A DNA stretch of 64,000 nt from a virus, in the IMG/VR virus record IMGVR_UViG_3300013113_000555, positions 1-64,000 of that record. One strand, given 5' to 3'. Both the position numbers and the translations under genes were made by a program. The notes beneath the pieces were generated by a model that ran no database searches, had not been told where the DNA came from, and was given only the letters and a program-made list of their open reading frames with translations. Positions 1 to 64,000 of the stretch are shown piece after piece (the first letter of the stretch is position 1; each line of letters opens with the position of its first letter).

Positions 1-219
1 ATGATTAGTTGCGGTAGCTATGAAATGGGACGCACTATTGGGGCATCTAGTCCTAATGCTGACGACTTTGACCAAGGTAGATGCGGGCCAGAAGATTTGG
101 CTTGGACTATTTACGATCATCTTGACATGATAAAACTAACGCGATACACTGCTACGGATGGCAGACCTCACAGTATCGTAAAAGAAGACTCTAAGAATAT
201 TTTAAAGGATATAGTATGA
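1..219 (+). CDS. C-terminal fragment of a DUF1501-like protein (partial)
   Basis: The reading frame is open to the left edge, so the true start probably lies outside the window; the ATG at position 1 is only the first codon seen. The 72 residues match the pattern I know from the C-terminus of DUF1501 proteins: a short Gly/Ser stretch (IGASSP), a GPEDLAWTIYDHL segment like the family's PEDLAATIYHLLG, then DGRPHSIVKE like the family's GRPxxLxEGG. DUF1501 proteins are secreted or periplasmic, related to sulfatases, and abundant in Planctomycetes. Function in a phage is unknown. It overlaps the next gene by four bases (ATGA), so the two are probably translated together. The family call is from pattern memory only. 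Confidence 0.5.
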   Translation: MISCGSYEMGRTIGASSPNADDFDQGRCGPEDLAWTIYDHLDMIKLTRYTATDGRPHSIVKEDSKNILKDIV

Positions 220-506
220 AAAATATAATAATTTCCCTGTTTGCTTTCCTGCTTTTTAGCTCTACGGCAAACGCACACTGGCCTTGGCATAACCATAGTC
301 ACAGGGTTATTGGTTATCAACCACATGTTGTTTGGATTCCACAAGGCACAACTCTGAACGTAAACAATGTTTATGTTGATCCTTACAGAAGAAATGTGAC
401 CGTGGGAGTAAATGCAGGTTTTTACCACATTCCACAAGTTAGAACTTTTAACTATTATGGAGTACAGCCTAGTATCAACTACAATTACAATTTTTGGAGA
501 AGATAA
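216..506 (+). CDS. Small secreted/periplasmic protein with signal peptide
   Basis: This 96-residue protein starts with a lysine, a hydrophobic stretch (residues 4-15) and an ANA|H-type cleavage site near residue 20, a classical Sec signal peptide. The mature part is rich in His, Trp, Tyr, Asn and Val, with a His cluster (HWPWHNHSH) directly after the cleavage site, which could bind metal but this is inference. It ends in aromatic and Asn repeats and RR. The start overlaps the stop of the upstream DUF1501-like fragment, and a terminator follows, so these two genes end one operon. I recognise no family. Confidence 0.75.
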   Translation: MKNIIISLFAFLLFSSTANAHWPWHNHSHRVIGYQPHVVWIPQGTTLNVNNVYVDPYRRNVTVGVNAGFYHIPQVRTFNYYGVQPSINYNYNFWRR

Positions 507-528
507 TAACGACAGGAAAAAAATAAAG

Positions 529-534
529 TATAAT
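529..534 (+). promoter_or_regulatory. Possible -10 box (TATAAT) before the glycosyltransferase gene
   Basis: A perfect TATAAT preceded by AAG lies in the gap between two genes, three bases before a terminator hairpin. A transcript starting about 7 bases downstream would begin inside the hairpin and so escape termination. No convincing -35 box is seen. The same GTATAAT core occurs in other gaps of the window. Confidence 0.35.
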
Positions 535-536
535 TC

Positions 537-564
537 CATGTGGGACAACCCGCATGGTTTTTTT
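537..564 (+). terminator. Rho-independent terminator after the secreted protein gene
   Basis: An 8-bp stem (CATGTGGG with CCCGCATG, one G-T pair) closes an ACAA loop and is followed by G and seven T. It ends the operon of the DUF1501-like and secreted protein genes. Confidence 0.8.
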
Positions 565-583
565 ATGCAATTTAGGAGATTTT

Positions 584-1660
584 ATGTTAGAAAGAATTAA
601 TCTTCAAGCACCGATCAATAGCTTGGGGTATGGGGTAGTTGGATACAATATATGGAAATCTTTTAAAAAATTTGGAGTGGAAACAACACTTTGGCCTATG
701 GCAAGCACTGCGGCACTTGCTCCACCTTGTGCTACAGACACTTGGGAAGAAACTGCTCTGCAAGAATCTATACATATGCAGGCAGCTTTTGATCCTAATG
801 CACCGTGTCTTAAAATATGGCATGAGTTTGCATTAGCTGAAAGGGTTGGCAAAGGGCCGTATTTTGCCTATCCGTTTTTTGAAATAAATAAATTTGATAC
901 AAGAAGACTGTCTAATCTCAATTCAGTAGATACATTATTTGTGGCTTCTCAATGGGCTAAAAAGATTTGTCTGCAAAACGGCGTTACAGTTCCTATCTTT
1001 GTCAATCCTTGTGGTGTTGATACAGAAATATTTTATCCGAATAAAACACAAACAGACAAGTGCGTATTTTTTAATTGTGGAAAATGGGAACAAAGAAAAG
1101 GTCACGACATACTCCATGAAGCATTTAAGAAAGCTTTTTCTAATGGTGAAAATGTAGAACTATGGATGATGACAGAAAATCCATTTTTAAATGAAAATGA
1201 AAAGAACTATTGGGAATCAATGTACAAAGCACCGAACATCAAAATGATCCCCAGAGTACAATATCAACAGGAACTAGCAAGAATAATGGCAAAAACAGAC
1301 TGTGGTGTTTTTCCAGCTAGATCGGAAGGCTGGAATCTTGAACTTTTAGAAATGATGGCTATGGGAAAAGATGTAATAACAACTAATTACTCAGCACACA
1401 CTGAGTTTTGCAAGACTTCTAACTCTATGTTGATTGAAATTGATTCAGAAGAAGTTGCTTATGATGGTAAGTGGTTTATGGGAGACGTTGGAACTTGGGC
1501 TTCTATAAACGACAATGCTTTTGAACAACTTGTAACTCATCTTAGAGATTTTTATCAAAGATGGAAAGCCATCGGAGGACATACTTTTAATTTAGAAGGT
1601 TTAAGAACCGCACAAGAACTTACTTGGAAAAAAACAGCACAAAATTTCGTAGGAGAATAA
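584..1660 (+). CDS. Glycosyltransferase, GT-B fold, GT4-like
   Basis: This 358-residue protein has the layout of a GT-B glycosyltransferase. An N-terminal segment contains GYGVVGYNIWKSF, a middle linker reads VNPCGVDTEIFYP, and the C-terminal domain carries FFNCGKWEQRKGHDIL and the nucleotide-sugar site EGWNLELLEMMAMG (near residue 246), an E-x7-E type motif of GT4 enzymes. I chose the ATG at 584 because AGGAG lies six bases upstream; the in-frame ATG at 554 lies inside the terminator stem. It would transfer a sugar from a nucleotide-sugar; donor and acceptor cannot be told. It stands apart from the larger glycan cassette at 27.5-34.7 kb. Confidence 0.85.
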   Translation: MLERINLQAPINSLGYGVVGYNIWKSFKKFGVETTLWPMASTAALAPPCATDTWEETALQESIHMQAAFDPNAPCLKIWHEFALAERVGKGPYFAYPFFEINKFDTRRLSNLNSVDTLFVASQWAKKICLQNGVTVPIFVNPCGVDTEIFYPNKTQTDKCVFFNCGKWEQRKGHDILHEAFKKAFSNGENVELWMMTENPFLNENEKNYWESMYKAPNIKMIPRVQYQQELARIMAKTDCGVFPARSEGWNLELLEMMAMGKDVITTNYSAHTEFCKTSNSMLIEIDSEEVAYDGKWFMGDVGTWASINDNAFEQLVTHLRDFYQRWKAIGGHTFNLEGLRTAQELTWKKTAQNFVGE

Positions 1661-1661
1661 T

Positions 1662-2213
1662 ATGGTATATAAATCGCATCCTGACCATGAAGCAAGACAA
1701 AAATATCTCAATGACACTGTTGATCTATTAAATAAGTTAAAAGAAATTGATGCAATGCCCGAAGATACAGGTCAAAGCATAAAGGTAAAACTTATTAACA
1801 AAGGTGCTAAAGTTCCTACAAGAAGCAATCTCTCTGATGCGGGATGGGACTTGTATTCAACAGAAGATATTACTATTCATGAAGGAGAAAGAAGAACTGT
1901 TAAAACTGGTATTTCTATTCAAATGCCCGATGAATGGGTAGGACTGATTTGGCCCAGATCAGGGCTTGCTGTAAAATCAGGCATTGATGTGTTAGCAGGA
2001 GTTATAGACGCTGGTTATCGCGGTGAAATAATGGTATGTTTATACAATACTTCTGTTCCACACGCAGGGGGTTTTAATAATGTTGAAATCAAAAAGGGAG
2101 ACCGTATTGCTCAAATATTATTTCAAAAAGTACCAGATATCAAAATAGTGGTTGTTAATGAACTCTCAAGCAGTGATCGTGGCGAAGATGGAATTGGGAG
2201 TACTGGCGTATGA
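1662..2213 (+). CDS. dut: dUTP diphosphatase (dUTPase)
   Basis: Hydrolyses dUTP to dUMP and pyrophosphate, keeping uracil out of phage DNA and giving dUMP for thymidylate. All five trimeric dUTPase motifs are visible in order: SDAGWDLYS (about residue 58), PRSGLAVKSGIDVL, GVIDAGYRGEI (about 113), KGDRIAQILFQ, and the C-terminal RGEDGIGSTG. The protein is 183 residues against a usual 145-160; the extra is an N-terminal extension of about 40 residues. It starts one base after the glycosyltransferase stop and overlaps the next small gene by four bases. It works with the dCMP deaminase encoded at 7.0 kb. Confidence 0.95.
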   Translation: MVYKSHPDHEARQKYLNDTVDLLNKLKEIDAMPEDTGQSIKVKLINKGAKVPTRSNLSDAGWDLYSTEDITIHEGERRTVKTGISIQMPDEWVGLIWPRSGLAVKSGIDVLAGVIDAGYRGEIMVCLYNTSVPHAGGFNNVEIKKGDRIAQILFQKVPDIKIVVVNELSSSDRGEDGIGSTGV

Positions 2214-2398
2214 GGGGCGACATTGGAAAAAGCGATAGTGAGTTCTTTAAAATACAAAAAATTATCCAAAAGAAGAACAATAAGTATATTGAAGATATAC
2301 AAAAGGAAGCAGAAAAGCAAAACAGATTGGCAAGGTTTGCAAGGCAGTCTGGAAAAACTAAAACGCTATGGGAAAGAATCAAAGGAATTTTTAAATGA
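2210..2398 (+). CDS. Small basic hypothetical protein
   Basis: This gene encodes 62 residues, rich in Lys, Arg, Gln and Glu and probably helical, ending in [10 protein letters not shown], an amphipathic tail. It overlaps both neighbours by ATGA junctions (dUTPase upstream, GMP reductase downstream), the main reason to accept it as real. I recognise no family. Confidence 0.65.
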   Translation: MRGDIGKSDSEFFKIQKIIQKKNNKYIEDIQKEAEKQNRLARFARQSGKTKTLWERIKGIFK

Positions 2399-3594
2399 AA
2401 ATAGTGGACGAAACCAAGCTAGACTTTGACGACATTCTGCTTGTTCCTGCAAGATCGCCTGCTGCTAGTAGAAAAGAAGTTGATCTAAAAAGAACCTACA
2501 AATTTTTTCATTCTCCTAAAGAATGGATAGGTTTGCCAATTATGGCAGCAAATATGGATACGACTGGTACATTTAAGATGGGAACCACTCTTAATGCTCA
2601 CGAAATGATTACTTGTCTGCACAAACATTATAGTACAAAAAAGATTAACGATTACTTTGATTACTATAACGTTGAAAAAAATGTTTGGGTTAGTATTGGT
2701 ATGGGTTCATCAGAAATTCCAAAACTAATGGAAATTTCAGAAAGCCTGCATTATTCGCCAAATATTTGCATTGATATTGCCAATGGTTACACCGAAAAGT
2801 TTGTTGGTTTCTGTAATGATGTTAGAGAATCATTCCCAAACTCTATTATTATGGCAGGAAATGTTTGCACACCAGAGATGGTTCAGGAGTTGATTCTTCA
2901 TGGGGGCGTTGATATTGTAAAGATTGGTATTGGACCGGGAAGTGCTTGCACAACCAGACTCAAGACAGGGGTTGGATACCCACAGCTATCTGCGATTATT
3001 GAATGTAGTCACGCTGCTCATGGACTCAAGAGTGGCGAACGCAGAATGGGTCTGATCTGTGCTGATGGCGGGTGCAGGATACCTGCTGATGTGTGCAAGG
3101 CTTTCGCGGCTAATGCTGACTTTGTGATGCTGGGCGGTATGCTGGCAGGAACAGATGAGTGTGAGGGCGAGTGGGAATATCACCTTGATAAAGATAGAGA
3201 ATGGGTTAGAGAAGAACTCGACATTTGGCCCGATGACTTTGTTGCAACACTGGCTAGAGGTGGAGGTATTGTCAATATTCCTCATGAGGACGTAATGGAC
3301 TCTCCGCACGTTATGCTACCTAAAATGTCTAAACAAAAGAAAAGTTTACTTTTCTATGGCATGTCCTCAGAAAAAGCCCAAAACAAACATAACGATGGTA
3401 TGAATAATTATGCTACCAGCGAAGGACGAGTCAAAACAATTCCTTACAAGGGACCAGTTGATAACATAATTAAAGATATTGAAGGCGGACTAAGAAGTTG
3501 TTGTGCTTACGTTGGTGCTACATCACTCAAGGATTTGCCAAAGTGTGCGAAAGCAGTAAAAGTAAACAGAACTCATTTTGATAAGACGGTGTAA
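2395..3594 (+). CDS. guaC: GMP reductase
   Basis: Catalyses NADPH-dependent deamination of GMP to IMP, moving purines from guanine to adenine. The start ([15 protein letters not shown]) and [12 protein letters not shown] match the GMP reductase/IMP dehydrogenase barrel. The catalytic loop [21 protein letters not shown] places the catalytic Cys near residue 185, and [17 protein letters not shown] and [11 protein letters not shown] follow. The C-terminal [13 protein letters not shown] with [12 protein letters not shown] is the reductase form and not IMP dehydrogenase; no CBS domains are present. At 399 residues it is about 50 longer than E. coli GuaC because of an insertion at about residues 262-314 ([14 protein letters not shown]...). 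Such a gene is unusual in phages and may suit an A+T-rich genome. Confidence 0.9.
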
Positions 3595-3595
3595 A

Positions 3596-4021
3596 ATGTT
3601 AGACGGAATTATTGACATTATAAAAAAACAACTATCTAAAAAACCCGAAGTAGCAGAACAGGAGGAACAAATACAAAAACCAACAGAAGAAGATTTAGAT
3701 ATTTCAGGTAGAATTGAAATACTTTTTAATGCTAGTAGCGGTGATTTTTCTGTTGAGTCAGAAATATATGAAATCTCAGAAGAAACAATAAATACTCTTG
3801 CTTTGCTATTAATGCATATAGCAGCAGGAGAATTAGCTCCTTTTGTAACGCAGGGGCTTTCTGTTTGGGCTGGTGAAGATGAAGATAAACTACAATTTAA
3901 TATCAAATTAGCAGAACATATAGAATATTTAAATTCTCAAGTTGTAAATTTTAATAAAAAAGATAAAAATGTTGCCGTTTCCGCATCTGATGTTTTTAGC
4001 ACAATTAGACATTCAGAATAA
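3596..4021 (+). CDS. Acidic hypothetical protein
   Basis: This gene encodes 141 residues. The ATG at 3596, one base after the GMP reductase stop, is preferred over an upstream TTG inside that gene. An N-terminal helix with several Lys (DGIIDIIKKQLSKK) is followed by a Glu-rich linker and a predicted mixed fold (LDISGRIEILFNASSGDFSV, then TLALLLMHIAAGELAPF). No motif or family is recognised. It is the last gene of the dut-guaC operon, followed by a gap with a TATAAT motif. Confidence 0.7.
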   Translation: MLDGIIDIIKKQLSKKPEVAEQEEQIQKPTEEDLDISGRIEILFNASSGDFSVESEIYEISEETINTLALLLMHIAAGELAPFVTQGLSVWAGEDEDKLQFNIKLAEHIEYLNSQVVNFNKKDKNVAVSASDVFSTIRHSE

Positions 4022-4039
4022 CAAATACTCCGAGGTGTA

Positions 4040-4045
4040 TATAAT
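4040..4045 (+). promoter_or_regulatory. Possible -10 box (TATAAT) before the 4.1-5.8 kb operon
   Basis: GAGGTGTATATAAT in a 60-bp gap resembles the GAGGGGTGTATAAT found before the reductase leader. No clear -35 hexamer is seen at 16-18 bases, which would fit a phage-modified or extended -10 promoter. Confidence 0.4.
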
Positions 4046-4081
4046 ATTGAGTGTCCCTAACAAATAACTTGGAGGAACAAA

Positions 4082-4534
4082 ATGTCTAATGAATTTCCTA
4101 AACCTGACCCCAATGTATTTGATATATACTGGGAGCGATGGATAGATGCCTACAATAATGAAGAAATAAACTCTTCTAGAAAAATATATAATGATGCAAT
4201 AGAAGATGCTGAAATAGAAATGGAAGATGAAATAGTAGAAGAAGTACCATTCTTTTCTCAACCAGTAAAAACTATAATGACCCCTTTTGGCGTACTACCT
4301 CTTACAGAACAATCTTTAGCTAGTAACCACTTTAAATTTTGGGTTGGACATTCTAACTTTAAATTATATGAAGATTTTAGAGATATTATTGAAGATTGTG
4401 AGGGGGTAGAATCTTTAGACATAATGACTCCTTATAGGTTTAGAATAGCTATAGGTAAGATGTTTATAGATCGTGATGTAATGAACGATATTAGAAATAC
4501 TCTAGTAAATACCATAGAGGAAATTAATGACTAA
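4082..4534 (+). CDS. Acidic hypothetical protein
   Basis: This gene encodes 150 residues, preceded by a strong GGAGG ribosome site. The N-terminal half is highly acidic (EDAEIEMEDEIVEEVP). The C-terminal half, KFWVGHSNFKLYEDFRDIIEDCEGVESLDIMTPYRFRIAIGKMF, has a compact alpha/beta look. I do not recognise the family with certainty. It overlaps the ClpP-like gene by eight bases, so it probably works with the protease, for example as adaptor, substrate or chaperone; that is inference from position. Confidence 0.7.
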   Translation: MSNEFPKPDPNVFDIYWERWIDAYNNEEINSSRKIYNDAIEDAEIEMEDEIVEEVPFFSQPVKTIMTPFGVLPLTEQSLASNHFKFWVGHSNFKLYEDFRDIIEDCEGVESLDIMTPYRFRIAIGKMFIDRDVMNDIRNTLVNTIEEIND

Positions 4535-5141
4535 TATTAGAGATAGCGTTGGAGAAATTCATAGTTACGGAATAGACGTTAAAAATAGGGAAATTTACAT
4601 AAATGAGTTTGATGATTCTGGTGAATCTGGTGGTGTAGACCATAGGATGCTACAAAACTTCATAAAGAATATTAATATTCTAAAGAATTTTAGCAAAGAC
4701 CCCATAACTATCTATTTGCAAACAGGCGGTGGCTGTTGGTATGCTGGAATGGGGATATATGATGCAATTAAAAACTGTAGGTGCAAAACCACTGTTGTAG
4801 GATACTCACAAGTTTGCTCAATGGGAACTATAATATTGCAATCTGCAACCAAAAGGCTCCTTACTCCAAATGCTATGTTTATGTGTCATTTTGGTTCCAC
4901 TGATAATTCAGGAGACTATCTTAGTGCTCAAAATTACTCTTTAGTTGACAAGAAAAACTGCGAAAAAATGCTTAGAATTTATGCAGAGAAATGCTATAAA
5001 ACTGGTTACTTTTTTAAAGAAAAAGAATACAACCTCTCGAAAACAAAAGCTTATATAAAAAGAAAGATAAGCAACGGTGATTGGTATTTGTCTGCCGAAG
5101 AAGCTGTTTTTTACGGGTTTTCTGACGGCATAGTTAAGTAA
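4527..5141 (+). CDS. ClpP-like serine protease (S14 family)
   Basis: This 204-residue protein follows the ClpP/crotonase fold. PITIYLQTGGGCWYAGMGIYDAIKNC corresponds to the oxyanion-side glycine loop. VVGYSQVCSMGTIILQSA holds the nucleophile Ser (near residue 98), and TPNAMFMCHFGS the catalytic His (near residue 119). The length fits ClpP (about 195-210). The C-terminal WYLSAEEAVFYGFSDGIV matches the ClpP 'LTAEEALEYGLID' segment. No Clp ATPase gene is in the window, so it may use a host unfoldase, act alone, or process phage structural proteins. It overlaps neighbours on both sides. Confidence 0.8.
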   Translation: MTNIRDSVGEIHSYGIDVKNREIYINEFDDSGESGGVDHRMLQNFIKNINILKNFSKDPITIYLQTGGGCWYAGMGIYDAIKNCRCKTTVVGYSQVCSMGTIILQSATKRLLTPNAMFMCHFGSTDNSGDYLSAQNYSLVDKKNCEKMLRIYAEKCYKTGYFFKEKEYNLSKTKAYIKRKISNGDWYLSAEEAVFYGFSDGIVK

Positions 5142-5779
5142 TGTATATAGAATACTGCAACTACAACAGGGTAATTAACGATTACTCTAAAGAACTATCT
5201 TTAGTTTATAGGTCTATGGACTTAGGAATGAAGGGTATGTCTATACCTATTAATATGTATAGAGAAATTAAAGAATACCTGCCAGAAGGATTTGTTGTAT
5301 CATCTCCAATAGATTATCCATGCGGGCATTCTTCTTCTAAAGCAAGAAATTATATGGTTCTCAATTATGCTAAGTCTGGTATAAATGCTATAGATTATGT
5401 CCCTAATCATTATCTAATGAAAAAGTCTCCCGTAAAAGCACTAAAAGAAATTAAAACTGCATTAAGTATTTGTAGAGACTACGGAGTAACCCTTAGAATT
5501 TTTATTGATAGTGATTCCAATTTAAATTATACCAACCTATGTAAATTATATTACTCTGTAGGCATAGATATATGTTATCCTTGTATTGCTTACCACAGAG
5601 AATCATTTTTTGACACAGTAATAAATGCAAAACTAATACAAAAAAATACTGAAATGTCTGTAATTTACAATGGTTTTCTTTGGCATGAACAGCAGGTTGG
5701 TATTGTAAAAAGGTCTGACTTTTTCGGATTAAGAGTATACGATTTAGAATTTTGGTGTAATTATTTTGATAAGGAATAG
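5141..5779 (+). CDS. DeoC-like TIM-barrel protein (putative aldolase)
   Basis: This gene encodes 212 residues. The middle part, SSPIDYPCGHSSSKARNYMVLNYAKSG followed by INAIDYVPNH and LKEIKTALSICRDYGVTLRIFID, has the order of strands and helices of deoxyribose-phosphate aldolase (FPLG...K..E...A...GA.EID.V.N...L..E....C......K.I.E). The Schiff-base Lys is not evident at the expected strand, where DSDSN appears, so the enzyme may be inactive or have another activity. The start overlaps the protease stop (TAATG). The family call is a pattern judgement; a profile search would be decisive. Confidence 0.45.
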   Translation: MYIEYCNYNRVINDYSKELSLVYRSMDLGMKGMSIPINMYREIKEYLPEGFVVSSPIDYPCGHSSSKARNYMVLNYAKSGINAIDYVPNHYLMKKSPVKALKEIKTALSICRDYGVTLRIFIDSDSNLNYTNLCKLYYSVGIDICYPCIAYHRESFFDTVINAKLIQKNTEMSVIYNGFLWHEQQVGIVKRSDFFGLRVYDLEFWCNYFDKE

Positions 5780-5833
5780 GATTTTTATTGTAGGAGTTAG
5801 AGGAATTGATTATTCCAATAGTGGAGTAATATA

Positions 5834-6436
5834 ATGAGTAACTGGAATATTTCTGCGGGTGCAGATGACGCACTTGTAGGTGGTTTACCAAGTGGTGTAA
5901 ACAACGATGTTGGAACAATTCGTGCTGGTGGTAACATTACTGATCCACGTTTTGTAGCTGACGCTGTAAATTTAGGCAATAATAGTATCACATACATTAC
6001 TGTTGTATCTGGTCTTCCATATGTAGACTCGCCTTTATCGGGCGGTGCTTTCAATGGTGGCGATCAAGTTATTGTAAGAGTAACGGATGATCTTGCAGGC
6101 GTTTCAAACGATTACCTTATTGGTGGTGCTTCAAATTCTGCAAATGCTGGTCAATCAATCCATCAAGTACAAACAGTTAATACATACTTCTATAAGACTG
6201 CTGTTAGAACTGGTGGTTGGAATGAGTATTCTGGGGTATTTGATCCTGCTGTTACCGTTGCTGCTACTGGTGCTTGGGATATTGGTCTTACTGGTGACGT
6301 TTCTGCTGCTGTAGCAACAAGCGGAACTGATAATGCTGCTAATCCAACTCAAGATGTACCTGGCGAATTACAATATCGTGACGGTGCTCCTGAACCTGTT
6401 CAGGATGAGTATAAGCCAAGATATCTTTGGGGCTAA
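5834..6436 (+). CDS. Probable virion or secreted structural protein
   Basis: This gene encodes 200 residues, poor in Lys and Cys and rich in Gly, Ala, Asn, Thr and Val (for example GGLPSGVNNDVGTIRAGGNIT). Composition and regular short beta-like segments resemble phage head-decoration or fibre proteins, and codons look GCT/GTT-rich as in highly expressed genes. There is no signal peptide. It is preceded by GTGGAGTAAT as ribosome site. The C-terminus reads GELQYRDGAPEPVQDEYKPRYLWG. It lies apart from the tail module, on the opposite strand, so the role is inferred only. Confidence 0.55.
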   Translation: MSNWNISAGADDALVGGLPSGVNNDVGTIRAGGNITDPRFVADAVNLGNNSITYITVVSGLPYVDSPLSGGAFNGGDQVIVRVTDDLAGVSNDYLIGGASNSANAGQSIHQVQTVNTYFYKTAVRTGGWNEYSGVFDPAVTVAATGAWDIGLTGDVSAAVATSGTDNAANPTQDVPGELQYRDGAPEPVQDEYKPRYLWG

Positions 6437-6470
6437 TATTAACCATTATTATAGTGATTGAGAGGTCGTT

Positions 6471-6764
6471 ATGGAAATGGGCTTATTAGAACTAATAAAA
6501 ACACTACTAGAAATAGCAGCTTTGATATTTCTTCCTGTAGTTGCTTGGTTATTGAAAACTGTGGTTTCCCATAATAGGAAATTAGATTTATTAGAGCAAA
6601 AGGTTAATGCAGAAATCAATCGAAGGCTTGAGGTTATGGAAAGAAAAATTGATACTTTCGATAACAAAATTGAGAGCAAGATTGACAAGCTAGAACATAA
6701 TATTAATGCTAAGATTGATATTATGACCTCGATTTTAACCAAACATCTGACGGATGAAAAATAA
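6471..6764 (+). CDS. Single-span membrane protein with coiled coil
   Basis: This gene encodes 97 residues. The N-terminus has one membrane segment (about residues 9-31, LLEIAALIFLPVVAWLLKTVV). A long coiled coil with heptad-like spacing follows (LDLLEQKVNAEINRRLEVMERKIDTF onward) up to the end. This layout fits phage accessory membrane proteins, including holin-, spanin- or superinfection-exclusion-type proteins, but no specific family is recognised. Confidence 0.65.
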   Translation: MEMGLLELIKTLLEIAALIFLPVVAWLLKTVVSHNRKLDLLEQKVNAEINRRLEVMERKIDTFDNKIESKIDKLEHNINAKIDIMTSILTKHLTDEK

Positions 6765-6788
6765 ATAGTTTTCTCTAGAACGTAAAAT

Positions 6789-6832
6789 ACAGAGTATAAT
6801 CAATTAGTTTTGGTTATGCTCTGTTTTTTTTT
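6789..6832 (+). terminator. Rho-independent terminator with 13-bp stem
   Basis: Positions 6789-6801 (ACAGAGTATAATC) pair with 6812-6824 (GGTTATGCTCTGT) over 13 bp with two G-T pairs and a 10-base loop, followed by a run of nine T. The TATAAT here is part of the stem. The ribosome site GGAGG of the next gene follows directly. Confidence 0.85.
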
Positions 6833-6842
6833 GGAGGTAAGA

Positions 6843-7034
6843 ATGTCGAATAGAGAAGTGGATGTTGATTTAGCAGAACTTTGGGCAACTAAAAATTGCA
6901 AAGATTGTTATGGCAGGGGTTATCAGCACTATCAAAATGGTTTTAATGGAACTTATCGTAAAGATAGACCGAGTGCAGACTATTATGCGTATTGCTCTTG
7001 CGTTGTAAAAAAAAGAAAGAAGTTTGGTAAATGA
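6843..7034 (+). CDS. Small zinc-finger-like protein (CxxCxGxG)
   Basis: This gene encodes 63 residues from the ATG at 6843, which has GGAGGTAA six bases upstream; an earlier in-frame start lies inside the terminator. It contains CKDCYGRGY, a DnaJ-type zinc-finger half motif, and a second pair CSC near the end, enough to bind one zinc. The stop overlaps the dCMP deaminase start (ATGA). A related C-x-C-x-GKGY segment occurs in the membrane protein at 11.3 kb. Confidence 0.65.
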   Translation: MSNREVDVDLAELWATKNCKDCYGRGYQHYQNGFNGTYRKDRPSADYYAYCSCVVKKRKKFGK

Positions 7035-7561
7035 AAAAAAAGCATATATGGGACTTGAGATTTTTAACCCTATCCAAAACAGTATCTACTTGGAGCAAAG
7101 ACCCTAGTACAAAAGTAGGGGCGGTCATAGTAGATAAAAACCGAAGGGTTGTTTCTCTTGGCTATAATGGTTTTCCTAAAGGTGTTAAGGATACAATAGA
7201 AAAACTAGAAGATAGAGAGCAAAAATATAAACATATGGTACATGCAGAGAGAAATGCCATGCTGTTTGCTAATAAATCTTTAAAAGGTTGTACCATCTAT
7301 ACATATCCTTTTATGCCATGCAGTGAGTGTGCGGCTATGATTATTCAAAGTGGAATAAAAAAAGTAGTTTCTTTTGATGAGGAAGACACACCTAGCGTGG
7401 GACGTTGGAGAAAAAGTTTTGAAATATCAAAAAAAATGTTTAAAGAGGCTGGTGTAAAAATTAAATTTTGCGGTATGACAAATGTTATTTCGGATACACC
7501 ACTCTATTGTCCACCAATAGATTTGTACTATTGCGGTCGCGATATTGCAAAACCTCAATAA
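7031..7561 (+). CDS. dCMP deaminase
   Basis: Deaminates dCMP to dUMP, feeding thymidylate synthesis. In its 176 residues the zinc-dependent deaminase motifs are complete: HAERN (near residue 70; His ligand and catalytic Glu) and PCSEC (near 96; two Cys ligands). The N-terminal WSKDPSTKVGAVIVD and GYNGFP are typical of dCMP deaminases of the T4 type. A second zinc site in the T4 enzyme is not obvious. The gene is followed by a 320-bp leader region, so it ends an operon. Confidence 0.92.
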   Translation: MKKKHIWDLRFLTLSKTVSTWSKDPSTKVGAVIVDKNRRVVSLGYNGFPKGVKDTIEKLEDREQKYKHMVHAERNAMLFANKSLKGCTIYTYPFMPCSECAAMIIQSGIKKVVSFDEEDTPSVGRWRKSFEISKKMFKEAGVKIKFCGMTNVISDTPLYCPPIDLYYCGRDIAKPQ

Positions 7562-7610
7562 AATATTATTTTAAAAGTTGCAGGTAACTTTTTTGTTAGT
7601 TTGAGGGGTG

Positions 7611-7616
7611 TATAAT
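7611..7616 (+). promoter_or_regulatory. Probable -10 box of the reductase leader transcript
   Basis: TATAAT with upstream GAGGGGTG. A start about 7 bases downstream falls at the first base pair of the leader structure (7623), which supports it as a promoter. No good -35 hexamer lies 16-18 bases upstream (CTTTTT), so an activator or phage sigma factor may be needed. Confidence 0.5.
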
Positions 7617-7622
7617 AATAGT

Positions 7623-7785
7623 GGCTGGAGATAAAGAGCGAATTTTTATTCACCGTTAAAGCGGCACACTCCGGTCAATAATTACAAGTAGACTGATAGA
7701 TAAAATTTAATTAAAGTTTGTTTATAACAAAAAGATTTATTACTCGTAAATCTACCAGTCTCTATAACAAAACGTGTCGCTTAAC
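7623..7785 (+). ncRNA. Structured leader RNA with pseudoknot upstream of ribonucleotide reductase
   Basis: Three long helices can be drawn by hand. P1: 7623-7630 (GGCTGGAG) with 7669-7676 (CTCCGGTC), 8 bp, two G-T pairs. P2: 7655-7667, in the loop of P1, with 7774-7785, 12 bp with one bulged A and one G-T pair, forming an H-type pseudoknot. P3: 7690-7701 with 7750-7761, 12 positions with one A-C mismatch, enclosed between the P2 strands. No open frame of any size uses the region. It lies between a -10 box and a terminator-like hairpin just before the cobalamin-dependent reductase gene, so a riboswitch or attenuating leader, or a separate small RNA, are the main possibilities. I do not find the cobalamin riboswitch consensus (no GCCACTG box). 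Confidence 0.6.
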
Positions 7786-7796
7786 CGTACAATACC

Positions 7797-7851
7797 CCCC
7801 AGTATTTGTATTAACAAAGTAGAGGTTAGTATAAATACTTGGGGTTTTTTT
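7797..7851 (+). terminator. Strong terminator/attenuator 33 bases before the reductase start
   Basis: 7797-7815 pairs with 7825-7844: about 19 bp with one bulged T and two G-T pairs, a 9-base loop (AAAGTAGAG), then seven T. It lies inside the leader of the reductase gene, downstream of the pseudoknot, in the position of a riboswitch expression platform. Read-through would be needed to express the reductase from the promoter at 7611. Confidence 0.85.
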
Positions 7852-7883
7852 ATTAATGCAGGACAACAGGAGATTAATATAAA

Positions 7884-10400
7884 ATGTCTAGGTTTACTAA
7901 TTCGTTTTCAGAAGAAACGTGGTATCAAAAATATAAGTTTAGTGGTGATGAGAGCGTAGAATGTACTTGGAAAAGAACAGCAGTCGATTTAGCTTCTGTA
8001 GAAAAAGACATAGTTGTTAGAAAAAGATGCGAAGAAGATTTTTATGATATTTTAGAGGATTTTAAGTTTGTTCCTGGTGGAAGAATTACAAGTAATGCTG
8101 GCACAGGATTAAAGGGAACTACTTATATTAATTGTTTTGTAGATGGTTTTGAAGGTGCAGACCTAGACTCCATAGAGGGCATCTATGCGACTCTAACCAA
8201 GCAAGCACAGATACTCAAGAGTGAAGGCGGCTATGGCTTCTGTGCCAACGTAATGCGTCCTTGTGGTTCTCATATTGGTGGTATTGCTAATCAATCTCCG
8301 GGAGCAGTAAAGTTTTTGGAACTATGGGATAAGTCGTCAGAAATTATTACAGCAGGTTCAAGTAAAAAATCAAGAAAAGATCAAAAGAATTTTATTAGAA
8401 AGGGTGCTCAAATGGTAACTATGAGTTGCTGGCATCCTGATATTATTGAATATATTGAAGCAAAAAAAACTCCCGGCCGTCTTTCTAAATTTAATATGTC
8501 TATTTTGTGTACAGATGAATTTATGGAAGCTGTTAATAAAGACAGGTCTTGGAATTTACGTTTTCCAAATTACGAAGAATATCCAAAACTCTATAAAAAA
8601 GAGTGGGATGGAGATATTGATAAATGGGTAGAAGTAGCAGAAGCTAGTAACGAAAGTGATAGCGAAGCTTGTGTAACGCATCATACTTTTGATTCTGCAA
8701 AAGAACTTTGGAATCTAATTATGGACAATACATACAACAGAAATGAACCCGGTGTTCTTTTTGTTGACAATATGAATAGAATGAATAATCTTCATTATTG
8801 TGAACATATTAATGCTACAAACCCCTGTGGAGAACAAGTGTTACCTATTGGTGGGGTGTGCTTGCTAGGTTCTATTAATCTAGTTCATTTTATTGATCCA
8901 GAAAAGAAAGATTGGAAATACGATGAACTAGAATCTGTTATCAATAAAGCAGTCAGATTTATGGATAATGTTAACGATAAGACAAATGTTCCATTAAAAT
9001 CCCAAAAGAAAAACCTAATGGATAAAAGAAGAATAGGTTTAGGAGTTATGGGTTATGGTTCTGCCCTTATTATGGCTAGAGTTAAATATGGTAGTAAAAA
9101 GGCTCTAGAAATGACAGAGCATCTTATGAATTTTATTACCAATGAGGCTTACAAAGCGTCTGCTTTATTGGCAAAAGAAAAAGGTGCTTTTCCTCTTTAT
9201 GATGAAGAAAAATATTTAAGTGGAGAGTTTGTTAAAAATCTTAATGTTGATACTATTGGATTGATTAAAAAGTACGGAATGAGAAACTCTCATGTCACAT
9301 CTATTCAACCGACTGGAAATAGCTCCTGCTATGCAAACCTTGTTAGCGGCGGTCTGGAACCCTTATTTATGCATGGGTACTTTAGAACATCTATTCAGCC
9401 AACACATCCTGATGGTCTTGGAGTGCCTAAGAATGTCGATTGGGAAAACAAGAAGTTCGATTTGCCTGCTGATGCCTCCGCCATAGAGTGGGAGTGGGTA
9501 AAAGAGGGGGATGAGAACCTTTTGGCAACTAAATTTGAAGGAAAAGTATGGAAATTTGACCGCACAAGAGGGCTTTTAAAGGAAGAATGGATAGAGGATT
9601 ATGGTGTATCTTATTTAAGGGGAATTGATAAATGGAACGCAGAAGCAGCTTGGGCTTCTTGCACTATGGACTTAGATGTTGACGCTCATGTAAACACTAT
9701 GTCTATATTTGCCAAATGGGTTGACTCTGCTATTTCTAAAACTATTAATCTACCAAATGAATATCCTTATGAAGATTTCCAAGATGTTTATTTTAAGGCT
9801 TGGAAAAAAGGAATCAAAGGATTTACTACTTATCGAGCAGGAACAATGACAGCGGTTCTTTCTGCTAGTTCTTCTATAGAAAATAAAGAAGAATCTGGGC
9901 TTCCAGAAGAAAGACCAAAAGAGTTAGATTGTGATGTTTATCACATTAAGGTAAAGGGTGAAGAATATTTTGTTCTTGTAGGTCTTTATAAAGGGGAAGT
10001 ATACGAAGTTTTTGCTGGTAAGAACGGCTTTATTGATAAAAAGATTAAAAAAGGCACTATTATTAAGCTGGGGCGTCCAAAAGGTGTTTACAAAGCTATT
10101 TTGGAAGACGGTCTTGAACTATCTCCTATCAATCAAACCTGTAGTGAAGAAGAAGATGCTCTAACTAGAATGACCTCTACAGCATTAAGAAGTGGTGCTG
10201 ATATACAAATGATTGTTCAACAGTTAGAAAAAGTTAAAGGCGATATGAATTCTTTTGCCAAAAGCATGTCTAGAGCATTGAAAAAATATATTCCAGACGG
10301 TGCAAAAGAAGAAGGGTGTTGTCCAGAATGTGGTGGTAAAACTCTAATCAGGCAAGAAGGTTGTGTTCAGTGTACTTCTTGCGGTTGGTCAAAATGTTAA
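7884..10400 (+). CDS. nrdJ: Class II (adenosylcobalamin-dependent) ribonucleotide reductase
   Basis: Reduces ribonucleotides to deoxyribonucleotides using adenosylcobalamin. The 838-residue protein has NATNPCGEQ (about residues 310-317), holding the active-site Asn, Cys and Glu. It also has SIQPTGNSSCYANLVSGGLEPLF (phosphate binding) and WVDSAISKTINLP followed by GIKGFTTYRAGT. The C-terminal four-Cys tail CPECGGKTLIRQEGCVQCTSCGWSKC is the hallmark of monomer/dimer class II enzymes. No ATP-cone is seen at the N-terminus. A ribosome site (AGGAG) lies 11 bases upstream. No small subunit gene is adjacent, as expected for class II. Confidence 0.93.
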   Translation: MSRFTNSFSEETWYQKYKFSGDESVECTWKRTAVDLASVEKDIVVRKRCEEDFYDILEDFKFVPGGRITSNAGTGLKGTTYINCFVDGFEGADLDSIEGIYATLTKQAQILKSEGGYGFCANVMRPCGSHIGGIANQSPGAVKFLELWDKSSEIITAGSSKKSRKDQKNFIRKGAQMVTMSCWHPDIIEYIEAKKTPGRLSKFNMSILCTDEFMEAVNKDRSWNLRFPNYEEYPKLYKKEWDGDIDKWVEVAEASNESDSEACVTHHTFDSAKELWNLIMDNTYNRNEPGVLFVDNMNRMNNLHYCEHINATNPCGEQVLPIGGVCLLGSINLVHFIDPEKKDWKYDELESVINKAVRFMDNVNDKTNVPLKSQKKNLMDKRRIGLGVMGYGSALIMARVKYGSKKALEMTEHLMNFITNEAYKASALLAKEKGAFPLYDEEKYLSGEFVKNLNVDTIGLIKKYGMRNSHVTSIQPTGNSSCYANLVSGGLEPLFMHGYFRTSIQPTHPDGLGVPKNVDWENKKFDLPADASAIEWEWVKEGDENLLATKFEGKVWKFDRTRGLLKEEWIEDYGVSYLRGIDKWNAEAAWASCTMDLDVDAHVNTMSIFAKWVDSAISKTINLPNEYPYEDFQDVYFKAWKKGIKGFTTYRAGTMTAVLSASSSIENKEESGLPEERPKELDCDVYHIKVKGEEYFVLVGLYKGEVYEVFAGKNGFIDKKIKKGTIIKLGRPKGVYKAILEDGLELSPINQTCSEEEDALTRMTSTALRSGADIQMIVQQLEKVKGDMNSFAKSMSRALKKYIPDGAKEEGCCPECGGKTLIRQEGCVQCTSCGWSKC

Positions 10401-10412
10401 AGAGGTATTAAA

Positions 10413-11336
10413 ATGGACTATAATAATCCAGAAGATTTATTAGAAGCTTATGAAAACGGGCTTCTAGGTGCTGAGTGTGATCCAGAAGATGTTAGAAAGC
10501 TTCTTGGTGAGTTGCCTATGCCTATGTTTGGTGCAGCAGCATATGAGCTAGAAGAAAGTGGAAAGGGTAAGTTAAGCCTTCCTTTTAAGTCTTTGTTAAA
10601 ATTTGATCCTAATTTTGGACCTAGTGAAAGACAAACTACTGGCGATTGTGTTTCACACGCTATTAGAAATGCTATAGATATTACTAGAGCAGTAGAGATT
10701 GATATAAAGGGTGAGACAGAAGCTTTTATTACTAGAAGTGCCACTGAAAATGTTTATCAGTCAAGAAGTCATATGGGACAAGGAATGACCTGTAGTGGAG
10801 GCTCTAGATACGTTAATTCACAAGGTGGTGTTTTACTAAGAAAGAAATATCCTGATTGTGATCTTTCAAAATATAATTCTTCTCTTGGTGCTAAAAAAAG
10901 AATTCCAAAATCTATTTATATTAATGAAGCATCAAAACATCCTGTAGAAACCATATCTCTTATATCTTCTATCGAGGAAGCAAGAGATGCTATTGCTAAT
11001 GGTTATGGACTAGCAGGTTGTAGCGGTATCGGCTTTAGTAGCACAAGAGACAAGTATGGTATAGCCAAAAGAGGCAAAGGCTGGAATCACGCTATGGCTT
11101 GGATTGCTTGTGATGATACCGGAGAAGTTTATGATGAAATGCTATTCTTGATACAGAACAGTTGGGGTCCGTGGAATAGAGGGCCAAAACGTCATGGACA
11201 ACCAGATGGAAGTTTTTGGGTAAGAGAAAAAGATGCAAAATCTATTTTAGCTGCAAGAGGAACATTTGCTTACAGTTCTGTAAAGGGTTTTCCCGCCAAA
11301 CAATTACCAGATTACGGACTAGGGGGATGGTCATGA
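10413..11336 (+). CDS. Papain-like cysteine peptidase (C1 family)
   Basis: This 307-residue protein has the three catalytic landmarks of papain: QTTGDCVSHA (Gln of the oxyanion hole and nucleophile Cys near residue 79), WNHAMAW (His near 225) and IQNSWGPWN (Asn near 249). The Cys motif differs from the usual QGxCGSCW. There is no signal peptide and no obvious inhibitory propeptide beyond about 70 residues. It starts 12 bases after the reductase and overlaps a membrane protein gene by ATGA; a holin-like gene follows two genes later. This position suggests a role in lysis or virion maturation. Confidence 0.8.
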   Translation: MDYNNPEDLLEAYENGLLGAECDPEDVRKLLGELPMPMFGAAAYELEESGKGKLSLPFKSLLKFDPNFGPSERQTTGDCVSHAIRNAIDITRAVEIDIKGETEAFITRSATENVYQSRSHMGQGMTCSGGSRYVNSQGGVLLRKKYPDCDLSKYNSSLGAKKRIPKSIYINEASKHPVETISLISSIEEARDAIANGYGLAGCSGIGFSSTRDKYGIAKRGKGWNHAMAWIACDDTGEVYDEMLFLIQNSWGPWNRGPKRHGQPDGSFWVREKDAKSILAARGTFAYSSVKGFPAKQLPDYGLGGWS

Positions 11337-12100
11337 GTGATAATTTAAGATTGATTTTAGGACTTGGTTTAATTGGATTTGCTATTTATTGGTCAAGTCG
11401 TGGAGAAAATATCGTGCCAAGTAAGTTAGAAAGACCTAGTGATGAGATAGTAGAACTCGTATCTGGACTTCCCACTGTAGAAGGTGGGGATTCTGCTGAA
11501 TATGCAGGCATGTTCTATGCTATGTGGCAAGAGTATGATAAGGTTGATATTAAAAACAATTTAGAACTCCAATACTACCTTAAATATTTAGGTGATGAAG
11601 TTCTTGAGGGTGAAAATAGTGGCAAGTATCCTGAATGGTCGCCTGCCGCTGCTGCTATTATGGCAGAAGTTGTTGGTAAACAGGATGAGAAAGAACCAAT
11701 AACAGAGGAAGAAAACCAAAAATTAAAGGATTTATTCTATGGTTTTGCTTGGAAAATGTATAATCCAGAGTATGATTCAGTGTTTGAAGAATACAAGGAT
11801 AAGACTGTTGACGCTATTGAAAAATATGTTGATAAGGATGATAATCCAAAACCAACCCCCGATAGCGACAAATGTATTTGCGAAGGTAAAGGGTATGTTA
11901 TTCATGGCGATGGTCATAAAACAAAATGTCCGTGTGTAGAGTCTGGTGAAAGCTGCAAGCATAATCCTAAGTGCGGCTATTCAGAACCTACCCCTGTCGT
12001 TTCTGTACAAGATTGTCCAAATGGAAGATGCCCGACTTCAAGATCGGTAAATAGCAGTAGAAGAGGAGGGTTTTTTTATAGGTTATTTGGAGGTAGGTAA
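11333..12100 (+). CDS. Membrane-anchored protein with Cys-rich C-terminus
   Basis: This gene encodes 255 residues from the ATG at 11333, overlapping the peptidase stop. One N-terminal membrane segment (residues about 5-20, LRLILGLGLIGFAIYW) anchors it. A helical acidic domain follows (to about residue 175), then a Pro-rich linker. Next comes a Cys cluster (CICEGKGY, KCPC, CKHNPKCGY, CPNGRCP) that may bind zinc or form disulfides. The end is basic (RRGGFFYRLFGGR). I recognise no family. Its place between the peptidase and holin-like genes suggests it belongs to the lysis or envelope module. Confidence 0.7.
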   Translation: MSDNLRLILGLGLIGFAIYWSSRGENIVPSKLERPSDEIVELVSGLPTVEGGDSAEYAGMFYAMWQEYDKVDIKNNLELQYYLKYLGDEVLEGENSGKYPEWSPAAAAIMAEVVGKQDEKEPITEEENQKLKDLFYGFAWKMYNPEYDSVFEEYKDKTVDAIEKYVDKDDNPKPTPDSDKCICEGKGYVIHGDGHKTKCPCVESGESCKHNPKCGYSEPTPVVSVQDCPNGRCPTSRSVNSSRRGGFFYRLFGGR

Positions 12101-12444
12101 TGAATATTCAAGAACTAGCATACATATCTCATTGTAAATCTAAAAAAATTGCTAAAAGTCAAGGATATGGTTTTGATATAGTTACAATAATTACTATTGT
12201 TAATATAATAGTTCAAATTATTAAAATTGTAATGAAGCTATATGGTTCTAAAAAAAGAGCCGCAAAAGGACTTGCATCATTGGGAGCGATTAAAAAATTT
12301 GTAATTTGGAAAGTCGTTCAAAAAAATTGTAAAGATAAAGACCAAGCCGGATTAATTTATGAAGGCATAATGGATTCTTTATCTAGTTTAAGCAACGAAG
12401 AATTAGTTGAGTTGCTTAGTGATGATTCTTATAAGAAAGGGTAA
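12100..12444 (+). CDS. Small membrane protein
   Basis: This gene encodes 114 residues, overlapping the upstream stop (TAATG). One hydrophobic segment (about residues 26-45, DIVTIITIVNIIVQIIKIVM) is followed by a basic helical region and an acidic C-terminus. No family is recognised. It is part of the run of small membrane protein genes behind the peptidase. Confidence 0.65.
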   Translation: MNIQELAYISHCKSKKIAKSQGYGFDIVTIITIVNIIVQIIKIVMKLYGSKKRAAKGLASLGAIKKFVIWKVVQKNCKDKDQAGLIYEGIMDSLSSLSNEELVELLSDDSYKKG

Positions 12445-12448
12445 TTAA

Positions 12449-12625
12449 ATGAATAAGATTAAATCTTTGTTGACCTCAAGACGTTTTTGGGTTTCAGCAG
12501 TCGGCTTGGTGGCAGTTGCATCGTCAGAATTATTTGGCTATGAGTTGAATGTCGAACAAGTCGTTGGCGTTGTTAGTATTGTAGTAGCTTGGGTTGTGGG
12601 CGACACTCTTAGAGAGACTAAATAA
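12449..12625 (+). CDS. Holin-like small membrane protein
   Basis: This short gene encodes 58 residues: MNKIKSLLTSRRFWVSAVGL, then VAVASSELFGYELNVEQVVG and VVSIVVAWVVGDTLRETK. The layout is a charged start, a first membrane helix, a short loop with an EQV segment, a second membrane helix ending in GDTLRETK. It resembles small two-helix phage holins that begin with 'SRKFWVAV...' and end in a '...WIVGES' type tail. Holins form pores in the inner membrane that time lysis. It lies three genes after the papain-like peptidase. Confidence 0.65.
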   Translation: MNKIKSLLTSRRFWVSAVGLVAVASSELFGYELNVEQVVGVVSIVVAWVVGDTLRETK

Positions 12626-12626
12626 A

Positions 12627-12962
12627 ATGGAAAGCTTATTAGATTTTATAAAAGGCATGGATGGAGTAACTTTAGCACTTATTGGTTTAGGTGTTATTTT
12701 AGTGTTTCCTGTAATTTCTTCTAAAGCAAAAGATATTGCAGCTTCAATAAAAAGTTTTATAAAAAAGACTTGGGAAGCAAAACCTATTATCAAGCCTGTA
12801 GTGCCAAACCCTGTAGACGAACCTCCTAGTATGACAGAGCTAGTCACCATGTGGGAAGCATTGCATGATGGGTGTGCCGAAAATGACTTGGCAGAAGCTT
12901 GTGCGAAATTAGATGAAGTTTGGCCCTTGTTGCTGCCTTCTAATAATATGGTAGTTAAGTGA
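12627..12962 (+). CDS. Single-span membrane protein
   Basis: This gene encodes 111 residues from the ATG at 12627, one base after the holin-like stop; an upstream in-frame start would overlap that gene. A membrane segment (about residues 14-31, TLALIGLGVILVFPVIS) is followed by a basic Pro-rich linker (KPIIKPVVPNPVDEPP). A soluble helical domain with two Cys (HDGCAENDLAEACAKLDEVW) completes it. It could be an inner-membrane spanin-like or holin partner; this is inference from position. Confidence 0.65.
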   Translation: MESLLDFIKGMDGVTLALIGLGVILVFPVISSKAKDIAASIKSFIKKTWEAKPIIKPVVPNPVDEPPSMTELVTMWEALHDGCAENDLAEACAKLDEVWPLLLPSNNMVVK

Positions 12963-13138
12963 GTTTATCTGAACTACTACTAAACAAGTTATTGAAAGAG
13001 GCTGGGATTTCTAAAGAAACCTTTGACAAGCTTGTTGAGCTAAGTGAAATTTTTTCCGATGCTGTAGAAATAAAATCAGGCGAAAAGGGTTATTCCCTGA
13101 TTTTTAAGAAGGATGTAACTGTTTATATCGAAAAATAA
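12959..13138 (+). CDS. Small hypothetical protein (GTG start)
   Basis: This gene encodes 59 residues starting at GTG, overlapping the previous stop (GTGA). The sequence SLSELLLNKLLKEAGISKETF is a likely amphipathic helix, and the end GYSLIFKKDVTVYIEK a beta hairpin. It is too short for most gene finders; it fits the frame, spacing and codon style of its neighbours and ends just before a terminator. Confidence 0.55.
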   Translation: MSLSELLLNKLLKEAGISKETFDKLVELSEIFSDAVEIKSGEKGYSLIFKKDVTVYIEK

Positions 13139-13143
13139 GATAA

Positions 13144-13176
13144 AACCTCCATCATTTTTTTGTTGGGGGTTTTTTT
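13144..13176 (+). terminator. Rho-independent terminator ending the membrane-protein operon
   Basis: AACCTCCA (13144-13151) pairs with TGGGGGTT (13164-13171), 8 bp with one G-T pair, followed by T residues. The loop is itself T-rich. Confidence 0.75.
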
Positions 13177-13191
13177 ATACACTTACCGAAG

Positions 13192-13197
13192 TATAAT
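13192..13197 (+). promoter_or_regulatory. Possible -10 box directly before the HNH gene (leaderless?)
   Basis: A TATAAT sits only six bases before the ATG at 13204, and there is no ribosome-binding site. If it is used, the transcript would begin at or within one or two bases of the start codon. Confidence 0.4.
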
Positions 13198-13203
13198 TGT
13201 AAT

Positions 13204-13746
13204 ATGAAAAAGCATAAATCCTGCCTGATTTTAAATCAAGACTATACCCCTTTGACGGTTATAAATTGGAAAAGGGCTATATGTTTAGAAATAATTGGTA
13301 AAGAAATAATCGGAGAAGGAATTAGGGTTATAGAATACTACAAAGACGACCATATTGAATCTGCTGGTGGAAAATCTTTTGCTTTGCCTGCTGTTGCTGT
13401 AACGGGAAGATATATTAAAAGAAAAAGAATCATCACCTTAAAAAAAAGAAACTTATTAATAAGGGATGAAAGAAAGTGTCAGTACTGCATGTGCAACCTT
13501 AGACCAGAAACGGCTACAATAGATCATATAGAACCCAAAAGTAGATTTGATACTGTCAGAAAAGCACACACTTGGGAGAACTGTGTAATAGCTTGTTCTA
13601 GATGTAATACAAAAAAAGCAAACAGAAACCCAAAAGAAGCCGGTATGAAACTTATTAAAAAACCTGTAGAGCCTGATCCAAGTTCTTTTTATGCTGGTTT
13701 ATCACAATGGCATGGTATACCCGAAGAATGGAAAATATATGTATGA
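13204..13746 (+). CDS. HNH endonuclease
   Basis: This 180-residue protein has the HNH core at about residues 93-140. CQYC and, later, ACSRCN give two zinc pairs; between them lie IDHIEPKSR with the catalytic His, and W-x-N-x-V. The N-terminal domain (LILNQDYTPLTVINWKRAI) is the one seen in bacterial HNH proteins of the 'VLNaxYePlxvvxw.RAi' type. It nicks or cuts DNA; it could be a homing endonuclease or a phage DNA-processing enzyme. It starts the replication-side operon, without a ribosome site. Confidence 0.88.
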   Translation: MKKHKSCLILNQDYTPLTVINWKRAICLEIIGKEIIGEGIRVIEYYKDDHIESAGGKSFALPAVAVTGRYIKRKRIITLKKRNLLIRDERKCQYCMCNLRPETATIDHIEPKSRFDTVRKAHTWENCVIACSRCNTKKANRNPKEAGMKLIKKPVEPDPSSFYAGLSQWHGIPEEWKIYV

Positions 13747-13966
13747 ATATAAAAAGTGCGATAACTGTCATAGGATGCTAAGTAACGGAGACAAGGTAAC
13801 AGCTATTGTTCCAGAAGTTGAAGTTGAGGGCAGGTATCGTAAAGGAAGCAAGTCTTTTAGATTAAAGCTTTCCGAAGAAGGTCTTAACATTAGAGCAGTT
13901 AAGGTCTATTGTAAAAAATGTTTAGATGTTAAACGGCATTTCTTAGATGAAGAAAAGGAGAAATAA
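13739..13966 (+). CDS. Small zinc-ribbon protein
   Basis: This gene encodes 75 residues from the ATG at 13739, overlapping the HNH gene by eight bases. Two Cys pairs, CDNC near residue 7 and CKKC near residue 60, frame a beta-rich core (KVTAIVPEVEVEGRYRKG), the signature of a zinc ribbon. Function is unknown; proteins of this type often bind nucleic acids or are subunits of larger complexes. Confidence 0.65.
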   Translation: MYEYKKCDNCHRMLSNGDKVTAIVPEVEVEGRYRKGSKSFRLKLSEEGLNIRAVKVYCKKCLDVKRHFLDEEKEK

Positions 13967-14361
13967 TGCCAGAATATAGTTTATATTGTGAGGGTTGCAA
14001 TTTTGGTTTTACTAGAACTTGGAAATTTAATGAATACGATAAAAAGTTAAAAAACATTAAATGTCCGAACTGTAACACTAAAAAAAAGGTGTACAGAGAC
14101 TTTAACGCAGATAATGTTACCCCTAATTATATCAAGGGTTTACATGAAGCAAAGACTGTTGGTGAGTATGCAGACAAGCAAACAAAGCTTTATGGCAAAT
14201 ATCAAGTAGAAGATATGTCTGAAAGTTTTGTTACAAAACCAGAAAATACATTAGAAGAAAAACTACCAGACGGAATGAGTCTATCTAAAAAAGATGGTAG
14301 TCTGCCAAGCCTAAGCAAATCAGAAATACAAAAAAAGAGAAAGGGTAAAAAAAATGAGTGA
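13966..14361 (+). CDS. FmdB-type zinc-ribbon protein
   Basis: This 131-residue protein begins MPEYSLYCEGCNFGF with KCPNCNTKKKVYRDF, matching the small FmdB-like zinc ribbon 'MPxYxYxCxxCGxxF...CPxCxs..vxRxF'. After residue 50 it becomes charged and disordered, ending in a Lys-rich tail. FmdB-like ribbons are common in phages with no assigned role. The start overlaps the previous stop (TAATG). Confidence 0.7.
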   Translation: MPEYSLYCEGCNFGFTRTWKFNEYDKKLKNIKCPNCNTKKKVYRDFNADNVTPNYIKGLHEAKTVGEYADKQTKLYGKYQVEDMSESFVTKPENTLEEKLPDGMSLSKKDGSLPSLSKSEIQKKRKGKKNE

Positions 14362-14755
14362 ATTTGTAATAAACAGAAAGAAAAAAGAAAATAAAGATAT
14401 AAAAATTAAGGTTTACACTTGGTCTGGTAGGGAAGACTATCTTGACGATGACAATATGCCTTTGATGGATTTTGATATAGAAAAAGATGATCCATTTCAA
14501 TTTATTGATGCTTATGCTATCTTGATGACAAAGGGAGAAAAGACTTCATACTATGTAAAACGAGGCAAGTATGGAAAGCTTTATAATCCTATTGGTATGT
14601 ATTCAGAAGGTAGTAGCCATAAACAACTTAGACATGCTGGCAAACCAGCTTGGTCTATGCAAATAACTAACGAAAAAGTATTCAGGTACTATACAAATTT
14701 TTTAAAAACCAAAAACGCCGCATGGCTTAACAATGCAGAAAGGGAATCGTCATGA
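14354..14755 (+). CDS. Hypothetical protein
   Basis: This gene encodes 133 residues, overlapping neighbours at both ends. The N-terminus is Lys-rich (NRKKKENKDIKIKVYTW); an acidic segment (DDDNMPLMDFDIEKDDPF) and a basic C-terminal half follow (KQLRHAGKPAWSMQITNEKVFRYY). I recognise no family. Position within the recombination-replication operon is the only functional hint. Confidence 0.65.
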   Translation: MSEFVINRKKKENKDIKIKVYTWSGREDYLDDDNMPLMDFDIEKDDPFQFIDAYAILMTKGEKTSYYVKRGKYGKLYNPIGMYSEGSSHKQLRHAGKPAWSMQITNEKVFRYYTNFLKTKNAAWLNNAERESS

Positions 14756-15138
14756 GTAAAGTAAACAAACTTACAGATGCAGAAAAATATACTATCGAAA
14801 CCAAATATCAAAATGATGGTGAGGATGTTAAAGAAATAGCAAATTTCTTAGGCAGACATGTTAATACAATTAAGAATTATGTTAAAAATAACGATTTGAC
14901 TCAAACTCGTATTGATAGCGACAGCGATGAAACAGAAGAGGTGGTAAACATTGATAAAAACGGCAGAAAAAAAGCTACCATGTTTATCAACAAGAGTGCC
15001 GGTAAGAATAACAAAGGGGTAAACATTATGACCCCTGCTCAAGCATCTAGGTCAGATGAGCTAAGAAACAAAAGATTAGCTAGTGCAGAAGACAATAAGA
15101 AAAAGAAAGGTATATTTACAATCTTTGAAGAGGAATAG
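14752..15138 (+). CDS. Helix-turn-helix protein
   Basis: This 128-residue protein has an N-terminal helix-turn-helix (LTDAEKYTIETKYQNDGEDV, KEIANFLGRHVNTIKNYVKNN, about residues 6-47) like those of small resolvase- or transposase-type DNA-binding domains. The rest is polar and probably disordered up to a hydrophobic, acidic tail GIFTIFEEE that resembles a partner-binding peptide. It may be a transcription regulator or DNA-targeting accessory factor; this is inference. Confidence 0.65.
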   Translation: MSKVNKLTDAEKYTIETKYQNDGEDVKEIANFLGRHVNTIKNYVKNNDLTQTRIDSDSDETEEVVNIDKNGRKKATMFINKSAGKNNKGVNIMTPAQASRSDELRNKRLASAEDNKKKKGIFTIFEEE

Positions 15139-15140
15139 AA

Positions 15141-15575
15141 ATGGGCAAAAAGAGAACGGAAAAGAGCCGTTACCCGTCCAGATATTCTCCTAATGGCTAT
15201 GTTCATTCAGGACAATATATCACAGAACTTATATGTGAAAAGAAAGCTAGAACAGAAGGAAAAGAGTTGCCACTAAAATTTTGGGAACTAAAAGAATGGC
15301 TTAAATTCTATAAATATCAAATTACTCTTGCTAACAAACTTATCAAAGAGTATGGTGAGCATGTAATCATATCTGCTTTAAATGATAAAAGAATGTGGAA
15401 ATGCTATTCTTTAAGAAGTCCTTTTTTAAAGAAAGTAATCGAAGAATATAAGGGTAAGGAAGAAGTGGCTAAAAAGATAGCCCAGAAGATTGAATATGAT
15501 TTCTCCGAAAAGAAAACATTTGAATCAAACAATAAGAAAAAGTCTATCATATCAAAACTCAAGGATTTAGAATGA
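15141..15575 (+). CDS. Hypothetical basic protein upstream of RecA-like gene
   Basis: This 144-residue protein begins with basic MGKKRTEKSRYPSRYSPNGY, followed by a helical core with aromatic residues (LPLKFWELKEWLKFYKYQIT, LIKEYGEHVIISALNDKRMW). The core ends in RSPFLKKVIEEY. It overlaps the RecA-like gene by four bases. I recognise no family; DNA binding or a role as recombinase partner is plausible from charge and position only. Confidence 0.65.
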   Translation: MGKKRTEKSRYPSRYSPNGYVHSGQYITELICEKKARTEGKELPLKFWELKEWLKFYKYQITLANKLIKEYGEHVIISALNDKRMWKCYSLRSPFLKKVIEEYKGKEEVAKKIAQKIEYDFSEKKTFESNNKKKSIISKLKDLE

Positions 15576-16561
15576 CAACAGATATTATTAAAGAGTATGG
15601 GGATGTTTTATTAGATGCTTCTTTCATAGTTGATAACCCGCCTCCAATTATATCAGTAAGTCCAAAGCTTGATATTGCATTGGGTGGTGGTGTTCCAGAG
15701 GGATGTCTATTTATTATGACAGGTCCAGAAAAGATTGGTAAGACCGTTCATGCTTTACAGTTTTGTAAAAACGCACAAGCGGTAAAAACAGAAGAAAAAA
15801 AAGAAAGAAACGTTTACTATGGAAATATAGAAGGCAGGTTAAAAAAGAGAGACCTAGAAGGAATCAACGGGCTAGACTATTCACCTGAGCATTTTAAGGT
15901 TGTAGGATCGAAGAAGGGGAATATTCTATCTGGAGAAAAATATCTAGGCATTTTTGATAACGTTATTCATAACGACCCTCATGCTGTTTGCGTAATTGAC
16001 TCTTTCTCTGCGTTAGCAGCAGAAGCAGAACTTGTGGGAGACATTACCGATACTCAAGTAGCAGCAATGAATCGTTATTTAAGTAAGTTTACTAGAAGGT
16101 TTGCAAATGTACTTCCAATCAATAGGGTCACGCTTGTTGGAATCACCCATCTTATGGCAAATATAAATAAGTTTGGTGCAGGCAAGAGTAAGGTAGAGAA
16201 ATCGGGAAATGCCCTCAAATATGCACAGGATGTTAAACTTTGGGCAACACATAAAAAACCACTAATGCAGGGAGAAACACAAATTGGTCAAGAAGTCTTT
16301 TGGGTTGTAGAAAATTCTGCGATTGGAGCACCGGGTCAAAAAGTAAGCAGTATTATTAAATATGGCAGAGGCATATGGAACGAATATGAACTCGCTCAAT
16401 TAGCCAAAGACTTTGGGGTTGTTGAGGGAAAAACATGGATGAAATTACCGAATGGTGAGAAGGTTCAAGGGATGTCTAATTTTGCAACTTATCTAGAAAA
16501 CAATCCTGAGTATTACACTGAACTAAAACAACAAGTGTTTGAAATAATAGGTATATCATGA
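15572..16561 (+). CDS. RecA-like recombinase (UvsX/RecA family)
   Basis: This 329-residue ATPase forms the strand-exchange filament in homologous recombination. It has a Walker A motif GPEKIGKT (about residues 51-58), a Walker B strand AVCVIDSFSALA, and loop residues near GITHLMANINKFG that correspond to the RecA L1/L2 DNA-binding region. The C-terminal YGRGIWNEYELAQLAKDFGVV is like the end of bacterial RecA (GISKEGEL.D.....I..KSG.WY). It is shorter than bacterial RecA (about 350), as usual for phage versions. Confidence 0.88.
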   Translation: MTTDIIKEYGDVLLDASFIVDNPPPIISVSPKLDIALGGGVPEGCLFIMTGPEKIGKTVHALQFCKNAQAVKTEEKKERNVYYGNIEGRLKKRDLEGINGLDYSPEHFKVVGSKKGNILSGEKYLGIFDNVIHNDPHAVCVIDSFSALAAEAELVGDITDTQVAAMNRYLSKFTRRFANVLPINRVTLVGITHLMANINKFGAGKSKVEKSGNALKYAQDVKLWATHKKPLMQGETQIGQEVFWVVENSAIGAPGQKVSSIIKYGRGIWNEYELAQLAKDFGVVEGKTWMKLPNGEKVQGMSNFATYLENNPEYYTELKQQVFEIIGIS

Positions 16562-16968
16562 AGGTAAGAGACTTGGAGGGAAATATCACTGCGTGGAAAC
16601 TAACCGGACAAATAGTTACGGCTACAGATAAAAGGTCTAGGTCTAAACTACACGTTAGGGCTAGAAAAATTTTATATGAGATGTTTCCTACAATGAAGAT
16701 TTTAGAGGAAGTTCCTATCAAGCCAAGAGGCAGCAAGACTCAATACTTAGACTTCTACATAAACCAAATTAAGCTCGCAGTAGAAGTTCATGGACAACAG
16801 CACTATAAGTTTAATACTATGTTTCATGCTTCTGCAAGAGACTTTCTTAACCAAAAGAAAAACGATGCAGATAAACAAGAGTGGTGTTGGCTAAATAATA
16901 TAACACATATTGAACTACCCTATAATGAGGACATAGAGCAATGGAAGAACAAAATAATACTCCGTTAG
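16558..16968 (+). CDS. Probable PD-(D/E)xK-type endonuclease
   Basis: This gene encodes 136 residues. The segment YLDFYINQIKLAVEVHGQQHY (about residues 63-83) has the D...(V)EVxGxxHY pattern of very-short-patch-repair-like and DUF559-like nucleases, with a downstream conserved K (KKNDADKQEWCW) and an IELPYNED strand. Such enzymes cut DNA, often at junctions or as homing nucleases. It overlaps the recA-like stop by ATGA, which suggests a recombination role. Confidence 0.65.
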   Translation: MKVRDLEGNITAWKLTGQIVTATDKRSRSKLHVRARKILYEMFPTMKILEEVPIKPRGSKTQYLDFYINQIKLAVEVHGQQHYKFNTMFHASARDFLNQKKNDADKQEWCWLNNITHIELPYNEDIEQWKNKIILR

Positions 16969-17423
16969 CAAGAATGCATAAACTTGAGAGTATGCTTGAT
17001 GAATATGAAGGTAAAATAGGTTTATCTCAATTTCAAGAGCAAGGCGATGATAGTGTTAAAAAATACCTATCTATGACAAGAGAGCAGATGGAAAAGTTAT
17101 CTCCAATAGATTGTGCTGAAATAGCTATTACTTTGGGCGGCTTTTCTTTTTATTTACAAAGATGCTACAACAGAGAAAACGCTAGGGTTGACTGGGCTTC
17201 AAATGTTTTAAAACAAATAATCTCAGGCAAAGAACAACAATTTAGAGGTTCTTGGGAAAGTCAGTTTTCTCAAGCTATAAATAATGATGATTATGCTAGT
17301 GGCTTACTAAAACTTAAAAATTATGCACAACAAAGAGCAAATAGAATAACATATTTAGCTTCTTCTTGTAAGCATATGAGCGAATTATACAAAAACCTAC
17401 AGTTAGCAAAGGCTATGAAATAA
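16941..17423 (+). CDS. Hypothetical helical protein, possible recombination mediator
   Basis: This 160-residue protein is mostly alpha-helical with Arg/Lys-rich helices in its C-terminal half (KLKNYAQQRANRITYLASSC, KHMSELYKNLQLAKAMK). Size, helical content and place next to the RecA-like gene resemble the T4 UvsY mediator, but sequence identity is not evident. It overlaps the nuclease by 28 bases and the next gene by TAATG. Confidence 0.6.
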   Translation: MEEQNNTPLARMHKLESMLDEYEGKIGLSQFQEQGDDSVKKYLSMTREQMEKLSPIDCAEIAITLGGFSFYLQRCYNRENARVDWASNVLKQIISGKEQQFRGSWESQFSQAINNDDYASGLLKLKNYAQQRANRITYLASSCKHMSELYKNLQLAKAMK

Positions 17424-17947
17424 TGGATGATGAAACCAAGATTTTACTAAAACAACTTTTAAGCAAGTTAGACCCAGAAGATATAGAAGAAGTTTTATCA
17501 GTTGGAGAAAAGAAAGAAGAAGAACCAGAAAAAAATGAAGGCTCTGCTCATGTTATAAACAAAAGAAGGGGTAGCGGAAAAAACAAAAGAAATAATAATA
17601 GACAAGTAGGAAATAGAAAAGCTAAAAAATCTAAAAAAAGAAAGAAGGCAGGAAAGGGAAAACAATGTAGAACAGAACCTATGAATATTGACGGAAATCG
17701 TGAAAATAAATTCACAGACTTCATTAGCGGCGTACAATTATCTGGGGCCGAAAGAGAAGAGATGACAGAAGCAAAAAATGAAGATAAGAAAAACAAAGGT
17801 CGTACATTCAAATTACCAGCAAGACCAAGTTCTACAATAGAAGTAGAATGTTGTGTCTGTGGTGATGAGTGGGATGTTTCTGCTGCTCTTGTATTGGACC
17901 CTGATAGATGGAAATGTAATTCTTGTTCTACTCAAGCGGGATGGTAA
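17423..17947 (+). CDS. Basic low-complexity protein with zinc-ribbon end
   Basis: This gene encodes 174 residues. An acidic N-terminal helix (DDETKILLKQLLSKLDPEDI) is followed by a strongly Lys/Arg/Asn-rich region (about residues 48-82) and a C-terminal zinc-ribbon with CCVCG and CNSC. The two Cys pairs are 20-25 residues apart. It may bind DNA or RNA. No family is recognised. It lies directly upstream of the helicase. Confidence 0.65.
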   Translation: MDDETKILLKQLLSKLDPEDIEEVLSVGEKKEEEPEKNEGSAHVINKRRGSGKNKRNNNRQVGNRKAKKSKKRKKAGKGKQCRTEPMNIDGNRENKFTDFISGVQLSGAEREEMTEAKNEDKKNKGRTFKLPARPSSTIEVECCVCGDEWDVSAALVLDPDRWKCNSCSTQAGW

Positions 17948-17950
17948 AAT

Positions 17951-19402
17951 ATGGTTTTGTCGGATGCTGCTGCTGAACGTGCTGTTCTTGCAGGGATTTG
18001 TAAGTATGGTTCAGAAGCATACTTTGATGTTGCAGATATAGTGGATGATTCTTCTTTTACAGTTGATTCTAATTCTGTAATTTTTGCCTGTGTAAAAAGA
18101 CTGTTAGAAGATGATGATACAAGAAAGATAGACGTACCTAGTATTCTTTCTTCTGCTAAAGAAATCGGTTTAAACGACTTTTTTAATAATAATAATGAAT
18201 TATCTCATCTAGGTGCTATCCTTAAATTCCCTGTATTGTTTGACAATATCAGGAAGTTTGGTGCTAAGATTAGAAAGCTTCAAATTGCTCGTTTAATGTA
18301 CGATCAGTTGGAGCAAACCAAAGACCAATATCTACAGATAAAAGGTGATGAACCTATATCAAAAATTCTTGGTCTAGCCGAAGAATCTATATTTGATTTT
18401 ACATCACTTCTTAATGACCATGACGATGCTCCTGAGTTATTGTTTGGAGACCTAGAAGAATATCTAATAGATCGTGCAGGCAATAGAGTAGATCAAATAG
18501 GTATTCCAACTGGTTTTCCTAAATTTGATTTTTCTATTGGTGGAGGTCTAAGAAAGGGTAGTGTAAATGTTATCGGTGCTAGAACCAAGGTAGGTAAAAG
18601 TCTTATTGGTCTTAATATGGGTAAAAATATCGCAGAACAAGGCATACCTGTATTATATCTAGATACTGAAATGACAAAGAAAGATCAGCAAAACAGAGGT
18701 GGAGCAATGGCTTCATTTAATACTTCTGGCAAGTCTAGTATCAACGAGATTGAAACGGGTAAATACGCTGATGATGATTTTAAGAAAAACAATATGATAG
18801 ATTTAGCTAAAAAGCTAAAAGACCTTCCTTTTTATCATAAAAACATTGGCGGCAGAGCGTTTGAAGACCAACTATCAATTATGAGAAGATGGCTTGCCAA
18901 AGTTGTTGGTATAAACGAAGAAGGCAAAGCTAACGACTGCGTTATCGTATACGATTATCTTAAATTGATGGAAGCTGCTGAGTTAGCTAAAACAGATATG
19001 AAAGAGTTTCAACTGCTGGGCTTTATGATGACTTCCCTACACAACTTCTGCTTGAGATATGAGATTCCCATTCTTAACTTCATTCAATTAAATAGAGATG
19101 GAATTAGCAAAGAATCAACTGATGCTGCTAGTGGTTCAGATAGAATCATGTGGCTATGCTCTAACTTTACTATTTACAAAGAAAAATCAGATGAGGAAAT
19201 TGCTAAAGACGGTCCTGAAAATGGAAACAGAAAACTTGTTCCTATTATTGCTAGACAGGGAGAAGGACTAGAGGGTGGCGACTATATTAATGTTTTGATG
19301 AGAGGTGCATATGCGAAACTTGAAGAAGGTATGACCGCATACGAACTAGAAGATGGAGGATCAGATGACGACGAAACACCAGAAGAAGATATCGCGTTCT
19401 AA
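17951..19402 (+). CDS. dnaB: Replicative DNA helicase, DnaB-type
   Basis: This hexameric 5'-3' helicase unwinds DNA at the replication fork. The 483-residue protein has the N-terminal DnaB domain (AAERAVLAGICKYG to about residue 110) and a RecA-like motor with Walker A GARTKVGKS (about 209-217). LYLDTEM follows (H1a region), then Walker B CVIVYDYLKL (about 335), IPILNFIQLNRDG (motif H3 region) and SDRIMWLC (H4). The length fits DnaB. It overlaps the primase gene, so helicase and primase are produced together. Confidence 0.9.
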   Translation: MVLSDAAAERAVLAGICKYGSEAYFDVADIVDDSSFTVDSNSVIFACVKRLLEDDDTRKIDVPSILSSAKEIGLNDFFNNNNELSHLGAILKFPVLFDNIRKFGAKIRKLQIARLMYDQLEQTKDQYLQIKGDEPISKILGLAEESIFDFTSLLNDHDDAPELLFGDLEEYLIDRAGNRVDQIGIPTGFPKFDFSIGGGLRKGSVNVIGARTKVGKSLIGLNMGKNIAEQGIPVLYLDTEMTKKDQQNRGGAMASFNTSGKSSINEIETGKYADDDFKKNNMIDLAKKLKDLPFYHKNIGGRAFEDQLSIMRRWLAKVVGINEEGKANDCVIVYDYLKLMEAAELAKTDMKEFQLLGFMMTSLHNFCLRYEIPILNFIQLNRDGISKESTDAASGSDRIMWLCSNFTIYKEKSDEEIAKDGPENGNRKLVPIIARQGEGLEGGDYINVLMRGAYAKLEEGMTAYELEDGGSDDDETPEEDIAF

Positions 19403-20525
19403 GTATAAGGATCAAGGTAAGTTAAATCAGCTTACAGATATTGTTCTTGAAAATATAGAAGATATATACGAGTATTTTGATGCCAAGCACCATAAGGGTG
19501 CTAAGGTCATATTTTCAAACTGTTTTATTCATGGTGGAGATAATAAAACAGCCTTGAACCTTTATTATGATGCAGACTATAGAGTGCATTATAAATGCAG
19601 AACTCACGGTTGCGAGAAGTATTTCGGTACTTCACTGCTTTCTATGGTTAGAGGTGGACTATCCAAAGTTAAGCACGACTGGAAAGTACCGGGAGACAGA
19701 ACCGTAAGCTTTGAGCAAACGGTAGACTTTTTGTTAAATATGTTCGATTTAAAATTCGGAGATATAAAACCTCAAAAAGTAAACATGGGCAACCATGAGT
19801 TTTGCAAGGTTGTAAGCAATCTCGCTCCAGAAAATAAAATCGCAGGAACCATAGATAGAGAATATTACAGGTCAAAAGTAGAAATACCGTCTCAATATTT
19901 TTTACAAAGAGATTATAGTATAGAAGTGTTGGATGACTATGATGTTGGTACTTGTCATACTTATGGCAAACCCTTTTTTAATAGAGCAGTAGTACCAATA
20001 TATGACGATGAAGGACAGATGATTATAGGTTTTACAGGTAGAAGTATATTTGAACAATGTAAAAAATGCAGTTCCTATCATAATCCTGAAAAAGATTGTT
20101 TTCATTTTCCAAAATGGAGACACACAAAAGGCTTCCAAAAGGAAAAGGTATTGTATAATTATTGGAGAGCTAAAAAACATATTCAAGAATCAGGCGTTGC
20201 TATTTTAGTAGAATCTCCTGGGAATGTTTGGAGGCTAGAAGAAGCAGGTATACACAATTCTTTAGGCTTGTTTGGCACAGTATTGAATACTCCCCAAAAA
20301 CAACTTATAGATGAATCTGGAGCAATGTCTGTCATACTTATTATGGATAATGACGATCATGGTGCTGGTGAGAAAGCAGCGTATGCTATAAAAGAACAAT
20401 TAGATAGAACATACAGAGTATTCATTGTTAATGTTAATAAAGAAGATGTTGGCGAAATGAATACAAATGAAATAACCGATGAAATTTTACCTTTTATTAA
20501 TCAAGCTAGGGAGATTTACAAATGA
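19365..20525 (+). CDS. DNA primase, DnaG-like with zinc finger and TOPRIM
   Basis: Makes RNA primers at the fork. The ATG at 19365 has GGAGG six bases upstream and is preferred to the ATG at 19353. The 386-residue protein has a zinc-binding N-terminus (CFIHGG with CRTHGC, near residues 48-77), a core domain with FFNRAVVPIYDDEGQMIGF-like sequence (VVPIYD.. IGFTGRS), and a TOPRIM domain with AILVESPGNVWRL (about 278) and ILIMDNDDHGAGE (about 325), holding the metal-binding Glu and Asp residues. It overlaps the helicase gene by 38 bases. Confidence 0.88.
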   Translation: MTTKHQKKISRSKYKDQGKLNQLTDIVLENIEDIYEYFDAKHHKGAKVIFSNCFIHGGDNKTALNLYYDADYRVHYKCRTHGCEKYFGTSLLSMVRGGLSKVKHDWKVPGDRTVSFEQTVDFLLNMFDLKFGDIKPQKVNMGNHEFCKVVSNLAPENKIAGTIDREYYRSKVEIPSQYFLQRDYSIEVLDDYDVGTCHTYGKPFFNRAVVPIYDDEGQMIIGFTGRSIFEQCKKCSSYHNPEKDCFHFPKWRHTKGFQKEKVLYNYWRAKKHIQESGVAILVESPGNVWRLEEAGIHNSLGLFGTVLNTPQKQLIDESGAMSVILIMDNDDHGAGEKAAYAIKEQLDRTYRVFIVNVNKEDVGEMNTNEITDEILPFINQAREIYK

Positions 20526-20770
20526 GTCACAAAGAATACGCTTTAAACTTTCTTGAAAGCAAGCTACAGGCAGACTATGCGGCGGCAAAAATGTCTTTAG
20601 AATTATTGCTTGAGGAAGGCGTTGGCGTAGGAGAACACTCTACAAAAGATTTTACAGACAATCTTATGGAAGCATTAGAACAGTTAGATCGTGCAGAAAG
20701 TATGATAGATACTCTAGAAGCACACTACGCTGTTGTTTTAGGATCGGGGAGAAAGAAAACTGATGACTAA
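20522..20770 (+). CDS. Small helical hypothetical protein
   Basis: This gene encodes 82 residues, mostly helical, with two likely coiled-coil or helical-hairpin segments (YALNFLESKLQADYAAAKMS; LMEALEQLDRAESMIDTLEA). It overlaps the primase by ATGA and the kinase by eight bases. No family is recognised. Confidence 0.6.
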   Translation: MSHKEYALNFLESKLQADYAAAKMSLELLLEEGVGVGEHSTKDFTDNLMEALEQLDRAESMIDTLEAHYAVVLGSGRKKTDD

Positions 20771-21515
20771 GATTATAGGATTTGCTGGAAAAAAACAAAG
20801 CGGTAAAGATACCTCCTGTAACTTTATATTGATGCTTAAAATGATTGAGCTAGGAGTTTGTAAAAATGCTAGACTTAATGAAGATGGAAAAATAGAAGTT
20901 TCAGATATATTTGGTCAATGTAAGGATGGTTTAGATTATTTTGAGTTTTCAAAAAAGCATGTTGATGTAGACAGGGTTCTTGATGCAATATCAAGTGAAA
21001 TTAAGACTTATTACTTAGCTGATCCTTTAAAGCGTATAGCTATTGATATTTTTGGCTTGCCAGAAGATAAGGTATATGGAACAGATGATGACAAGAACGA
21101 GCTTACTCATCTACTATGGGAAAATATGCCGGGAATTTATCACCAATCGGGACCAATGACCATTCGTGAGTTTTTGCAGTATCTAGGTTCTGATGTGTTT
21201 AGAAAAATTAATTCCGAGGTTTGGCTAGATACCTTATTTAGAAGAATTAAAAAAGATAACTCTAGACTAGCACTTATTGGTGACATTAGATTTGAAAACG
21301 AAATAGAAGGCTGTAAATCTAAAGAAGCGATAGTGTTAGGGTTGACCAAAGATAAGTTTAAATCAGCAGACAGTCATACTAGTGAAAATGTTAATATTGA
21401 TCTATGTTCTAAGATAATTAATAACGAGAAACTAAATATAGCAGAACAAAATAAAGAAATCTATTTCGCACTGAAAGAACTTGGTTGCGATATACTACCA
21501 AACTTAGGAGTTTAA
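20763..21515 (+). CDS. Deoxynucleoside monophosphate kinase-like P-loop protein
   Basis: This 250-residue protein starts TKIIGFAGKKQSGKDT with the P-loop GKKQSGKDT (residues 9-17). YYLADPLKRIAIDIFGL and IREFLQYLGSDVFRKI follow, then LIGDIRFENEIEG, the order seen in phage dNMP kinases of the T4 gp1/DUF type. The enzyme would phosphorylate dNMPs (perhaps dTMP, dGMP or a modified dNMP) to diphosphates for replication. Specificity cannot be told from sequence alone. Confidence 0.75.
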   Translation: MTKIIGFAGKKQSGKDTSCNFILMLKMIELGVCKNARLNEDGKIEVSDIFGQCKDGLDYFEFSKKHVDVDRVLDAISSEIKTYYLADPLKRIAIDIFGLPEDKVYGTDDDKNELTHLLWENMPGIYHQSGPMTIREFLQYLGSDVFRKINSEVWLDTLFRRIKKDNSRLALIGDIRFENEIEGCKSKEAIVLGLTKDKFKSADSHTSENVNIDLCSKIINNEKLNIAEQNKEIYFALKELGCDILPNLGV

Positions 21516-22616
21516 ATGGGAATCCCAATCGTATACTTTAGGAGCAGTTCTTTCAACACACATCGAATGTGTCCTATGCAATTCTATATTGAATACACAT
21601 TAGGTATCAGAGGAAAGGGTGGCAAGAAAGCAGACAAAGGTACTATTACTCATAAGATATTAGAGATTGCCGCTTTGTGTCAAAAGGCAGAACAGTCTGG
21701 TATAAAGGTAATCAATGATTCTGATATTGGAGAAGTCATTACAGATGATTATACTCCAGAGTATTTTAATGCTATGGCGGCTAGAGTTTACGAATTTTAT
21801 ACTTCTCAATGGACGCACCATAATGAAAAACCTAGAACTAGGTGGCGTGAAAAAGATTTTGAAGATTGTGTAAGTTGGGCTTGGAAGGCTTTAAAGTATA
21901 GAGATGGGTGGTTTGACCCAAGGCAAAGAAAAATTGTTGATGTGGAACCACATTTTGACATTACTCTTGAAGAAGATTGGGCAAAATACGAATATCCAGA
22001 GCATAATTTAGATGGCTACCTCTCTTTAAAGGGAACAATCGACCTTATAACAGACGTTAGCGAAGAAGGTGGAGAAAAGGTATATGAAGTAGTTGATTGG
22101 AAAACTGGACAAAGAAAAGATTGGGCTACAGGTAAAGAATATACTCAGGCGAATTTATTTGACAATGCACAGTTAAGAATGTATCACTATGCCTGCAAGC
22201 ATCTTTATCCTGACGTAAGTACGTTTCTAGTTACAATTTACTACATAAATACAGGCGGTCCTTATACAGTTCATTTTCAAGATTCAGATATGGATCAAAC
22301 CATAGAAATTATCAAAAAGAAGTTTGAAACTATTAGGGATACAGAACAACCATTAGTAATACCAGAATTTAATAGAAAGGAATCTTGGAAGTGTAAAACG
22401 CTTTGCGATGCTGGAAAAACCACTTTTAAAGACACTCATGTTTTACCTATAGTGGAAAAGAGAGTAGGGCAAAGAACGTGCTATGGCGATACTATGACTC
22501 AGTGTGAGCAAATACGTCTAGCTATACAACAAAAGGGTATTGACTGGGTTACTAAAAATTATGTTCACCCAGATCATGTTCATGGACACTACAAAGCACC
22601 GGGATCAACTGAATGA
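21516..22616 (+). CDS. PD-(D/E)xK nuclease, RecB/Cas4-like
   Basis: This 366-residue protein starts with SSSFNTHRMCPMQFYIEYTLGI and GTITHKILE, the N-terminal motif of RecB-family exonucleases (SxSxxxxxxxCPxxFxxxY...G...H..LE). The catalytic pattern follows: GTIDLITD with Asp (about 171), then VYEVVDWKTGQ (E-x-K type, about 188-196), and YTQANLFDNAQLRMYHYAC with the QL..Y motif. C-terminal Cys residues (CKTLCDAG, CYGDTMTQC) might bind an iron-sulfur cluster. It could trim DNA ends for the adjacent recombinase and polymerase. Confidence 0.8.
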   Translation: MGIPIVYFRSSSFNTHRMCPMQFYIEYTLGIRGKGGKKADKGTITHKILEIAALCQKAEQSGIKVINDSDIGEVITDDYTPEYFNAMAARVYEFYTSQWTHHNEKPRTRWREKDFEDCVSWAWKALKYRDGWFDPRQRKIVDVEPHFDITLEEDWAKYEYPEHNLDGYLSLKGTIDLITDVSEEGGEKVYEVVDWKTGQRKDWATGKEYTQANLFDNAQLRMYHYACKHLYPDVSTFLVTIYYINTGGPYTVHFQDSDMDQTIEIIKKKFETIRDTEQPLVIPEFNRKESWKCKTLCDAGKTTFKDTHVLPIVEKRVGQRTCYGDTMTQCEQIRLAIQQKGIDWVTKNYVHPDHVHGHYKAPGSTE

Positions 22617-24499
22617 AAAAGAAAACTTATACGCCATTACATTGTCATAGCGAGTACTCTTTGCTTGATGGACTAAGCAAGTGTTCTGATATTTCAGAAA
22701 GAATACAAGAGATTGGTTCTTCTGCTTGTGCTATTACAGATCATGGTTCTGTAAGTGGTGCTGTGGATTTTAGCAAAGAAATGCAGACTGCTGGTTTGCA
22801 ACCTTTGCTTGGTTGCGAACTTTATGTTTGCGAAGGCTCTGTTCTTGAAAAGAGCAAAGATAATAGAAAGTTAAGTCATCAGGTGGTGATTGCTAAAAAT
22901 CATCAAGGCTGGTTTGATCTTTTATCTATGGTTTCTATGTCCAATAAAAAAGAACATTTTTACCATAAGCCAAGAATCGACATTGATATTCTAGCCATGC
23001 TAGGTTCTCAAAAAAACCTAGTCTCATTTAGCGGTCATCTTGGTTCAATATTAGCAAATGCTATTACAGATGGTGAAAGGCTTGATCCTGATTGGATGAA
23101 AAAGGGGGTTGCCAAAGCTAAAGACCTAGAGCTTATTTTTGGCAAAGGTAATTTCTTTATTGAGATTCAATTAATTGATTCCAAAATTAATAAATTTGCT
23201 GGTTCTGTAGCAAATGCTTTAAGGCAAATCTCGAAAGTAACAAAAATCCCCTGTGTGGCTACACCAGACGCTCATTATTGCAGAAGGGAGGATGCAGAGG
23301 ATCAGCGTATACTTTTGTGTACAGCATTGAAGAAAACGATCCCTCAAGTCCAAAGAGAACTAAAGCAGGGAACAGCTAGTAATGTACTGAAAACAAACTT
23401 TCTTTCAAATAACTATCATATCCCCACTTATGAAGATATGATTGAATTTCATACAGAAGAAGAACTAGCTAATACTAATCTAATTCTTGACATGTGTGAA
23501 AACTACAATATTATGAAGTCGCCCGATCCGCCAGAGTTTAGTTGTCCCGATGGTATGAGTCCAGAAGAATACCTCAGAAAGCTTTGTAGGGACGGATGGA
23601 ATAAAAAGATGAAAGGATTTGATAAAACATCAGAACTATTTAATAAATATGGAAACAGGGTTAATCATGAATTGGAAGTGTTCACATCTATCGGTTTATC
23701 CAGCTATTTTCTTATCATTGATGACATTCTTAATTTTGTTAGGAGTAAAGGATATATCACAGGACCGGGTCGTGGAAGTGCTGCTGGCTGTATGGTTTCC
23801 AACCTACTTAATATCACACAAGTAGACCCAATACCCTACAAGTTAATCTTTGAAAGGTTTTATAATGCTGGTCGTAACGCACCCGGTAAAATCTCTTGGC
23901 CCGATATTGACTTTGATATTCCAAAAGAGGCAAGAGAAGAAACTATTGAGTATATTAGAGACAAGTACGGTGAAGAAAATGTTGCACAGATTATTACTTT
24001 TCAAAAACTAAAAGGTAAGGCAGCACTTACTAGAGTTATGGCTTCTAGAGGTAACGTTTCATTTGATGAACAGAAAGCTATAACAAAATGTTTACAAGAC
24101 GAGAATAAAATTTCTGACGAATTGCAAGATATTGAAGATGAATATGGTTATTCTTCTAGTATACTTTGGGCATTGGAAAATACCCCGCAGAAGCTAAAGA
24201 ACTGGTGCTATATTGGCAAAGAAGGTAATTTAGAAGGAAGGATGGCTAAGGTGTTTGAACAGGCTATTAGGATCGAGGGTACAAAAATTATTTCTGGCAA
24301 ACATGCCGCAGGCGTTATCGTTTCGAGAAAACCGATTAGTGAATCATGTCCTATGGTGCTAGATAATAAAGGTAAAAATCAATTAGCAGGATTTGAAGGG
24401 CCGAGTTGTGAAGATGTAGGACTTCTTAAACTAGACTGCCTAGCTATTAGAGGATTAGATAAAGTTATGGACGTTGTTAAAATTGTAGCAGGAGAATAA
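22613..24499 (+). CDS. dnaE: DNA polymerase III alpha subunit, N-terminal half (split gene)
   Basis: This 628-residue protein has the PHP domain first (HCHSEYSLLDG, ITDHGSVSG, DAHYCRREDA). The C-family palm comes next: GPGRGSAAGCMVSN (about residue 383), PDIDFDIP (about 429) with two catalytic Asp, and LLKLDCLAIRGL (about 607), which aligns with the third catalytic Asp region of E. coli DnaE (VKFDFLGLRTL). The protein ends about 20 residues later. The fingers and C-terminal domains are in a second gene at 25431. No intein-like sequence is seen at the end. It overlaps the nuclease gene by ATGA. Confidence 0.9.
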   Translation: MKKKTYTPLHCHSEYSLLDGLSKCSDISERIQEIGSSACAITDHGSVSGAVDFSKEMQTAGLQPLLGCELYVCEGSVLEKSKDNRKLSHQVVIAKNHQGWFDLLSMVSMSNKKEHFYHKPRIDIDILAMLGSQKNLVSFSGHLGSILANAITDGERLDPDWMKKGVAKAKDLELIFGKGNFFIEIQLIDSKINKFAGSVANALRQISKVTKIPCVATPDAHYCRREDAEDQRILLCTALKKTIPQVQRELKQGTASNVLKTNFLSNNYHIPTYEDMIEFHTEEELANTNLILDMCENYNIMKSPDPPEFSCPDGMSPEEYLRKLCRDGWNKKMKGFDKTSELFNKYGNRVNHELEVFTSIGLSSYFLIIDDILNFVRSKGYITGPGRGSAAGCMVSNLLNITQVDPIPYKLIFERFYNAGRNAPGKISWPDIDFDIPKEAREETIEYIRDKYGEENVAQIITFQKLKGKAALTRVMASRGNVSFDEQKAITKCLQDENKISDELQDIEDEYGYSSSILWALENTPQKLKNWCYIGKEGNLEGRMAKVFEQAIRIEGTKIISGKHAAGVIVSRKPISESCPMVLDNKGKNQLAGFEGPSCEDVGLLKLDCLAIRGLDKVMDVVKIVAGE

Positions 24500-24742
24500 A
24501 TGGATACTAAAAGTAAAATGTACGCAAAATTCATGCAAGATATGATGAAACTATCTCTCGAATACCCCTTTATACAAAAGGTTGTTGTATCGAAAGGTGC
24601 TTATGAGCTAACTTGTAATCATTTGGATGATATTACACAGCAAGAACATGGGGCCGTACAAAAACATATTGAGCAAAATCCAGAAACGGGTTGTGTGAGG
24701 TTTGAAAATATATACATTGTACCTTCGGAGGAATTAAAATGA
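24500..24742 (+). CDS. Small hypothetical protein between the polymerase halves
   Basis: This gene encodes 80 residues starting directly after the polymerase N-half stop; it overlaps the exonuclease gene by ATGA. An N-terminal Met-rich helix (MYAKFMQDMMKLSLEY) precedes a small alpha/beta region with two Cys (ELTCNHLDD, TGCVRFENIYIV). No family is recognised. Its place suggests a possible partner of the polymerase. Confidence 0.6.
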   Translation: MDTKSKMYAKFMQDMMKLSLEYPFIQKVVVSKGAYELTCNHLDDITQQEHGAVQKHIEQNPETGCVRFENIYIVPSEELK

Positions 24743-25431
24743 AAAATAGTAGATGGATTATATGTTTTGATTTTGAAACAGATTTGCCAGATGCAGAAAA
24801 ATGTAATATTGTGCAATTAGCCGCTGTTCCAATCCATCCAGAAACTCTTGAAATAAAAAAAGACCAAGCGTTTAATGTTATGATTAAGCCAGAAGGTATT
24901 GATAAACCAGAGTATTTTGAAGTACCTAAGCGAGAAGGAACTATTAGTTGGCACGCTGAAAACTACGGTGTTTCTAGTGCAGAGATAATTGAGAAATGGA
25001 AAGGTGGTCTTTCAGAAAAGGTTGCTTGGAAAAACTTTTGTAATTGGTGCTCTAAATACAATGTTGACAAGAAACCTGGACAATGGTTTCCTCAACCGAT
25101 TCCAGCAGGGTATAATATTACAGGGTTTGACCTTCCTATTGCTCAAAGACTTTGTGCTAAATATAAAGTTAAAAATCCTTTTTCTGGTGTTACAAAGCTA
25201 GATGCTATGGATAATCTTTTTTGGTGGTTTGAAAATCTTGAAGAACCATTCGATTTTAAGATGGACACATGGCGTAAGTTTTTTGATATTAAAATGAAGG
25301 GTGGCGTAGCTCATGACGCATTAACAGATGTTTTTGAAGAATCAGCCATTGTAACAAGATTTCTAAAGTTTCATAGGAAGCAAGCGTCTGTTTCTAAATT
25401 TAAAGGTAGTTTTGCTGGAGTAGAAATATAG
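24739..25431 (+). CDS. 3'-5' exonuclease, DnaQ-like (proofreading)
   Basis: This 230-residue protein shows the three DEDD-family motifs: CFDFETDL (ExoI, about residue 9), GYNITGFDLPIAQ (ExoII, about 125) and AHDALTDVFEE (ExoIII with His, DEDDh type, about 191). It would remove mismatched 3' ends and, lying between the polymerase halves, is the likely epsilon-like proofreader of this polymerase. The spacing between ExoI and ExoII is long because of an inserted segment (WHAENYGVSSAEIIEKWKGG). Confidence 0.88.
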   Translation: MKNSRWIICFDFETDLPDAEKCNIVQLAAVPIHPETLEIKKDQAFNVMIKPEGIDKPEYFEVPKREGTISWHAENYGVSSAEIIEKWKGGLSEKVAWKNFCNWCSKYNVDKKPGQWFPQPIPAGYNITGFDLPIAQRLCAKYKVKNPFSGVTKLDAMDNLFWWFENLEEPFDFKMDTWRKFFDIKMKGGVAHDALTDVFEESAIVTRFLKFHRKQASVSKFKGSFAGVEI

Positions 25432-27056
25432 TGATTAAATTTTCATGTGGTTGTGAATTTGAACAAAACGAAAACGGTTTGCCTATATTCAATCCTAATA
25501 TTGATTCATTGCCATTGAATTGTCAAAAAACTTGGGATATGATTTGCGAAGGAAATACCAAAGGTGTTTTTCAACTGGAATCTCAACTAGGACAAAGTAA
25601 AGCTAGAGAAGTCAAGCCTAGAAATATAGAAGAACTTTCAGACCTAAATGCTATTATTAGACCGGGTTGTGGTGACGCTATGGTTAAAGGTAAGTCTTTG
25701 ACAAATCACTATATTGATAGAAAATCAGGAAAAGATGCTGTAGCTTATGAATTTGAGGTTCTTGAACCTATTCTAAAAAGTACCTATGGTATTCTAGTAT
25801 ATCAAGAGCAAGCCATGCAGATTGCACAGTTGGTCGCTGGCTTTTCCCTAGAGCAAGCCGATAATCTTCGTAAGGCTATTGGTAAAAAGAATGTTGAACT
25901 TATGGCTAAAGTTAAACAGGAGTTCATCAAGGGTTCTCAAGAATTAAAGATGATAAACAAAGAAGAAGCAGAAGAAATCTTTAGTTGGATCGAGAAATCT
26001 CAAAAATATTCTTTCAATAAAAGCCATAGTGTAAGCTATGCTATCAATGGTTATCAAACAGCTTATTGCAAAGCACACTTTCCTAGAGCCTTCTTTACTT
26101 CATATCTAAGACATGCAAAGGGTAAACCCAAGCCTCTGCTAGAGGTAAACGACTTAGTTAGTAATGCTAGAGCTATGGATATTGATGTTATGCCTCCTAA
26201 TATCATGCAAATGAAAAAAGAGTTTTGCTTGGTTGATAATGTTCCGACATTTGGAATTACAAATATTAAAAATGTAGGCGAAAGCGTTTTTGACCAACTA
26301 GAAGGTTACATTAAAGATAGTAAAATTGATATTTATGGAATGAGTTGGGAAGAGTTTTTGATGCGTCTAGGAAGATTTATAAAAAGTAATTCTTTTGAAT
26401 CAATGATTGAAGCGGGAGCGTTTGATTGTTATAAGATGCAAAGATCAAAAATGATTTACCAATTTAATGTTTACAAAGAAATAAAGGATAGGGATAAAAC
26501 ATTCCTTTCTAATGATAATTCTAAAACTTTTATCAGAGGTATTGAAAAATGTATAGATGATATTGTAAAGAATAGAAGAAGAAATGCTTGGACGGATAAA
26601 AATATTGAGTTTTTAAGAAGTTGTATAATTTCTTTAAAAGAACCACCTTATGAGTTGGTCGATAGACCTTCTTGGAGGGCAAAAAAAGAAAGAGACCTTA
26701 TGGGTATAGAACTTACATGTTCAGAAGTAGATGAATATGATACTATGGACGCAAACTGTACTTGTAGAGAATATCTAAAGGGTTTTGATTCAAATTCAAT
26801 AGCTATCGCCGCACAGGTAGAAGATATAAGAGAATGGAAAACCAAGAATGGAAAACACAAGGGTTCAGTCATGGCATTTTTAAGATTGAGTGACGGCACT
26901 TGTACTTTAGACAGCACGACAATATTTTCTGATGATTGGAAAAGAATGAAAGAAGCCGTATCTATTGGAAAGGTATTGTTGTTTAGAGGAACTAAAGATG
27001 AAAAATTCGGAAGTTTTATTATTAAGAAGGTACAAAAGCTGAAACAATGTATATAA
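25431..27056 (+). CDS. dnaE: DNA polymerase III alpha subunit, C-terminal half (split gene)
   Basis: Starts at GTG overlapping the exonuclease stop (TAGTG). The 541-residue protein begins with about 30 residues (FSCGCEFEQNENGLPIF) before TWDMICEGNTKGVFQLESQLG, where the alignment with E. coli DnaE (FDMLQRSETTAVFQLES) resumes. It has the fingers motif LNAIIRPG, LVYQEQAMQIAQLVAGFSLE, KSQKYSFNKSHSVSYAINGYQTAYCKAHFP, and a C-terminal OB-like region (AIAAQVEDIREWKTKNGKHKG). It needs the N-half for catalysis. Confidence 0.9.
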   Translation: MIKFSCGCEFEQNENGLPIFNPNIDSLPLNCQKTWDMICEGNTKGVFQLESQLGQSKAREVKPRNIEELSDLNAIIRPGCGDAMVKGKSLTNHYIDRKSGKDAVAYEFEVLEPILKSTYGILVYQEQAMQIAQLVAGFSLEQADNLRKAIGKKNVELMAKVKQEFIKGSQELKMINKEEAEEIFSWIEKSQKYSFNKSHSVSYAINGYQTAYCKAHFPRAFFTSYLRHAKGKPKPLLEVNDLVSNARAMDIDVMPPNIMQMKKEFCLVDNVPTFGITNIKNVGESVFDQLEGYIKDSKIDIYGMSWEEFLMRLGRFIKSNSFESMIEAGAFDCYKMQRSKMIYQFNVYKEIKDRDKTFLSNDNSKTFIRGIEKCIDDIVKNRRRNAWTDKNIEFLRSCIISLKEPPYELVDRPSWRAKKERDLMGIELTCSEVDEYDTMDANCTCREYLKGFDSNSIAIAAQVEDIREWKTKNGKHKGSVMAFLRLSDGTCTLDSTTIFSDDWKRMKEAVSIGKVLLFRGTKDEKFGSFIIKKVQKLKQCI

Positions 27057-27068
27057 TAAGGATAACAT

Positions 27069-27524
27069 ATGGATGATTTAATAGAAGAAAACATGGGGTT
27101 GGTTGTAGATATTGTAAAAAAATTCAAACCCAAAAATCACACTGAGCATCAAGACTTGATGGATGCGGGAAGAATTGGTTTATGGAAAGCTTTACAAAAA
27201 TATGACCTTAAATCCGGTAATGCTCTCTCTACATATGCTTGGCGACCTATTAGATGGTCGATAATTAGAGAAATAAAAAATCAAAACAACCATAAGACTT
27301 TATCTTTAATCGAAAATACTTGTTTTGATGCTCAACATAAGGAAAGACTTTGGGAGTTATTTACAGCAGATATGACCGAAGAAGAAAAAAGTATTATTAA
27401 ATTAAGACAGGCTGGATACAAGTTTAGAGAAATATGTAAGATTTTAGATCAGTCGCCATCTTCGGTTAAAAATAAATTCTACAACCTATTAATCAGATTG
27501 AGAGAAGCAAATAAAGATGAATAA
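27069..27524 (+). CDS. Small sigma-70 family sigma factor
   Basis: This 151-residue protein shows region 2 (ENMGLVVDIVKKF, DLMDAGRIGLWKALQKYD, TYAWRPIRWSIIREIKN). It also has a region 4 helix-turn-helix (MTEEEKSIIKLRQAGYKF, REICKILDQSPSSVKNKFYN). Region 1 and much of region 3 are missing, as in phage and ECF-like factors. It would direct host RNA polymerase to phage promoters, perhaps late tail genes. It overlaps a glycosyltransferase gene by eight bases. Confidence 0.85.
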   Translation: MDDLIEENMGLVVDIVKKFKPKNHTEHQDLMDAGRIGLWKALQKYDLKSGNALSTYAWRPIRWSIIREIKNQNNHKTLSLIENTCFDAQHKERLWELFTADMTEEEKSIIKLRQAGYKFREICKILDQSPSSVKNKFYNLLIRLREANKDE

Positions 27525-29160
27525 GAAAAGAGTATTATTCGTAACAGAGTCAACAGAACTAGCTTCTGGTTTTGGTACATATGCTAAAGAAATATTGCAA
27601 AGGATACATAGTTCTGGAAAATATGAGATAGCTGAATTTTCTTGCTATAGATCACCGGACACAGTAAAAGATAGTGACTGGTTAATATATGGCAATGCTC
27701 CTATGCGTGGAGAAAAAGACTATGCAGAGCAACATAAAAACCCAGTAGTACAATGGGGGGTTCACAAATTTGAATTAGCAGTATTGGATTTTAAACCAGA
27801 CATTGTTGTTACATATCGTGATCCTTGGATGGATTCTTATATAGTTGACAGCCCATATCTACCATTTTTTCATTGGGTATGGATGCCAACAATTGATAGC
27901 GAACCACAAAAAAATGAATGGCTTTATTGGTTTAATAAGTGTGATGGGCTAATGGCTTATTCTGAGTACGGAATAAGAACCATAGAAAAACAAACAAAAG
28001 GAAGGGTTAAAGTACATGGATGTGCTTCTCCTGCTATTGACCCCGTAATCTTCAATATTATTCCTAATAAAGATAACCATAAAGCTTCTTTAGGTCTGCC
28101 TACAGACAGTATCATATTTGGCACTGTTATGCGTAATCAAAAGAGAAAAATGTTTCCAGAATTAATGAAAGCCTTTAAAACCTTTTTAGATACTACAGAC
28201 GAAGAGACAAGAAAAAAGTCTTTCTTATACATTCATACAAGCTATCCTGAAAAAATGGGATGGAATATTACTTCCCTTGCTCATGAATACGGGATTGGTT
28301 CTAAGTTATTATGTACATATGTTTGTAGGTCTTGTAATCAATTTTTCTCCTGTCATTATAGAGACGCATTAACTACATGTAATAAATGCGGAAGTTTTGC
28401 AGCATCTTTACCTAGTGTTCAAAACGGAATAGAACACTCAGAACTACATAAAATATATAATGCTATGGATTTGTATGTTCAGTATGCAATTTGCGAAGGT
28501 TTTGGTATGCCTCAAGTTGAAGCAGCAGCGTGCGGAACACCTATAGCTTCTATTAATTATAGTGCTATGGAAGATATAGTTTCCTACACCAAAGGGTATC
28601 CCATCGAGCCGATGCTTCAAAGAGAAATGGAAACTAATGCGGATAGAAGCAACCCAAACAACAAAGCACTTGTTGAAGCAATGCAAGCTTTTGCAAAACA
28701 AACTAAAGAGCAGAAAAAACAACAAAGAATTCAAACTAGGAAAAACTGTATTGAAAGATACACTTGGGATATTTCCGCTAATGCTTGGCAAGATTATTTT
28801 GACCAAGTGGATTTGAGTAAGAATCTTGATTGGAATATACCACCTATCATAAAACCTATTCCTAAAGAACCAATTAAAAATCTTTCAAATATTCAATTCT
28901 GTGAATGGGTTTATTCCGCTATGATTCAAGATGGATATAATATGTTCAATCATAAAATGTTAAGTAATTTAAGAAACTTAAACTTTGGGGCAATAATAGA
29001 TGGTGGAAACCTATCGCCCTGTACTCAAGAAACGGTTTTTAAAGAATGTAGAAATATCTCTGAAAAAAGATTTGCTTTAGATCAATTAAGATGTTCTAAT
29101 ACACCCCTAGAACTACAGCATGGATTTATTAAACAAGCACACGAAGGACTAAGAAAATGA
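27517..29160 (+). CDS. Glycosyltransferase, GT4-like, with Cys4 zinc-ribbon insertion
   Basis: This 547-residue protein is of GT-B type: VLFVTESTELASGFGTYAKEI at the N-terminus and ICEGFGMPQVEAAACGTPIAS (about residue 327) with the E-x7-E donor site. Inserted between the two domains is a four-Cys ribbon CRSCNQFFSC...CNKCG (about residues 268-291), uncommon in GT4 enzymes. The C-terminal 130 residues form an extra helical domain (LSNIQFCEWVYSAMIQDGYN). It opens a run of glycosyltransferase-like genes. Confidence 0.85.
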   Translation: MNKKRVLFVTESTELASGFGTYAKEILQRIHSSGKYEIAEFSCYRSPDTVKDSDWLIYGNAPMRGEKDYAEQHKNPVVQWGVHKFELAVLDFKPDIVVTYRDPWMDSYIVDSPYLPFFHWVWMPTIDSEPQKNEWLYWFNKCDGLMAYSEYGIRTIEKQTKGRVKVHGCASPAIDPVIFNIIPNKDNHKASLGLPTDSIIFGTVMRNQKRKMFPELMKAFKTFLDTTDEETRKKSFLYIHTSYPEKMGWNITSLAHEYGIGSKLLCTYVCRSCNQFFSCHYRDALTTCNKCGSFAASLPSVQNGIEHSELHKIYNAMDLYVQYAICEGFGMPQVEAAACGTPIASINYSAMEDIVSYTKGYPIEPMLQREMETNADRSNPNNKALVEAMQAFAKQTKEQKKQQRIQTRKNCIERYTWDISANAWQDYFDQVDLSKNLDWNIPPIIKPIPKEPIKNLSNIQFCEWVYSAMIQDGYNMFNHKMLSNLRNLNFGAIIDGGNLSPCTQETVFKECRNISEKRFALDQLRCSNTPLELQHGFIKQAHEGLRK

Positions 29161-30230
29161 CAGCGATAGAATTACTAGATAAGGAAGTATTATATATTGG
29201 TCCTTATAGACAAAATGACGAATGGGGAAAAACCAGCAGGGCTTTCTTGCAGTTGCTAATACATACTGTTAAAAACGTTGTAGCTAGACCTCTTTACTAC
29301 TCAAACAATATAGTTGATTTGGGTGAAATAAAAGAAGAACATTCTTATGTAGAAGAAAAAGATGTTATTATACAACATGGCTTGCCTGAAACACTAAATT
29401 ATGAAGGCGATTTTAATTACAATATAGCAATTACTAAAGTCGATTGCCGTATAGATAATTTAAGCTGGGTTGAAAATTTAAAACTGTTTGATAAGATTTG
29501 TGTTTTTTCTCCTTTTGAAAAACAATTACTAAAAGAATCAGGAATAAAAGAAAGTAAAATATTTGCTTTTGACTTTCCTCCGGTTCTAAGTGAACCAAAA
29601 GAAGTAGTAACTTTAGATATTCCAGAACTAGAAAATAAAACTGTGTTTTATACCACTGCTGGGCCAGATGATGATAGCGGCCTTATGGAGACACTAACAG
29701 CGTACTATAATTGTTTTTCTTCAATAGACAATGTTATTTTGATTGTTTTTGATAATGATTCAGAAATGATTAAAAACATGGTTGAACAAATTAAAGCAAA
29801 AATGAACTGCTACGGTTCTTCTACACATTATCCAGATATAGCAATAATAAGTAATGACCCTAGAGCACTAGCATACGCTCATCTTAATTACGACTACTAT
29901 ATCAATGTTGGCTATAATATTTCTACGAATCAAGAGATATTAGAATGTTTGATGGGAAAATCAAGACCTATCCTTTTAGATACTGCAATGTTTTTAGAAG
30001 GTTGCTATCCTGTATTAAGTAGGACTGATGTGTGTCAAAAAAATAATAGACCTTTGCCCAATATGTATTCAGGAAAACATTATTGGAAAGTACCGGACAC
30101 TCCTGCTTTATGCAAGGCTTTAAAAACTTGTGCTAAAACTGGCAGTAGTTTAACAAATAGAGAGTTGTTTAAAAATACTCATAAAGAACAATCATATGCA
30201 AAACTAAAGGAATTAATATGTATCCGATAA
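29157..30230 (+). CDS. Glycosyltransferase-like protein (GT-B type)
   Basis: This 357-residue protein follows the two-domain layout of GT-B enzymes: an N-terminal part (EVLYIGPYRQNDEWGKTSRA), the interdomain linker (CVFSPFEKQLLKESGIKESK) and the C-terminal domain (TVFYTTAGPDDDSGLMETLTAYYN). The usual EGFGLxxxEAxA motif is replaced by INVGYNISTNQEILECLMG, so the donor or activity may differ. It overlaps the previous and next genes. Confidence 0.65.
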   Translation: MTAIELLDKEVLYIGPYRQNDEWGKTSRAFLQLLIHTVKNVVARPLYYSNNIVDLGEIKEEHSYVEEKDVIIQHGLPETLNYEGDFNYNIAITKVDCRIDNLSWVENLKLFDKICVFSPFEKQLLKESGIKESKIFAFDFPPVLSEPKEVVTLDIPELENKTVFYTTAGPDDDSGLMETLTAYYNCFSSIDNVILIVFDNDSEMIKNMVEQIKAKMNCYGSSTHYPDIAIISNDPRALAYAHLNYDYYINVGYNISTNQEILECLMGKSRPILLDTAMFLEGCYPVLSRTDVCQKNNRPLPNMYSGKHYWKVPDTPALCKALKTCAKTGSSLTNRELFKNTHKEQSYAKLKELICIR

Positions 30231-31150
30231 ACTCAATAACTAGGTCTGCTCAAAAAGACAAAAAGTTAAATGTATTATTGTTTAATGACTCTTATACTAG
30301 CTATGTATTTAGTCTTGGGTATTGTTTTAATGATATTAATTTTTACTTATTTGAAAACAGGTTTCAAACCTCTAGATGGATAAGAAACTGGGCTAGACCA
30401 AACAATGTTGAAATCATAAAAAGTAATGAATCACCAATAGATATTGATGCTATAATAGTTATTAACAGAGGTAGATCGTATGAAGAAGCCATATCTGTTT
30501 CTAGCTATCTTCATGTTCCAGTTATATTAATTGACTTTGCAAGTTCTGAAATGATGACACCTATTCCTTTCTTTGCAAGTTCAAACATTACTGATAGAGA
30601 AACATTGTTAAAAAGATCAGGCCATATTACCATTGGTATTAATGAACAAGTTAGCACTTCTTGGCAATCACCTTTTCAAAAAGTAGCTGTGCCGATCAAA
30701 CCTCTTGCTCCAGTACTAAATGTAAATCCAATTGAAGCAAAGAAGGTTTTAGTTCCAAGGTCTGTGCCTGATGAATACCTACAGGGGTTGCCTGCTAATA
30801 TTTTTGCAGGGTTAGAGATTACAAAGAATAGTGAAGAAGCAGGCATATATTTAAATCTTTGGCAAAATCTAGACGAAGACACAATAAATTGTATGGCAAA
30901 CGAAATACCTGTTGTTTCTTTTGCTACCTCTGAAATACCTAAAGAATGTTATTTTTTAGTGAATGAACAAAACGTAAATGATACTTTAAGGCAGTTTTTA
31001 AATGGTGGGTTTAGCCAAGAGCAACTTGCTGCTATTAACAATACTAAAAAAATAGCCAAAGAATATGTATTCACTTCACAAGAAGATTTTAAAAATAGCT
31101 GGCAAAATGTTTTTAGATTTATAGAAAACACACCTTACATCAGGAGATAA
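30218..31150 (+). CDS. Glycosyltransferase-like hypothetical protein
   Basis: This 310-residue protein seems to be a reduced GT-B protein: LNVLLFNDSYTSYVFSLGYC at the start, VPVILIDFASSEM in the middle, and IYLNLWQNLDEDTINCMANEIPVVSFATSEIP near the end (the last resembling the 'E.m..G.Pvvs' region). Classical donor-binding residues are not obvious. It may be an inactive or specialised member of the cassette. Confidence 0.5.
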   Translation: MYPINSITRSAQKDKKLNVLLFNDSYTSYVFSLGYCFNDINFYLFENRFQTSRWIRNWARPNNVEIIKSNESPIDIDAIIVINRGRSYEEAISVSSYLHVPVILIDFASSEMMTPIPFFASSNITDRETLLKRSGHITIGINEQVSTSWQSPFQKVAVPIKPLAPVLNVNPIEAKKVLVPRSVPDEYLQGLPANIFAGLEITKNSEEAGIYLNLWQNLDEDTINCMANEIPVVSFATSEIPKECYFLVNEQNVNDTLRQFLNGGFSQEQLAAINNTKKIAKEYVFTSQEDFKNSWQNVFRFIENTPYIRR

Positions 31151-31151
31151 A

Positions 31152-31538
31152 ATGATAGGAAAAAAAGTAAACTTAGTCGTTGAGCCACTAGAAGCACAAG
31201 ATGTAGTAGTTGGACAATTAATGCAAGCACCAGACGGATACTTTGAACATATAAAAGTTTTAGATGTTTTAGAAGTTGACCCTACAGAAAACCTATTAGA
31301 AGCGATTGCTGTAAAAATAAAAACGGGCGGCAAACTAACACTTCAAGGTTTTGATGGTCTAGCGTTTTGTAAAAAGATTTTACAAGACGGTGCAGATGAA
31401 CTATATGGAAAAAGAGTAGTATTTCAGAATTTTTATTCTATAGGATTTTTAAAAGAACATTTTCAAAACAATGGATGGAAAGTAAATTTTGCCAATGTTA
31501 ACGCAGGAAGATACAGCATTATAGTAGAAAGGAACTAG
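31152..31538 (+). CDS. Small protein resembling a C-terminal half of a methyltransferase
   Basis: This 128-residue protein has VLDVLEVDPTENLLEAIAVKIKTGGKLTLQGFDGLAF, which looks like the segment 'DVLEH..D....L.E..RVLKPGG.L.L' of class I methyltransferases, but the SAM-binding GxGxG motif is missing. It could be a truncated or degenerate enzyme. It sits between glycosyltransferase-like genes. Confidence 0.5.
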   Translation: MIGKKVNLVVEPLEAQDVVVGQLMQAPDGYFEHIKVLDVLEVDPTENLLEAIAVKIKTGGKLTLQGFDGLAFCKKILQDGADELYGKRVVFQNFYSIGFLKEHFQNNGWKVNFANVNAGRYSIIVERN

Positions 31539-31539
31539 A

Positions 31540-32397
31540 ATGGAAGAAAATCAAGAGATCGAAGTAAGTCAAATACATACGGTTTGTAGAGACTGTGTTT
31601 TTGCTAAATATGATGGAGAAAACCCAAACAAACAAAGCGGGTGTTCTTTAAATAAAATACAAGACTACGAAAAAGCAGGAGTGCCAGTAATTGAAGTATT
31701 TGATGATTCCAACAAAGAGTTCAAACTAATTAATGGTAGATTCTGTATGTTCTACAGAAACGAAGAGGTTATGAAAGCTTATTCGAGTAGTACTTGGCAA
31801 GATATAGTAAAACTTCAAACTAAAGTGCCTTACCACGCTATAGTTTTCTTTGATAAAGACTCTAAATATAAAGAACTTAAAAAAACACTGTTTTCTTTAC
31901 AAGATCAAGAAGTTAGTCCTAACTTGGTAACTGTTTTTAATATGGCTTTTGTTGACTATAGTGAAGAAGAAGGAAGAGGAGAAACAGTAGCCCCCTCTAA
32001 ACTATTAGAATTGCTACAAAGCTTTAATTTTCATCAATACAGCCTAAAGAATGTATACGATCAAAATCTAGACAAAAGAGACCTAACTGACTTAGCTTTT
32101 GATAACAATAAAGAAAAACCGTATCCATTCTACACTACCTTTGACGCAGGATTTTTAGTGCCTAAAGATTTTAGCAAGGAACTAAATGATGCTATACTTA
32201 TTGATATGAAACAAATAGGTTTCGTAAAATCAGTAGAAGGAATTAATGGAATGATTGTGAATAAAACCACTCATAAAAAACACGGTGGAAATAGCTTTCA
32301 TAGAAACCTTGAAGACAAAGTTTTAGAGTTTGAAGAAGATGCAGAAAAGTTCATTTACGAATCTTCGGAGGTGGTTCCATGCCTATCAAAGAAATAG
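31540..32397 (+). CDS. Hypothetical protein with Cys cluster, possible GT-A-like
   Basis: This gene encodes 285 residues. The N-terminus has four Cys (VCRDCVFAKYDG, SGCSLNK, RFCMFYRN) that could bind a metal cluster. A region with the layout of GT-A folds follows (YHAIVFFDKDSKYKELKKTL, FYTTFDAGFLVPKDF). No DxD motif in the usual place is evident. It overlaps the next gene by 19 bases. The family is not recognised with confidence. Confidence 0.5.
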   Translation: MEENQEIEVSQIHTVCRDCVFAKYDGENPNKQSGCSLNKIQDYEKAGVPVIEVFDDSNKEFKLINGRFCMFYRNEEVMKAYSSSTWQDIVKLQTKVPYHAIVFFDKDSKYKELKKTLFSLQDQEVSPNLVTVFNMAFVDYSEEEGRGETVAPSKLLELLQSFNFHQYSLKNVYDQNLDKRDLTDLAFDNNKEKPYPFYTTFDAGFLVPKDFSKELNDAILIDMKQIGFVKSVEGINGMIVNKTTHKKHGGNSFHRNLEDKVLEFEEDAEKFIYESSEVVPCLSKK

Positions 32398-32765
32398 TAA
32401 TTACAACACCACAGCAATTTAATGATAGTTTGAGCAAAATCACTAGCGGAGAAGTTGTAGCAATAATTGATTCAAATACAACTAAGGTTAGAGAATATGA
32501 ATCTATCATGTCAGATTTTTTAAAAGACGATAAGCTAGGTTTTATATTTACTGATATATTAGTTAATATAAATGGAGTAAGCTACACTAAATATTTTAAT
32601 TCTAAAGAGCTATATAGTGTTCCATTTTTTTTAAGAAAGCCTCATCAAGAAATCATAGTTCAAGAAGGCGATATTAAATCACAGATAATGCAACAAATGA
32701 TAAGCAGAGGTTATTCCTTTGAACATATAGCAGAGCCTTATTTTTGCGATACGATTGATAAATAA
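32379..32765 (+). CDS. Short GT-A-like fragment or hypothetical protein
   Basis: This 128-residue protein is preceded by CGGAGG. The segment GEVVAIIDSNTTKVREYESI, with FIFTDILVNINGVSYTKYF and FFLRKPHQEIIVQEGD, looks like part of a family 2 glycosyltransferase (after the nucleotide-binding strand), but it is too short for a full enzyme. It may be a remnant or a small accessory protein. No frameshift partner is obvious. Confidence 0.5.
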   Translation: MPIKEIVITTPQQFNDSLSKITSGEVVAIIDSNTTKVREYESIMSDFLKDDKLGFIFTDILVNINGVSYTKYFNSKELYSVPFFLRKPHQEIIVQEGDIKSQIMQQMISRGYSFEHIAEPYFCDTIDK

Positions 32766-32780
32766 ATTGGAAATAAATAA

Positions 32781-33482
32781 ATGGCATCAACCTATATAAA
32801 AAAAATAAATGAACCCACAGAAATAGATATAGTTATTCCGTGTGCAGGCTTAGGAAAAAGAATGAAGTCTTATGGCCCTAAGTCTTTGATAAAGATTAAA
32901 AACAACAAAACTATATTAGACAATCAGCTTAAAATTATCAAAAAGTTTTTTCCAAATTCAAACATAATTATGGTTTGTGGTTTTGAAAGAGATTATTTAA
33001 TGGATAACTCACCACAAGACATAATGAAAATTGAAAATGAATACTACGAAACAACAAATGTTGTAAGGTCTCTTGGCTTGGCTTTAAGAGTCTGCAAAAG
33101 AGACGTTATGATAATTTATGGAGACTTAGTTTTTAATGAAGAATGTCTTAAAGTGATGAACCTTAATAAATCTTCTGTACTTGCAGGATATGATATAATG
33201 AATGATTCAGAAATAGGCTGTATAGAAAACCAAGGATATTTACAAAACATGATGTATGATCTACCTAACAAATGGGGTCAAATAGCTTTCTTTAAAAATA
33301 AAGAACTAAAGCTTTTAAAGCAAACGTGCTGGAAGCAAACAAACTTTAATATGTTTGGCTTTGAAGCAATTAATGAAATTATTAATAATGGAGGTAAATT
33401 TGTAATGTGCGGAAGCAATAAGGCCAAAGCAATTGATATTGATAGCTCCAAGGATTTAGAAAAAGTAAAGGAAATTATATGA
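32781..33482 (+). CDS. Sugar/choline nucleotidyltransferase-like (GT-A fold)
   Basis: This 233-residue protein has the nucleotidyltransferase signature IDIVIPCAGLGKRMKSYGPKSLIKI near residues 14-38 (consensus ...AaGxGxRm....PK.l...). MIIYGDLVFNEE carries the metal-binding Asp, and WGQIAFFK and NFNMFGF follow. It would activate a sugar or phospho-alcohol as NDP derivative. It is the only nucleotidyltransferase in the glycan cassette. The family is of MobA/GlmU type; substrate unknown. Confidence 0.75.
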   Translation: MASTYIKKINEPTEIDIVIPCAGLGKRMKSYGPKSLIKIKNNKTILDNQLKIIKKFFPNSNIIMVCGFERDYLMDNSPQDIMKIENEYYETTNVVRSLGLALRVCKRDVMIIYGDLVFNEECLKVMNLNKSSVLAGYDIMNDSEIGCIENQGYLQNMMYDLPNKWGQIAFFKNKELKLLKQTCWKQTNFNMFGFEAINEIINNGGKFVMCGSNKAKAIDIDSSKDLEKVKEII

Positions 33483-34276
33483 AAATATTAATACAAAACT
33501 CACAAGATGAAAGAGTAATTGGTTTAGGGCAATCAATTAAAAATCATGAAGTTTTAACATTTAATCCTAGCATAGCAGTTTACAGACTGATAGAAGAAAC
33601 CAAGCCAAACGTTATTGTTTTTGAAGAAGACGATAATCTAAAAGATAGTGATATAGAATATGCAAAACATGATTATCCAGATATTAAGTTCGTATTAATT
33701 AGGGATGAACCTCATCAAAGAACAAGGAATATTAAAGAAGAATTATTTGATTTTATCTTTGATAAGAGTAACGACTTGCCAGAAGATATGGAGCATATTA
33801 ACAATCCCCACAGAAGAAAACTTAAATACTTAATTAATCAAGACTTAGTGTGCGATGGGCATTATAAAAATGAATATGACTCTGAGTTTGTTCTATTTAC
33901 AGACCACCTTAAAAGTGAAGATAGAAAATTTATGGATTGTTTAAACTGGCTTGGTGACACATACAAGCTGAAAATTTATGGTCCAATAAAAGTAGATTCC
34001 CCCTACTACTTAGGCAATCCAAATAAAGATGAGTATAAGAATATTATTGCATCATCTAAATCCATTGTTATGTATACTAATGTTTGGTTTGATTCGGCGT
34101 ATGCGAATAGCAAGGTTCCAATAGTTTTTTCTGAGAATTTTATTAATGATGTGAAAGAAATCTATAACAATGATTTTGAAATACCTACAACGCAAAAAAC
34201 ATGTAATAAATACTACAAAAGATATAACGAATTATCAGAATATTTTTTAGGATTCTTAGGAGTACCATGCCGATGA
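33479..34276 (+). CDS. Glycosyltransferase-like hypothetical protein
   Basis: This gene encodes 265 residues, overlapping both neighbours. The layout DIKFVLIRDEPHQRTRNIKE, then EFVLFTDHLKSEDRKFMDCL and KLKIYGPIKVDSPYYLG, then IIASSKSIVMYTN is that of GT-B proteins of the 'glycan transferase without the usual motif' type. It could be a distant member. I have no firm family assignment. Confidence 0.5.
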   Translation: MKILIQNSQDERVIGLGQSIKNHEVLTFNPSIAVYRLIEETKPNVIVFEEDDNLKDSDIEYAKHDYPDIKFVLIRDEPHQRTRNIKEELFDFIFDKSNDLPEDMEHINNPHRRKLKYLINQDLVCDGHYKNEYDSEFVLFTDHLKSEDRKFMDCLNWLGDTYKLKIYGPIKVDSPYYLGNPNKDEYKNIIASSKSIVMYTNVWFDSAYANSKVPIVFSENFINDVKEIYNNDFEIPTTQKTCNKYYKRYNELSEYFLGFLGVPCR

Positions 34277-34716
34277 TAGGAATAATAGTTGAAGATATTG
34301 AAAGTACGCCATTTATGCACTCTATGTTTAGAGAATTAAATAAACTTTCACAAGATTATGAGTGTTATGTTTTTGCAAATCAAGTAAAATCATTGCCCAC
34401 GCATAATAAGTTTTGTATACTACAGCAGATAGAAGCCTTACAGCACCAAGGGATTTTAATATCAACATCCTTAACAACTTCACAAATACTTGCAAACTGT
34501 CTTACTTGCATAAATAAATACTATTATGTTTATGACCTTGAGTGGAGAAACTTAAAAGCATTTAATGAAAAACAATTAACAAAAATATTTTTAAATGAAG
34601 AAATAAATCTATTGACAAGAAGCGAAAGCCATTATAAAGTTTTAAGCAAAAACTTTAAAGCACCAGCAGGAATAGTTCGTAATTGGAACCATAAGCAAAT
34701 AGCTGAATATATTTAG
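34267..34716 (+). CDS. Hypothetical protein of the glycan cassette
   Basis: This gene encodes 149 residues starting with a Rossmann-like strand (MIGIIVEDIESTPFMHSMFR). A core with several Cys follows (CILQQIEALQHQGILISTSL, ILANCLTCINKYYYVYDLEW). It resembles the N-terminal half of a GT-B protein without the catalytic domain. Function unknown. It is followed by a nuclease gene of different character. Confidence 0.5.
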   Translation: MPMIGIIVEDIESTPFMHSMFRELNKLSQDYECYVFANQVKSLPTHNKFCILQQIEALQHQGILISTSLTTSQILANCLTCINKYYYVYDLEWRNLKAFNEKQLTKIFLNEEINLLTRSESHYKVLSKNFKAPAGIVRNWNHKQIAEYI

Positions 34717-34725
34717 GAGATAAAA

Positions 34726-35520
34726 ATGAGTAAAAATAAATTTTTTAACGATACTGGAGAAACCAGACTGGCTTATTACAATAAGCAGTATCACGAAAAA
34801 AAGAAAAGCTGGAAAGAGATAGCAGATATGTTAAACACTTATCCAAACAGAGTTCGTAGAGACGCTAAAAAATTAGGAGTAATATCTAGAAGCAAATCAG
34901 ATGCTCAAAAGGCTGCTCTTTCAGAAGGTAGACGCGAACATCCAACAAAAGGAAAAAAACTTTCTGATGAAACAAAACTAAAGATTAGTGAAAGTCAAGG
35001 AAAAGTTTGGGACTCGCTAACAGATGAAGAAAAACTGTATCGCTCTCAGATAGGCCGAGAGGCATGGAACAGCAAGACAGATGAGGAGAAGGACGAATTC
35101 TTTAGGAAAGCGACAGCAGGGGTGCAGGAGGCCGCTAGATCAGGCTCTAAAGTAGAGAAGTATCTGTCTGATTTCCTGATTGAGAAAGGTTACAGGGTTG
35201 ACCGACACAAGGAGCATTTCTTAAAGAATGAAAAATTCCATATCGACCTTTATGTTAGAGATTGTATAACTGCTATCGAGATTGATGGGCCTAGTCATTT
35301 TGAACCGGTATTTGGAGAAGATAGATTACAAAGAAGACAAGCAGCAGATTCACAGAAAAATGGATTGGTTTTATCTTCTGGTATGGCTCTTATCAGAGTA
35401 AAATTATTAAAGAGAGATTCACAAAGGCAATTTAGGAAAGTTGCCATATCTGTGTTAGAAGTTCTTGAAAGCATAAAAAACAAATTTCCCGCTGAAAACG
35501 AAAGGTATTTTGAAATATGA
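34726..35520 (+). CDS. Putative homing endonuclease (HTH, NUMOD3-like, Vsr/DUF559-like)
   Basis: This 264-residue protein has a helix-turn-helix start (WKEIADMLNTYPNRVRRDAK, about residues 26-45), then a motif like NUMOD3 of homing nucleases (TKGKKLSDETKLKISES, about 76-92). The nuclease core follows: FHIDLYVRDCITAIEIDGPSHF (about 171-192) and ALIRVK, matching Vsr/DUF559-like folds with D/E catalytic residues. It lies between the glycan cassette and the next module, as free-standing homing genes often do. Confidence 0.7.
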   Translation: MSKNKFFNDTGETRLAYYNKQYHEKKKSWKEIADMLNTYPNRVRRDAKKLGVISRSKSDAQKAALSEGRREHPTKGKKLSDETKLKISESQGKVWDSLTDEEKLYRSQIGREAWNSKTDEEKDEFFRKATAGVQEAARSGSKVEKYLSDFLIEKGYRVDRHKEHFLKNEKFHIDLYVRDCITAIEIDGPSHFEPVFGEDRLQRRQAADSQKNGLVLSSGMALIRVKLLKRDSQRQFRKVAISVLEVLESIKNKFPAENERYFEI

Positions 35521-36257
35521 AAGATATGATCGAGGAAGAAGTAAAAGAGGAAGTCAATGCTGTGTCAGAAATTGAACTGCCAAAACCAACCGATCCAAAA
35601 TGGGTTGAGTACGTTCTAGATCAATTAGCTGACCATGAACTTGCTGGTGGAGCACCAACAACAGATGGATTAAGAAGGGTTTGTGAAAAAATCTATGGTG
35701 AAATTGTAGAGTCTGATACGCAGATTCTAGAAGTTCCTGCAAAAACTGGTCCGTTTAAAGCCAGTGCAAAGCATACATTGATTATTAGAAAATACGATCA
35801 AACTAGAGAATGGCAAGCACAAATGCAAGAAGTTCCTGTTGAAGTTAGAGTTAGTGCATGTGTAGATGTTCTAGGAGAAAAGCTACCACCACCATTCAAT
35901 CAACATCTTGTTTCTACTGCATGTACTAGAGCAGAAGGAAAAGCGTTGCGTAGAGCATTGAAAATTAGAGTACAGACAGCAGAAGAACTTTCTAACAAAG
36001 AAGAAGATGAACTAAATACAAGCGAACCTATCAATGACCAACAAATTGTTGCAATTAAAACTTTATCTAAAAGAAACAATGTTGACTTGATTAAGTTCGT
36101 TAAGGCTAATGCGGATCAGCCTAAAAGTATCCGTGATGTTAATAACTTGGAAGGTCGCCTAATGATTAACAAGTTATCTACTTTTCAAAGGGAGGGAACT
36201 CCTGATGAACTCGTTGGTTATAACCCGAACTGGGAAGAAGAATTTGGAGTTAAATAA
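35517..36257 (+). CDS. Hypothetical protein, possible ssDNA annealing or recombination protein
   Basis: This 246-residue protein starts with an acidic N-terminus (EEEVKEEVNAVSEIELP), then a beta-rich domain (AKHTLIIRKYDQTREWQAQM, VPVEVRVSACVDVLGEKLPP). The stretch VSTACTRAEGKALRRALKI is reminiscent of the A..RA..YA..Y motif in Rad52/Erf/RecT-like annealing proteins, but this is not a clear match. C-terminal helices follow (QQIVAIKTLSKRNNVDLIKF). It overlaps the homing nuclease by ATGA. Confidence 0.4.
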   Translation: MKDMIEEEVKEEVNAVSEIELPKPTDPKWVEYVLDQLADHELAGGAPTTDGLRRVCEKIYGEIVESDTQILEVPAKTGPFKASAKHTLIIRKYDQTREWQAQMQEVPVEVRVSACVDVLGEKLPPPFNQHLVSTACTRAEGKALRRALKIRVQTAEELSNKEEDELNTSEPINDQQIVAIKTLSKRNNVDLIKFVKANADQPKSIRDVNNLEGRLMINKLSTFQREGTPDELVGYNPNWEEEFGVK

Positions 36258-36643
36258 TGGCAATAACAGCAGTAGTAAAAGCTTCTAATAGTCTTGCTTT
36301 TGAAGTAACCGCTGATACTGAACCAGAACTGTTTAAACAGGTCGCTAGGGTTCAAGAGGTTTTTTCAGTCGGCAAATGCGGAAGGTGTGGTTGTCCTGAA
36401 ACTAAGTTTGTAGTCAGGACCGCTGCAAAGAAAAGCAAGTGGCTGGAAGTGGTTTGTCAAGACATTAATTGTAAGGCAAAGCTAGTATACAGCACCACAG
36501 AGGATAATAACTTTGTTTATCCTAAAACAAGATGGGATCATCTTTCGGATGCTCAAAAAGAACAGCGTGCAGACGAGCAAGAATATGCAGAAAAGCATAA
36601 TGGCTTCCTGCCTAATAATGGCTTCTTCAAATATAAGAAGTAG
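36257..36643 (+). CDS. Zinc-ribbon hypothetical protein
   Basis: This gene encodes 128 residues. The Cys pairs CGRCGC and VCQDINC (about residues 40-75) form a four-Cys ribbon; the C-terminus has an acidic and aromatic stretch (RADEQEYAEKHNGFLPNNGFFK). It is the last plus-strand gene before the strand switch, and overlaps the previous stop (TAATG). Function unknown. Confidence 0.6.
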   Translation: MAITAVVKASNSLAFEVTADTEPELFKQVARVQEVFSVGKCGRCGCPETKFVVRTAAKKSKWLEVVCQDINCKAKLVYSTTEDNNFVYPKTRWDHLSDAQKEQRADEQEYAEKHNGFLPNNGFFKYKK

Positions 36644-36650
36644 CCTATTT

Positions 36651-36753
36651 AACGGAACTGGTATCTATTAAACATCTGTGACGGCAGATGAATATAGATT
36701 GGTGGCCCCATAGTTGCAAATATGGGGCGTTGGTTCAAATCCGACTTCCGTTA
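36651..36753 (+). tRNA. tRNA-like cloverleaf without a recognisable anticodon
   Basis: Acceptor-like stem AACGGAA (36651-36657) with TTCCGTT (36746-36752), plus A at 36753. The T-arm is canonical: GTTGG-TTCAAAT-CCGAC (36729-36745), with T54, T55, C56, A58 and C61 in place. Two other helices fill the middle. Hairpin A is 36663-36699 (6 bp, internal loop, 6 bp, loop TGACGG). Hairpin B is 36705-36728 (8 bp, loop GTTGCAAA). Total length is 103 bases, no CCA is encoded, and a T-run follows. Neither loop has a 7-base anticodon loop with U at position 33, and no D-loop GG is found. It may be a degenerate tRNA or a tRNA mimic. tRNAscan-type scoring would decide. Confidence 0.55.
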
Positions 36754-36757
36754 CTTT

Positions 36758-37510
36758 TTACACCAAGTCTAATCCAGAAGGATTCAAATAACCCCCCTGA
36801 TAAACACCCGGTTGTTCAGGATAGCTATTTTGAATTTCCTGTACTTTTTGAGTTACTAAAACATAGTTTGTATCTGTAGGACTATCTACAAAATTTGGAT
36901 CATTAAACCAATCCACAAATGGTGGACCGGCTATGCAAATTATAGTATTGGTTTGGCAACCCCTGCAAGGATCATTTGAATTATTGGGGGCTAAAGGCAA
37001 CGGTGTAGGATCATCACTGCAATTTATTTCAGTTTGAACATGATAGCAAATCTCAGGCCATCCGTCATCTGCATTTGGTTCAAACGGATCAAATAGTGTT
37101 TCAACCCCTGTTACAATATAGGTAATATCTGCACAAAAAAGTTTAGTATTGGGACCACCATTAACGATTGTTAATGGAATCCCAGTAACAATAGGCAATT
37201 CTTGGTCAATAAGAGTAGGGTTGGGAGGAATCCCAGGAAATCCGTCATATGAGGGTATAGTAACCTTAACATTGGCTGTACAATCTTCTATTGCGAGTCC
37301 GGGTGGGAAACCTGACGGAGTAGGTTCCGAACTACAATCATAAGCTACGCCGCAAGCTTTAAAGCGAAAAAAATCAATATAGGAAAAATCTTGAGTCTCA
37401 CTAAATTCATCGCCTCTAAATCTAAGAAAATTAACTCTGTTTATTTGACATTCATCAAAACAAACTTTACCACCCACAGCAGTACATCTACAATTGCATT
37501 CATTAGCCAT
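36758..37510 (-). CDS. Cys-rich protein at the end of the tail module
   Basis: This 250-residue protein is encoded at the end of the tail operon and stops four bases from the tRNA-like element. It has many Cys (ECNCRCT at the N-terminus, CFDEC, ACG, DCSS, DCTA, FCAD, EICYH, CSDD, CRGCQ, ICIAG), Pro and Asn, and beta-rich segments (KVTIPSY, TGIPLTIVNGG). Composition like the Cys-containing 3,083-residue tail protein upstream suggests a virion surface or tail-tip role. No family is recognised. Confidence 0.65.
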   Translation of the reverse strand: MANECNCRCTAVGGKVCFDECQINRVNFLRFRGDEFSETQDFSYIDFFRFKACGVAYDCSSEPTPSGFPPGLAIEDCTANVKVTIPSYDGFPGIPPNPTLIDQELPIVTGIPLTIVNGGPNTKLFCADITYIVTGVETLFDPFEPNADDGWPEICYHVQTEINCSDDPTPLPLAPNNSNDPCRGCQTNTIICIAGPPFVDWFNDPNFVDSPTDTNYVLVTQKVQEIQNSYPEQPGVYQGGYLNPSGLDLV

Positions 37511-37522
37511 AATAAAACCTTT

Positions 37523-37816
37523 TTATTCGTATTTAGAAATATCTACAGTACCTTGACCATGCTTCTTACTGTTTTTCCTATAAGGAAAAATCTTGTTTAA
37601 ATACTGCTTACGCTTTTGACAACCACAACCCTTTAAACCAAAAGACTTCTTTATAAACTCTTCGGTTATTCCAAACTTAGTAAATACCTTTTCTAGAGTA
37701 TCTCCTAAACCCTGTGGGTCTTTTTTAGCATGGTTGCTTAAATTTATATCTTCTTCTTTTTCTAAATGAGATACAACCTCATCTAATTTTTTTATTTCTT
37801 CTTTATTTAAAGTCAT
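37523..37816 (-). CDS. Small protein with CGCxxR...LNxxFPY motif
   Basis: This gene encodes 97 residues from the ATG at 37816, with AGGAG six bases before it on the minus strand; a start 33 bases earlier would lie in the upstream gene's end. An acidic helical N-terminus (NKEEIKKLDEVVSHLEKEED) is followed by a Lys-rich region with GLKGCGCQKRKQYLNKIFPY, a pattern I associate with small phage proteins of unknown function. The pair of Cys may bind metal together with a partner. Confidence 0.65.
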   Translation of the reverse strand: MTLNKEEIKKLDEVVSHLEKEEDINLSNHAKKDPQGLGDTLEKVFTKFGITEEFIKKSFGLKGCGCQKRKQYLNKIFPYRKNSKKHGQGTVDISKYE

Positions 37817-37830
37817 TATTAATCTCCTAT

Positions 37831-40800
37831 TTATTCTGGATTTTGGCAAGTACTGTTACAATCCGTACCATTTATCCATTGGGCGGGAATATCTTTAAGC
37901 CAATATTTTCCATTACAAGAAGCAGTGCCAGCAATTGTTGCAGTCAAGCACGAAGTAACATAGCCACCATCACTCACACAACCAGTTACAATAGTACCCT
38001 GCCAACAATTAGTACCACCGTTCGTTTCACTTAATTTAATTATTGTTGATTGAGTCCAATCAGCACCATCAAACTGAGCACTAGGAGTAGCTGCCGATTG
38101 TGTTAATTCAAAATCGCAATCATAATTCCAATCGAACTGCTGTATAACAAGAACGTCTTGATCGTCACAAGTCTTACCATTTAGTATATGATTACTATAA
38201 AAGATCGTTGTACAATCACCATTTAAACCACCTTGTTCACCACTACAACCTGCTGTAATACCAACACCAGGTCCAGCTACTATTTGATTCCAAGCTTTGG
38301 GTGGTCTTCTCTCTTCAAATGGGCCATTTCCAGCGTTCCAAGTACCATCAGTACAGTCTATAATTGAACAAGTTGTATCTGGGTATGGTGCATCTGCCGA
38401 TTTGGTAATAGATTGACCAACAAGATTAGTACTACAAAGCGATAAAGGTTGAGAAAAAGTTATAGCATTACAGCCAGCAGAATTATCTATTTCAGCAAAA
38501 ATGCCATAACCTGCACCAACAGCAGTAACTAATGATGTAACAGGCGTACTACCATCAAAAGCTTCGCATGAGCCGCCATTTGCATATCCCGCCATACCAG
38601 CTTTTATAGTGGCAACACAACCATCAACTTCTGCTAAAATACCTTCTCCAAAATCTAAAACCTTGAATGGAGTTTCAGCAAAAGTGCTGTTTCCATCAAC
38701 ATTAAAATAGCAACTGGCTTCTTCCGTTTTCTTAATATTCTGCTTATGAGTTAATGTTAATCCACAATCACTTACATTAGCACCAAAACCAGAAATACTT
38801 ATTGTTTCAAAAGCCGTGGGGTCTGCTATTGTGTCATAACAGGTTGAAGTGTCTGCTGGCTGTTGTATTGTTAAAGTAGAATTAAGAATTGCCTTGCCGT
38901 CTCTTTCAGATAATTGCAATCCTGTTCCAACAGCAAGCAAGCAAGCATCAAACGGAGCAACTACATCTCTCATGCAGACTCCTATACCACTAAATATAGA
39001 AGGTATACCGCTAACTAGTAATCTGCAATCATTGGCTGGGTCTGCTTCAACACTAAGATTTCCAACAAAGTTTAAACTAGTAAAATTAGTTCTATCTAAT
39101 TGAACAGCATTAGTGTCACAAGGATATGCTTCTAATACAGGATAGGTTAATCCACTAGCAGTTAAATTTAGGTCTATTCTTCCTACGGAAGCATCATTTG
39201 TAGCTATAAGTCCACTACCAATTGATATTTGTTGAATACTCTCTTTTAGGTATCCATCTCCGTCCTTTGGACATGTATTGATACCAGAGAAAATAAAGTC
39301 TAAACCGCTAACGTGTACATTACAACCGTCACCGCTTACAGAAAGACCACCTTCAAATACTATATTCTCAAATACAGCAGCAGGGAAACCATCACCGGCT
39401 GCATTTATCACAGAATCAACAAGAACTTTATTGCTATCTTGCACAACCTGCAAGCCTGTTCCAAACTCAAAAGTATTAGCTTTGAACTCAGCAACAGCAC
39501 TTCTTTCACAAGCGGCATCGCCTATTATGCTTATTCCTTCAATTCCACTAATAAATAACTCACACTCGCTTCCTTCATGAACAGAAATACCACCTATAAA
39601 GTTAAGTGATTCAAACTGCTGTAAAGCAATAGCAGAACTACCCCCGTTTCTTTTGTCTGTGCCTTCTGCTTGAATATTACTTTCAATTAAAGCACTAGCA
39701 CCATTATTGGTTATTTTAAGACCCGTGCCAATTCCTATACATTCATATGTGCTTTCAGCAACAGCAGAGCCACCGCAAGTATCAAGACCGCTAATGCAAA
39801 CTGGAGCCGAATCAATATTGATTTGAACTTCACAATTACTTTTATTTACAGAAGAAAGACCACTTCCAAAAGTAAGTGTTTCAAATACTTGAGTAGTGAA
39901 GCTTCCTCCACCACGATCCGTTCCCTGTACTTTATGCACAGCATTTACTTGAGAATCACTGTTTAACTGTAAACCGGTTCCAAAACCTATTCCTCTAGAT
40001 ATTTGGAAAGGAACAGCCGCCCTACCGCAAGCTAAAAGCCCAGAAGTTACCATCACTGGAACTCCACTAACTATAACTTGACAATTATCTCCTGAGTCTT
40101 CTTGGATAGAGAATGGGCTAAAATCGTCAGCATGAAACTTTAATTTAGTAAACCTTTTTTGAACAAGAGCACTACCACCACCACTCTTGTCAGTACCTAC
40201 TGCAATAAGGTTTGTTCTTACAACACCGCTACAAGTACCACTTGTTAATTCTAGACCAGAACCAAAAACTAATCCAGTAACACTTGCCGCCGCTGTAGTT
40301 GTTCCACAACCATTGTCAGTATCGCCTGCGACATAAAAAACTGATTCAATCTTTGCTGATTCTGGTTCAGTACCATCGGTTACAAAGAGACCTTTTCCAA
40401 ATTCAAGGTTTTCTTTTAATGCTGAATAATATGCATTACCAGCTTGACCGCAGCTTGTTATACCACTAACCAATATTCTAGCAGGTCCACCACTAACAGT
40501 GATTTCACACCCGTCAGTATTTACATAAATTGGAGTCCTAGTAGGGGTATCTGATAAAAAGTTAAAACTTGTAACAGGCTGGTCGGTTATAGTAACAAGA
40601 GTTGAGTCTTTACCGCTAACTTTCAACGTTGAATTAACAACACCAGAACAACCATTGTCTACAAGTTCTAAACCAGTACCAAATATAAGCCTTTTAGCAT
40701 CAAAGGGGGCAACTACAGTACCACAGCCAGAACCAGAATCATCAACACCCGCTAACTGCACAGTTTTAAGACCGCTTACAATTAAAGAGCAGTCAGAAAC

Positions 40801-43800
40801 ATTTTCAGAAAGGGCAATATCTCTAAATTCTATTCCTGTAACAGTATTTGATTCAAGACCAGCACCCTTAGTACAAGAATCAGTATACTCATTACCCTTA
40901 AACCATAAATCAAGGCGTACCTCGTTAGTATTTTCAGCTTTTAATCCTCTGCCAATTTTTAAAGTTGATATGGTTTCTTTAAGATAATTAGAATTATTGC
41001 ATGATGCTATTCCAGATAGCGTTAAATTTGTTTGTATTCCAGTAACAGTGATTTCGCAAGTACCATTGCTTTCTATTCCAAGGTTTTCTCCAAAATTTAT
41101 TTTAGTAAACCTTTGAGTAACAGCAGTTGGAGTACCACCTCTTCTATCAAAACCATCTGCAATAAGCTTTACATCTACTCTTGGTCCATCATCACAAGCA
41201 TCAACACCAGCAGTTAGTTGTAACCCAGTGCCAAACCTAATTTTACTTATATCGGATTCAGCAAAAGCACTAATGCTAGGACACTCTGCCAAGCCTTGCA
41301 CCTTAATAGAAGGTTGAACTCCACTAATATGTATATTGCAACCATTAGTACTTCCAGTTACAGAAAGATTACCTTCAAAAATTAGATTTTCAAATCTTCT
41401 TTCTATGCTAGTAACAGTGGGTTGCCAACCACAGCTAGTGGGAGGACTTGAAATTCTTCCCCATTGAAGCCCCTGTGCTTTAATATCAACTTCAACAATA
41501 CCACTACAATTGGAATCTGTTATCATACTGGCTTTTAATCCACTACCAAAGATCAAGCCTTTTGAATTATAAGTTTCAATTACTGTAGAACCGCAGGTTC
41601 CGCTTTCTATAAATCTAAACGGTTGCTCCACCCCACTAAGATATACTTCACAACCTACACCAGTAATAAGACTGATAAAACCAGCGGTTGCTATGGAATC
41701 AAAATTAGTTTGTACGTTGTAACCTGTTTGTGACCAATAACACTGATAATCGTCATCGCCACCGCTACCCCCATCTCTAGTCCATTTTTCTCCAGTTATA
41801 GGAATATTATTTTGAAAACCACTAACAAAAATATCACAAGGATTAAGACCAGTACTTACAGAAATATTACCAGTAAAAGCTATTTTTTCCCAAGCTGTAG
41901 TCTCAGTCTTAGCACCATCTACACGATCACCACACGGATCAAGTGGATTTGTTACAAGATCATAACCACTAATCGTAAGATTATGATTGATAAGCATGGC
42001 ACATTTACCATCTACTTCTTTCTCCACAACATCTAAACCAGTACCAAATATAAAAGTATCTGCGTTATAAGTACCTAGTCCTACACCGCCGCAAGTACCA
42101 GTATCAATAATAATGTTTGGCTGATGGAAACCACTAACAATAACTTCACAATTACTACCAAAACTTGTAGAAAGTTCACCAGTAAATATTATTTTATCTA
42201 ATATCCCCCCATTACCAAGAGGAGCACTTGCTACATAAGCATTGCAATCATTATAATCAATAGACCAAGTTTGACCACTAACTACAATATTATTAAAACC
42301 ACTAACAATAGTTGTACATCCATTTACAGTATGAGAAAGATTACCGGTAAAAGCGATTCTTTCAAAAACATTTGAAGTTGGATCACCATCCGTTAGAGAA
42401 CAATCTTCTCCATAGGTTCTAATCCAAGGTGCTCCAGAAGTTTGCAATATTACATCTAAAATACCCGTACAACCGTGTTCTCCCTCTCCTTCATAGTGCC
42501 ATTTAAGACCAGTTCTAGCAACTAAAATATCCCAATATGTATCAGGAACACCCCCGTCAAGGAACTCGTTGTCTCTTCCACAAACACCAGAATTAATCAT
42601 AGCAAGAGGCTGTTGAAAACCGCTTACATAAACATCACAATCATCTCCTGTAACAGAAATATTTCCTACAAAATTAAGGTTTTCAAATAAGGTATCAAAT
42701 GATGGGTTTCCCTCCTTTTGCCAAGTGCAACCAATCACTTCGCTTCTAGTATATACTGTGCCTAAAGCCTTTATATTACTGCGTAATTCAACTTCACAAG
42801 GAATAATAGCATCTCTGTCAACATATCTTAAACCAGTACCGATAATTAAAGAAGAGAACACAGTATTTTGTTCGGCATCACCGCAAACCCCAGAATTAGT
42901 TATAGATATTGGTTGTTGAAAACCACTAACTATAACGGCACAGTCGTTATCAATATCTACTGTTGTAGAAAGATTACCTGCAAATCCTAGTTTAGTAAAT
43001 CTTTTTTCGACAGTGCCTTCAACGTTAGTAAAAGAACACCCGTCTTGAATATATTCTGTACCACTAGCAATAAGATTTGTGTCAACTCTTAGATTAGTAA
43101 CATTATAACCAGTTATAAAAAGACCAGAACCAAAAGCTAAACATCCATTTACACTTTGTTTTAAATAACCACCAAAGTCTTCTGGGCAAGTATTTAAACC
43201 ACTGACACAAAGAAAAACAGCATCACCACTACCACTAGGTTTTACTAACAATGAATTTTGACAATCTTCAATAGTCTCTATAACCTCAAAACCGCTAAAA
43301 ACTATTGATTTTGTATCATAGATAGTATTCTTTTGGGATTCTGGGTCGCCAAAAGCTATATATGCCGCATCAAATCTATTTATAGGAAACACATAGTTTT
43401 TACAATCGTTATCATCATAATAAACAGGAACCTTACCTATGCCCGTAGGATTAGAAATACCCCAAGGCCAAGTAATAGATATTTGATCTGAAACAGCGTT
43501 TCCATCAGCATCATAAGTTTCAGCTAAATTTGTCGCCGTTGCTACAGCACTAACACTACCAGTACCAAGACAGCCCGTTATATTTACATGAACTGGTCGA
43601 GGCTGTTGAGCAACAGTCCACACTCCTCTTTTTCTATCTAATCTTAAATCTAAAGGTGCTACAGGCCAAGTCTCAGGTTGTTGAAGAAAGCCATCTAAAA
43701 ACTTATCTGTCAAGCCTTGCGACTCATATTGACCATTGCCTGTTATATTAGACACAACATCAACAGAATTAGGAATAGGTTTACTGTTTGTATCATAGCC

Positions 43801-46800
43801 CCACCCCTGAATCATTAAAGGGCCACGAAGTGCCATAAAACGATAATCATCTGTATAATCATCATTTTTTTGAACACTCCATCCAGAAATCCCTTGGTCT
43901 TCTTTTCTAGCTAAAATTTCAAAATCATGACCGCTAGAAGCTGCGTCTGATCTTTCTGTCAACAAAACTGAGTTTGGATTAGATAAAGGGTCTAAAAATG
44001 CTTGAGTTACACTAAGAGGTGTATAATCTTGAGAAGGAGGTTGTGTGCTAGAAGTTTTAAAACTATTACATTCACCAGTTTGATAAGAAATAAACCGAGG
44101 TAGTCCACCATCACCGCTTTTAGATACAGGTCTTATAATACCATCCCAACTCATAATGGCAGTTTTTGCATAGCCACTATCAGTAGGTATAGCAACATTT
44201 AACTCTTGAATATTTTGGCTATTTATTTCTACTCTACCACTATTGGTTATTCTACCAATCAATGTATGATGTGCTGATTTGGGAGCCTTTGCAGTTCTAC
44301 CTATCTTATCTTCTAAAAATTGTTTAGTTCTATCAAAGCTAAAAGAAGATTTTTCTAATCTTTTAGCTCTAACATTTCTCATGTTTTGAAGTCTGGTCTG
44401 ACCTATTCTTTTTAGTCTTTCAGCATTGCCCTTAGAAAACTTACCAAACTGCGGTGTATAAGTGCTAAACTGATATGAAGTAGTGAATCCTCCTGCACCA
44501 ACACTAACATTAACATTGGTTAAGTTAGGACCACCCGAACCAGTCCAACCTGATTTAACAACCTTGACAAATGAGCGACCATCAGTTACAGGTTCTAAAG
44601 TTGCATTTCTTGTTTCTATATAGTCTTGTAAACCAGCAGAATAATTTAACTCAGCACCTAAAGGAATTTCTGGAAAACCAGCTAAAGTTACAGAACCTCT
44701 CTCTGATTGCCTCATCTGTGTTGCAGCATCTTGAACCTTTTGTAAAGCAGCTTGTTCCATGATTTGATCGCTACCGTATTCCCAAGGAACTAAACCGTCA
44801 TCATTTTCTAATGACACCGAACCGGGTGCTCCCGCAACTCCAAAAGGTCCATATACCTCTAAGTTATTTTGAACACAACAAAATGCGGAGTCAGGAAGTG
44901 CCGCTGATGGAAACAAACCATCAACAAAGCTACCCTTTTCAACACCTTGATTTAAACCAGTTGGAATATCAGTGAGGGTTGCTGCTGCGTTTAAGTTTTC
45001 TTTAAAAGCAAGTGCATCAAATGCAGGAAGATATGCTGAAACTTGTGTAAATGGAGCAGGAATAGTAATATTGAAATAAATAGAATCACCACTAGGATCA
45101 AGATTGTTTCCAAGAACCCACTTATCATTTATTTGTGCCTTTACCCAAATACTAGGATCAGAAATACCTGTTCCTGTTCCATTAGTTATATAGTCTTGAT
45201 CTCCAATATAAGAGGGGTCTCCAGTAGCATAAGTACCACTACCCAAAAGCAATCCACTTAGCAAAGGAAACCTTAATATTGGTTGATATAAACCTTGTTC
45301 ATCTCTAAAGAAATCTGTAGCAGGACTATTATGAGCTAAACCCAATACCTGACTAGTTCCATCTAAAACCCAAGCTTGATTTGATGTATCATGAGTGAAC
45401 CTATAGGTGGGTGGTACTCCACTACCGAAAGCTGATGCTGAATCTAGCTTATAACATACAGGAATACCATCGCTATTTACTAAAAACTGTTTTCCATAAT
45501 AATCTTGAGCATAAGACTTTACAAAGTCATAAATTAAGTCAGAATCTTTTGCAGTGTTTTCTTCAAACCCTCTATCTTTATTATCGTCTTGGGGTCTTGG
45601 GATTACAATATCACCTACAGGAACATTGCCTTTTGCAGCCTCAAGATTAGCAGCATTATCTCTTTCAGGCTTATTTCCGATTGTACTAAGGTGCTCGCCT
45701 AGCTCTCCACCTAAATCACCACTCATAGTAGCAGTCATTGATTTAAAGCTAGAGTAGTCCATAAGTGCTGCTCTAATCTCAGGCTCAGTAACCCAAGCTG
45801 TTGCTGGTGTTCCACTACCAATAGGAGAATTAAGACTTTTATTTAATTTATCAAATTCTAATTCAACTCTATAGTATCCAGAAGGATGAATTTCTGCTTT
45901 TAATAGTCGATTGTCTGAATTTACGCCCCAAAAAGGCTGAATAGGAGAATCGCCTTGAATGCCACTTTCACTAGTTAATTGATATGGTTGAAGTTTTTTC
46001 CCACCCATAATAAATATTGAAGTGTTCTCATTTCTTACTTCCTTACCTTTTGTAAATGATATAATACCCCCTTCTGCTTGAGGATAAGCTAGTTGTCTAT
46101 TAAGAATAAAGGTATCTAAAGCGTTGGACGCAGGAGGATTAGCTCTACTTACTGTTCTTACTTTTATTATCTTTTTTAAACCAGCAGAAAAAGTAGGCTG
46201 TAATTCTATATAGTAGTCACAGCCTGCATCAGAACAAACCTGACTTATTAACTCTGACATGCTAATTGTTGGACCAGAAATCCTATAATAGTTTGGAGAA
46301 ATAGGTATTTCACTTAAATCAATTAAATAATCAGATTTTAAATTACCTAAGTTATCAAAACCATTGCTTGCAAGACGACCATATGTGGAACTAGAAGAAC
46401 CCACATATATAAGTCTATTATCTTTTAAATATTTTTGATCGCAACTAGGACCGGGTGCAATAGGATTAGAACAAAGTGAATGTATAGCAGCCTTTATATC
46501 CTTCCATAACATACCTCTTTCATTTGCTATCAAGCTCAAGGTGTTTTGTTCAGAAGTTCCTCCAAATCTTTTAGAACTAGGGCATGTATTCGCACTAGTG
46601 CATATTTGACCTTTAGATAATGTTTCTATAAAACCATAAGCATTAATTAAATTATAAACATTTTCTGTATCACCGGGATAATCATTTACAATTATTTGAG
46701 TATTGTCTAATATTAATCTGGGGTCAGAAATGCTAACAGAGAAAAGAGGGTTTCCATTTGCGTCATTTTTCTGAGTCCAATCTTGAACTAATCCAGCAAA

Positions 46801-47082
46801 CTCAAAATCTTCAATTCTAAAATATACAGGAACACCCGGTGTGGGATAAACAAATCCTGGGTCTGCTATATCACCAGACCTTCTTACACCATTATCATAC
46901 CATACTTTCGGCCCAATACAAGGGTCTTCGGCTAACTCTACAGTAAGAGATGATCCTTGTTCGTTCCATCCTGCCGAAGCACTAAAACTTTGTACACTTG
47001 CCCCTAAAAAGATAGTTTGAACCAATGGTCCATAAAGACTGTTTGGGCTACACTCATTTTTTTTTGCGAATTCAGTTGCCAT
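37831..47082 (-). CDS. Giant tail hub/fibre protein with tandem beta repeats
   Basis: The protein is 3,083 residues. The N-terminal about 500 residues look like a tail-tip or baseplate hub (DPCIGPKVWYDNGVRRSG, FRIEDFEFAGLVQDW, NVYNLINAYGFIETLSKG, ISMSELISQVCSDAGCDYYIELQP). A middle region is rich in Gly, Asn and Ser. From about residue 1380 to 2780 about 16 modules of roughly 88 residues alternate the motifs 'GTGLxL' (as FGTGLQL, FGSGLEL, IGTGLKI) and 'C-x-V-x-VSG-F/V/I' (CEVIVSGF, CDIFVSGF, CNIHISGV), with a Cys in most modules. It is most likely the receptor-binding or side-fibre protein. It overlaps nothing and lies between the Cys-rich small proteins and the next tail gene. Confidence 0.8.
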   Translation of the reverse strand: MATEFAKKNECSPNSLYGPLVQTIFLGASVQSFSASAGWNEQGSSLTVELAEDPCIGPKVWYDNGVRRSGDIADPGFVYPTPGVPVYFRIEDFEFAGLVQDWTQKNDANGNPLFSVSISDPRLILDNTQIIVNDYPGDTENVYNLINAYGFIETLSKGQICTSANTCPSSKRFGGTSEQNTLSLIANERGMLWKDIKAAIHSLCSNPIAPGPSCDQKYLKDNRLIYVGSSSSTYGRLASNGFDNLGNLKSDYLIDLSEIPISPNYYRISGPTISMSELISQVCSDAGCDYYIELQPTFSAGLKKIIKVRTVSRANPPASNALDTFILNRQLAYPQAEGGIISFTKGKEVRNENTSIFIMGGKKLQPYQLTSESGIQGDSPIQPFWGVNSDNRLLKAEIHPSGYYRVELEFDKLNKSLNSPIGSGTPATAWVTEPEIRAALMDYSSFKSMTATMSGDLGGELGEHLSTIGNKPERDNAANLEAAKGNVPVGDIVIPRPQDDNKDRGFEENTAKDSDLIYDFVKSYAQDYYGKQFLVNSDGIPVCYKLDSASAFGSGVPPTYRFTHDTSNQAWVLDGTSQVLGLAHNSPATDFFRDEQGLYQPILRFPLLSGLLLGSGTYATGDPSYIGDQDYITNGTGTGISDPSIWVKAQINDKWVLGNNLDPSGDSIYFNITIPAPFTQVSAYLPAFDALAFKENLNAAATLTDIPTGLNQGVEKGSFVDGLFPSAALPDSAFCCVQNNLEVYGPFGVAGAPGSVSLENDDGLVPWEYGSDQIMEQAALQKVQDAATQMRQSERGSVTLAGFPEIPLGAELNYSAGLQDYIETRNATLEPVTDGRSFVKVVKSGWTGSGGPNLTNVNVSVGAGGFTTSYQFSTYTPQFGKFSKGNAERLKRIGQTRLQNMRNVRAKRLEKSSFSFDRTKQFLEDKIGRTAKAPKSAHHTLIGRITNSGRVEINSQNIQELNVAIPTDSGYAKTAIMSWDGIIRPVSKSGDGGLPRFISYQTGECNSFKTSSTQPPSQDYTPLSVTQAFLDPLSNPNSVLLTERSDAASSGHDFEILARKEDQGISGWSVQKNDDYTDDYRFMALRGPLMIQGWGYDTNSKPIPNSVDVVSNITGNGQYESQGLTDKFLDGFLQQPETWPVAPLDLRLDRKRGVWTVAQQPRPVHVNITGCLGTGSVSAVATATNLAETYDADGNAVSDQISITWPWGISNPTGIGKVPVYYDDNDCKNYVFPINRFDAAYIAFGDPESQKNTIYDTKSIVFSGFEVIETIEDCQNSLLVKPSGSGDAVFLCVSGLNTCPEDFGGYLKQSVNGCLAFGSGLFITGYNVTNLRVDTNLIASGTEYIQDGCSFTNVEGTVEKRFTKLGFAGNLSTTVDIDNDCAVIVSGFQQPISITNSGVCGDAEQNTVFSSLIIGTGLRYVDRDAIIPCEVELRSNIKALGTVYTRSEVIGCTWQKEGNPSFDTLFENLNFVGNISVTGDDCDVYVSGFQQPLAMINSGVCGRDNEFLDGGVPDTYWDILVARTGLKWHYEGEGEHGCTGILDVILQTSGAPWIRTYGEDCSLTDGDPTSNVFERIAFTGNLSHTVNGCTTIVSGFNNIVVSGQTWSIDYNDCNAYVASAPLGNGGILDKIIFTGELSTSFGSNCEVIVSGFHQPNIIIDTGTCGGVGLGTYNADTFIFGTGLDVVEKEVDGKCAMLINHNLTISGYDLVTNPLDPCGDRVDGAKTETTAWEKIAFTGNISVSTGLNPCDIFVSGFQNNIPITGEKWTRDGGSGGDDDYQCYWSQTGYNVQTNFDSIATAGFISLITGVGCEVYLSGVEQPFRFIESGTCGSTVIETYNSKGLIFGSGLKASMITDSNCSGIVEVDIKAQGLQWGRISSPPTSCGWQPTVTSIERRFENLIFEGNLSVTGSTNGCNIHISGVQPSIKVQGLAECPSISAFAESDISKIRFGTGLQLTAGVDACDDGPRVDVKLIADGFDRRGGTPTAVTQRFTKINFGENLGIESNGTCEITVTGIQTNLTLSGIASCNNSNYLKETISTLKIGRGLKAENTNEVRLDLWFKGNEYTDSCTKGAGLESNTVTGIEFRDIALSENVSDCSLIVSGLKTVQLAGVDDSGSGCGTVVAPFDAKRLIFGTGLELVDNGCSGVVNSTLKVSGKDSTLVTITDQPVTSFNFLSDTPTRTPIYVNTDGCEITVSGGPARILVSGITSCGQAGNAYYSALKENLEFGKGLFVTDGTEPESAKIESVFYVAGDTDNGCGTTTAAASVTGLVFGSGLELTSGTCSGVVRTNLIAVGTDKSGGGSALVQKRFTKLKFHADDFSPFSIQEDSGDNCQVIVSGVPVMVTSGLLACGRAAVPFQISRGIGFGTGLQLNSDSQVNAVHKVQGTDRGGGSFTTQVFETLTFGSGLSSVNKSNCEVQINIDSAPVCISGLDTCGGSAVAESTYECIGIGTGLKITNNGASALIESNIQAEGTDKRNGGSSAIALQQFESLNFIGGISVHEGSECELFISGIEGISIIGDAACERSAVAEFKANTFEFGTGLQVVQDSNKVLVDSVINAAGDGFPAAVFENIVFEGGLSVSGDGCNVHVSGLDFIFSGINTCPKDGDGYLKESIQQISIGSGLIATNDASVGRIDLNLTASGLTYPVLEAYPCDTNAVQLDRTNFTSLNFVGNLSVEADPANDCRLLVSGIPSIFSGIGVCMRDVVAPFDACLLAVGTGLQLSERDGKAILNSTLTIQQPADTSTCYDTIADPTAFETISISGFGANVSDCGLTLTHKQNIKKTEEASCYFNVDGNSTFAETPFKVLDFGEGILAEVDGCVATIKAGMAGYANGGSCEAFDGSTPVTSLVTAVGAGYGIFAEIDNSAGCNAITFSQPLSLCSTNLVGQSITKSADAPYPDTTCSIIDCTDGTWNAGNGPFEERRPPKAWNQIVAGPGVGITAGCSGEQGGLNGDCTTIFYSNHILNGKTCDDQDVLVIQQFDWNYDCDFELTQSAATPSAQFDGADWTQSTIIKLSETNGGTNCWQGTIVTGCVSDGGYVTSCLTATIAGTASCNGKYWLKDIPAQWINGTDCNSTCQNPE
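38740..42960 (-). repeat. About 16 tandem modules inside the giant tail gene
   Basis: On the plus strand, variants of CCACTAACAATAACTTCACA recur at roughly 260-base spacing (for example near 42140, 42300, 42925), each encoding C-x-V-x-VSG. Between them lie segments encoding GTGL. The copies differ in sequence, so the repeats are protein modules diverging in place, not recent DNA copies. Confidence 0.75.
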
Positions 47083-47099
47083 CTTATTCCTTTTTTTCC

Positions 47100-48779
47100 T
47101 TATGTGCCACTACAATTATTATAAGTAAAAGCAATGTTTTTTGTGTATCTGCCTTGAGTAAAATTCCAACTTTGACCATTAGAAGAAGTAAAAACTTGAG
47201 AATAGTTCGCTGTCAAGCTATTGTAAATTGTATTTATAAAACCATTTACTTGACCGCTAGGATTGGTCTTATTTATTTCTTCAATACTAGCACAGGATGT
47301 AGGAGGAACAGTAACTACTTCTACACTTATAGTTTTTACTCTTGCTGTAGTAGTACCTATATCTTGTAAGAGTGGTCCTTGTGCTCTGCCCAAAATAGTT
47401 TGTGTTGCAAAAACATCTGATTCAAGTTGGTCGTCAACAGTAATGTTTTGAGATATTATACAGTCACCCGTTATGCACCCCTGTAGGCTATCATCATAAC
47501 TAATACTATAACTAATTGTTCCCTGCAATGGGTTCTCACCAACAGTAATGGTTTTTGGTCTATCAGCTAATATAATAGCTCTCTGACAACTACCCTGTAA
47601 AAAAGGTTCACTATTTAAGGTAGCATGTGCTGCCCTTTTAAAGAAAACATCTTTAGTTTGTAAATTTGAAAAATATGCCCTAGCCTTTTCAATAGACTGT
47701 TCTTGTTCTCTTAATTGATTTTCAGTAACAGAGTCTCCATTATAATTAGTTCCTGCTTTATAATCAATAAGACTATAGCCCTGAATCTGACCTTGCACTG
47801 TTGCCGATGTAACACCACCCTCTGTTGAAAGACTAATATCAAAAGTTTCAAAAGCACCGTCTAGATTATCAGAACCCGCCGCTTGAGGCTGTAAGCTAAA
47901 AGTCTCAGTTACAGAAACAGAGTTATCAGTTCTATTAATAGATGCATTTCTAAAACGATCATATATTGTTAAAGATTGTCCCGCCTTAGTTATAGGGAGA
48001 CCTATAAGACCGCTGGCAGAAACCGTTGTGATAGAAGCATCTGATGAAACACCATATTTATCATTTAAATAACCAGTTGCATAATCATAAGCCGATTGCC
48101 AACCCGGTTTAGATTCTAATGATGTAGGACTACTGGTTCCTGTATATGTAGTTCTTCCTTTAACATCTATAGTATGGGTAAAAATACCATCCCATAAAAA
48201 ATCTTCTGTATAGACTACCGTACCAGTACTTGTTCTATAATCACCACTAAATGAAGCACCAATTCTTTTTTCTTTGAAATCTGATTGCCAATTTTCAGAA
48301 AAAGATTCAATAAAAGGAGGATGAATTGGAACTCTTGGGTGTGGATCACCACCATCAAAACCACTTGGATTTATAGTGTCTTGGCCCGTACCTTGCATCA
48401 AGGTAGGCATACCAAACTCTACAGTATATTTTGCTGATCTAGTATAGTTATCTGGAGTGCTTTCTATAGAAAAAGAATTTACAATTGGGCGACCACTAAT
48501 TATTGGATTAGTACCACTTCCATCATTGCATGTGGCTACTAATAAATATCCATCTTGGGAAACAGCACTTCTTAAATTATCTATTTCTTTAAAAAGACCA
48601 GTAACACCAAGCTGAATTTCATTGCCAGTTAATATAAGATCGCCATCTAATACAATCCTATGGTTTGCACCCCAACCAGAACCTTCTAATGTTTTATAAG
48701 CATCTGTTGATATATTAAAAATTGGAGCAGGTCTAAACTCATAATTTCCATATTTAAATTCTACTGAACCATGTGACAT
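47100..48779 (-). CDS. Tail protein, probably distal tail component
   Basis: This 559-residue protein is beta-rich and Ser/Thr/Gly-rich (VEFKYGNYEFRPAPIFNIST, IVLDGDLILTGNEIQLGVTG, VSVTETFSLQPQAAGS). It contains a helical insert (LREQEQSIEKARAYFSNLQT). The gene order tape measure, this gene, large hub/fibre is that of distal tail or baseplate proteins of long-tailed phages. No catalytic motif is seen. The ribosome site GAGGAATAA precedes the start. Confidence 0.65.
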   Translation of the reverse strand: MSHGSVEFKYGNYEFRPAPIFNISTDAYKTLEGSGWGANHRIVLDGDLILTGNEIQLGVTGLFKEIDNLRSAVSQDGYLLVATCNDGSGTNPIISGRPIVNSFSIESTPDNYTRSAKYTVEFGMPTLMQGTGQDTINPSGFDGGDPHPRVPIHPPFIESFSENWQSDFKEKRIGASFSGDYRTSTGTVVYTEDFLWDGIFTHTIDVKGRTTYTGTSSPTSLESKPGWQSAYDYATGYLNDKYGVSSDASITTVSASGLIGLPITKAGQSLTIYDRFRNASINRTDNSVSVTETFSLQPQAAGSDNLDGAFETFDISLSTEGGVTSATVQGQIQGYSLIDYKAGTNYNGDSVTENQLREQEQSIEKARAYFSNLQTKDVFFKRAAHATLNSEPFLQGSCQRAIILADRPKTITVGENPLQGTISYSISYDDSLQGCITGDCIISQNITVDDQLESDVFATQTILGRAQGPLLQDIGTTTARVKTISVEVVTVPPTSCASIEEINKTNPSGQVNGFINTIYNSLTANYSQVFTSSNGQSWNFTQGRYTKNIAFTYNNCSGT

Positions 48780-48796
48780 TTTTTATTCCTCATACT

Positions 48797-51700
48797 TTAA
48801 GACAATCTTGGATCACTAAGAGAACCATCTGGGGTTTGCATACCCTTTAATTGTTCTGCAACGGCAGCTAAAACATCATTCTTTACCTTTTCACCAAACG
48901 AAGTCATCAAAGCACCACCATTTAGTACTACATCAACTGTTCCAACTTGTGCATTTAAATCAACCTTTAACTCTGGAAGATTAGCAAGTTTTTCTGCTGC
49001 CTGAGAAACCTTATCTGCAAACTGGTTTTCTCCAGAAAGTGCTTGGCTGGCTTGTAATAATTTTTCTGCTGAATCATTAAGGACTGATCCCCCCTGATCT
49101 AATGCTTTAGGTATTTCTTTTCCTAGCCTTGAATCCCTCCTGTTTCTAAGTGGATTTTTATCTCTAGCTCTATCTACTCTTTCTGCTTGAGTTTGTTTCA
49201 AAAATTGTTGTTGAGTTGGTTGTTCTTCAAAAATCTTATTAACAGCATTTTGCTGGGCTATTTTATTAACATCTGGTTTAAGAGCATTAATATCAAAAAG
49301 AGTATTAGGAGCAGCGATTCCATTTGAACCACCATCCCTAAGTGATGAAGCTATAGCGTTACTTCTTGCAATGTCCGCTGGATCAGCACCGTCATTAAAT
49401 GCTGCATTAGCAGCAGAAACTACGTCTGGATCAAACTGTTCAGCGATGGAAGCGAACGCATTAGTAGAGGTTGAAGCTCCAGCAACGGTTGTAGAGCCTT
49501 CAAACCGGTTTGTATCTGGTGTGTTCGGACCACCACCTCTAAAAGCAAGAACTGTTTTTGTAAGTTCAGCTAAAGCGTTTTTAGTAGTAGTAACCTGATC
49601 TGTTAAAAGAACAAACTGTGCATCTAATGCTGTTATTTTGTCATTAGCTTGTGATTCTACAGCACCTTCTTTTCCTTTTTGTATAGCGGCAGCATCATCT
49701 AATAGCTGTTGTTTTTCATCATCAACATCTTGTGATCTTACAATTGCATCACCAAGCACTTCGCCACCTTTAACGTCCTTTATACCTTCTCCTACAGCCG
49801 TACTTGCAACTTGCTTTAAGTTTGCGAAATCTTCATCGCTTACACCAAATTGTTGTCTAGTAAAATCATCTAAGCTTAATAAATCTGCTAACTCATCAAA
49901 ACTAAAGTCACCAACATCTTCTCCAGCGGCCAGCCTCTTAGCCTTGCCCAAAGCAGCAATAGGCTTATTGGCTTCTTCTATTATCTTTTGTCTTTCTTGT
50001 GGTGTTTTTGCATCGCCAAGCTTTCTAGCCAAACTAGCAGCCTTTTGTTGTCCGGTAAGCTGAGATTCTTGTAATTTAGCAAGCTCGCTTTCTATAGCAG
50101 CAAGTTGGGTAACATCATCTCCAAGCTGTTGTAAAGCATCACTTGTTCCTTGAAGTGCTTGTTGATTATCAGCAAGAGCCTTGATTAATTGGTCTGTATC
50201 TTCTTCTTGAAGTGCTCCACCAGCTAGACCTTCTTGACCAGAAGCTTCTCCTAGTCGCCTTTTTAAACTTTCTCTTTCGGCTTGTAAACGCTCTCTTCTA
50301 TCAGATAAAGAAGCGGCACTTAAAACATCAGTTTCACCAACGCCTGCGGCAGCAGCACCTCTAGCTCCAGCACCACCAGCATTTACAGTAGCTTCAAGCT
50401 TATTTCTCAATCTTTCTTCTGCTTGTTCTCTAACATTAACACTTTGATTTAAGAACTTATTGAATTTATCTTCAAAAGCTTCTCTTTGACCTATAATGGT
50501 TAGTCTTTTTTGCGTTTCAATCTGTGCTATTTCACTTTGAACATTAGCAGCGTTAATAACAGCAGTATTAAGAACATTTAAACTATTAGTAACCTCCGCT
50601 AATGCAGCAGCGGTTTGATCTGTAAATTGATCTATACCAGCAGTTAAATCACCACTAACTAAACTTTCTTTAAGTTCTTTTATACCAATCGTTCCTCCGT
50701 CTTGTCTTGATGCACCAACAGATGCCTCTAAACCTGCTAAAAACTTTTCTCTTACGTCCTTTGGTAGATCGTCTAGTTCATCGGCGTTATCTTCTTCAAA
50801 TCTTTTTCTAATTCCAGAAGCAGTAATATCACCAGACTTAACATCACCTGTACCCAAGTCTGCTTCAATATTATCAATTAATTTCGTAAAACTTGATTCT
50901 AGATTTTTACCAAAATCTAATACCTCGACTGTTTCTGCAAGAGCCTTATCTCCACCTGGTCCAACAGTAGCAGAAATGTTTGCCACGCCCTGTTTAATTT
51001 CTTCCCTAGAAGCAGCATCTATATTTTCAAAAGGATTAAATTTAGCACTAGCAGTAATAGATGTATCACCAGAAAGTATTTTTTCTACTTCTGAATTAAT
51101 ATTATCTGCAACAGTGGTAAACTTATCTGTTAAACTAGAGACACCTTTATTTAATTTATCAATAGCAGTACCGAAAGCATCAAAAAGTTTTAAACTTGAC
51201 CTTATTTGTTCGTCTCTTTGTTTTGCTGCAAGTGTTGCTTTTATTTGAGCAAATGTCTGATCTTGTTGTGCTCCTGTGCTTGCCTTTAATGCTTGAAAAA
51301 CATTTGCTGCCTCGGAAGCATTTCCTCCTAAAGCAGCAGTAACAGCAGCTAATTTTTCAGGATCAGCTTTGTCTCCAGCAGCTAATATTTGTTCTATAGC
51401 AGCAAAAACATCATCAAGATTAGAAGCATCTGCTGCCTTTGTTACTACATTACCTTTTTCGTCTTTTATTGCCCTTCCCTGTTCATCCCTTTCTGTAACT
51501 TTAACGCCTTTTACTATATCTCGTACACCACCCTCTGTTCCTACTTTAGCTCCTAAAGTAGCCAATAGATTGTCTGCTCTAGCTTTGCTTGCTTTTCGTA
51601 TATCTCCACCCTTTTGAAGTGTAGATAAAAACACACTATTCGCTTGCTGAAACGGTTTTAGTGCTTCTTTAAAATCTGCGTCTTCTCCAGCTATTCCAGC

Positions 51701-54700
51701 AAGTTGTTTCTCTAAATCAGCAGCCTCAAGCTGTGCTGCATTTGTAGCAATATTTTTAAATATTTTAGCAGTTTGTTCTAACGTCTCTGGATCAGAATTT
51801 TCAGTAAGCTCTTTAAAGGTATTTTCTAGATCATTGAAGTCTTCAATGTCTGACAAATCTAATTGTGCAAGTTTTTTGGCACTAGAACTAACTGCAAAAA
51901 TAGAATCAAGAGATTTTGCACCTAATTGCTGTAAGGCATCACCTGTCTCTTTTAATTTTTCAGTGTCTAATAAATTAACTGATGTTATAAAGCTTTCTAC
52001 AGCCTGTGTTTGTTGATCTAAAAATACTGCTCCTTGAACAGAAGCAATACGATCATCTGCTACTTCTTGTCCTGACTGACCAGTAAATAAACCTTTAATT
52101 TCATCAGAAATACCAGCAGTAGCAAATGATAAACTACCGCCGATAGCGGTGCTTGCTGCCCCAGTAATTCCTTGTTGATTAATAAGGCTTCCAGCCACGC
52201 TAAACACACCAGAAACAGAAGATGTAATACTGTTCAATGTCCCTATTGTATTTTGGTATAAACTGCTTTGTGTAATAGCATCTTCAATCGAGGAAGCAAA
52301 ATTTTTAAGACCAAGAGAAGTAACCCCCAACTCATTAACAAAAGGTTGAAGAAACTGTGCTATCTTATTTCCTGAGTTTTCTTTTAAAGACTGACTCCAG
52401 CCGGTTAAAGCTTCTTCCGAAGAAGCAAAAGCAGAGGAAATAGTTTTACTTTCAGCTAAGTCTATCGCAGCACCTACTGACACTCCAACAGGACCGCCTA
52501 AAACCCCGCCAATAACAGAAGCATCAGGAATACCGCCCTCGCCTCCTTCTGCGGCTTTCAAACCGCCATTTTCTATTTCATCTAATTTTTTAGAGGTTGT
52601 TATAACAGAACTAGTAAGTTTTTCTTGTGCAGTAAGAAACTTACCAATCTTTTCTTGATCTTTATTTATATCAAGCTTTTCTACATCTCCTAAGTCTCCA
52701 AGTGCCTCACTAGCAGCTTTAGCAGCTTTATCTAAAGAAGTAAGAGCATTAAATATTTTTTGATCTTTGATACCACTAAATAATCCATCTATTCCTCCTA
52801 CAATAGCACCTCCAATAGCACCAACAACAGTGCCAACAACAGGAATAGGAATAAGGCTACCAATACCCGCACCAATAGCAGCCCCCTTAGCAGCACCAGA
52901 AGCAGCACCAAAAGCACCAGCAGCGACAGTACTTCCTGATTCAAAACCTTTAGCACCACCAATTTCTTTAAGACCTACCTTATCTCCAATAGTATTAATA
53001 ATAGGGTCAGCTAATACCGCAGCAATAATACCAGGTATGCTTTTACCCTTTTTAAAAGCACCTTTTAACTTCTTAGGGTCTTTAAACTGGTCTACTAAAT
53101 CAGTAAAAAAGCCCTTGCTAATTTTCTTAAAATTGCCTTTCTTACCTAATTTCTTAATACCATCACGAAAACCATCACCAAACAAATCTTCTGGTATGCC
53201 ACGGAAACCAGCATCTCTAACTTTTGAAACTCCTTTACTAGCAATATCTGAAACAAATGATTTTGATTTGTCACTACTAGTAATTTTTCCAGCCAACTTA
53301 GAGAATATTCCCTTTAAACCGCCTCCACCCTTGCCACCACCACCAAGCTTAGGCAATAAGTCATCAAAACTTAATAGACTCTTTTTACTTCTCCTTTTTC
53401 TACCTAAGTCTTTATCTCCCTTTTTTAAAGTGAAGCTCTTTTCACCTAAGCGTGCCTCTGGTGATAAATTAAAAAACTGTTGCTTGTTTTGTTTTAATTG
53501 TGCTAAGTCTCTTTTTCCTTTTCGGGCCTCTGCTGGATTTGAAGACTTAACCCTTGTTTCTGCTTCTTCAATATCTTTATCAAAAATAGCCCTATCTGCA
53601 TCATCCTGCTTTCTAATTCTTCTTGAACGATTATTAGCAATTAATTCTCTTCTTTCTTGCCTAGTAAGATTTTTTCTTTTTTCATTTCTTGCTGCCCTTT
53701 CTTTTTTTACTCTTACACTTCGATCAATCTCTGCCACCTTATCTGGTTTTTTAACAACAGATTGTTCCAGTGTTTCACCAGCCCTCCTATTAGTAGCTAC
53801 AGACGGAGCATCAGCACCACCTTCCAAGGCAGAAATGGTAGCCGTCTCTGCTTTAGCAGCCGCTTCCGCTATTTTATCTGGAAGTTCGGTAAGTCCTTCT
53901 GCTGCTGCACCAACGGCTTCTGTCAAAGCCCCAGTAGCTTCTGTAGCAGCCTCTAAGGATGCTATTTCTCCATCAACTGCTTCAATTTTTTCTGCTACCT
54001 TTTTTTCTTCATCACTAAGAAGTGCATCAGTAGCATCAGAAAAACTATCAAAAAGCCCCTCAAGCCCCGCAGACAGAATAGGAACAATTGATATAACTTC
54101 ACCGATATTGCTAAAATCTACAGATTTTAAAGAACCAAACGCAATAGTAGCCTTGCCTACATTTTTAGCAAGCTCTGAAAAAAATGCTGTACCACCAGAA
54201 GATTGACCGCCATTTTGAAATGATTGAACACCAAAAAGACCACCAGTATTAAAATTTTGCAAACCTGATTTTTCAGAAGAATCTTTCTTGATAACAAAAG
54301 AACCTCTATCTAAAGTAGCTGGAAAGGTATCTTTATTGCCTTTGCCCGGCACTGTTGCTATTTTAGAAATATCTGAACCTAGCAGACTACGAATAAGCGA
54401 ACTATCGCCAGTACGGTTGAATTTTTTAAGATTCTGTAATCCTATTTTTTCTGCTAATTTAGGATTAAATACAAGTTCACCCGGTGTAAGAAGCGAGTTA
54501 GCCGTAAATGTTAAACCACCTCTTGATTTTTCATCTTGGGGCAGTATCTCGAAAGGGGTTGTACCCTTGATGTCTTTTGTATCTCTAGATGCAAATACTT
54601 CAAAGTTTTTTTGAAATTTCTCATCACTAATTGCCTTATTAACAACCTTGCTAATAAGACCTCCCTCCGGTGCTCTAGCTAAACCTAAATTAGCTTTTAC

Positions 54701-57700
54701 CTCTGCTCTTTTTAATTCTGTTATAGATGCACCAGGTGGAGACTCAAAAAACGAAGAAAGTCTAGCTGTCGCTGTCGCATCTAAGTCTTTTAAGTCAAAA
54801 AGTTCATTTTGGCCCTGTAGTTCTGAGCCAGATATTACAGAAGCTAAAGACTCAGAAACAGCACCTTTAAGAGAATTAAAAGTTTCTTGAATAATCTTTT
54901 CATCTAAAACATCACCAGAATCAGTAGAGATAGGCTTAAAGAAATTACCTAAGCCCAAAACTTCATTTAATAATGGAACAGTATCACCTATTAAATTAGA
55001 GGCAAACTCCTTTATTTGCTGTTTCATTTGGTCAAAAATAACATTTGACCTACCTTTTTCTTTTTTTCCACCAAATGTTAAATTGCCTTCTTCGTCAACC
55101 GCTGTTTCCTTGAAACCAAAAGCACCGTAACCACCCCTAGGAAAAACATTTACTTTTGTTTTCCCTTTTGGAATAACTATGTCTGGGTTTAATTGTTCTA
55201 GAAGCTTAACTGCTGACGCTGAAATATTTCCCCCAATCGAGGGGTCATCTTTGTCTCTTCCTACAAAACCAGTGTTGTTTTTTTCGCTGTCTGGACCTAT
55301 TAAAGCACCAGTTTCTTCTGGCTTATTATCTACAATAAGGAAGTCTGTAAAGACCTTATCTTGACCTGTTCCGCTGCCTTTACCAAACCTTGCTCCAACA
55401 ACACTTGACAGACGACTTTTCCCAGACTCCGCTGCTATTTTAGCCTGCTCCTTTATAACTTCTGGTAGATCATCAAATGAACCACCATTTTGAAATTTAG
55501 GTAATCCAGTTTTTTGATCTACATTCTTTTTAGGAACAACAAACTCGCCACCCTCAAGTTCTGCTGGAACTCCACCTTGGCTATGACTTGGGCCTTTTAC
55601 AAAGCCGCCTTTTGCAAATTTAATTGCTCCTAAATCTCCAGGAGTGTTTACTTTAGCTATTGGAATATTAGGCGTAGCTATAGCTTTTGCTTGGGCTTCT
55701 AACTTACCCGCAGCTTTTTTAATCTCTTCTAAAGATTTTGGTAATTCATTATTATACAGTCCACCAAGAGCTAGAATATAATCATCTTCGTCTTTTTTTA
55801 GTTCTTCGGCAGCTTTTTCAATAATCTGCTTTCTTTTCTTTTGTAACTCCTTGTATACGTCACTTGTGAACACGGATGATTCAAGCTGTGCCTTTTCCTC
55901 ATCTGTAAACTGTGCTTCTCTTTGAATATCCCCCTGAGCGTCCTTGCCAAGAACTTTTACTGACCTTGAAGTGTTTTGGCCTGCTCCTGTATCAGTACTA
56001 GCAAGACCACCTTTAAATTCTGCAAATCCCCCTGTTGCTGCTTCTATTGCTGCTGCTGCTTTCGCACTAGGAAGGGTATCTCTAAATCCTTGAAGTTTAT
56101 TTGCTATTTCTTCCCCATTTTTCGCAGCTTCTTCAACTGCAAATACAAAACTCTGACTAAAAGAGTTTGCGTCATCAAAACTATTCTTTAATTCTTCTTG
56201 ATTTGAAATTATTTGTTTTTGAATTATGTTTCTTTGTTCTTCATTTTGTTTCCTAGTCTTTACACCTCTGGATGTAGAACTCTCTTCGGTAGTCAGTCTT
56301 TTTTGTTTTCCTTCTTCTACTTGTCTATTTTTAAAACCAAAATCTAAATTACCTACAGGAGTAGATGTGTTTTTAAATCTTCTTTTATCGTCAATGTCAC
56401 TTCCATCAGTTACAACTATCGGTTCTACTGGTTCTTGTGGTAGACTAGTTATTAATTCTCCCGATGTGATTCGGTTTGTATCTAAAGAAACCCCTGATTG
56501 TTTTAATGACTCTGCTGATTTTTGTTGTGCCGCTATTCTATCTAATTCTTTAAAAATATCTATAAAATTTTGTTTAGCCTTCTGTTGTGCTGCGTCTATT
56601 TCACCAAGATCAGCGTTTACACTTTGAATAAGAGAAGCAACATCTGTTGGTCCAATATTATCTCTTTTAGTTTTTAACTCTTCCTTTTTTGCTTCATTTC
56701 CTTTTATCCTTGATTCTAACTTTTCAATTCTTCTTGCGACACTGCCTTTATCACCAAGTTTGCCAGCAGAAGGAAGAAGTTTACCCTTGTCATCTGAGAA
56801 CTCAGTTTGTAAATCTGCTAATTCTTCTATTAGTTTTTCATTTGAAGATTCAAGACGTGATATTTCACCACTAATCGCCCTGATTTGATCCCTGCCTCCA
56901 ACCCCGCCTGTAGCACCTACAGCTAAAGCTTTAGACCTGTTGCTAGTAGTTAAAGATTGTTGTTTATTTGCTTCTTCTACGGCTTTTGTAGTTGAAGCAG
57001 CAAGAGCTTTTACATCAAATGGAATTTTAACAGCACTTTCTTTTGAACCAGCACGTTCCCTAATGAACTTTTTCTTTTCAGCATTGCTTGCTACTTGTTG
57101 AAACTCCTCTTTAGATTTTTCACTTGTTGCCCTTACTGTTTCTTCAATGTTTTGCAATAGGGCTTCTGCGGGATCAGTTGGAATAGCAGCAATAGCTTTG
57201 TCAGCAGTCTTTTTCTTGGATTTTTCATCAGACACTTTGGCAACATTAGAACCAATACCCAATCTAGTTAGCTTATCTAAAAGGTTACTATTTCTTATTA
57301 AAGCCTGAGTATTACTTGTTAGGGCTGTTGTATTGCCCTTTAAAGCGTCTAAGAGCTTAGAGTCAGGACCAATCGGACCTCCACCGCCTCCACCGCCCCC
57401 ACTACTGCTGTCTCCACCACCCTTCTTGTTTATACTATCTAAGGCTTCTTCGGTCTTATCAATAATATCCTTTGTCTTTGTAATACCATCTTTAAAACCT
57501 TTAAAAAACTCACCACCAAGATCAATAAGCTTTATTCCACCTAAAGTAGCGAGAAGAGGCAGAAGAGGTCTTAAAGCGTCTACGGTTTTAATAAAGCCAT
57601 TTGCAACCGATACTGCTGTTTTAGCAAAAGTTTGAAAGGTTTTAGACTGAGTTATATTTTTAATCAGCGTAGAAAAGTTTTCACTTAGAGCAGATATTTT

Positions 57701-58999
57701 TACAGATAAGGTATCCGCAGCACGGGCTACATCTTTACTTAAACCTTGCTTGGCTCCCTGTTGTGCTACCTTAAATGCATTTTCGGTTACAGAACCAAAG
57801 TTTTTAATTGCAGGTAAGATTTTTCCTATTTGACGAATACCACCAAGTTCTTCGACCACTTGAGCAAGTTCTATGGTTCCTAAACCCTCAAGCTTAGTAG
57901 ATATCTCCCTAAAAGAATTGAAGAAACCTATAAAGTTATCTTTTGAATCTAAAAGCTGAATATCAAAACTTTTAAGAAACTCTATAGTACTTTTTCTTTG
58001 AAGTCTACTAAAAATAGTTCTAAGGCCAGTTGCAATAGTATCTGCTGTTTCGCGAGTAGTAGAACGAACAGAAGTGAATATAGCTAAAAGCTCATTTAAG
58101 CTTTGCTGTGGTCCTTGTTGAATATCTTGGCTTGCTTGTGCAAAAACACCACCAGCACGACGAATAACAGAAACCAAATCCTCAGACTCAACTGCAAATC
58201 TTTTAGCTACATTATTTAAAGAGCCTAAAACTTCTTCCGTTTTACTAGCAGAAATATTAAACTGTCTAAGTGCAGCAATTACACCCTCAGTAGTACTTTT
58301 TATATCACCAAAAGTAGGAGCAAGACTAGCTTTAGAAATAGCTCTTAATGATTGCTCTACTTCCCTAATACTCTGACCCGTTTGTGCCAAAGTAACTGCT
58401 GTTTGAGCCAACTCTATTTGACTAATACCTAAAGTGCCTGCAAGATTTCCAATAGCCCTATCTAGTGACTGAATTTGTGCTTTTGAAGAACCTGTAACTT
58501 GTTGCAATCTAACAATCTGTCTTTCAAATTCAATACCCTTAGATATTCCTTCTTGCACTGCCCTAACAAAACCAAAAACTGCACCGGTAGCAAGAGTAAA
58601 AGCTGAAAATCTACGAATAGCCAAAGCTGCATCTTTACCAAATGCTTCTATTTCAGTAGCAGCCTTTTTTGCATCCTTGCTTGCTTTTGAAAGATTTTTC
58701 GATAGGTTAGCAGTAGTATTAGCCAAGCTATTAACATTAGAAATACTACGTCTAGAATTATCTCCAGCTTGTTTTATACTTTTGGATACTTTTTGTGCGT
58801 TAGAATTAAATTGACTAAAACTTTTATTAAGAGTATTAATTTGACTATTAATATCTCTAAGGGCTTTTCCACCACCTTTATCAAAATCTAATTTTACAGG
58901 CACAGAAACACTACTAAGGTCTTTCTTAATCTTGTTTCTTACTTTAGTTAGACCTTTAGGACCACTTAAAATAATCTGTGCGTTAATATCAAAAGCCAT
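48797..58999 (-). CDS. Tape-measure protein (3,400 residues)
   Basis: Sets tail length and helps channel DNA into the host. The protein is a long chain of helices rich in Ala, Lys, Glu and Gln. It contains a Gly-rich linker (SSGGGGGGGGPIGPDSKLL, about residue 545). Near residue 1125 lies the typical tape-measure repeat (KGGFVKGPSHSQGGVPAELE and GGEFVVPKKNVDQ), with a similar LLTPGELVFNPKLAEKIG near 1500. Hydrophobic segments include AAGAFGAASGAAKGAAIGAG (about residue 2030) and C-terminal coiled coils. At about 1.5 Angstrom per residue the tail would be near 0.5 micrometre. A terminator-like hairpin lies 20-50 bases before the start. Confidence 0.92.
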   Translation of the reverse strand: MAFDINAQIILSGPKGLTKVRNKIKKDLSSVSVPVKLDFDKGGGKALRDINSQINTLNKSFSQFNSNAQKVSKSIKQAGDNSRRSISNVNSLANTTANLSKNLSKASKDAKKAATEIEAFGKDAALAIRRFSAFTLATGAVFGFVRAVQEGISKGIEFERQIVRLQQVTGSSKAQIQSLDRAIGNLAGTLGISQIELAQTAVTLAQTGQSIREVEQSLRAISKASLAPTFGDIKSTTEGVIAALRQFNISASKTEEVLGSLNNVAKRFAVESEDLVSVIRRAGGVFAQASQDIQQGPQQSLNELLAIFTSVRSTTRETADTIATGLRTIFSRLQRKSTIEFLKSFDIQLLDSKDNFIGFFNSFREISTKLEGLGTIELAQVVEELGGIRQIGKILPAIKNFGSVTENAFKVAQQGAKQGLSKDVARAADTLSVKISALSENFSTLIKNITQSKTFQTFAKTAVSVANGFIKTVDALRPLLPLLATLGGIKLIDLGGEFFKGFKDGITKTKDIIDKTEEALDSINKKGGGDSSSGGGGGGGGPIGPDSKLLDALKGNTTALTSNTQALIRNSNLLDKLTRLGIGSNVAKVSDEKSKKKTADKAIAAIPTDPAEALLQNIEETVRATSEKSKEEFQQVASNAEKKKFIRERAGSKESAVKIPFDVKALAASTTKAVEEANKQQSLTTSNRSKALAVGATGGVGGRDQIRAISGEISRLESSNEKLIEELADLQTEFSDDKGKLLPSAGKLGDKGSVARRIEKLESRIKGNEAKKEELKTKRDNIGPTDVASLIQSVNADLGEIDAAQQKAKQNFIDIFKELDRIAAQQKSAESLKQSGVSLDTNRITSGELITSLPQEPVEPIVVTDGSDIDDKRRFKNTSTPVGNLDFGFKNRQVEEGKQKRLTTEESSTSRGVKTRKQNEEQRNIIQKQIISNQEELKNSFDDANSFSQSFVFAVEEAAKNGEEIANKLQGFRDTLPSAKAAAAIEAATGGFAEFKGGLASTDTGAGQNTSRSVKVLGKDAQGDIQREAQFTDEEKAQLESSVFTSDVYKELQKKRKQIIEKAAEELKKDEDDYILALGGLYNNELPKSLEEIKKAAGKLEAQAKAIATPNIPIAKVNTPGDLGAIKFAKGGFVKGPSHSQGGVPAELEGGEFVVPKKNVDQKTGLPKFQNGGSFDDLPEVIKEQAKIAAESGKSRLSSVVGARFGKGSGTGQDKVFTDFLIVDNKPEETGALIGPDSEKNNTGFVGRDKDDPSIGGNISASAVKLLEQLNPDIVIPKGKTKVNVFPRGGYGAFGFKETAVDEEGNLTFGGKKEKGRSNVIFDQMKQQIKEFASNLIGDTVPLLNEVLGLGNFFKPISTDSGDVLDEKIIQETFNSLKGAVSESLASVISGSELQGQNELFDLKDLDATATARLSSFFESPPGASITELKRAEVKANLGLARAPEGGLISKVVNKAISDEKFQKNFEVFASRDTKDIKGTTPFEILPQDEKSRGGLTFTANSLLTPGELVFNPKLAEKIGLQNLKKFNRTGDSSLIRSLLGSDISKIATVPGKGNKDTFPATLDRGSFVIKKDSSEKSGLQNFNTGGLFGVQSFQNGGQSSGGTAFFSELAKNVGKATIAFGSLKSVDFSNIGEVISIVPILSAGLEGLFDSFSDATDALLSDEEKKVAEKIEAVDGEIASLEAATEATGALTEAVGAAAEGLTELPDKIAEAAAKAETATISALEGGADAPSVATNRRAGETLEQSVVKKPDKVAEIDRSVRVKKERAARNEKRKNLTRQERRELIANNRSRRIRKQDDADRAIFDKDIEEAETRVKSSNPAEARKGKRDLAQLKQNKQQFFNLSPEARLGEKSFTLKKGDKDLGRKRRSKKSLLSFDDLLPKLGGGGKGGGGLKGIFSKLAGKITSSDKSKSFVSDIASKGVSKVRDAGFRGIPEDLFGDGFRDGIKKLGKKGNFKKISKGFFTDLVDQFKDPKKLKGAFKKGKSIPGIIAAVLADPIINTIGDKVGLKEIGGAKGFESGSTVAAGAFGAASGAAKGAAIGAGIGSLIPIPVVGTVVGAIGGAIVGGIDGLFSGIKDQKIFNALTSLDKAAKAASEALGDLGDVEKLDINKDQEKIGKFLTAQEKLTSSVITTSKKLDEIENGGLKAAEGGEGGIPDASVIGGVLGGPVGVSVGAAIDLAESKTISSAFASSEEALTGWSQSLKENSGNKIAQFLQPFVNELGVTSLGLKNFASSIEDAITQSSLYQNTIGTLNSITSSVSGVFSVAGSLINQQGITGAASTAIGGSLSFATAGISDEIKGLFTGQSGQEVADDRIASVQGAVFLDQQTQAVESFITSVNLLDTEKLKETGDALQQLGAKSLDSIFAVSSSAKKLAQLDLSDIEDFNDLENTFKELTENSDPETLEQTAKIFKNIATNAAQLEAADLEKQLAGIAGEDADFKEALKPFQQANSVFLSTLQKGGDIRKASKARADNLLATLGAKVGTEGGVRDIVKGVKVTERDEQGRAIKDEKGNVVTKAADASNLDDVFAAIEQILAAGDKADPEKLAAVTAALGGNASEAANVFQALKASTGAQQDQTFAQIKATLAAKQRDEQIRSSLKLFDAFGTAIDKLNKGVSSLTDKFTTVADNINSEVEKILSGDTSITASAKFNPFENIDAASREEIKQGVANISATVGPGGDKALAETVEVLDFGKNLESSFTKLIDNIEADLGTGDVKSGDITASGIRKRFEEDNADELDDLPKDVREKFLAGLEASVGASRQDGGTIGIKELKESLVSGDLTAGIDQFTDQTAAALAEVTNSLNVLNTAVINAANVQSEIAQIETQKRLTIIGQREAFEDKFNKFLNQSVNVREQAEERLRNKLEATVNAGGAGARGAAAAGVGETDVLSAASLSDRRERLQAERESLKRRLGEASGQEGLAGGALQEEDTDQLIKALADNQQALQGTSDALQQLGDDVTQLAAIESELAKLQESQLTGQQKAASLARKLGDAKTPQERQKIIEEANKPIAALGKAKRLAAGEDVGDFSFDELADLLSLDDFTRQQFGVSDEDFANLKQVASTAVGEGIKDVKGGEVLGDAIVRSQDVDDEKQQLLDDAAAIQKGKEGAVESQANDKITALDAQFVLLTDQVTTTKNALAELTKTVLAFRGGGPNTPDTNRFEGSTTVAGASTSTNAFASIAEQFDPDVVSAANAAFNDGADPADIARSNAIASSLRDGGSNGIAAPNTLFDINALKPDVNKIAQQNAVNKIFEEQPTQQQFLKQTQAERVDRARDKNPLRNRRDSRLGKEIPKALDQGGSVLNDSAEKLLQASQALSGENQFADKVSQAAEKLANLPELKVDLNAQVGTVDVVLNGGALMTSFGEKVKNDVLAAVAEQLKGMQTPDGSLSDPRLS

Positions 59000-59021
59000 G
59001 TTTTACCTCTTAATAAACAAA

Positions 59022-59057
59022 AAGCGACCCACTCTGTTAAAACAAAATAGATCGCTT
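59022..59057 (-). terminator. Terminator-like hairpin before the tape-measure gene
   Basis: Read on the minus strand, AAGCGATCT pairs with GGGTCGCTT (9 bp, two G-T pairs) around an 18-base loop, followed by five T. It lies between two tail genes and may set the tape-measure transcript below that of the upstream genes. Confidence 0.65.
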
Positions 59058-59078
59058 ATCCAAGAATTATTTATACCC

Positions 59079-59981
59079 TTAAACTTTTTCCTGTTGTTTA
59101 GGGGTAGTTTTTTTAGTAGTTTTTCTAGTTCTCTTAGGTTTTGGTTTTTGTTTCTCAACAACTACATTGCCGTTTTCATCTAACGGTTTGCCTTCATCAT
59201 CTAAAAATGGAGAAAAGGTAACTTTAAAATTACCAGAATCGTCCAAAACTCTACCATTAGCATCTACAAATACAAAATCGTCGTCGGAAACCCATTCAAT
59301 ATAATTTCCATAAATATCAATATGCCTACCGTCCTCATCAATATATTTGCCCTGTTTATCAACAAGTCTATATTCATCATCTACAAAATTAAACTGCTTT
59401 AAAAACTTGTTTTCTGGCAGTTTCTCATCAACATCTTCTGTATCAGAAATTAGGTAGAAAAATTCAGTCGCACCGGCTACAGCCACAGGGTTATCTTGAT
59501 TTAATAAATATCCAGTTAAACCGTTTTCAAAAAAGGGTTTACTATCCTTTTCATACACCAAACAATTAGCAAATAGGTAATTAAACCTTGCGGCATCAGC
59601 CCTTCCCTCACAAGTATTAGAATCTAAATCACTTCTAGAAGAAAGAAGCTCTACCATCTCATTTCTAGAAGACTTCATTTTTAAAGCTATTGTTTTAGCT
59701 TCCGAAAGTTTAATTCCTCCAGAAGCCAATTGATACTCCATATCTACAACTTCTTTTCTAAGTTGTTGATATCTAGCCTCTCTATCATCACTCCAAAGGC
59801 TTCTTTTCCTTAATTCTTCTTCTAATTGATCCCTAATTAAAGAGCCTGCTTGAAGCTCTGAATTAAAAGTTTCCCTACGAAGCTTGTTTGCTGCTGTAAG
59901 CTTTTCAATATTTGGTCTAATTACCGCATATTTTACACCACCAACTTCAAATACCCTTTTACCATCTTTTGTTTCTGCCAT
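59079..59981 (-). CDS. Pre-tape-measure tail protein B with repeated DxxG motif
   Basis: This gene encodes 300 residues. The N-terminal about 190 residues are helical (KYAVIRPNIEKLTAANKLRR, DQLEEELRKRSLWSDDREAR, TCEGRADAARFNYLFANCLV). The rest is a chain of acidic short repeats of the type DxxGxxxDxxGxx (DKQGKYIDEDGRHIDIYGNY; DANGRVLDDSGN; DDEGKPLDENGN) and a Lys/Thr-rich tail. Its N-terminal part resembles the upstream protein at 60.3-61.3 kb. Place just before the tape measure fits a tail assembly chaperone. Confidence 0.6.
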   Translation of the reverse strand: MAETKDGKRVFEVGGVKYAVIRPNIEKLTAANKLRRETFNSELQAGSLIRDQLEEELRKRSLWSDDREARYQQLRKEVVDMEYQLASGGIKLSEAKTIALKMKSSRNEMVELLSSRSDLDSNTCEGRADAARFNYLFANCLVYEKDSKPFFENGLTGYLLNQDNPVAVAGATEFFYLISDTEDVDEKLPENKFLKQFNFVDDEYRLVDKQGKYIDEDGRHIDIYGNYIEWVSDDDFVFVDANGRVLDDSGNFKVTFSPFLDDEGKPLDENGNVVVEKQKPKPKRTRKTTKKTTPKQQEKV

Positions 59982-59983
59982 AA

Positions 59984-60298
59984 TTAATTCTCCTGATTTT
60001 CCTTATCTAATTTAAAGTTTGTAATAAATCTATTCCAAGTAAACGAATATTGTGCTAATTCACTTTGAGCAGCACGAAGATTAGAATTTCCAGAATCTAA
60101 TATTTTTGTCCTAGTTTCTTTCCAAATGCTTCTTAATTCTTTTTGCTCTTTACTTAAAGAAGAATAAGGAATACCATGACCCCACATAAAGCCAAACTGT
60201 TCTTCAAAAATAGCCAAAGAGCCAATTATTGTTGTATTAAATTTTTTTTCTAAGTTGTTTAATAATCTTTTTTTAGAAAATTCGTCGTATCCACTCAT
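59984..60298 (-). CDS. Small tail-module hypothetical protein
   Basis: This gene encodes 104 residues, overlapping its upstream neighbour by four bases and lying two bases before the next gene. The sequence (KKRLLNNLEKKFNTTIIGSL; FMWGHGIPYSSLSKEQKELR; QYSFTWNRFITNFKL) is helical and rich in aromatic residues. It sits between the two pre-tape-measure proteins, where many phages have a small tail-assembly gene. No family is recognised. Confidence 0.65.
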   Translation of the reverse strand: MSGYDEFSKKRLLNNLEKKFNTTIIGSLAIFEEQFGFMWGHGIPYSSLSKEQKELRSIWKETRTKILDSGNSNLRAAQSELAQYSFTWNRFITNFKLDKENQEN

Positions 60299-61350
60299 TT
60301 TCCTCTCCTTTGTGCCATTTGTCTCATGGCTTCTTGCTGTAACTTTAACTTAACATCCGGTAAATCCTGTTCTTCAACCCCTCGCCCATTCTTTAGTGCT
60401 TGTTTTCTAGAATTTATTTTAATTTGATTATCTAAACTGTTTAACCCTCTAATTCTATTTGCTTCTTGGGAACTATCTGCCACCACAAATAGCTCTCCAC
60501 CACCATCTGTTCCTTTTTTATCAAGAATCTTATCAGCCTCTTTTCTTTTTCTATCTTCTTCTATCTTTTTTCTTTGGTCTGCAAACCAACCATCTAGCAT
60601 GTCATCATCTTCTATAACCTCATCATCTGGTCTTTCCATGCTTTCGTATACATTGTCATACATTCTAGAATACAATATTATAGACTTCTGATCGTTGGTT
60701 AATTCTAATGAATTTTGACCAAACATTTTTTCTTTTCCAATATTCCAATAAGACCTAATAGGTTCTGATCTAGCTAAAAGTCTAGAATCTTCATTAGTAA
60801 GCCAATTAGTATTTAAATAATTAGAAAACTTATTTAATAAGACACTATCACTTTGCCAAAAATTAAAGTAGTCGTAAACCTTATTATCTTTATAGTCTCT
60901 TATGGTTATTGCAAGTAAAAAATCTTCTCTTATGGTCTCTGCAAAATTCTCTAAAGTTATATGATCCAAAGAATGCTTTCTTATTAAAAGCTTTTGTATA
61001 TTATTATTTACCTGCTTTATTCTTCTACGAATAACCTTTTGTTGTTTTAAATTAAAGAGAGCCTTGTATAAGGCAATTTTTTGGTCGTCTAGATATTGAT
61101 TTTGTTTTTCAAGATTAGCTTCATCATCTCGGTTCCAAGCCCCACGAACCGCAAGTAGATTAGAAGCTTGATCTTTGGTTATTAGGCCATCAAATTTAAC
61201 CGTAGAAAGTACTTCTTCAAACACCAATTCAGAAAGAGCAATGTCTTCTGGAGTTGGGCGACAAGTCTTGTATAGCTCTCCGTCTATTTTTAAATAGACG
61301 ATGCCTGTTCTTAACCTATTTACCAATCTGTTTTTTTTAAAAATATCCAT
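60295..61350 (-). CDS. Pre-tape-measure tail protein A (putative tail assembly chaperone)
   Basis: This gene encodes 351 residues. The helical N-terminal region (LYKTCRPTPEDIALSELVFEE, GLITKDQASNLLAVRGAWNR, DDEANLEKQNQYLDDQKI, LDHITLENFAETIREDFLLA) matches the order of motifs in the protein at 59.1-60.0 kb (RPN, DQLEEEL...RSLW, DDREAR, LDSNTCEG). This suggests duplication. The C-terminus is charged and disordered (RKKIEEDRKRKEADKILDKK). Position before the tape measure fits a tail assembly chaperone or tail initiator. Confidence 0.6.
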   Translation of the reverse strand: MDIFKKNRLVNRLRTGIVYLKIDGELYKTCRPTPEDIALSELVFEEVLSTVKFDGLITKDQASNLLAVRGAWNRDDEANLEKQNQYLDDQKIALYKALFNLKQQKVIRRRIKQVNNNIQKLLIRKHSLDHITLENFAETIREDFLLAITIRDYKDNKVYDYFNFWQSDSVLLNKFSNYLNTNWLTNEDSRLLARSEPIRSYWNIGKEKMFGQNSLELTNDQKSIILYSRMYDNVYESMERPDDEVIEDDDMLDGWFADQRKKIEEDRKRKEADKILDKKGTDGGGELFVVADSSQEANRIRGLNSLDNQIKINSRKQALKNGRGVEEQDLPDVKLKLQQEAMRQMAQRRGK

Positions 61351-61370
61351 CCTAATCCTATTTCCTAATT

Positions 61371-61392
61371 GGGGCGGGTTTTATCCCGCCCC
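61371..61392 (-). other. Perfect GC-rich hairpin after the tail-tube gene, no T-run
   Basis: GGGGCGGG (61371-61378) pairs fully with CCCGCCCC (61385-61392) around TTTTAT. Its G+C content stands out from the A+T-rich surroundings. It lies just behind the tail-tube candidate on the minus strand and lacks a T-run on that strand, so it may act as transcript stabiliser, processing site or a factor-dependent pause. Confidence 0.7.
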
Positions 61393-61414
61393 ATAAAATA
61401 CTTAATATTAAATA

Positions 61415-62587
61415 TTAATTATCAAATGTTGAATCTTTAGTGAGTGCTCCCAAGTAGGTTTGTCTTGTGTCCCACCAACCAGTTCCAGATACGTTAAAAT
61501 CATCATTCTTGTGAAGAACTGTGAAGTCATTAAAGGTTGTATAACTATATGTTACAGCAACGTTTCCTCCACCAGCATCACCCCCTCCGTATGAAACAGA
61601 AGCAAGTTTATTTTTTTCACCAAGATAAACTCTCAAGCCTTCGCAGGTTGAAATTCTGATCTTATTATCTTTAAGGTTAGAAGCAGTAGAACAAACACTA
61701 GCACCACCACAGTCATCAATAGCGTTGACTTGATCTCCAGAAACACTAGTAACTTCAAAATCACAAGTAACTTCAACTGGGAAAGTAACAGTTCTTGCGT
61801 AAGGACTTCTACTTCCAAGTTGGAACAAGTCTTCTCTAGAGAAGTCTGTAGACACTGTAATCGAGGAAATATGGGTAACTCCACCACTAGGCAAGAAACC
61901 AGAGGTTCCAACGCCCAAGATTTCTGTAGGAACAATACTATAATCTGCATTAGCAGTTTGAGCTTGGTATCCAGCAAAAAGCATGTTCTCTCTACGGTTA
62001 ACACCACCAGTACCAATAGGAGCATCATTGTTTCCTGCAAAAAATCCGGTTGCAGCAGCTAGAGTCCAAGGAGCAGAACAGGTAACACCATCAGCACCAG
62101 TACCATTATAAGTGTTCCAAACCTTAACGTTTCCAGCAAGACTAACATCTTCTGAAAAATTATCTTCAAGCGGGAAATTATAAGATACCGAAGAAACTGT
62201 CAAACCCGACATTTCAACATACTGGTCTGGAGTACCTTCTACAGCCTCTAGTGTTTCAGGCCAAATACCTAATTGCATAATTGTTTCAGCAGGAGCACGT
62301 TTTGCAAGCTCTGGACCAGCAAGAGCACCACCAGTAGCATCACACGCAGCAGCAAGCATGTAGACTGTTGGAAAACCATCCAAGACCTTGCTCAAACTGA
62401 TTTCAATATTAGGAATACCTTCGATATTCTCATAAATTGCAAGCTGACCAAGCTCAAAAGCCTGCTCAAGATTAAAAGTTGTTGTGATAGAAACAGACTG
62501 AACACCGTGTGCCTCACGGAAAACAGTAGTTCCAGGTTTACGAAAAGCTACCTGTTGAATTGGGTAGTAAATTCTATTATTAGCCAT
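61415..62587 (-). CDS. Probable major tail tube protein
   Basis: This 390-residue protein is rich in Gly, Ala, Thr, Val and beta-like segments (REAHGVQSVSITTTFNLEQ, NIEISLSKVLDGFPTVYMLA, MSGLTVSSVSYNFPLEDNFS, GGVTHISSITVSTDFSREDL). Large tail-tube or sheath-like proteins have this composition. It is followed by a hairpin, which fits a highly expressed structural gene. It lies two genes from the open tail-module edge and upstream of the assembly proteins, as tube genes usually do. A sheath or other structural role cannot be excluded. Confidence 0.65.
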   Translation of the reverse strand: MANNRIYYPIQQVAFRKPGTTVFREAHGVQSVSITTTFNLEQAFELGQLAIYENIEGIPNIEISLSKVLDGFPTVYMLAAACDATGGALAGPELAKRAPAETIMQLGIWPETLEAVEGTPDQYVEMSGLTVSSVSYNFPLEDNFSEDVSLAGNVKVWNTYNGTGADGVTCSAPWTLAAATGFFAGNNDAPIGTGGVNRRENMLFAGYQAQTANADYSIVPTEILGVGTSGFLPSGGVTHISSITVSTDFSREDLFQLGSRSPYARTVTFPVEVTCDFEVTSVSGDQVNAIDDCGGASVCSTASNLKDNKIRISTCEGLRVYLGEKNKLASVSYGGGDAGGGNVAVTYSYTTFNDFTVLHKNDDFNVSGTGWWDTRQTYLGALTKDSTFDN

Positions 62588-62667
62588 TAATTCTTCTCCT
62601 AAATATGAAAAAGTTTAACTTTCATTTTATTGTTAAGTTAGCAATGATAAATACACCATTTTTTAAA

Positions 62668-63624
62668 TTATGCCATAACTATCTCAAAAGTGGCTCTTAC
62701 GGTTCCCCTATGCAATCTAGCAGTAGGTGACTGCATTTCTGTAACATTTATACCATAAAATCTAGCCATCTTAAAACGATAGGCATTTACAAGTTTGGGA
62801 TACATTGGTGCGTCAGGCAATATCATACCTCTGTAGTCTAAAGGATAGCCTGTAGCACTAGCAACTAAATTGTTATCATATAACCATATACTTCTGTCTT
62901 TTTCTAAAGATATTATGTCAACTAGCTGATTTCTCCACCATCTAGATTCAGATATAATATGAAATAAAACATCAGTATAAACAAAATTGCCAACAGTACC
63001 CATTTCATAAGGTCTAAATTGCCTTCTAGAAGTTGCCTCTATGACAACCGCAGGTAATTGAACCCTATTATTAGCCAATATCTGCCAGTTACCAGAGCCA
63101 GAATCATACAATGTTGAATCGTCAACCCTTAAAGAACCATATTGAATCTCATCCCACCAAGGGGCTTGATCTGCAATATAGGTTTGAACGTTTCTATAAG
63201 AATAATTTAATTGAACATTAGAATTTTCAGGTATAGCACTATTAAATACAACTCTACCCAAAGGATAGTTATAATGATGACCATAGGTAGCATCACCAGT
63301 TCCGTAAAAAGTACCATTCACTGTAACCCCAGAAATTTGAACAGGTTGGCTATCATAATAAACCCCTGTTTCCCAAACCCAATCTTTTCTAGCTGCTTCC
63401 CAAATTTGACCTTGTGAATAAGAAGGATCGTCTACAAGTCGCAGTTTGTCAAACGTTCCACCAAAAGCACCAGATGTAGGTATTGATACATTACTAAATG
63501 AACCTATACCTAGCAATCCCCAATCTAGATAAGACTTCATATTACTCTCAATTTGCGAAGTCAATAAAGTCTCACCAACTTGAGATACATGCTTATTTAA
63601 TCTAGTATAAGAATTTACAGCCAT
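62668..63624 (-). CDS. Tail or neck structural protein
   Basis: This 318-residue protein is rich in Tyr, Trp and Asn, with beta-like segments (YDSQPVQISGVTVNGTFYGT, NYPLGRVVFNSAIPENSNVQ, VQLPAVVIEATSRRQFRPYE). It starts next to the partial gene (ATG overlaps the upstream stop). Composition and position point to a connector or tail-completion protein. No family is recognised. Confidence 0.55.
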   Translation of the reverse strand: MAVNSYTRLNKHVSQVGETLLTSQIESNMKSYLDWGLLGIGSFSNVSIPTSGAFGGTFDKLRLVDDPSYSQGQIWEAARKDWVWETGVYYDSQPVQISGVTVNGTFYGTGDATYGHHYNYPLGRVVFNSAIPENSNVQLNYSYRNVQTYIADQAPWWDEIQYGSLRVDDSTLYDSGSGNWQILANNRVQLPAVVIEATSRRQFRPYEMGTVGNFVYTDVLFHIISESRWWRNQLVDIISLEKDRSIWLYDNNLVASATGYPLDYRGMILPDAPMYPKLVNAYRFKMARFYGINVTEMQSPTARLHRGTVRATFEIVMA

Positions 63625-64000
63625 TATTTTATTCCTTGTGTGATCTTAGTTAGTTCTCGCCTTATAACAGCGTCTATTTTAGACTCTATAATGTCAGCAG
63701 TCTCAGTAACAAAATTATTACCTTCTGTGCCAGCAACCTCTCTAGGAACACTCCATACACCACCTTCTTGACGAATCATTATACCTACACCAGTTCTACT
63801 TTGAGGGTAGTTACCAGCCTTGAAATTATAGCCAATAATCACTGGTGAAGTACCTACAAGAAGCAACCAATTTAGCCACTCCACCACCGTCTGACCACCA
63901 AACATATTAGTAGATATAAAAACCGCTTCCGGCAATGTTAATACATCAGAATAATCTGAACGTATTGCTCCAATATTAATTAATCCTAAACCTTTATTTT
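63624..64000 (-). CDS. Head-tail joining-like structural protein (5' end outside the window)
   Basis: The frame is open to the right edge: the codons before the apparent TTG at 63935 carry no stop and read NKGLGLINIGAIRSDYSDVL, so the start is outside. The C-terminal part (AVFISTNMFGGQTVVEWLNW, VIIGYNFKAGNYPQSRTGVG, TADIIESKIDAVIRRELTKI) looks like a small tail-completion or neck protein. No family is assigned. Confidence 0.55.
   Translation of the reverse strand, partial: NKGLGLINIGAIRSDYSDVLTLPEAVFISTNMFGGQTVVEWLNWLLLVGTSPVIIGYNFKAGNYPQSRTGVGIMIRQEGGVWSVPREVAGTEGNNFVTETADIIESKIDAVIRRELTKITQGIK

Follow-up and report, generated by a model that had tools for sequence, protein, structure and literature searches.

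A structured leader separates a deaminase gene from nrdJ

The window, i.e. the whole stretch of 64,000 nucleotides analysed here, comes from a virus record of 89,972 bases. It contains a gap (7562-7883), the leader DNA of which is single-copy in that record, flanked by a dCMP-deaminase gene (7031-7561; PHROG 174) and a class II ribonucleotide reductase (RNR) gene (7884-10400). The gap and the gene behind it comprise the following features:

7573..7592, no strand assigned: palindrome AAAAGTTGCAGGTAACTTTT, 5' of the promoter; may bind a regulator or weakly terminate the gene before it
7607..7616, + strand: extended -10 promoter GGTGTATAAT (GGTG plus TATAAT); start predicted at 7623, 7 nt downstream
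7623..7630, + strand: 5' strand of helix P1, GGCTGGAG
7631..7654, + strand: J1/P2 region with a recurrent UAAAGARCG, then CACC preceding the pseudoknot strand (from alignments)
7655..7667, + strand: pseudoknot strand PKa, GUUAAAGCGGCAC; consensus GUUAAAGCRRCAC
7669..7676, + strand: 3' strand of P1, CTCCGGTC; 8 bp with 7623-7630, which U7622-A7677 could extend
7687..7764, + strand: P3 domain, predicted to fold into a long hairpin between P1 and PKb; outer pairs 7690-7695/7756-7761
7774..7785, + strand: pseudoknot strand PKb, GUGUCGCUUAAC; 12 bp with 7655-7667, one bulged A
7796..7851, + strand: intrinsic terminator, hairpin 7796-7844 followed by T7845-7851; dG -22.3 kcal/mol; begins 15 nt past GUGUCGC
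7868..7872, + strand: ribosome-binding site AGGAG, read in the sequence
7884..10400, + strand: nrdJ, class II RNR, first gene past the RNA; NCBIfam TIGR02504 at 474 bits (above cut-off); PHROG 84

The original prediction had placed the start set by a TATAAT on the first base of an 8-bp stem, had paired a strand in the loop of this stem with a downstream strand over 12 bp, and had put a terminator hairpin with T-run between this structure and a class II RNR; reading of the sequence and the protein family match bore out all of these elements. The further 12-bp hairpin that it had enclosed within the pseudoknot lies where predicted (7690-7701/7750-7761, 5-6 bp + 5 bp), and the long-range closing helix of P3 is predicted in 24 of 25 homologues, but its exact inner pairing is ambiguous in the window, since in the minimum-energy fold only the outer part is paired in this way. 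The 230-nt fold of the window has a z of -4.4 relative to dinucleotide shuffles, to which the terminator contributes much.

The sole other exact copy of GGTGTATAAT in the window falls within a tail-gene open reading frame. A palindrome of the form AAAAGTT-N5-AACTTTT is present at a similar place in three homologous loci (L004, L080, L083) and, less perfect, in two others (L011, L005), and no further copy within 2 mismatches was found in the window. We set aside a leader peptide, as the window leader contains only short open reading frames, none of them conserved by eye.

The RNA precedes RNR operons of different classes

Homologues were collected by a protein scan with NrdJ and by six DNA-pattern scans that used motifs of the RNA only, without RNR sequence; these patterns need near-exact motifs, so that diverged copies would escape them. 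The complete arrangement was found in ~40 viral contigs, representing ~23 clearly distinct sequences, with an RNA of roughly 220 bases (range 165-230 nt) among phages. All copies have the promoter GTGTA(T/G), with the onset of P1 3-9 nt past the first 10 promoter bases, and among 24 aligned homologues GGTGTA is kept in all but one while GTGTA is invariant. In many copies a UAAAGARCG-like sequence stands ahead of GUUAAAGCRRCAC, which is followed after 1-4 nt by the P1 partner strand and then by a 76-116 nt A/U-rich domain and GUG(U/C)YGC. False scan matches lay within coding sequence and lacked P1. In cellular genomes pattern matches came without promoter and P1 apart from two phage contigs, and the remainder look like chance matches in coding sequence. 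These two contigs (L119, L120), which carry both the RNA and nrdJ, belong to the Lokiarchaeota bin Hel_238_bin13 (MAG) and are probably co-binned phage DNA.

The RNA-only pattern scans and the protein-based scan alike found the RNA only ahead of RNR operons. The RNR large subunit begins 49-399 nt downstream in 49 of the 50 located copies, including those of L092 and L099, where the match sets in within a longer RNR gene, the start of which falls in this range; in the 50th copy the contig ends 385 nt past the RNA, and its near-identical relatives L092 and L099 carry RNR. No copy without a downstream RNR was thus detected where the contig is long enough. The enzyme itself varies, being NrdJ_Z in the window and L109, class Ia NrdA in L083, another NrdA in L139 and L104, and RTPR-like in L110 and L105, where the best match lies below the curated cut-off. 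The leader nearest to that of the window is the one of L107, which precedes a class I nrdA, and the leader of L105 (RTPR) is nearest to that of L087 (NrdA), indicating that the leader was retained while the enzymes following it were exchanged. As several of these phages have their genes in a common order around the locus, the RNR linkage is not fully independent evidence.

In eleven loci (L087, L088, L089, L090, L092, L105, L109, L110, L112, L139, L016) a gene for a 70-111 aa protein with a lysine-rich tail lies between RNA and RNR. The sequences of these proteins, which have no NCBIfam match and only marginal PHROG matches, identify them as one new family.

Inspection of the DNA ahead of the RNR genes did not reveal the RNA in seven phage records (Mosig, KLEP7, RHph_I1_18, an Acinetobacter phage, a Loktanella phage and two huge metagenomic phages), and a search for its exact pattern across the complete records of nine related contigs with RNR gave no match. 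BLASTN against named phages gave only a chance 35-nt match for the window leader and no match for the L139 leader. Six contigs (L006, L007, L008, L009, L023, L024) carry an nrdJ that is 71-75% identical to that of the window, but nowhere in their records is the RNA pattern matched exactly, and a different gene, resembling a zinc-dependent deaminase, stands in front of nrdJ.

Covariation supports P1 and the pseudoknot

Base pairs were counted in 23 clearly distinct sequences, using a chimeric alignment in which the helix segments fill 36 columns without gaps, as MAFFT misaligns P1a because the spacing between promoter and P1 varies. In this alignment 98.6% of the helix cells are paired as compared to 81% in shuffles, sliding the partner strand by 1-3 columns lowers the value to 32-47%, and the covariation score of the helices was reached by no shuffle. 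P1 (98.1% of cells paired) shows two-sided changes at 7/7 counted pairs. Its register was chosen as the best pairing within a small search range, which introduces a bias; in a control for this choice shuffled P1 partners averaged 9.3 versus 16.7 for the real ones, and 1.2% attained the real median. In the pseudoknot helix (PK) 99% of cells are paired, two-sided changes occur at 2/9 pairs and five pairs never vary, a constancy that is partly imposed since the PK motifs belonged to the search patterns. PK is, however, also present in seven loci that came from the protein scan alone (L001, L002, L005, L011, L014, L016, L022), and the PKb:PKa duplex has a mean z of -4.8, alternative partners being near 0. 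For the P3 helix 12-18 pairs are expected in most copies compared to ~5 in shuffles; in the window's own copy support is weak (8.2 versus 6.3).

Lack of covariation among homologous leaders would have spoken against the original prediction, and for P1 and PK covariation was found. The comparative evidence is decisive against a chance origin of the structure, and we are highly confident of both the structure and its linkage to RNR. An HDV-like ribozyme was considered and rejected: its order P1-P2-P3-P3'-P1'-P4-P4'-P2' does not fit, as PKa comes after the first inner hairpin region and is only 1-4 nt away from P1'.

The 3' end is a terminator lacking a conserved antiterminator

Most copies have a separate terminator hairpin that starts 11-18 nt past GUGUCGC, a narrow spacing. 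In a second branch (L087, L088, L104, L105, L130, L139, L149) T6-T7 follows the PK strand without a gap, and the role of terminator stem could fall to PK itself. The hairpin of L016 is followed by a short T tract only and was overlooked by the terminator scan. The first start codon lies only ~20-45 nt past the terminator, a gap too small for a second promoter.

No other conserved pairing partner was detected among the homologues for PKa, PKb or the two arms of the terminator (mean z -0.6 to +0.25), and the mutually exclusive antiterminator usual in riboswitches and attenuators is thus not visible. UAAAGARCG resembles PKa, which probably explains the slight signal of PKb towards the 5' region (mean z -0.6). 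The riboswitch or attenuator layout originally proposed therefore stands as far as the conserved pseudoknotted leader with its own promoter and terminator is concerned, but not with respect to an antiterminator or alternative fold.

Comparison with known RNAs

None of the 4227 families of Rfam 15 matched the window or 15 other loci at the gathering score, and a lax scan of the window leader returned chance-level matches only. The original prediction had raised a link to adenosylcobalamin, which the reductase of the window uses, and identity with the described nrdJ motif; neither is borne out. The cobalamin riboswitch (RF00174), which can precede cobalamin-related genes, was found in 0/16 records at E <= 10 and its scan of the window was empty, and the RNA described here also precedes the cobalamin-independent class I nrdA. 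The nrdJ motif (RF03034), reported ahead of nrdJ in Streptomyces (PMC8079986), is likewise a structured RNA upstream of an RNR gene and is regarded as cis-acting, but its model has 80 positions, whereas the present RNA is a phage pseudoknot of 165-230 nt that is also found before nrdA. RF03034 gave nothing near its cut-off in the 16 records (best score 10.2 versus 40.3 bits, in one record) and no match in the window's own record. That the leader is an adenosylcobalamin riboswitch or the described nrdJ motif is thus highly improbable.

A leader RNA ahead of an RNR gene is also found in Mesoplasma florum, where the 2'-deoxyguanosine-I riboswitch, a variant of the guanine riboswitch (PMC8872408), causes premature termination of the RNR gene on binding a deoxynucleoside (PMC8872408, PMC11251524); in contrast to that RNA, the present one matches nothing in Rfam. 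The manA and wcaG motifs are structured leader RNAs from marine metagenomes and phages whose signal is unknown (PMC2864571), but they precede other genes and did not match the present RNA in the Rfam scans. We found no description of the RNA in the open-access literature; one published elsewhere is possible.

A cis-acting leader of phage RNR operons is the favoured reading

We propose that the RNA represents a new family of pseudoknotted 5' leaders that control phage RNR operons via termination at their own 3' end, a reading to which we assign a probability of roughly 55%. Promoter, terminator, RNA structure and the linkage to RNRs of different classes can be read from the compared sequences; regulated termination, action in cis and the kind of signal we infer. 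Transcription would start at or near P1 from the GGTGTATAAT promoter, and the RNA would fold P1 first and next the A/U-rich hairpin domain P3, with PK closing last, just as RNA polymerase arrives at the intrinsic terminator; in one branch PK together with T6-T7 would itself serve as terminator stem. The expression of RNR would then be set by how frequently polymerase passes the terminator, which would happen part of the time or under some condition. Since this leader is shared by RNRs of classes I and II, any signal that it receives should be common to all RNRs and not a cofactor, nucleotide supply or phage timing being candidates.

That the RNA is strictly linked to RNR, and that a further promoter would not fit in, speaks for a role in cis. 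In line with a riboswitch, a conserved structured domain is located in the 5' leader of functionally related genes, but an expression platform that excludes terminator or ribosome-binding site was not found, as the homologues have no conserved alternative pairing; in the second branch PK itself possibly builds the platform. The lack of such pairing leaves three options, namely that PK folding decides on termination, that a protein or polymerase binds, or that a small RNA always terminates. The last of these, a free-standing noncoding RNA of ~165-230 nt, would likewise combine a compact fold with a stable 5' end and a terminator. It would be fully terminated before RNR, act in trans on a protein or on RNA of host or phage, and remain beside RNR as part of a conserved module. 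This explanation is a serious contender, albeit the less probable one: the RNA is, at the sequence level, bounded by its own promoter at P1 and by a terminator in nearly every copy, has no conserved antiterminator, and shares neighbourhood genes in part of the family. It was, however, never found away from RNR in ~40 contigs, even with differing RNR class, so that occurrence independent of one downstream gene is not seen on contigs long enough to judge, and, as no promoter fits between terminator and operon, RNR would need readthrough from further upstream. Conversely, the gene order shared by several phages makes the linkage partly dependent, and related nrdJ genes of other contigs lack the RNA, both of which weaken the case for a cis-acting leader.

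Within the cis reading, binding by a protein is a sub-mechanism: the small lysine-rich protein might autoregulate, or RNA polymerase might be bound for readthrough. The latter would be in the manner of HK022 put RNA. This RNA and the Bacillus EAR element are processive antitermination RNAs, which are structured, lie ahead of terminators and need no antiterminator pairing, in agreement with its absence here. The likeness is that of a structured transcript RNA ahead of terminators; the structures differ, put RNA consisting of two hairpins. Among the sequences examined the small basic-tailed family occurs in most second-branch and RTPR loci as well as in L016 and L109, and nowhere else, but as its gene is missing from the window and most NrdJ loci it is not a general regulator, and we regard a protein-bound leader as unlikely. 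Somewhat less doubtful, yet tentative, is that the cis-acting leader gauges nucleotide supply itself, e.g. dNTP or the ATP/dATP balance, with PK closure being or triggering the terminator for any RNR class.

RNR supplies the deoxynucleotides for copying the phage genome, yet little is known of the control that phages exert on their own RNR. That the RNA is kept while the RNR class is replaced suggests that control acts on the pathway rather than through the cofactor, and the family offers a defined sequence with clear predictions for compensatory mutations. If the RNA bound a deoxynucleotide it would constitute a new class of riboswitch, with the 2'-deoxyguanosine riboswitches as its few precedents, and if it acted in trans it would be a widespread unannotated phage RNA.

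Further genes of the RNR loci

The RNR genes of L022 (3001-6390) and L092 (reverse strand, 1177 aa) are much longer than their relatives and may thus contain inteins or other inserts. Irrespective of the RNR class, a conserved gene is located 3' of RNR or nrdB (window 10413-11336; L107 8997-9923; L083 7819-8748); it has no PHROG match and by eye resembles a cysteine peptidase.
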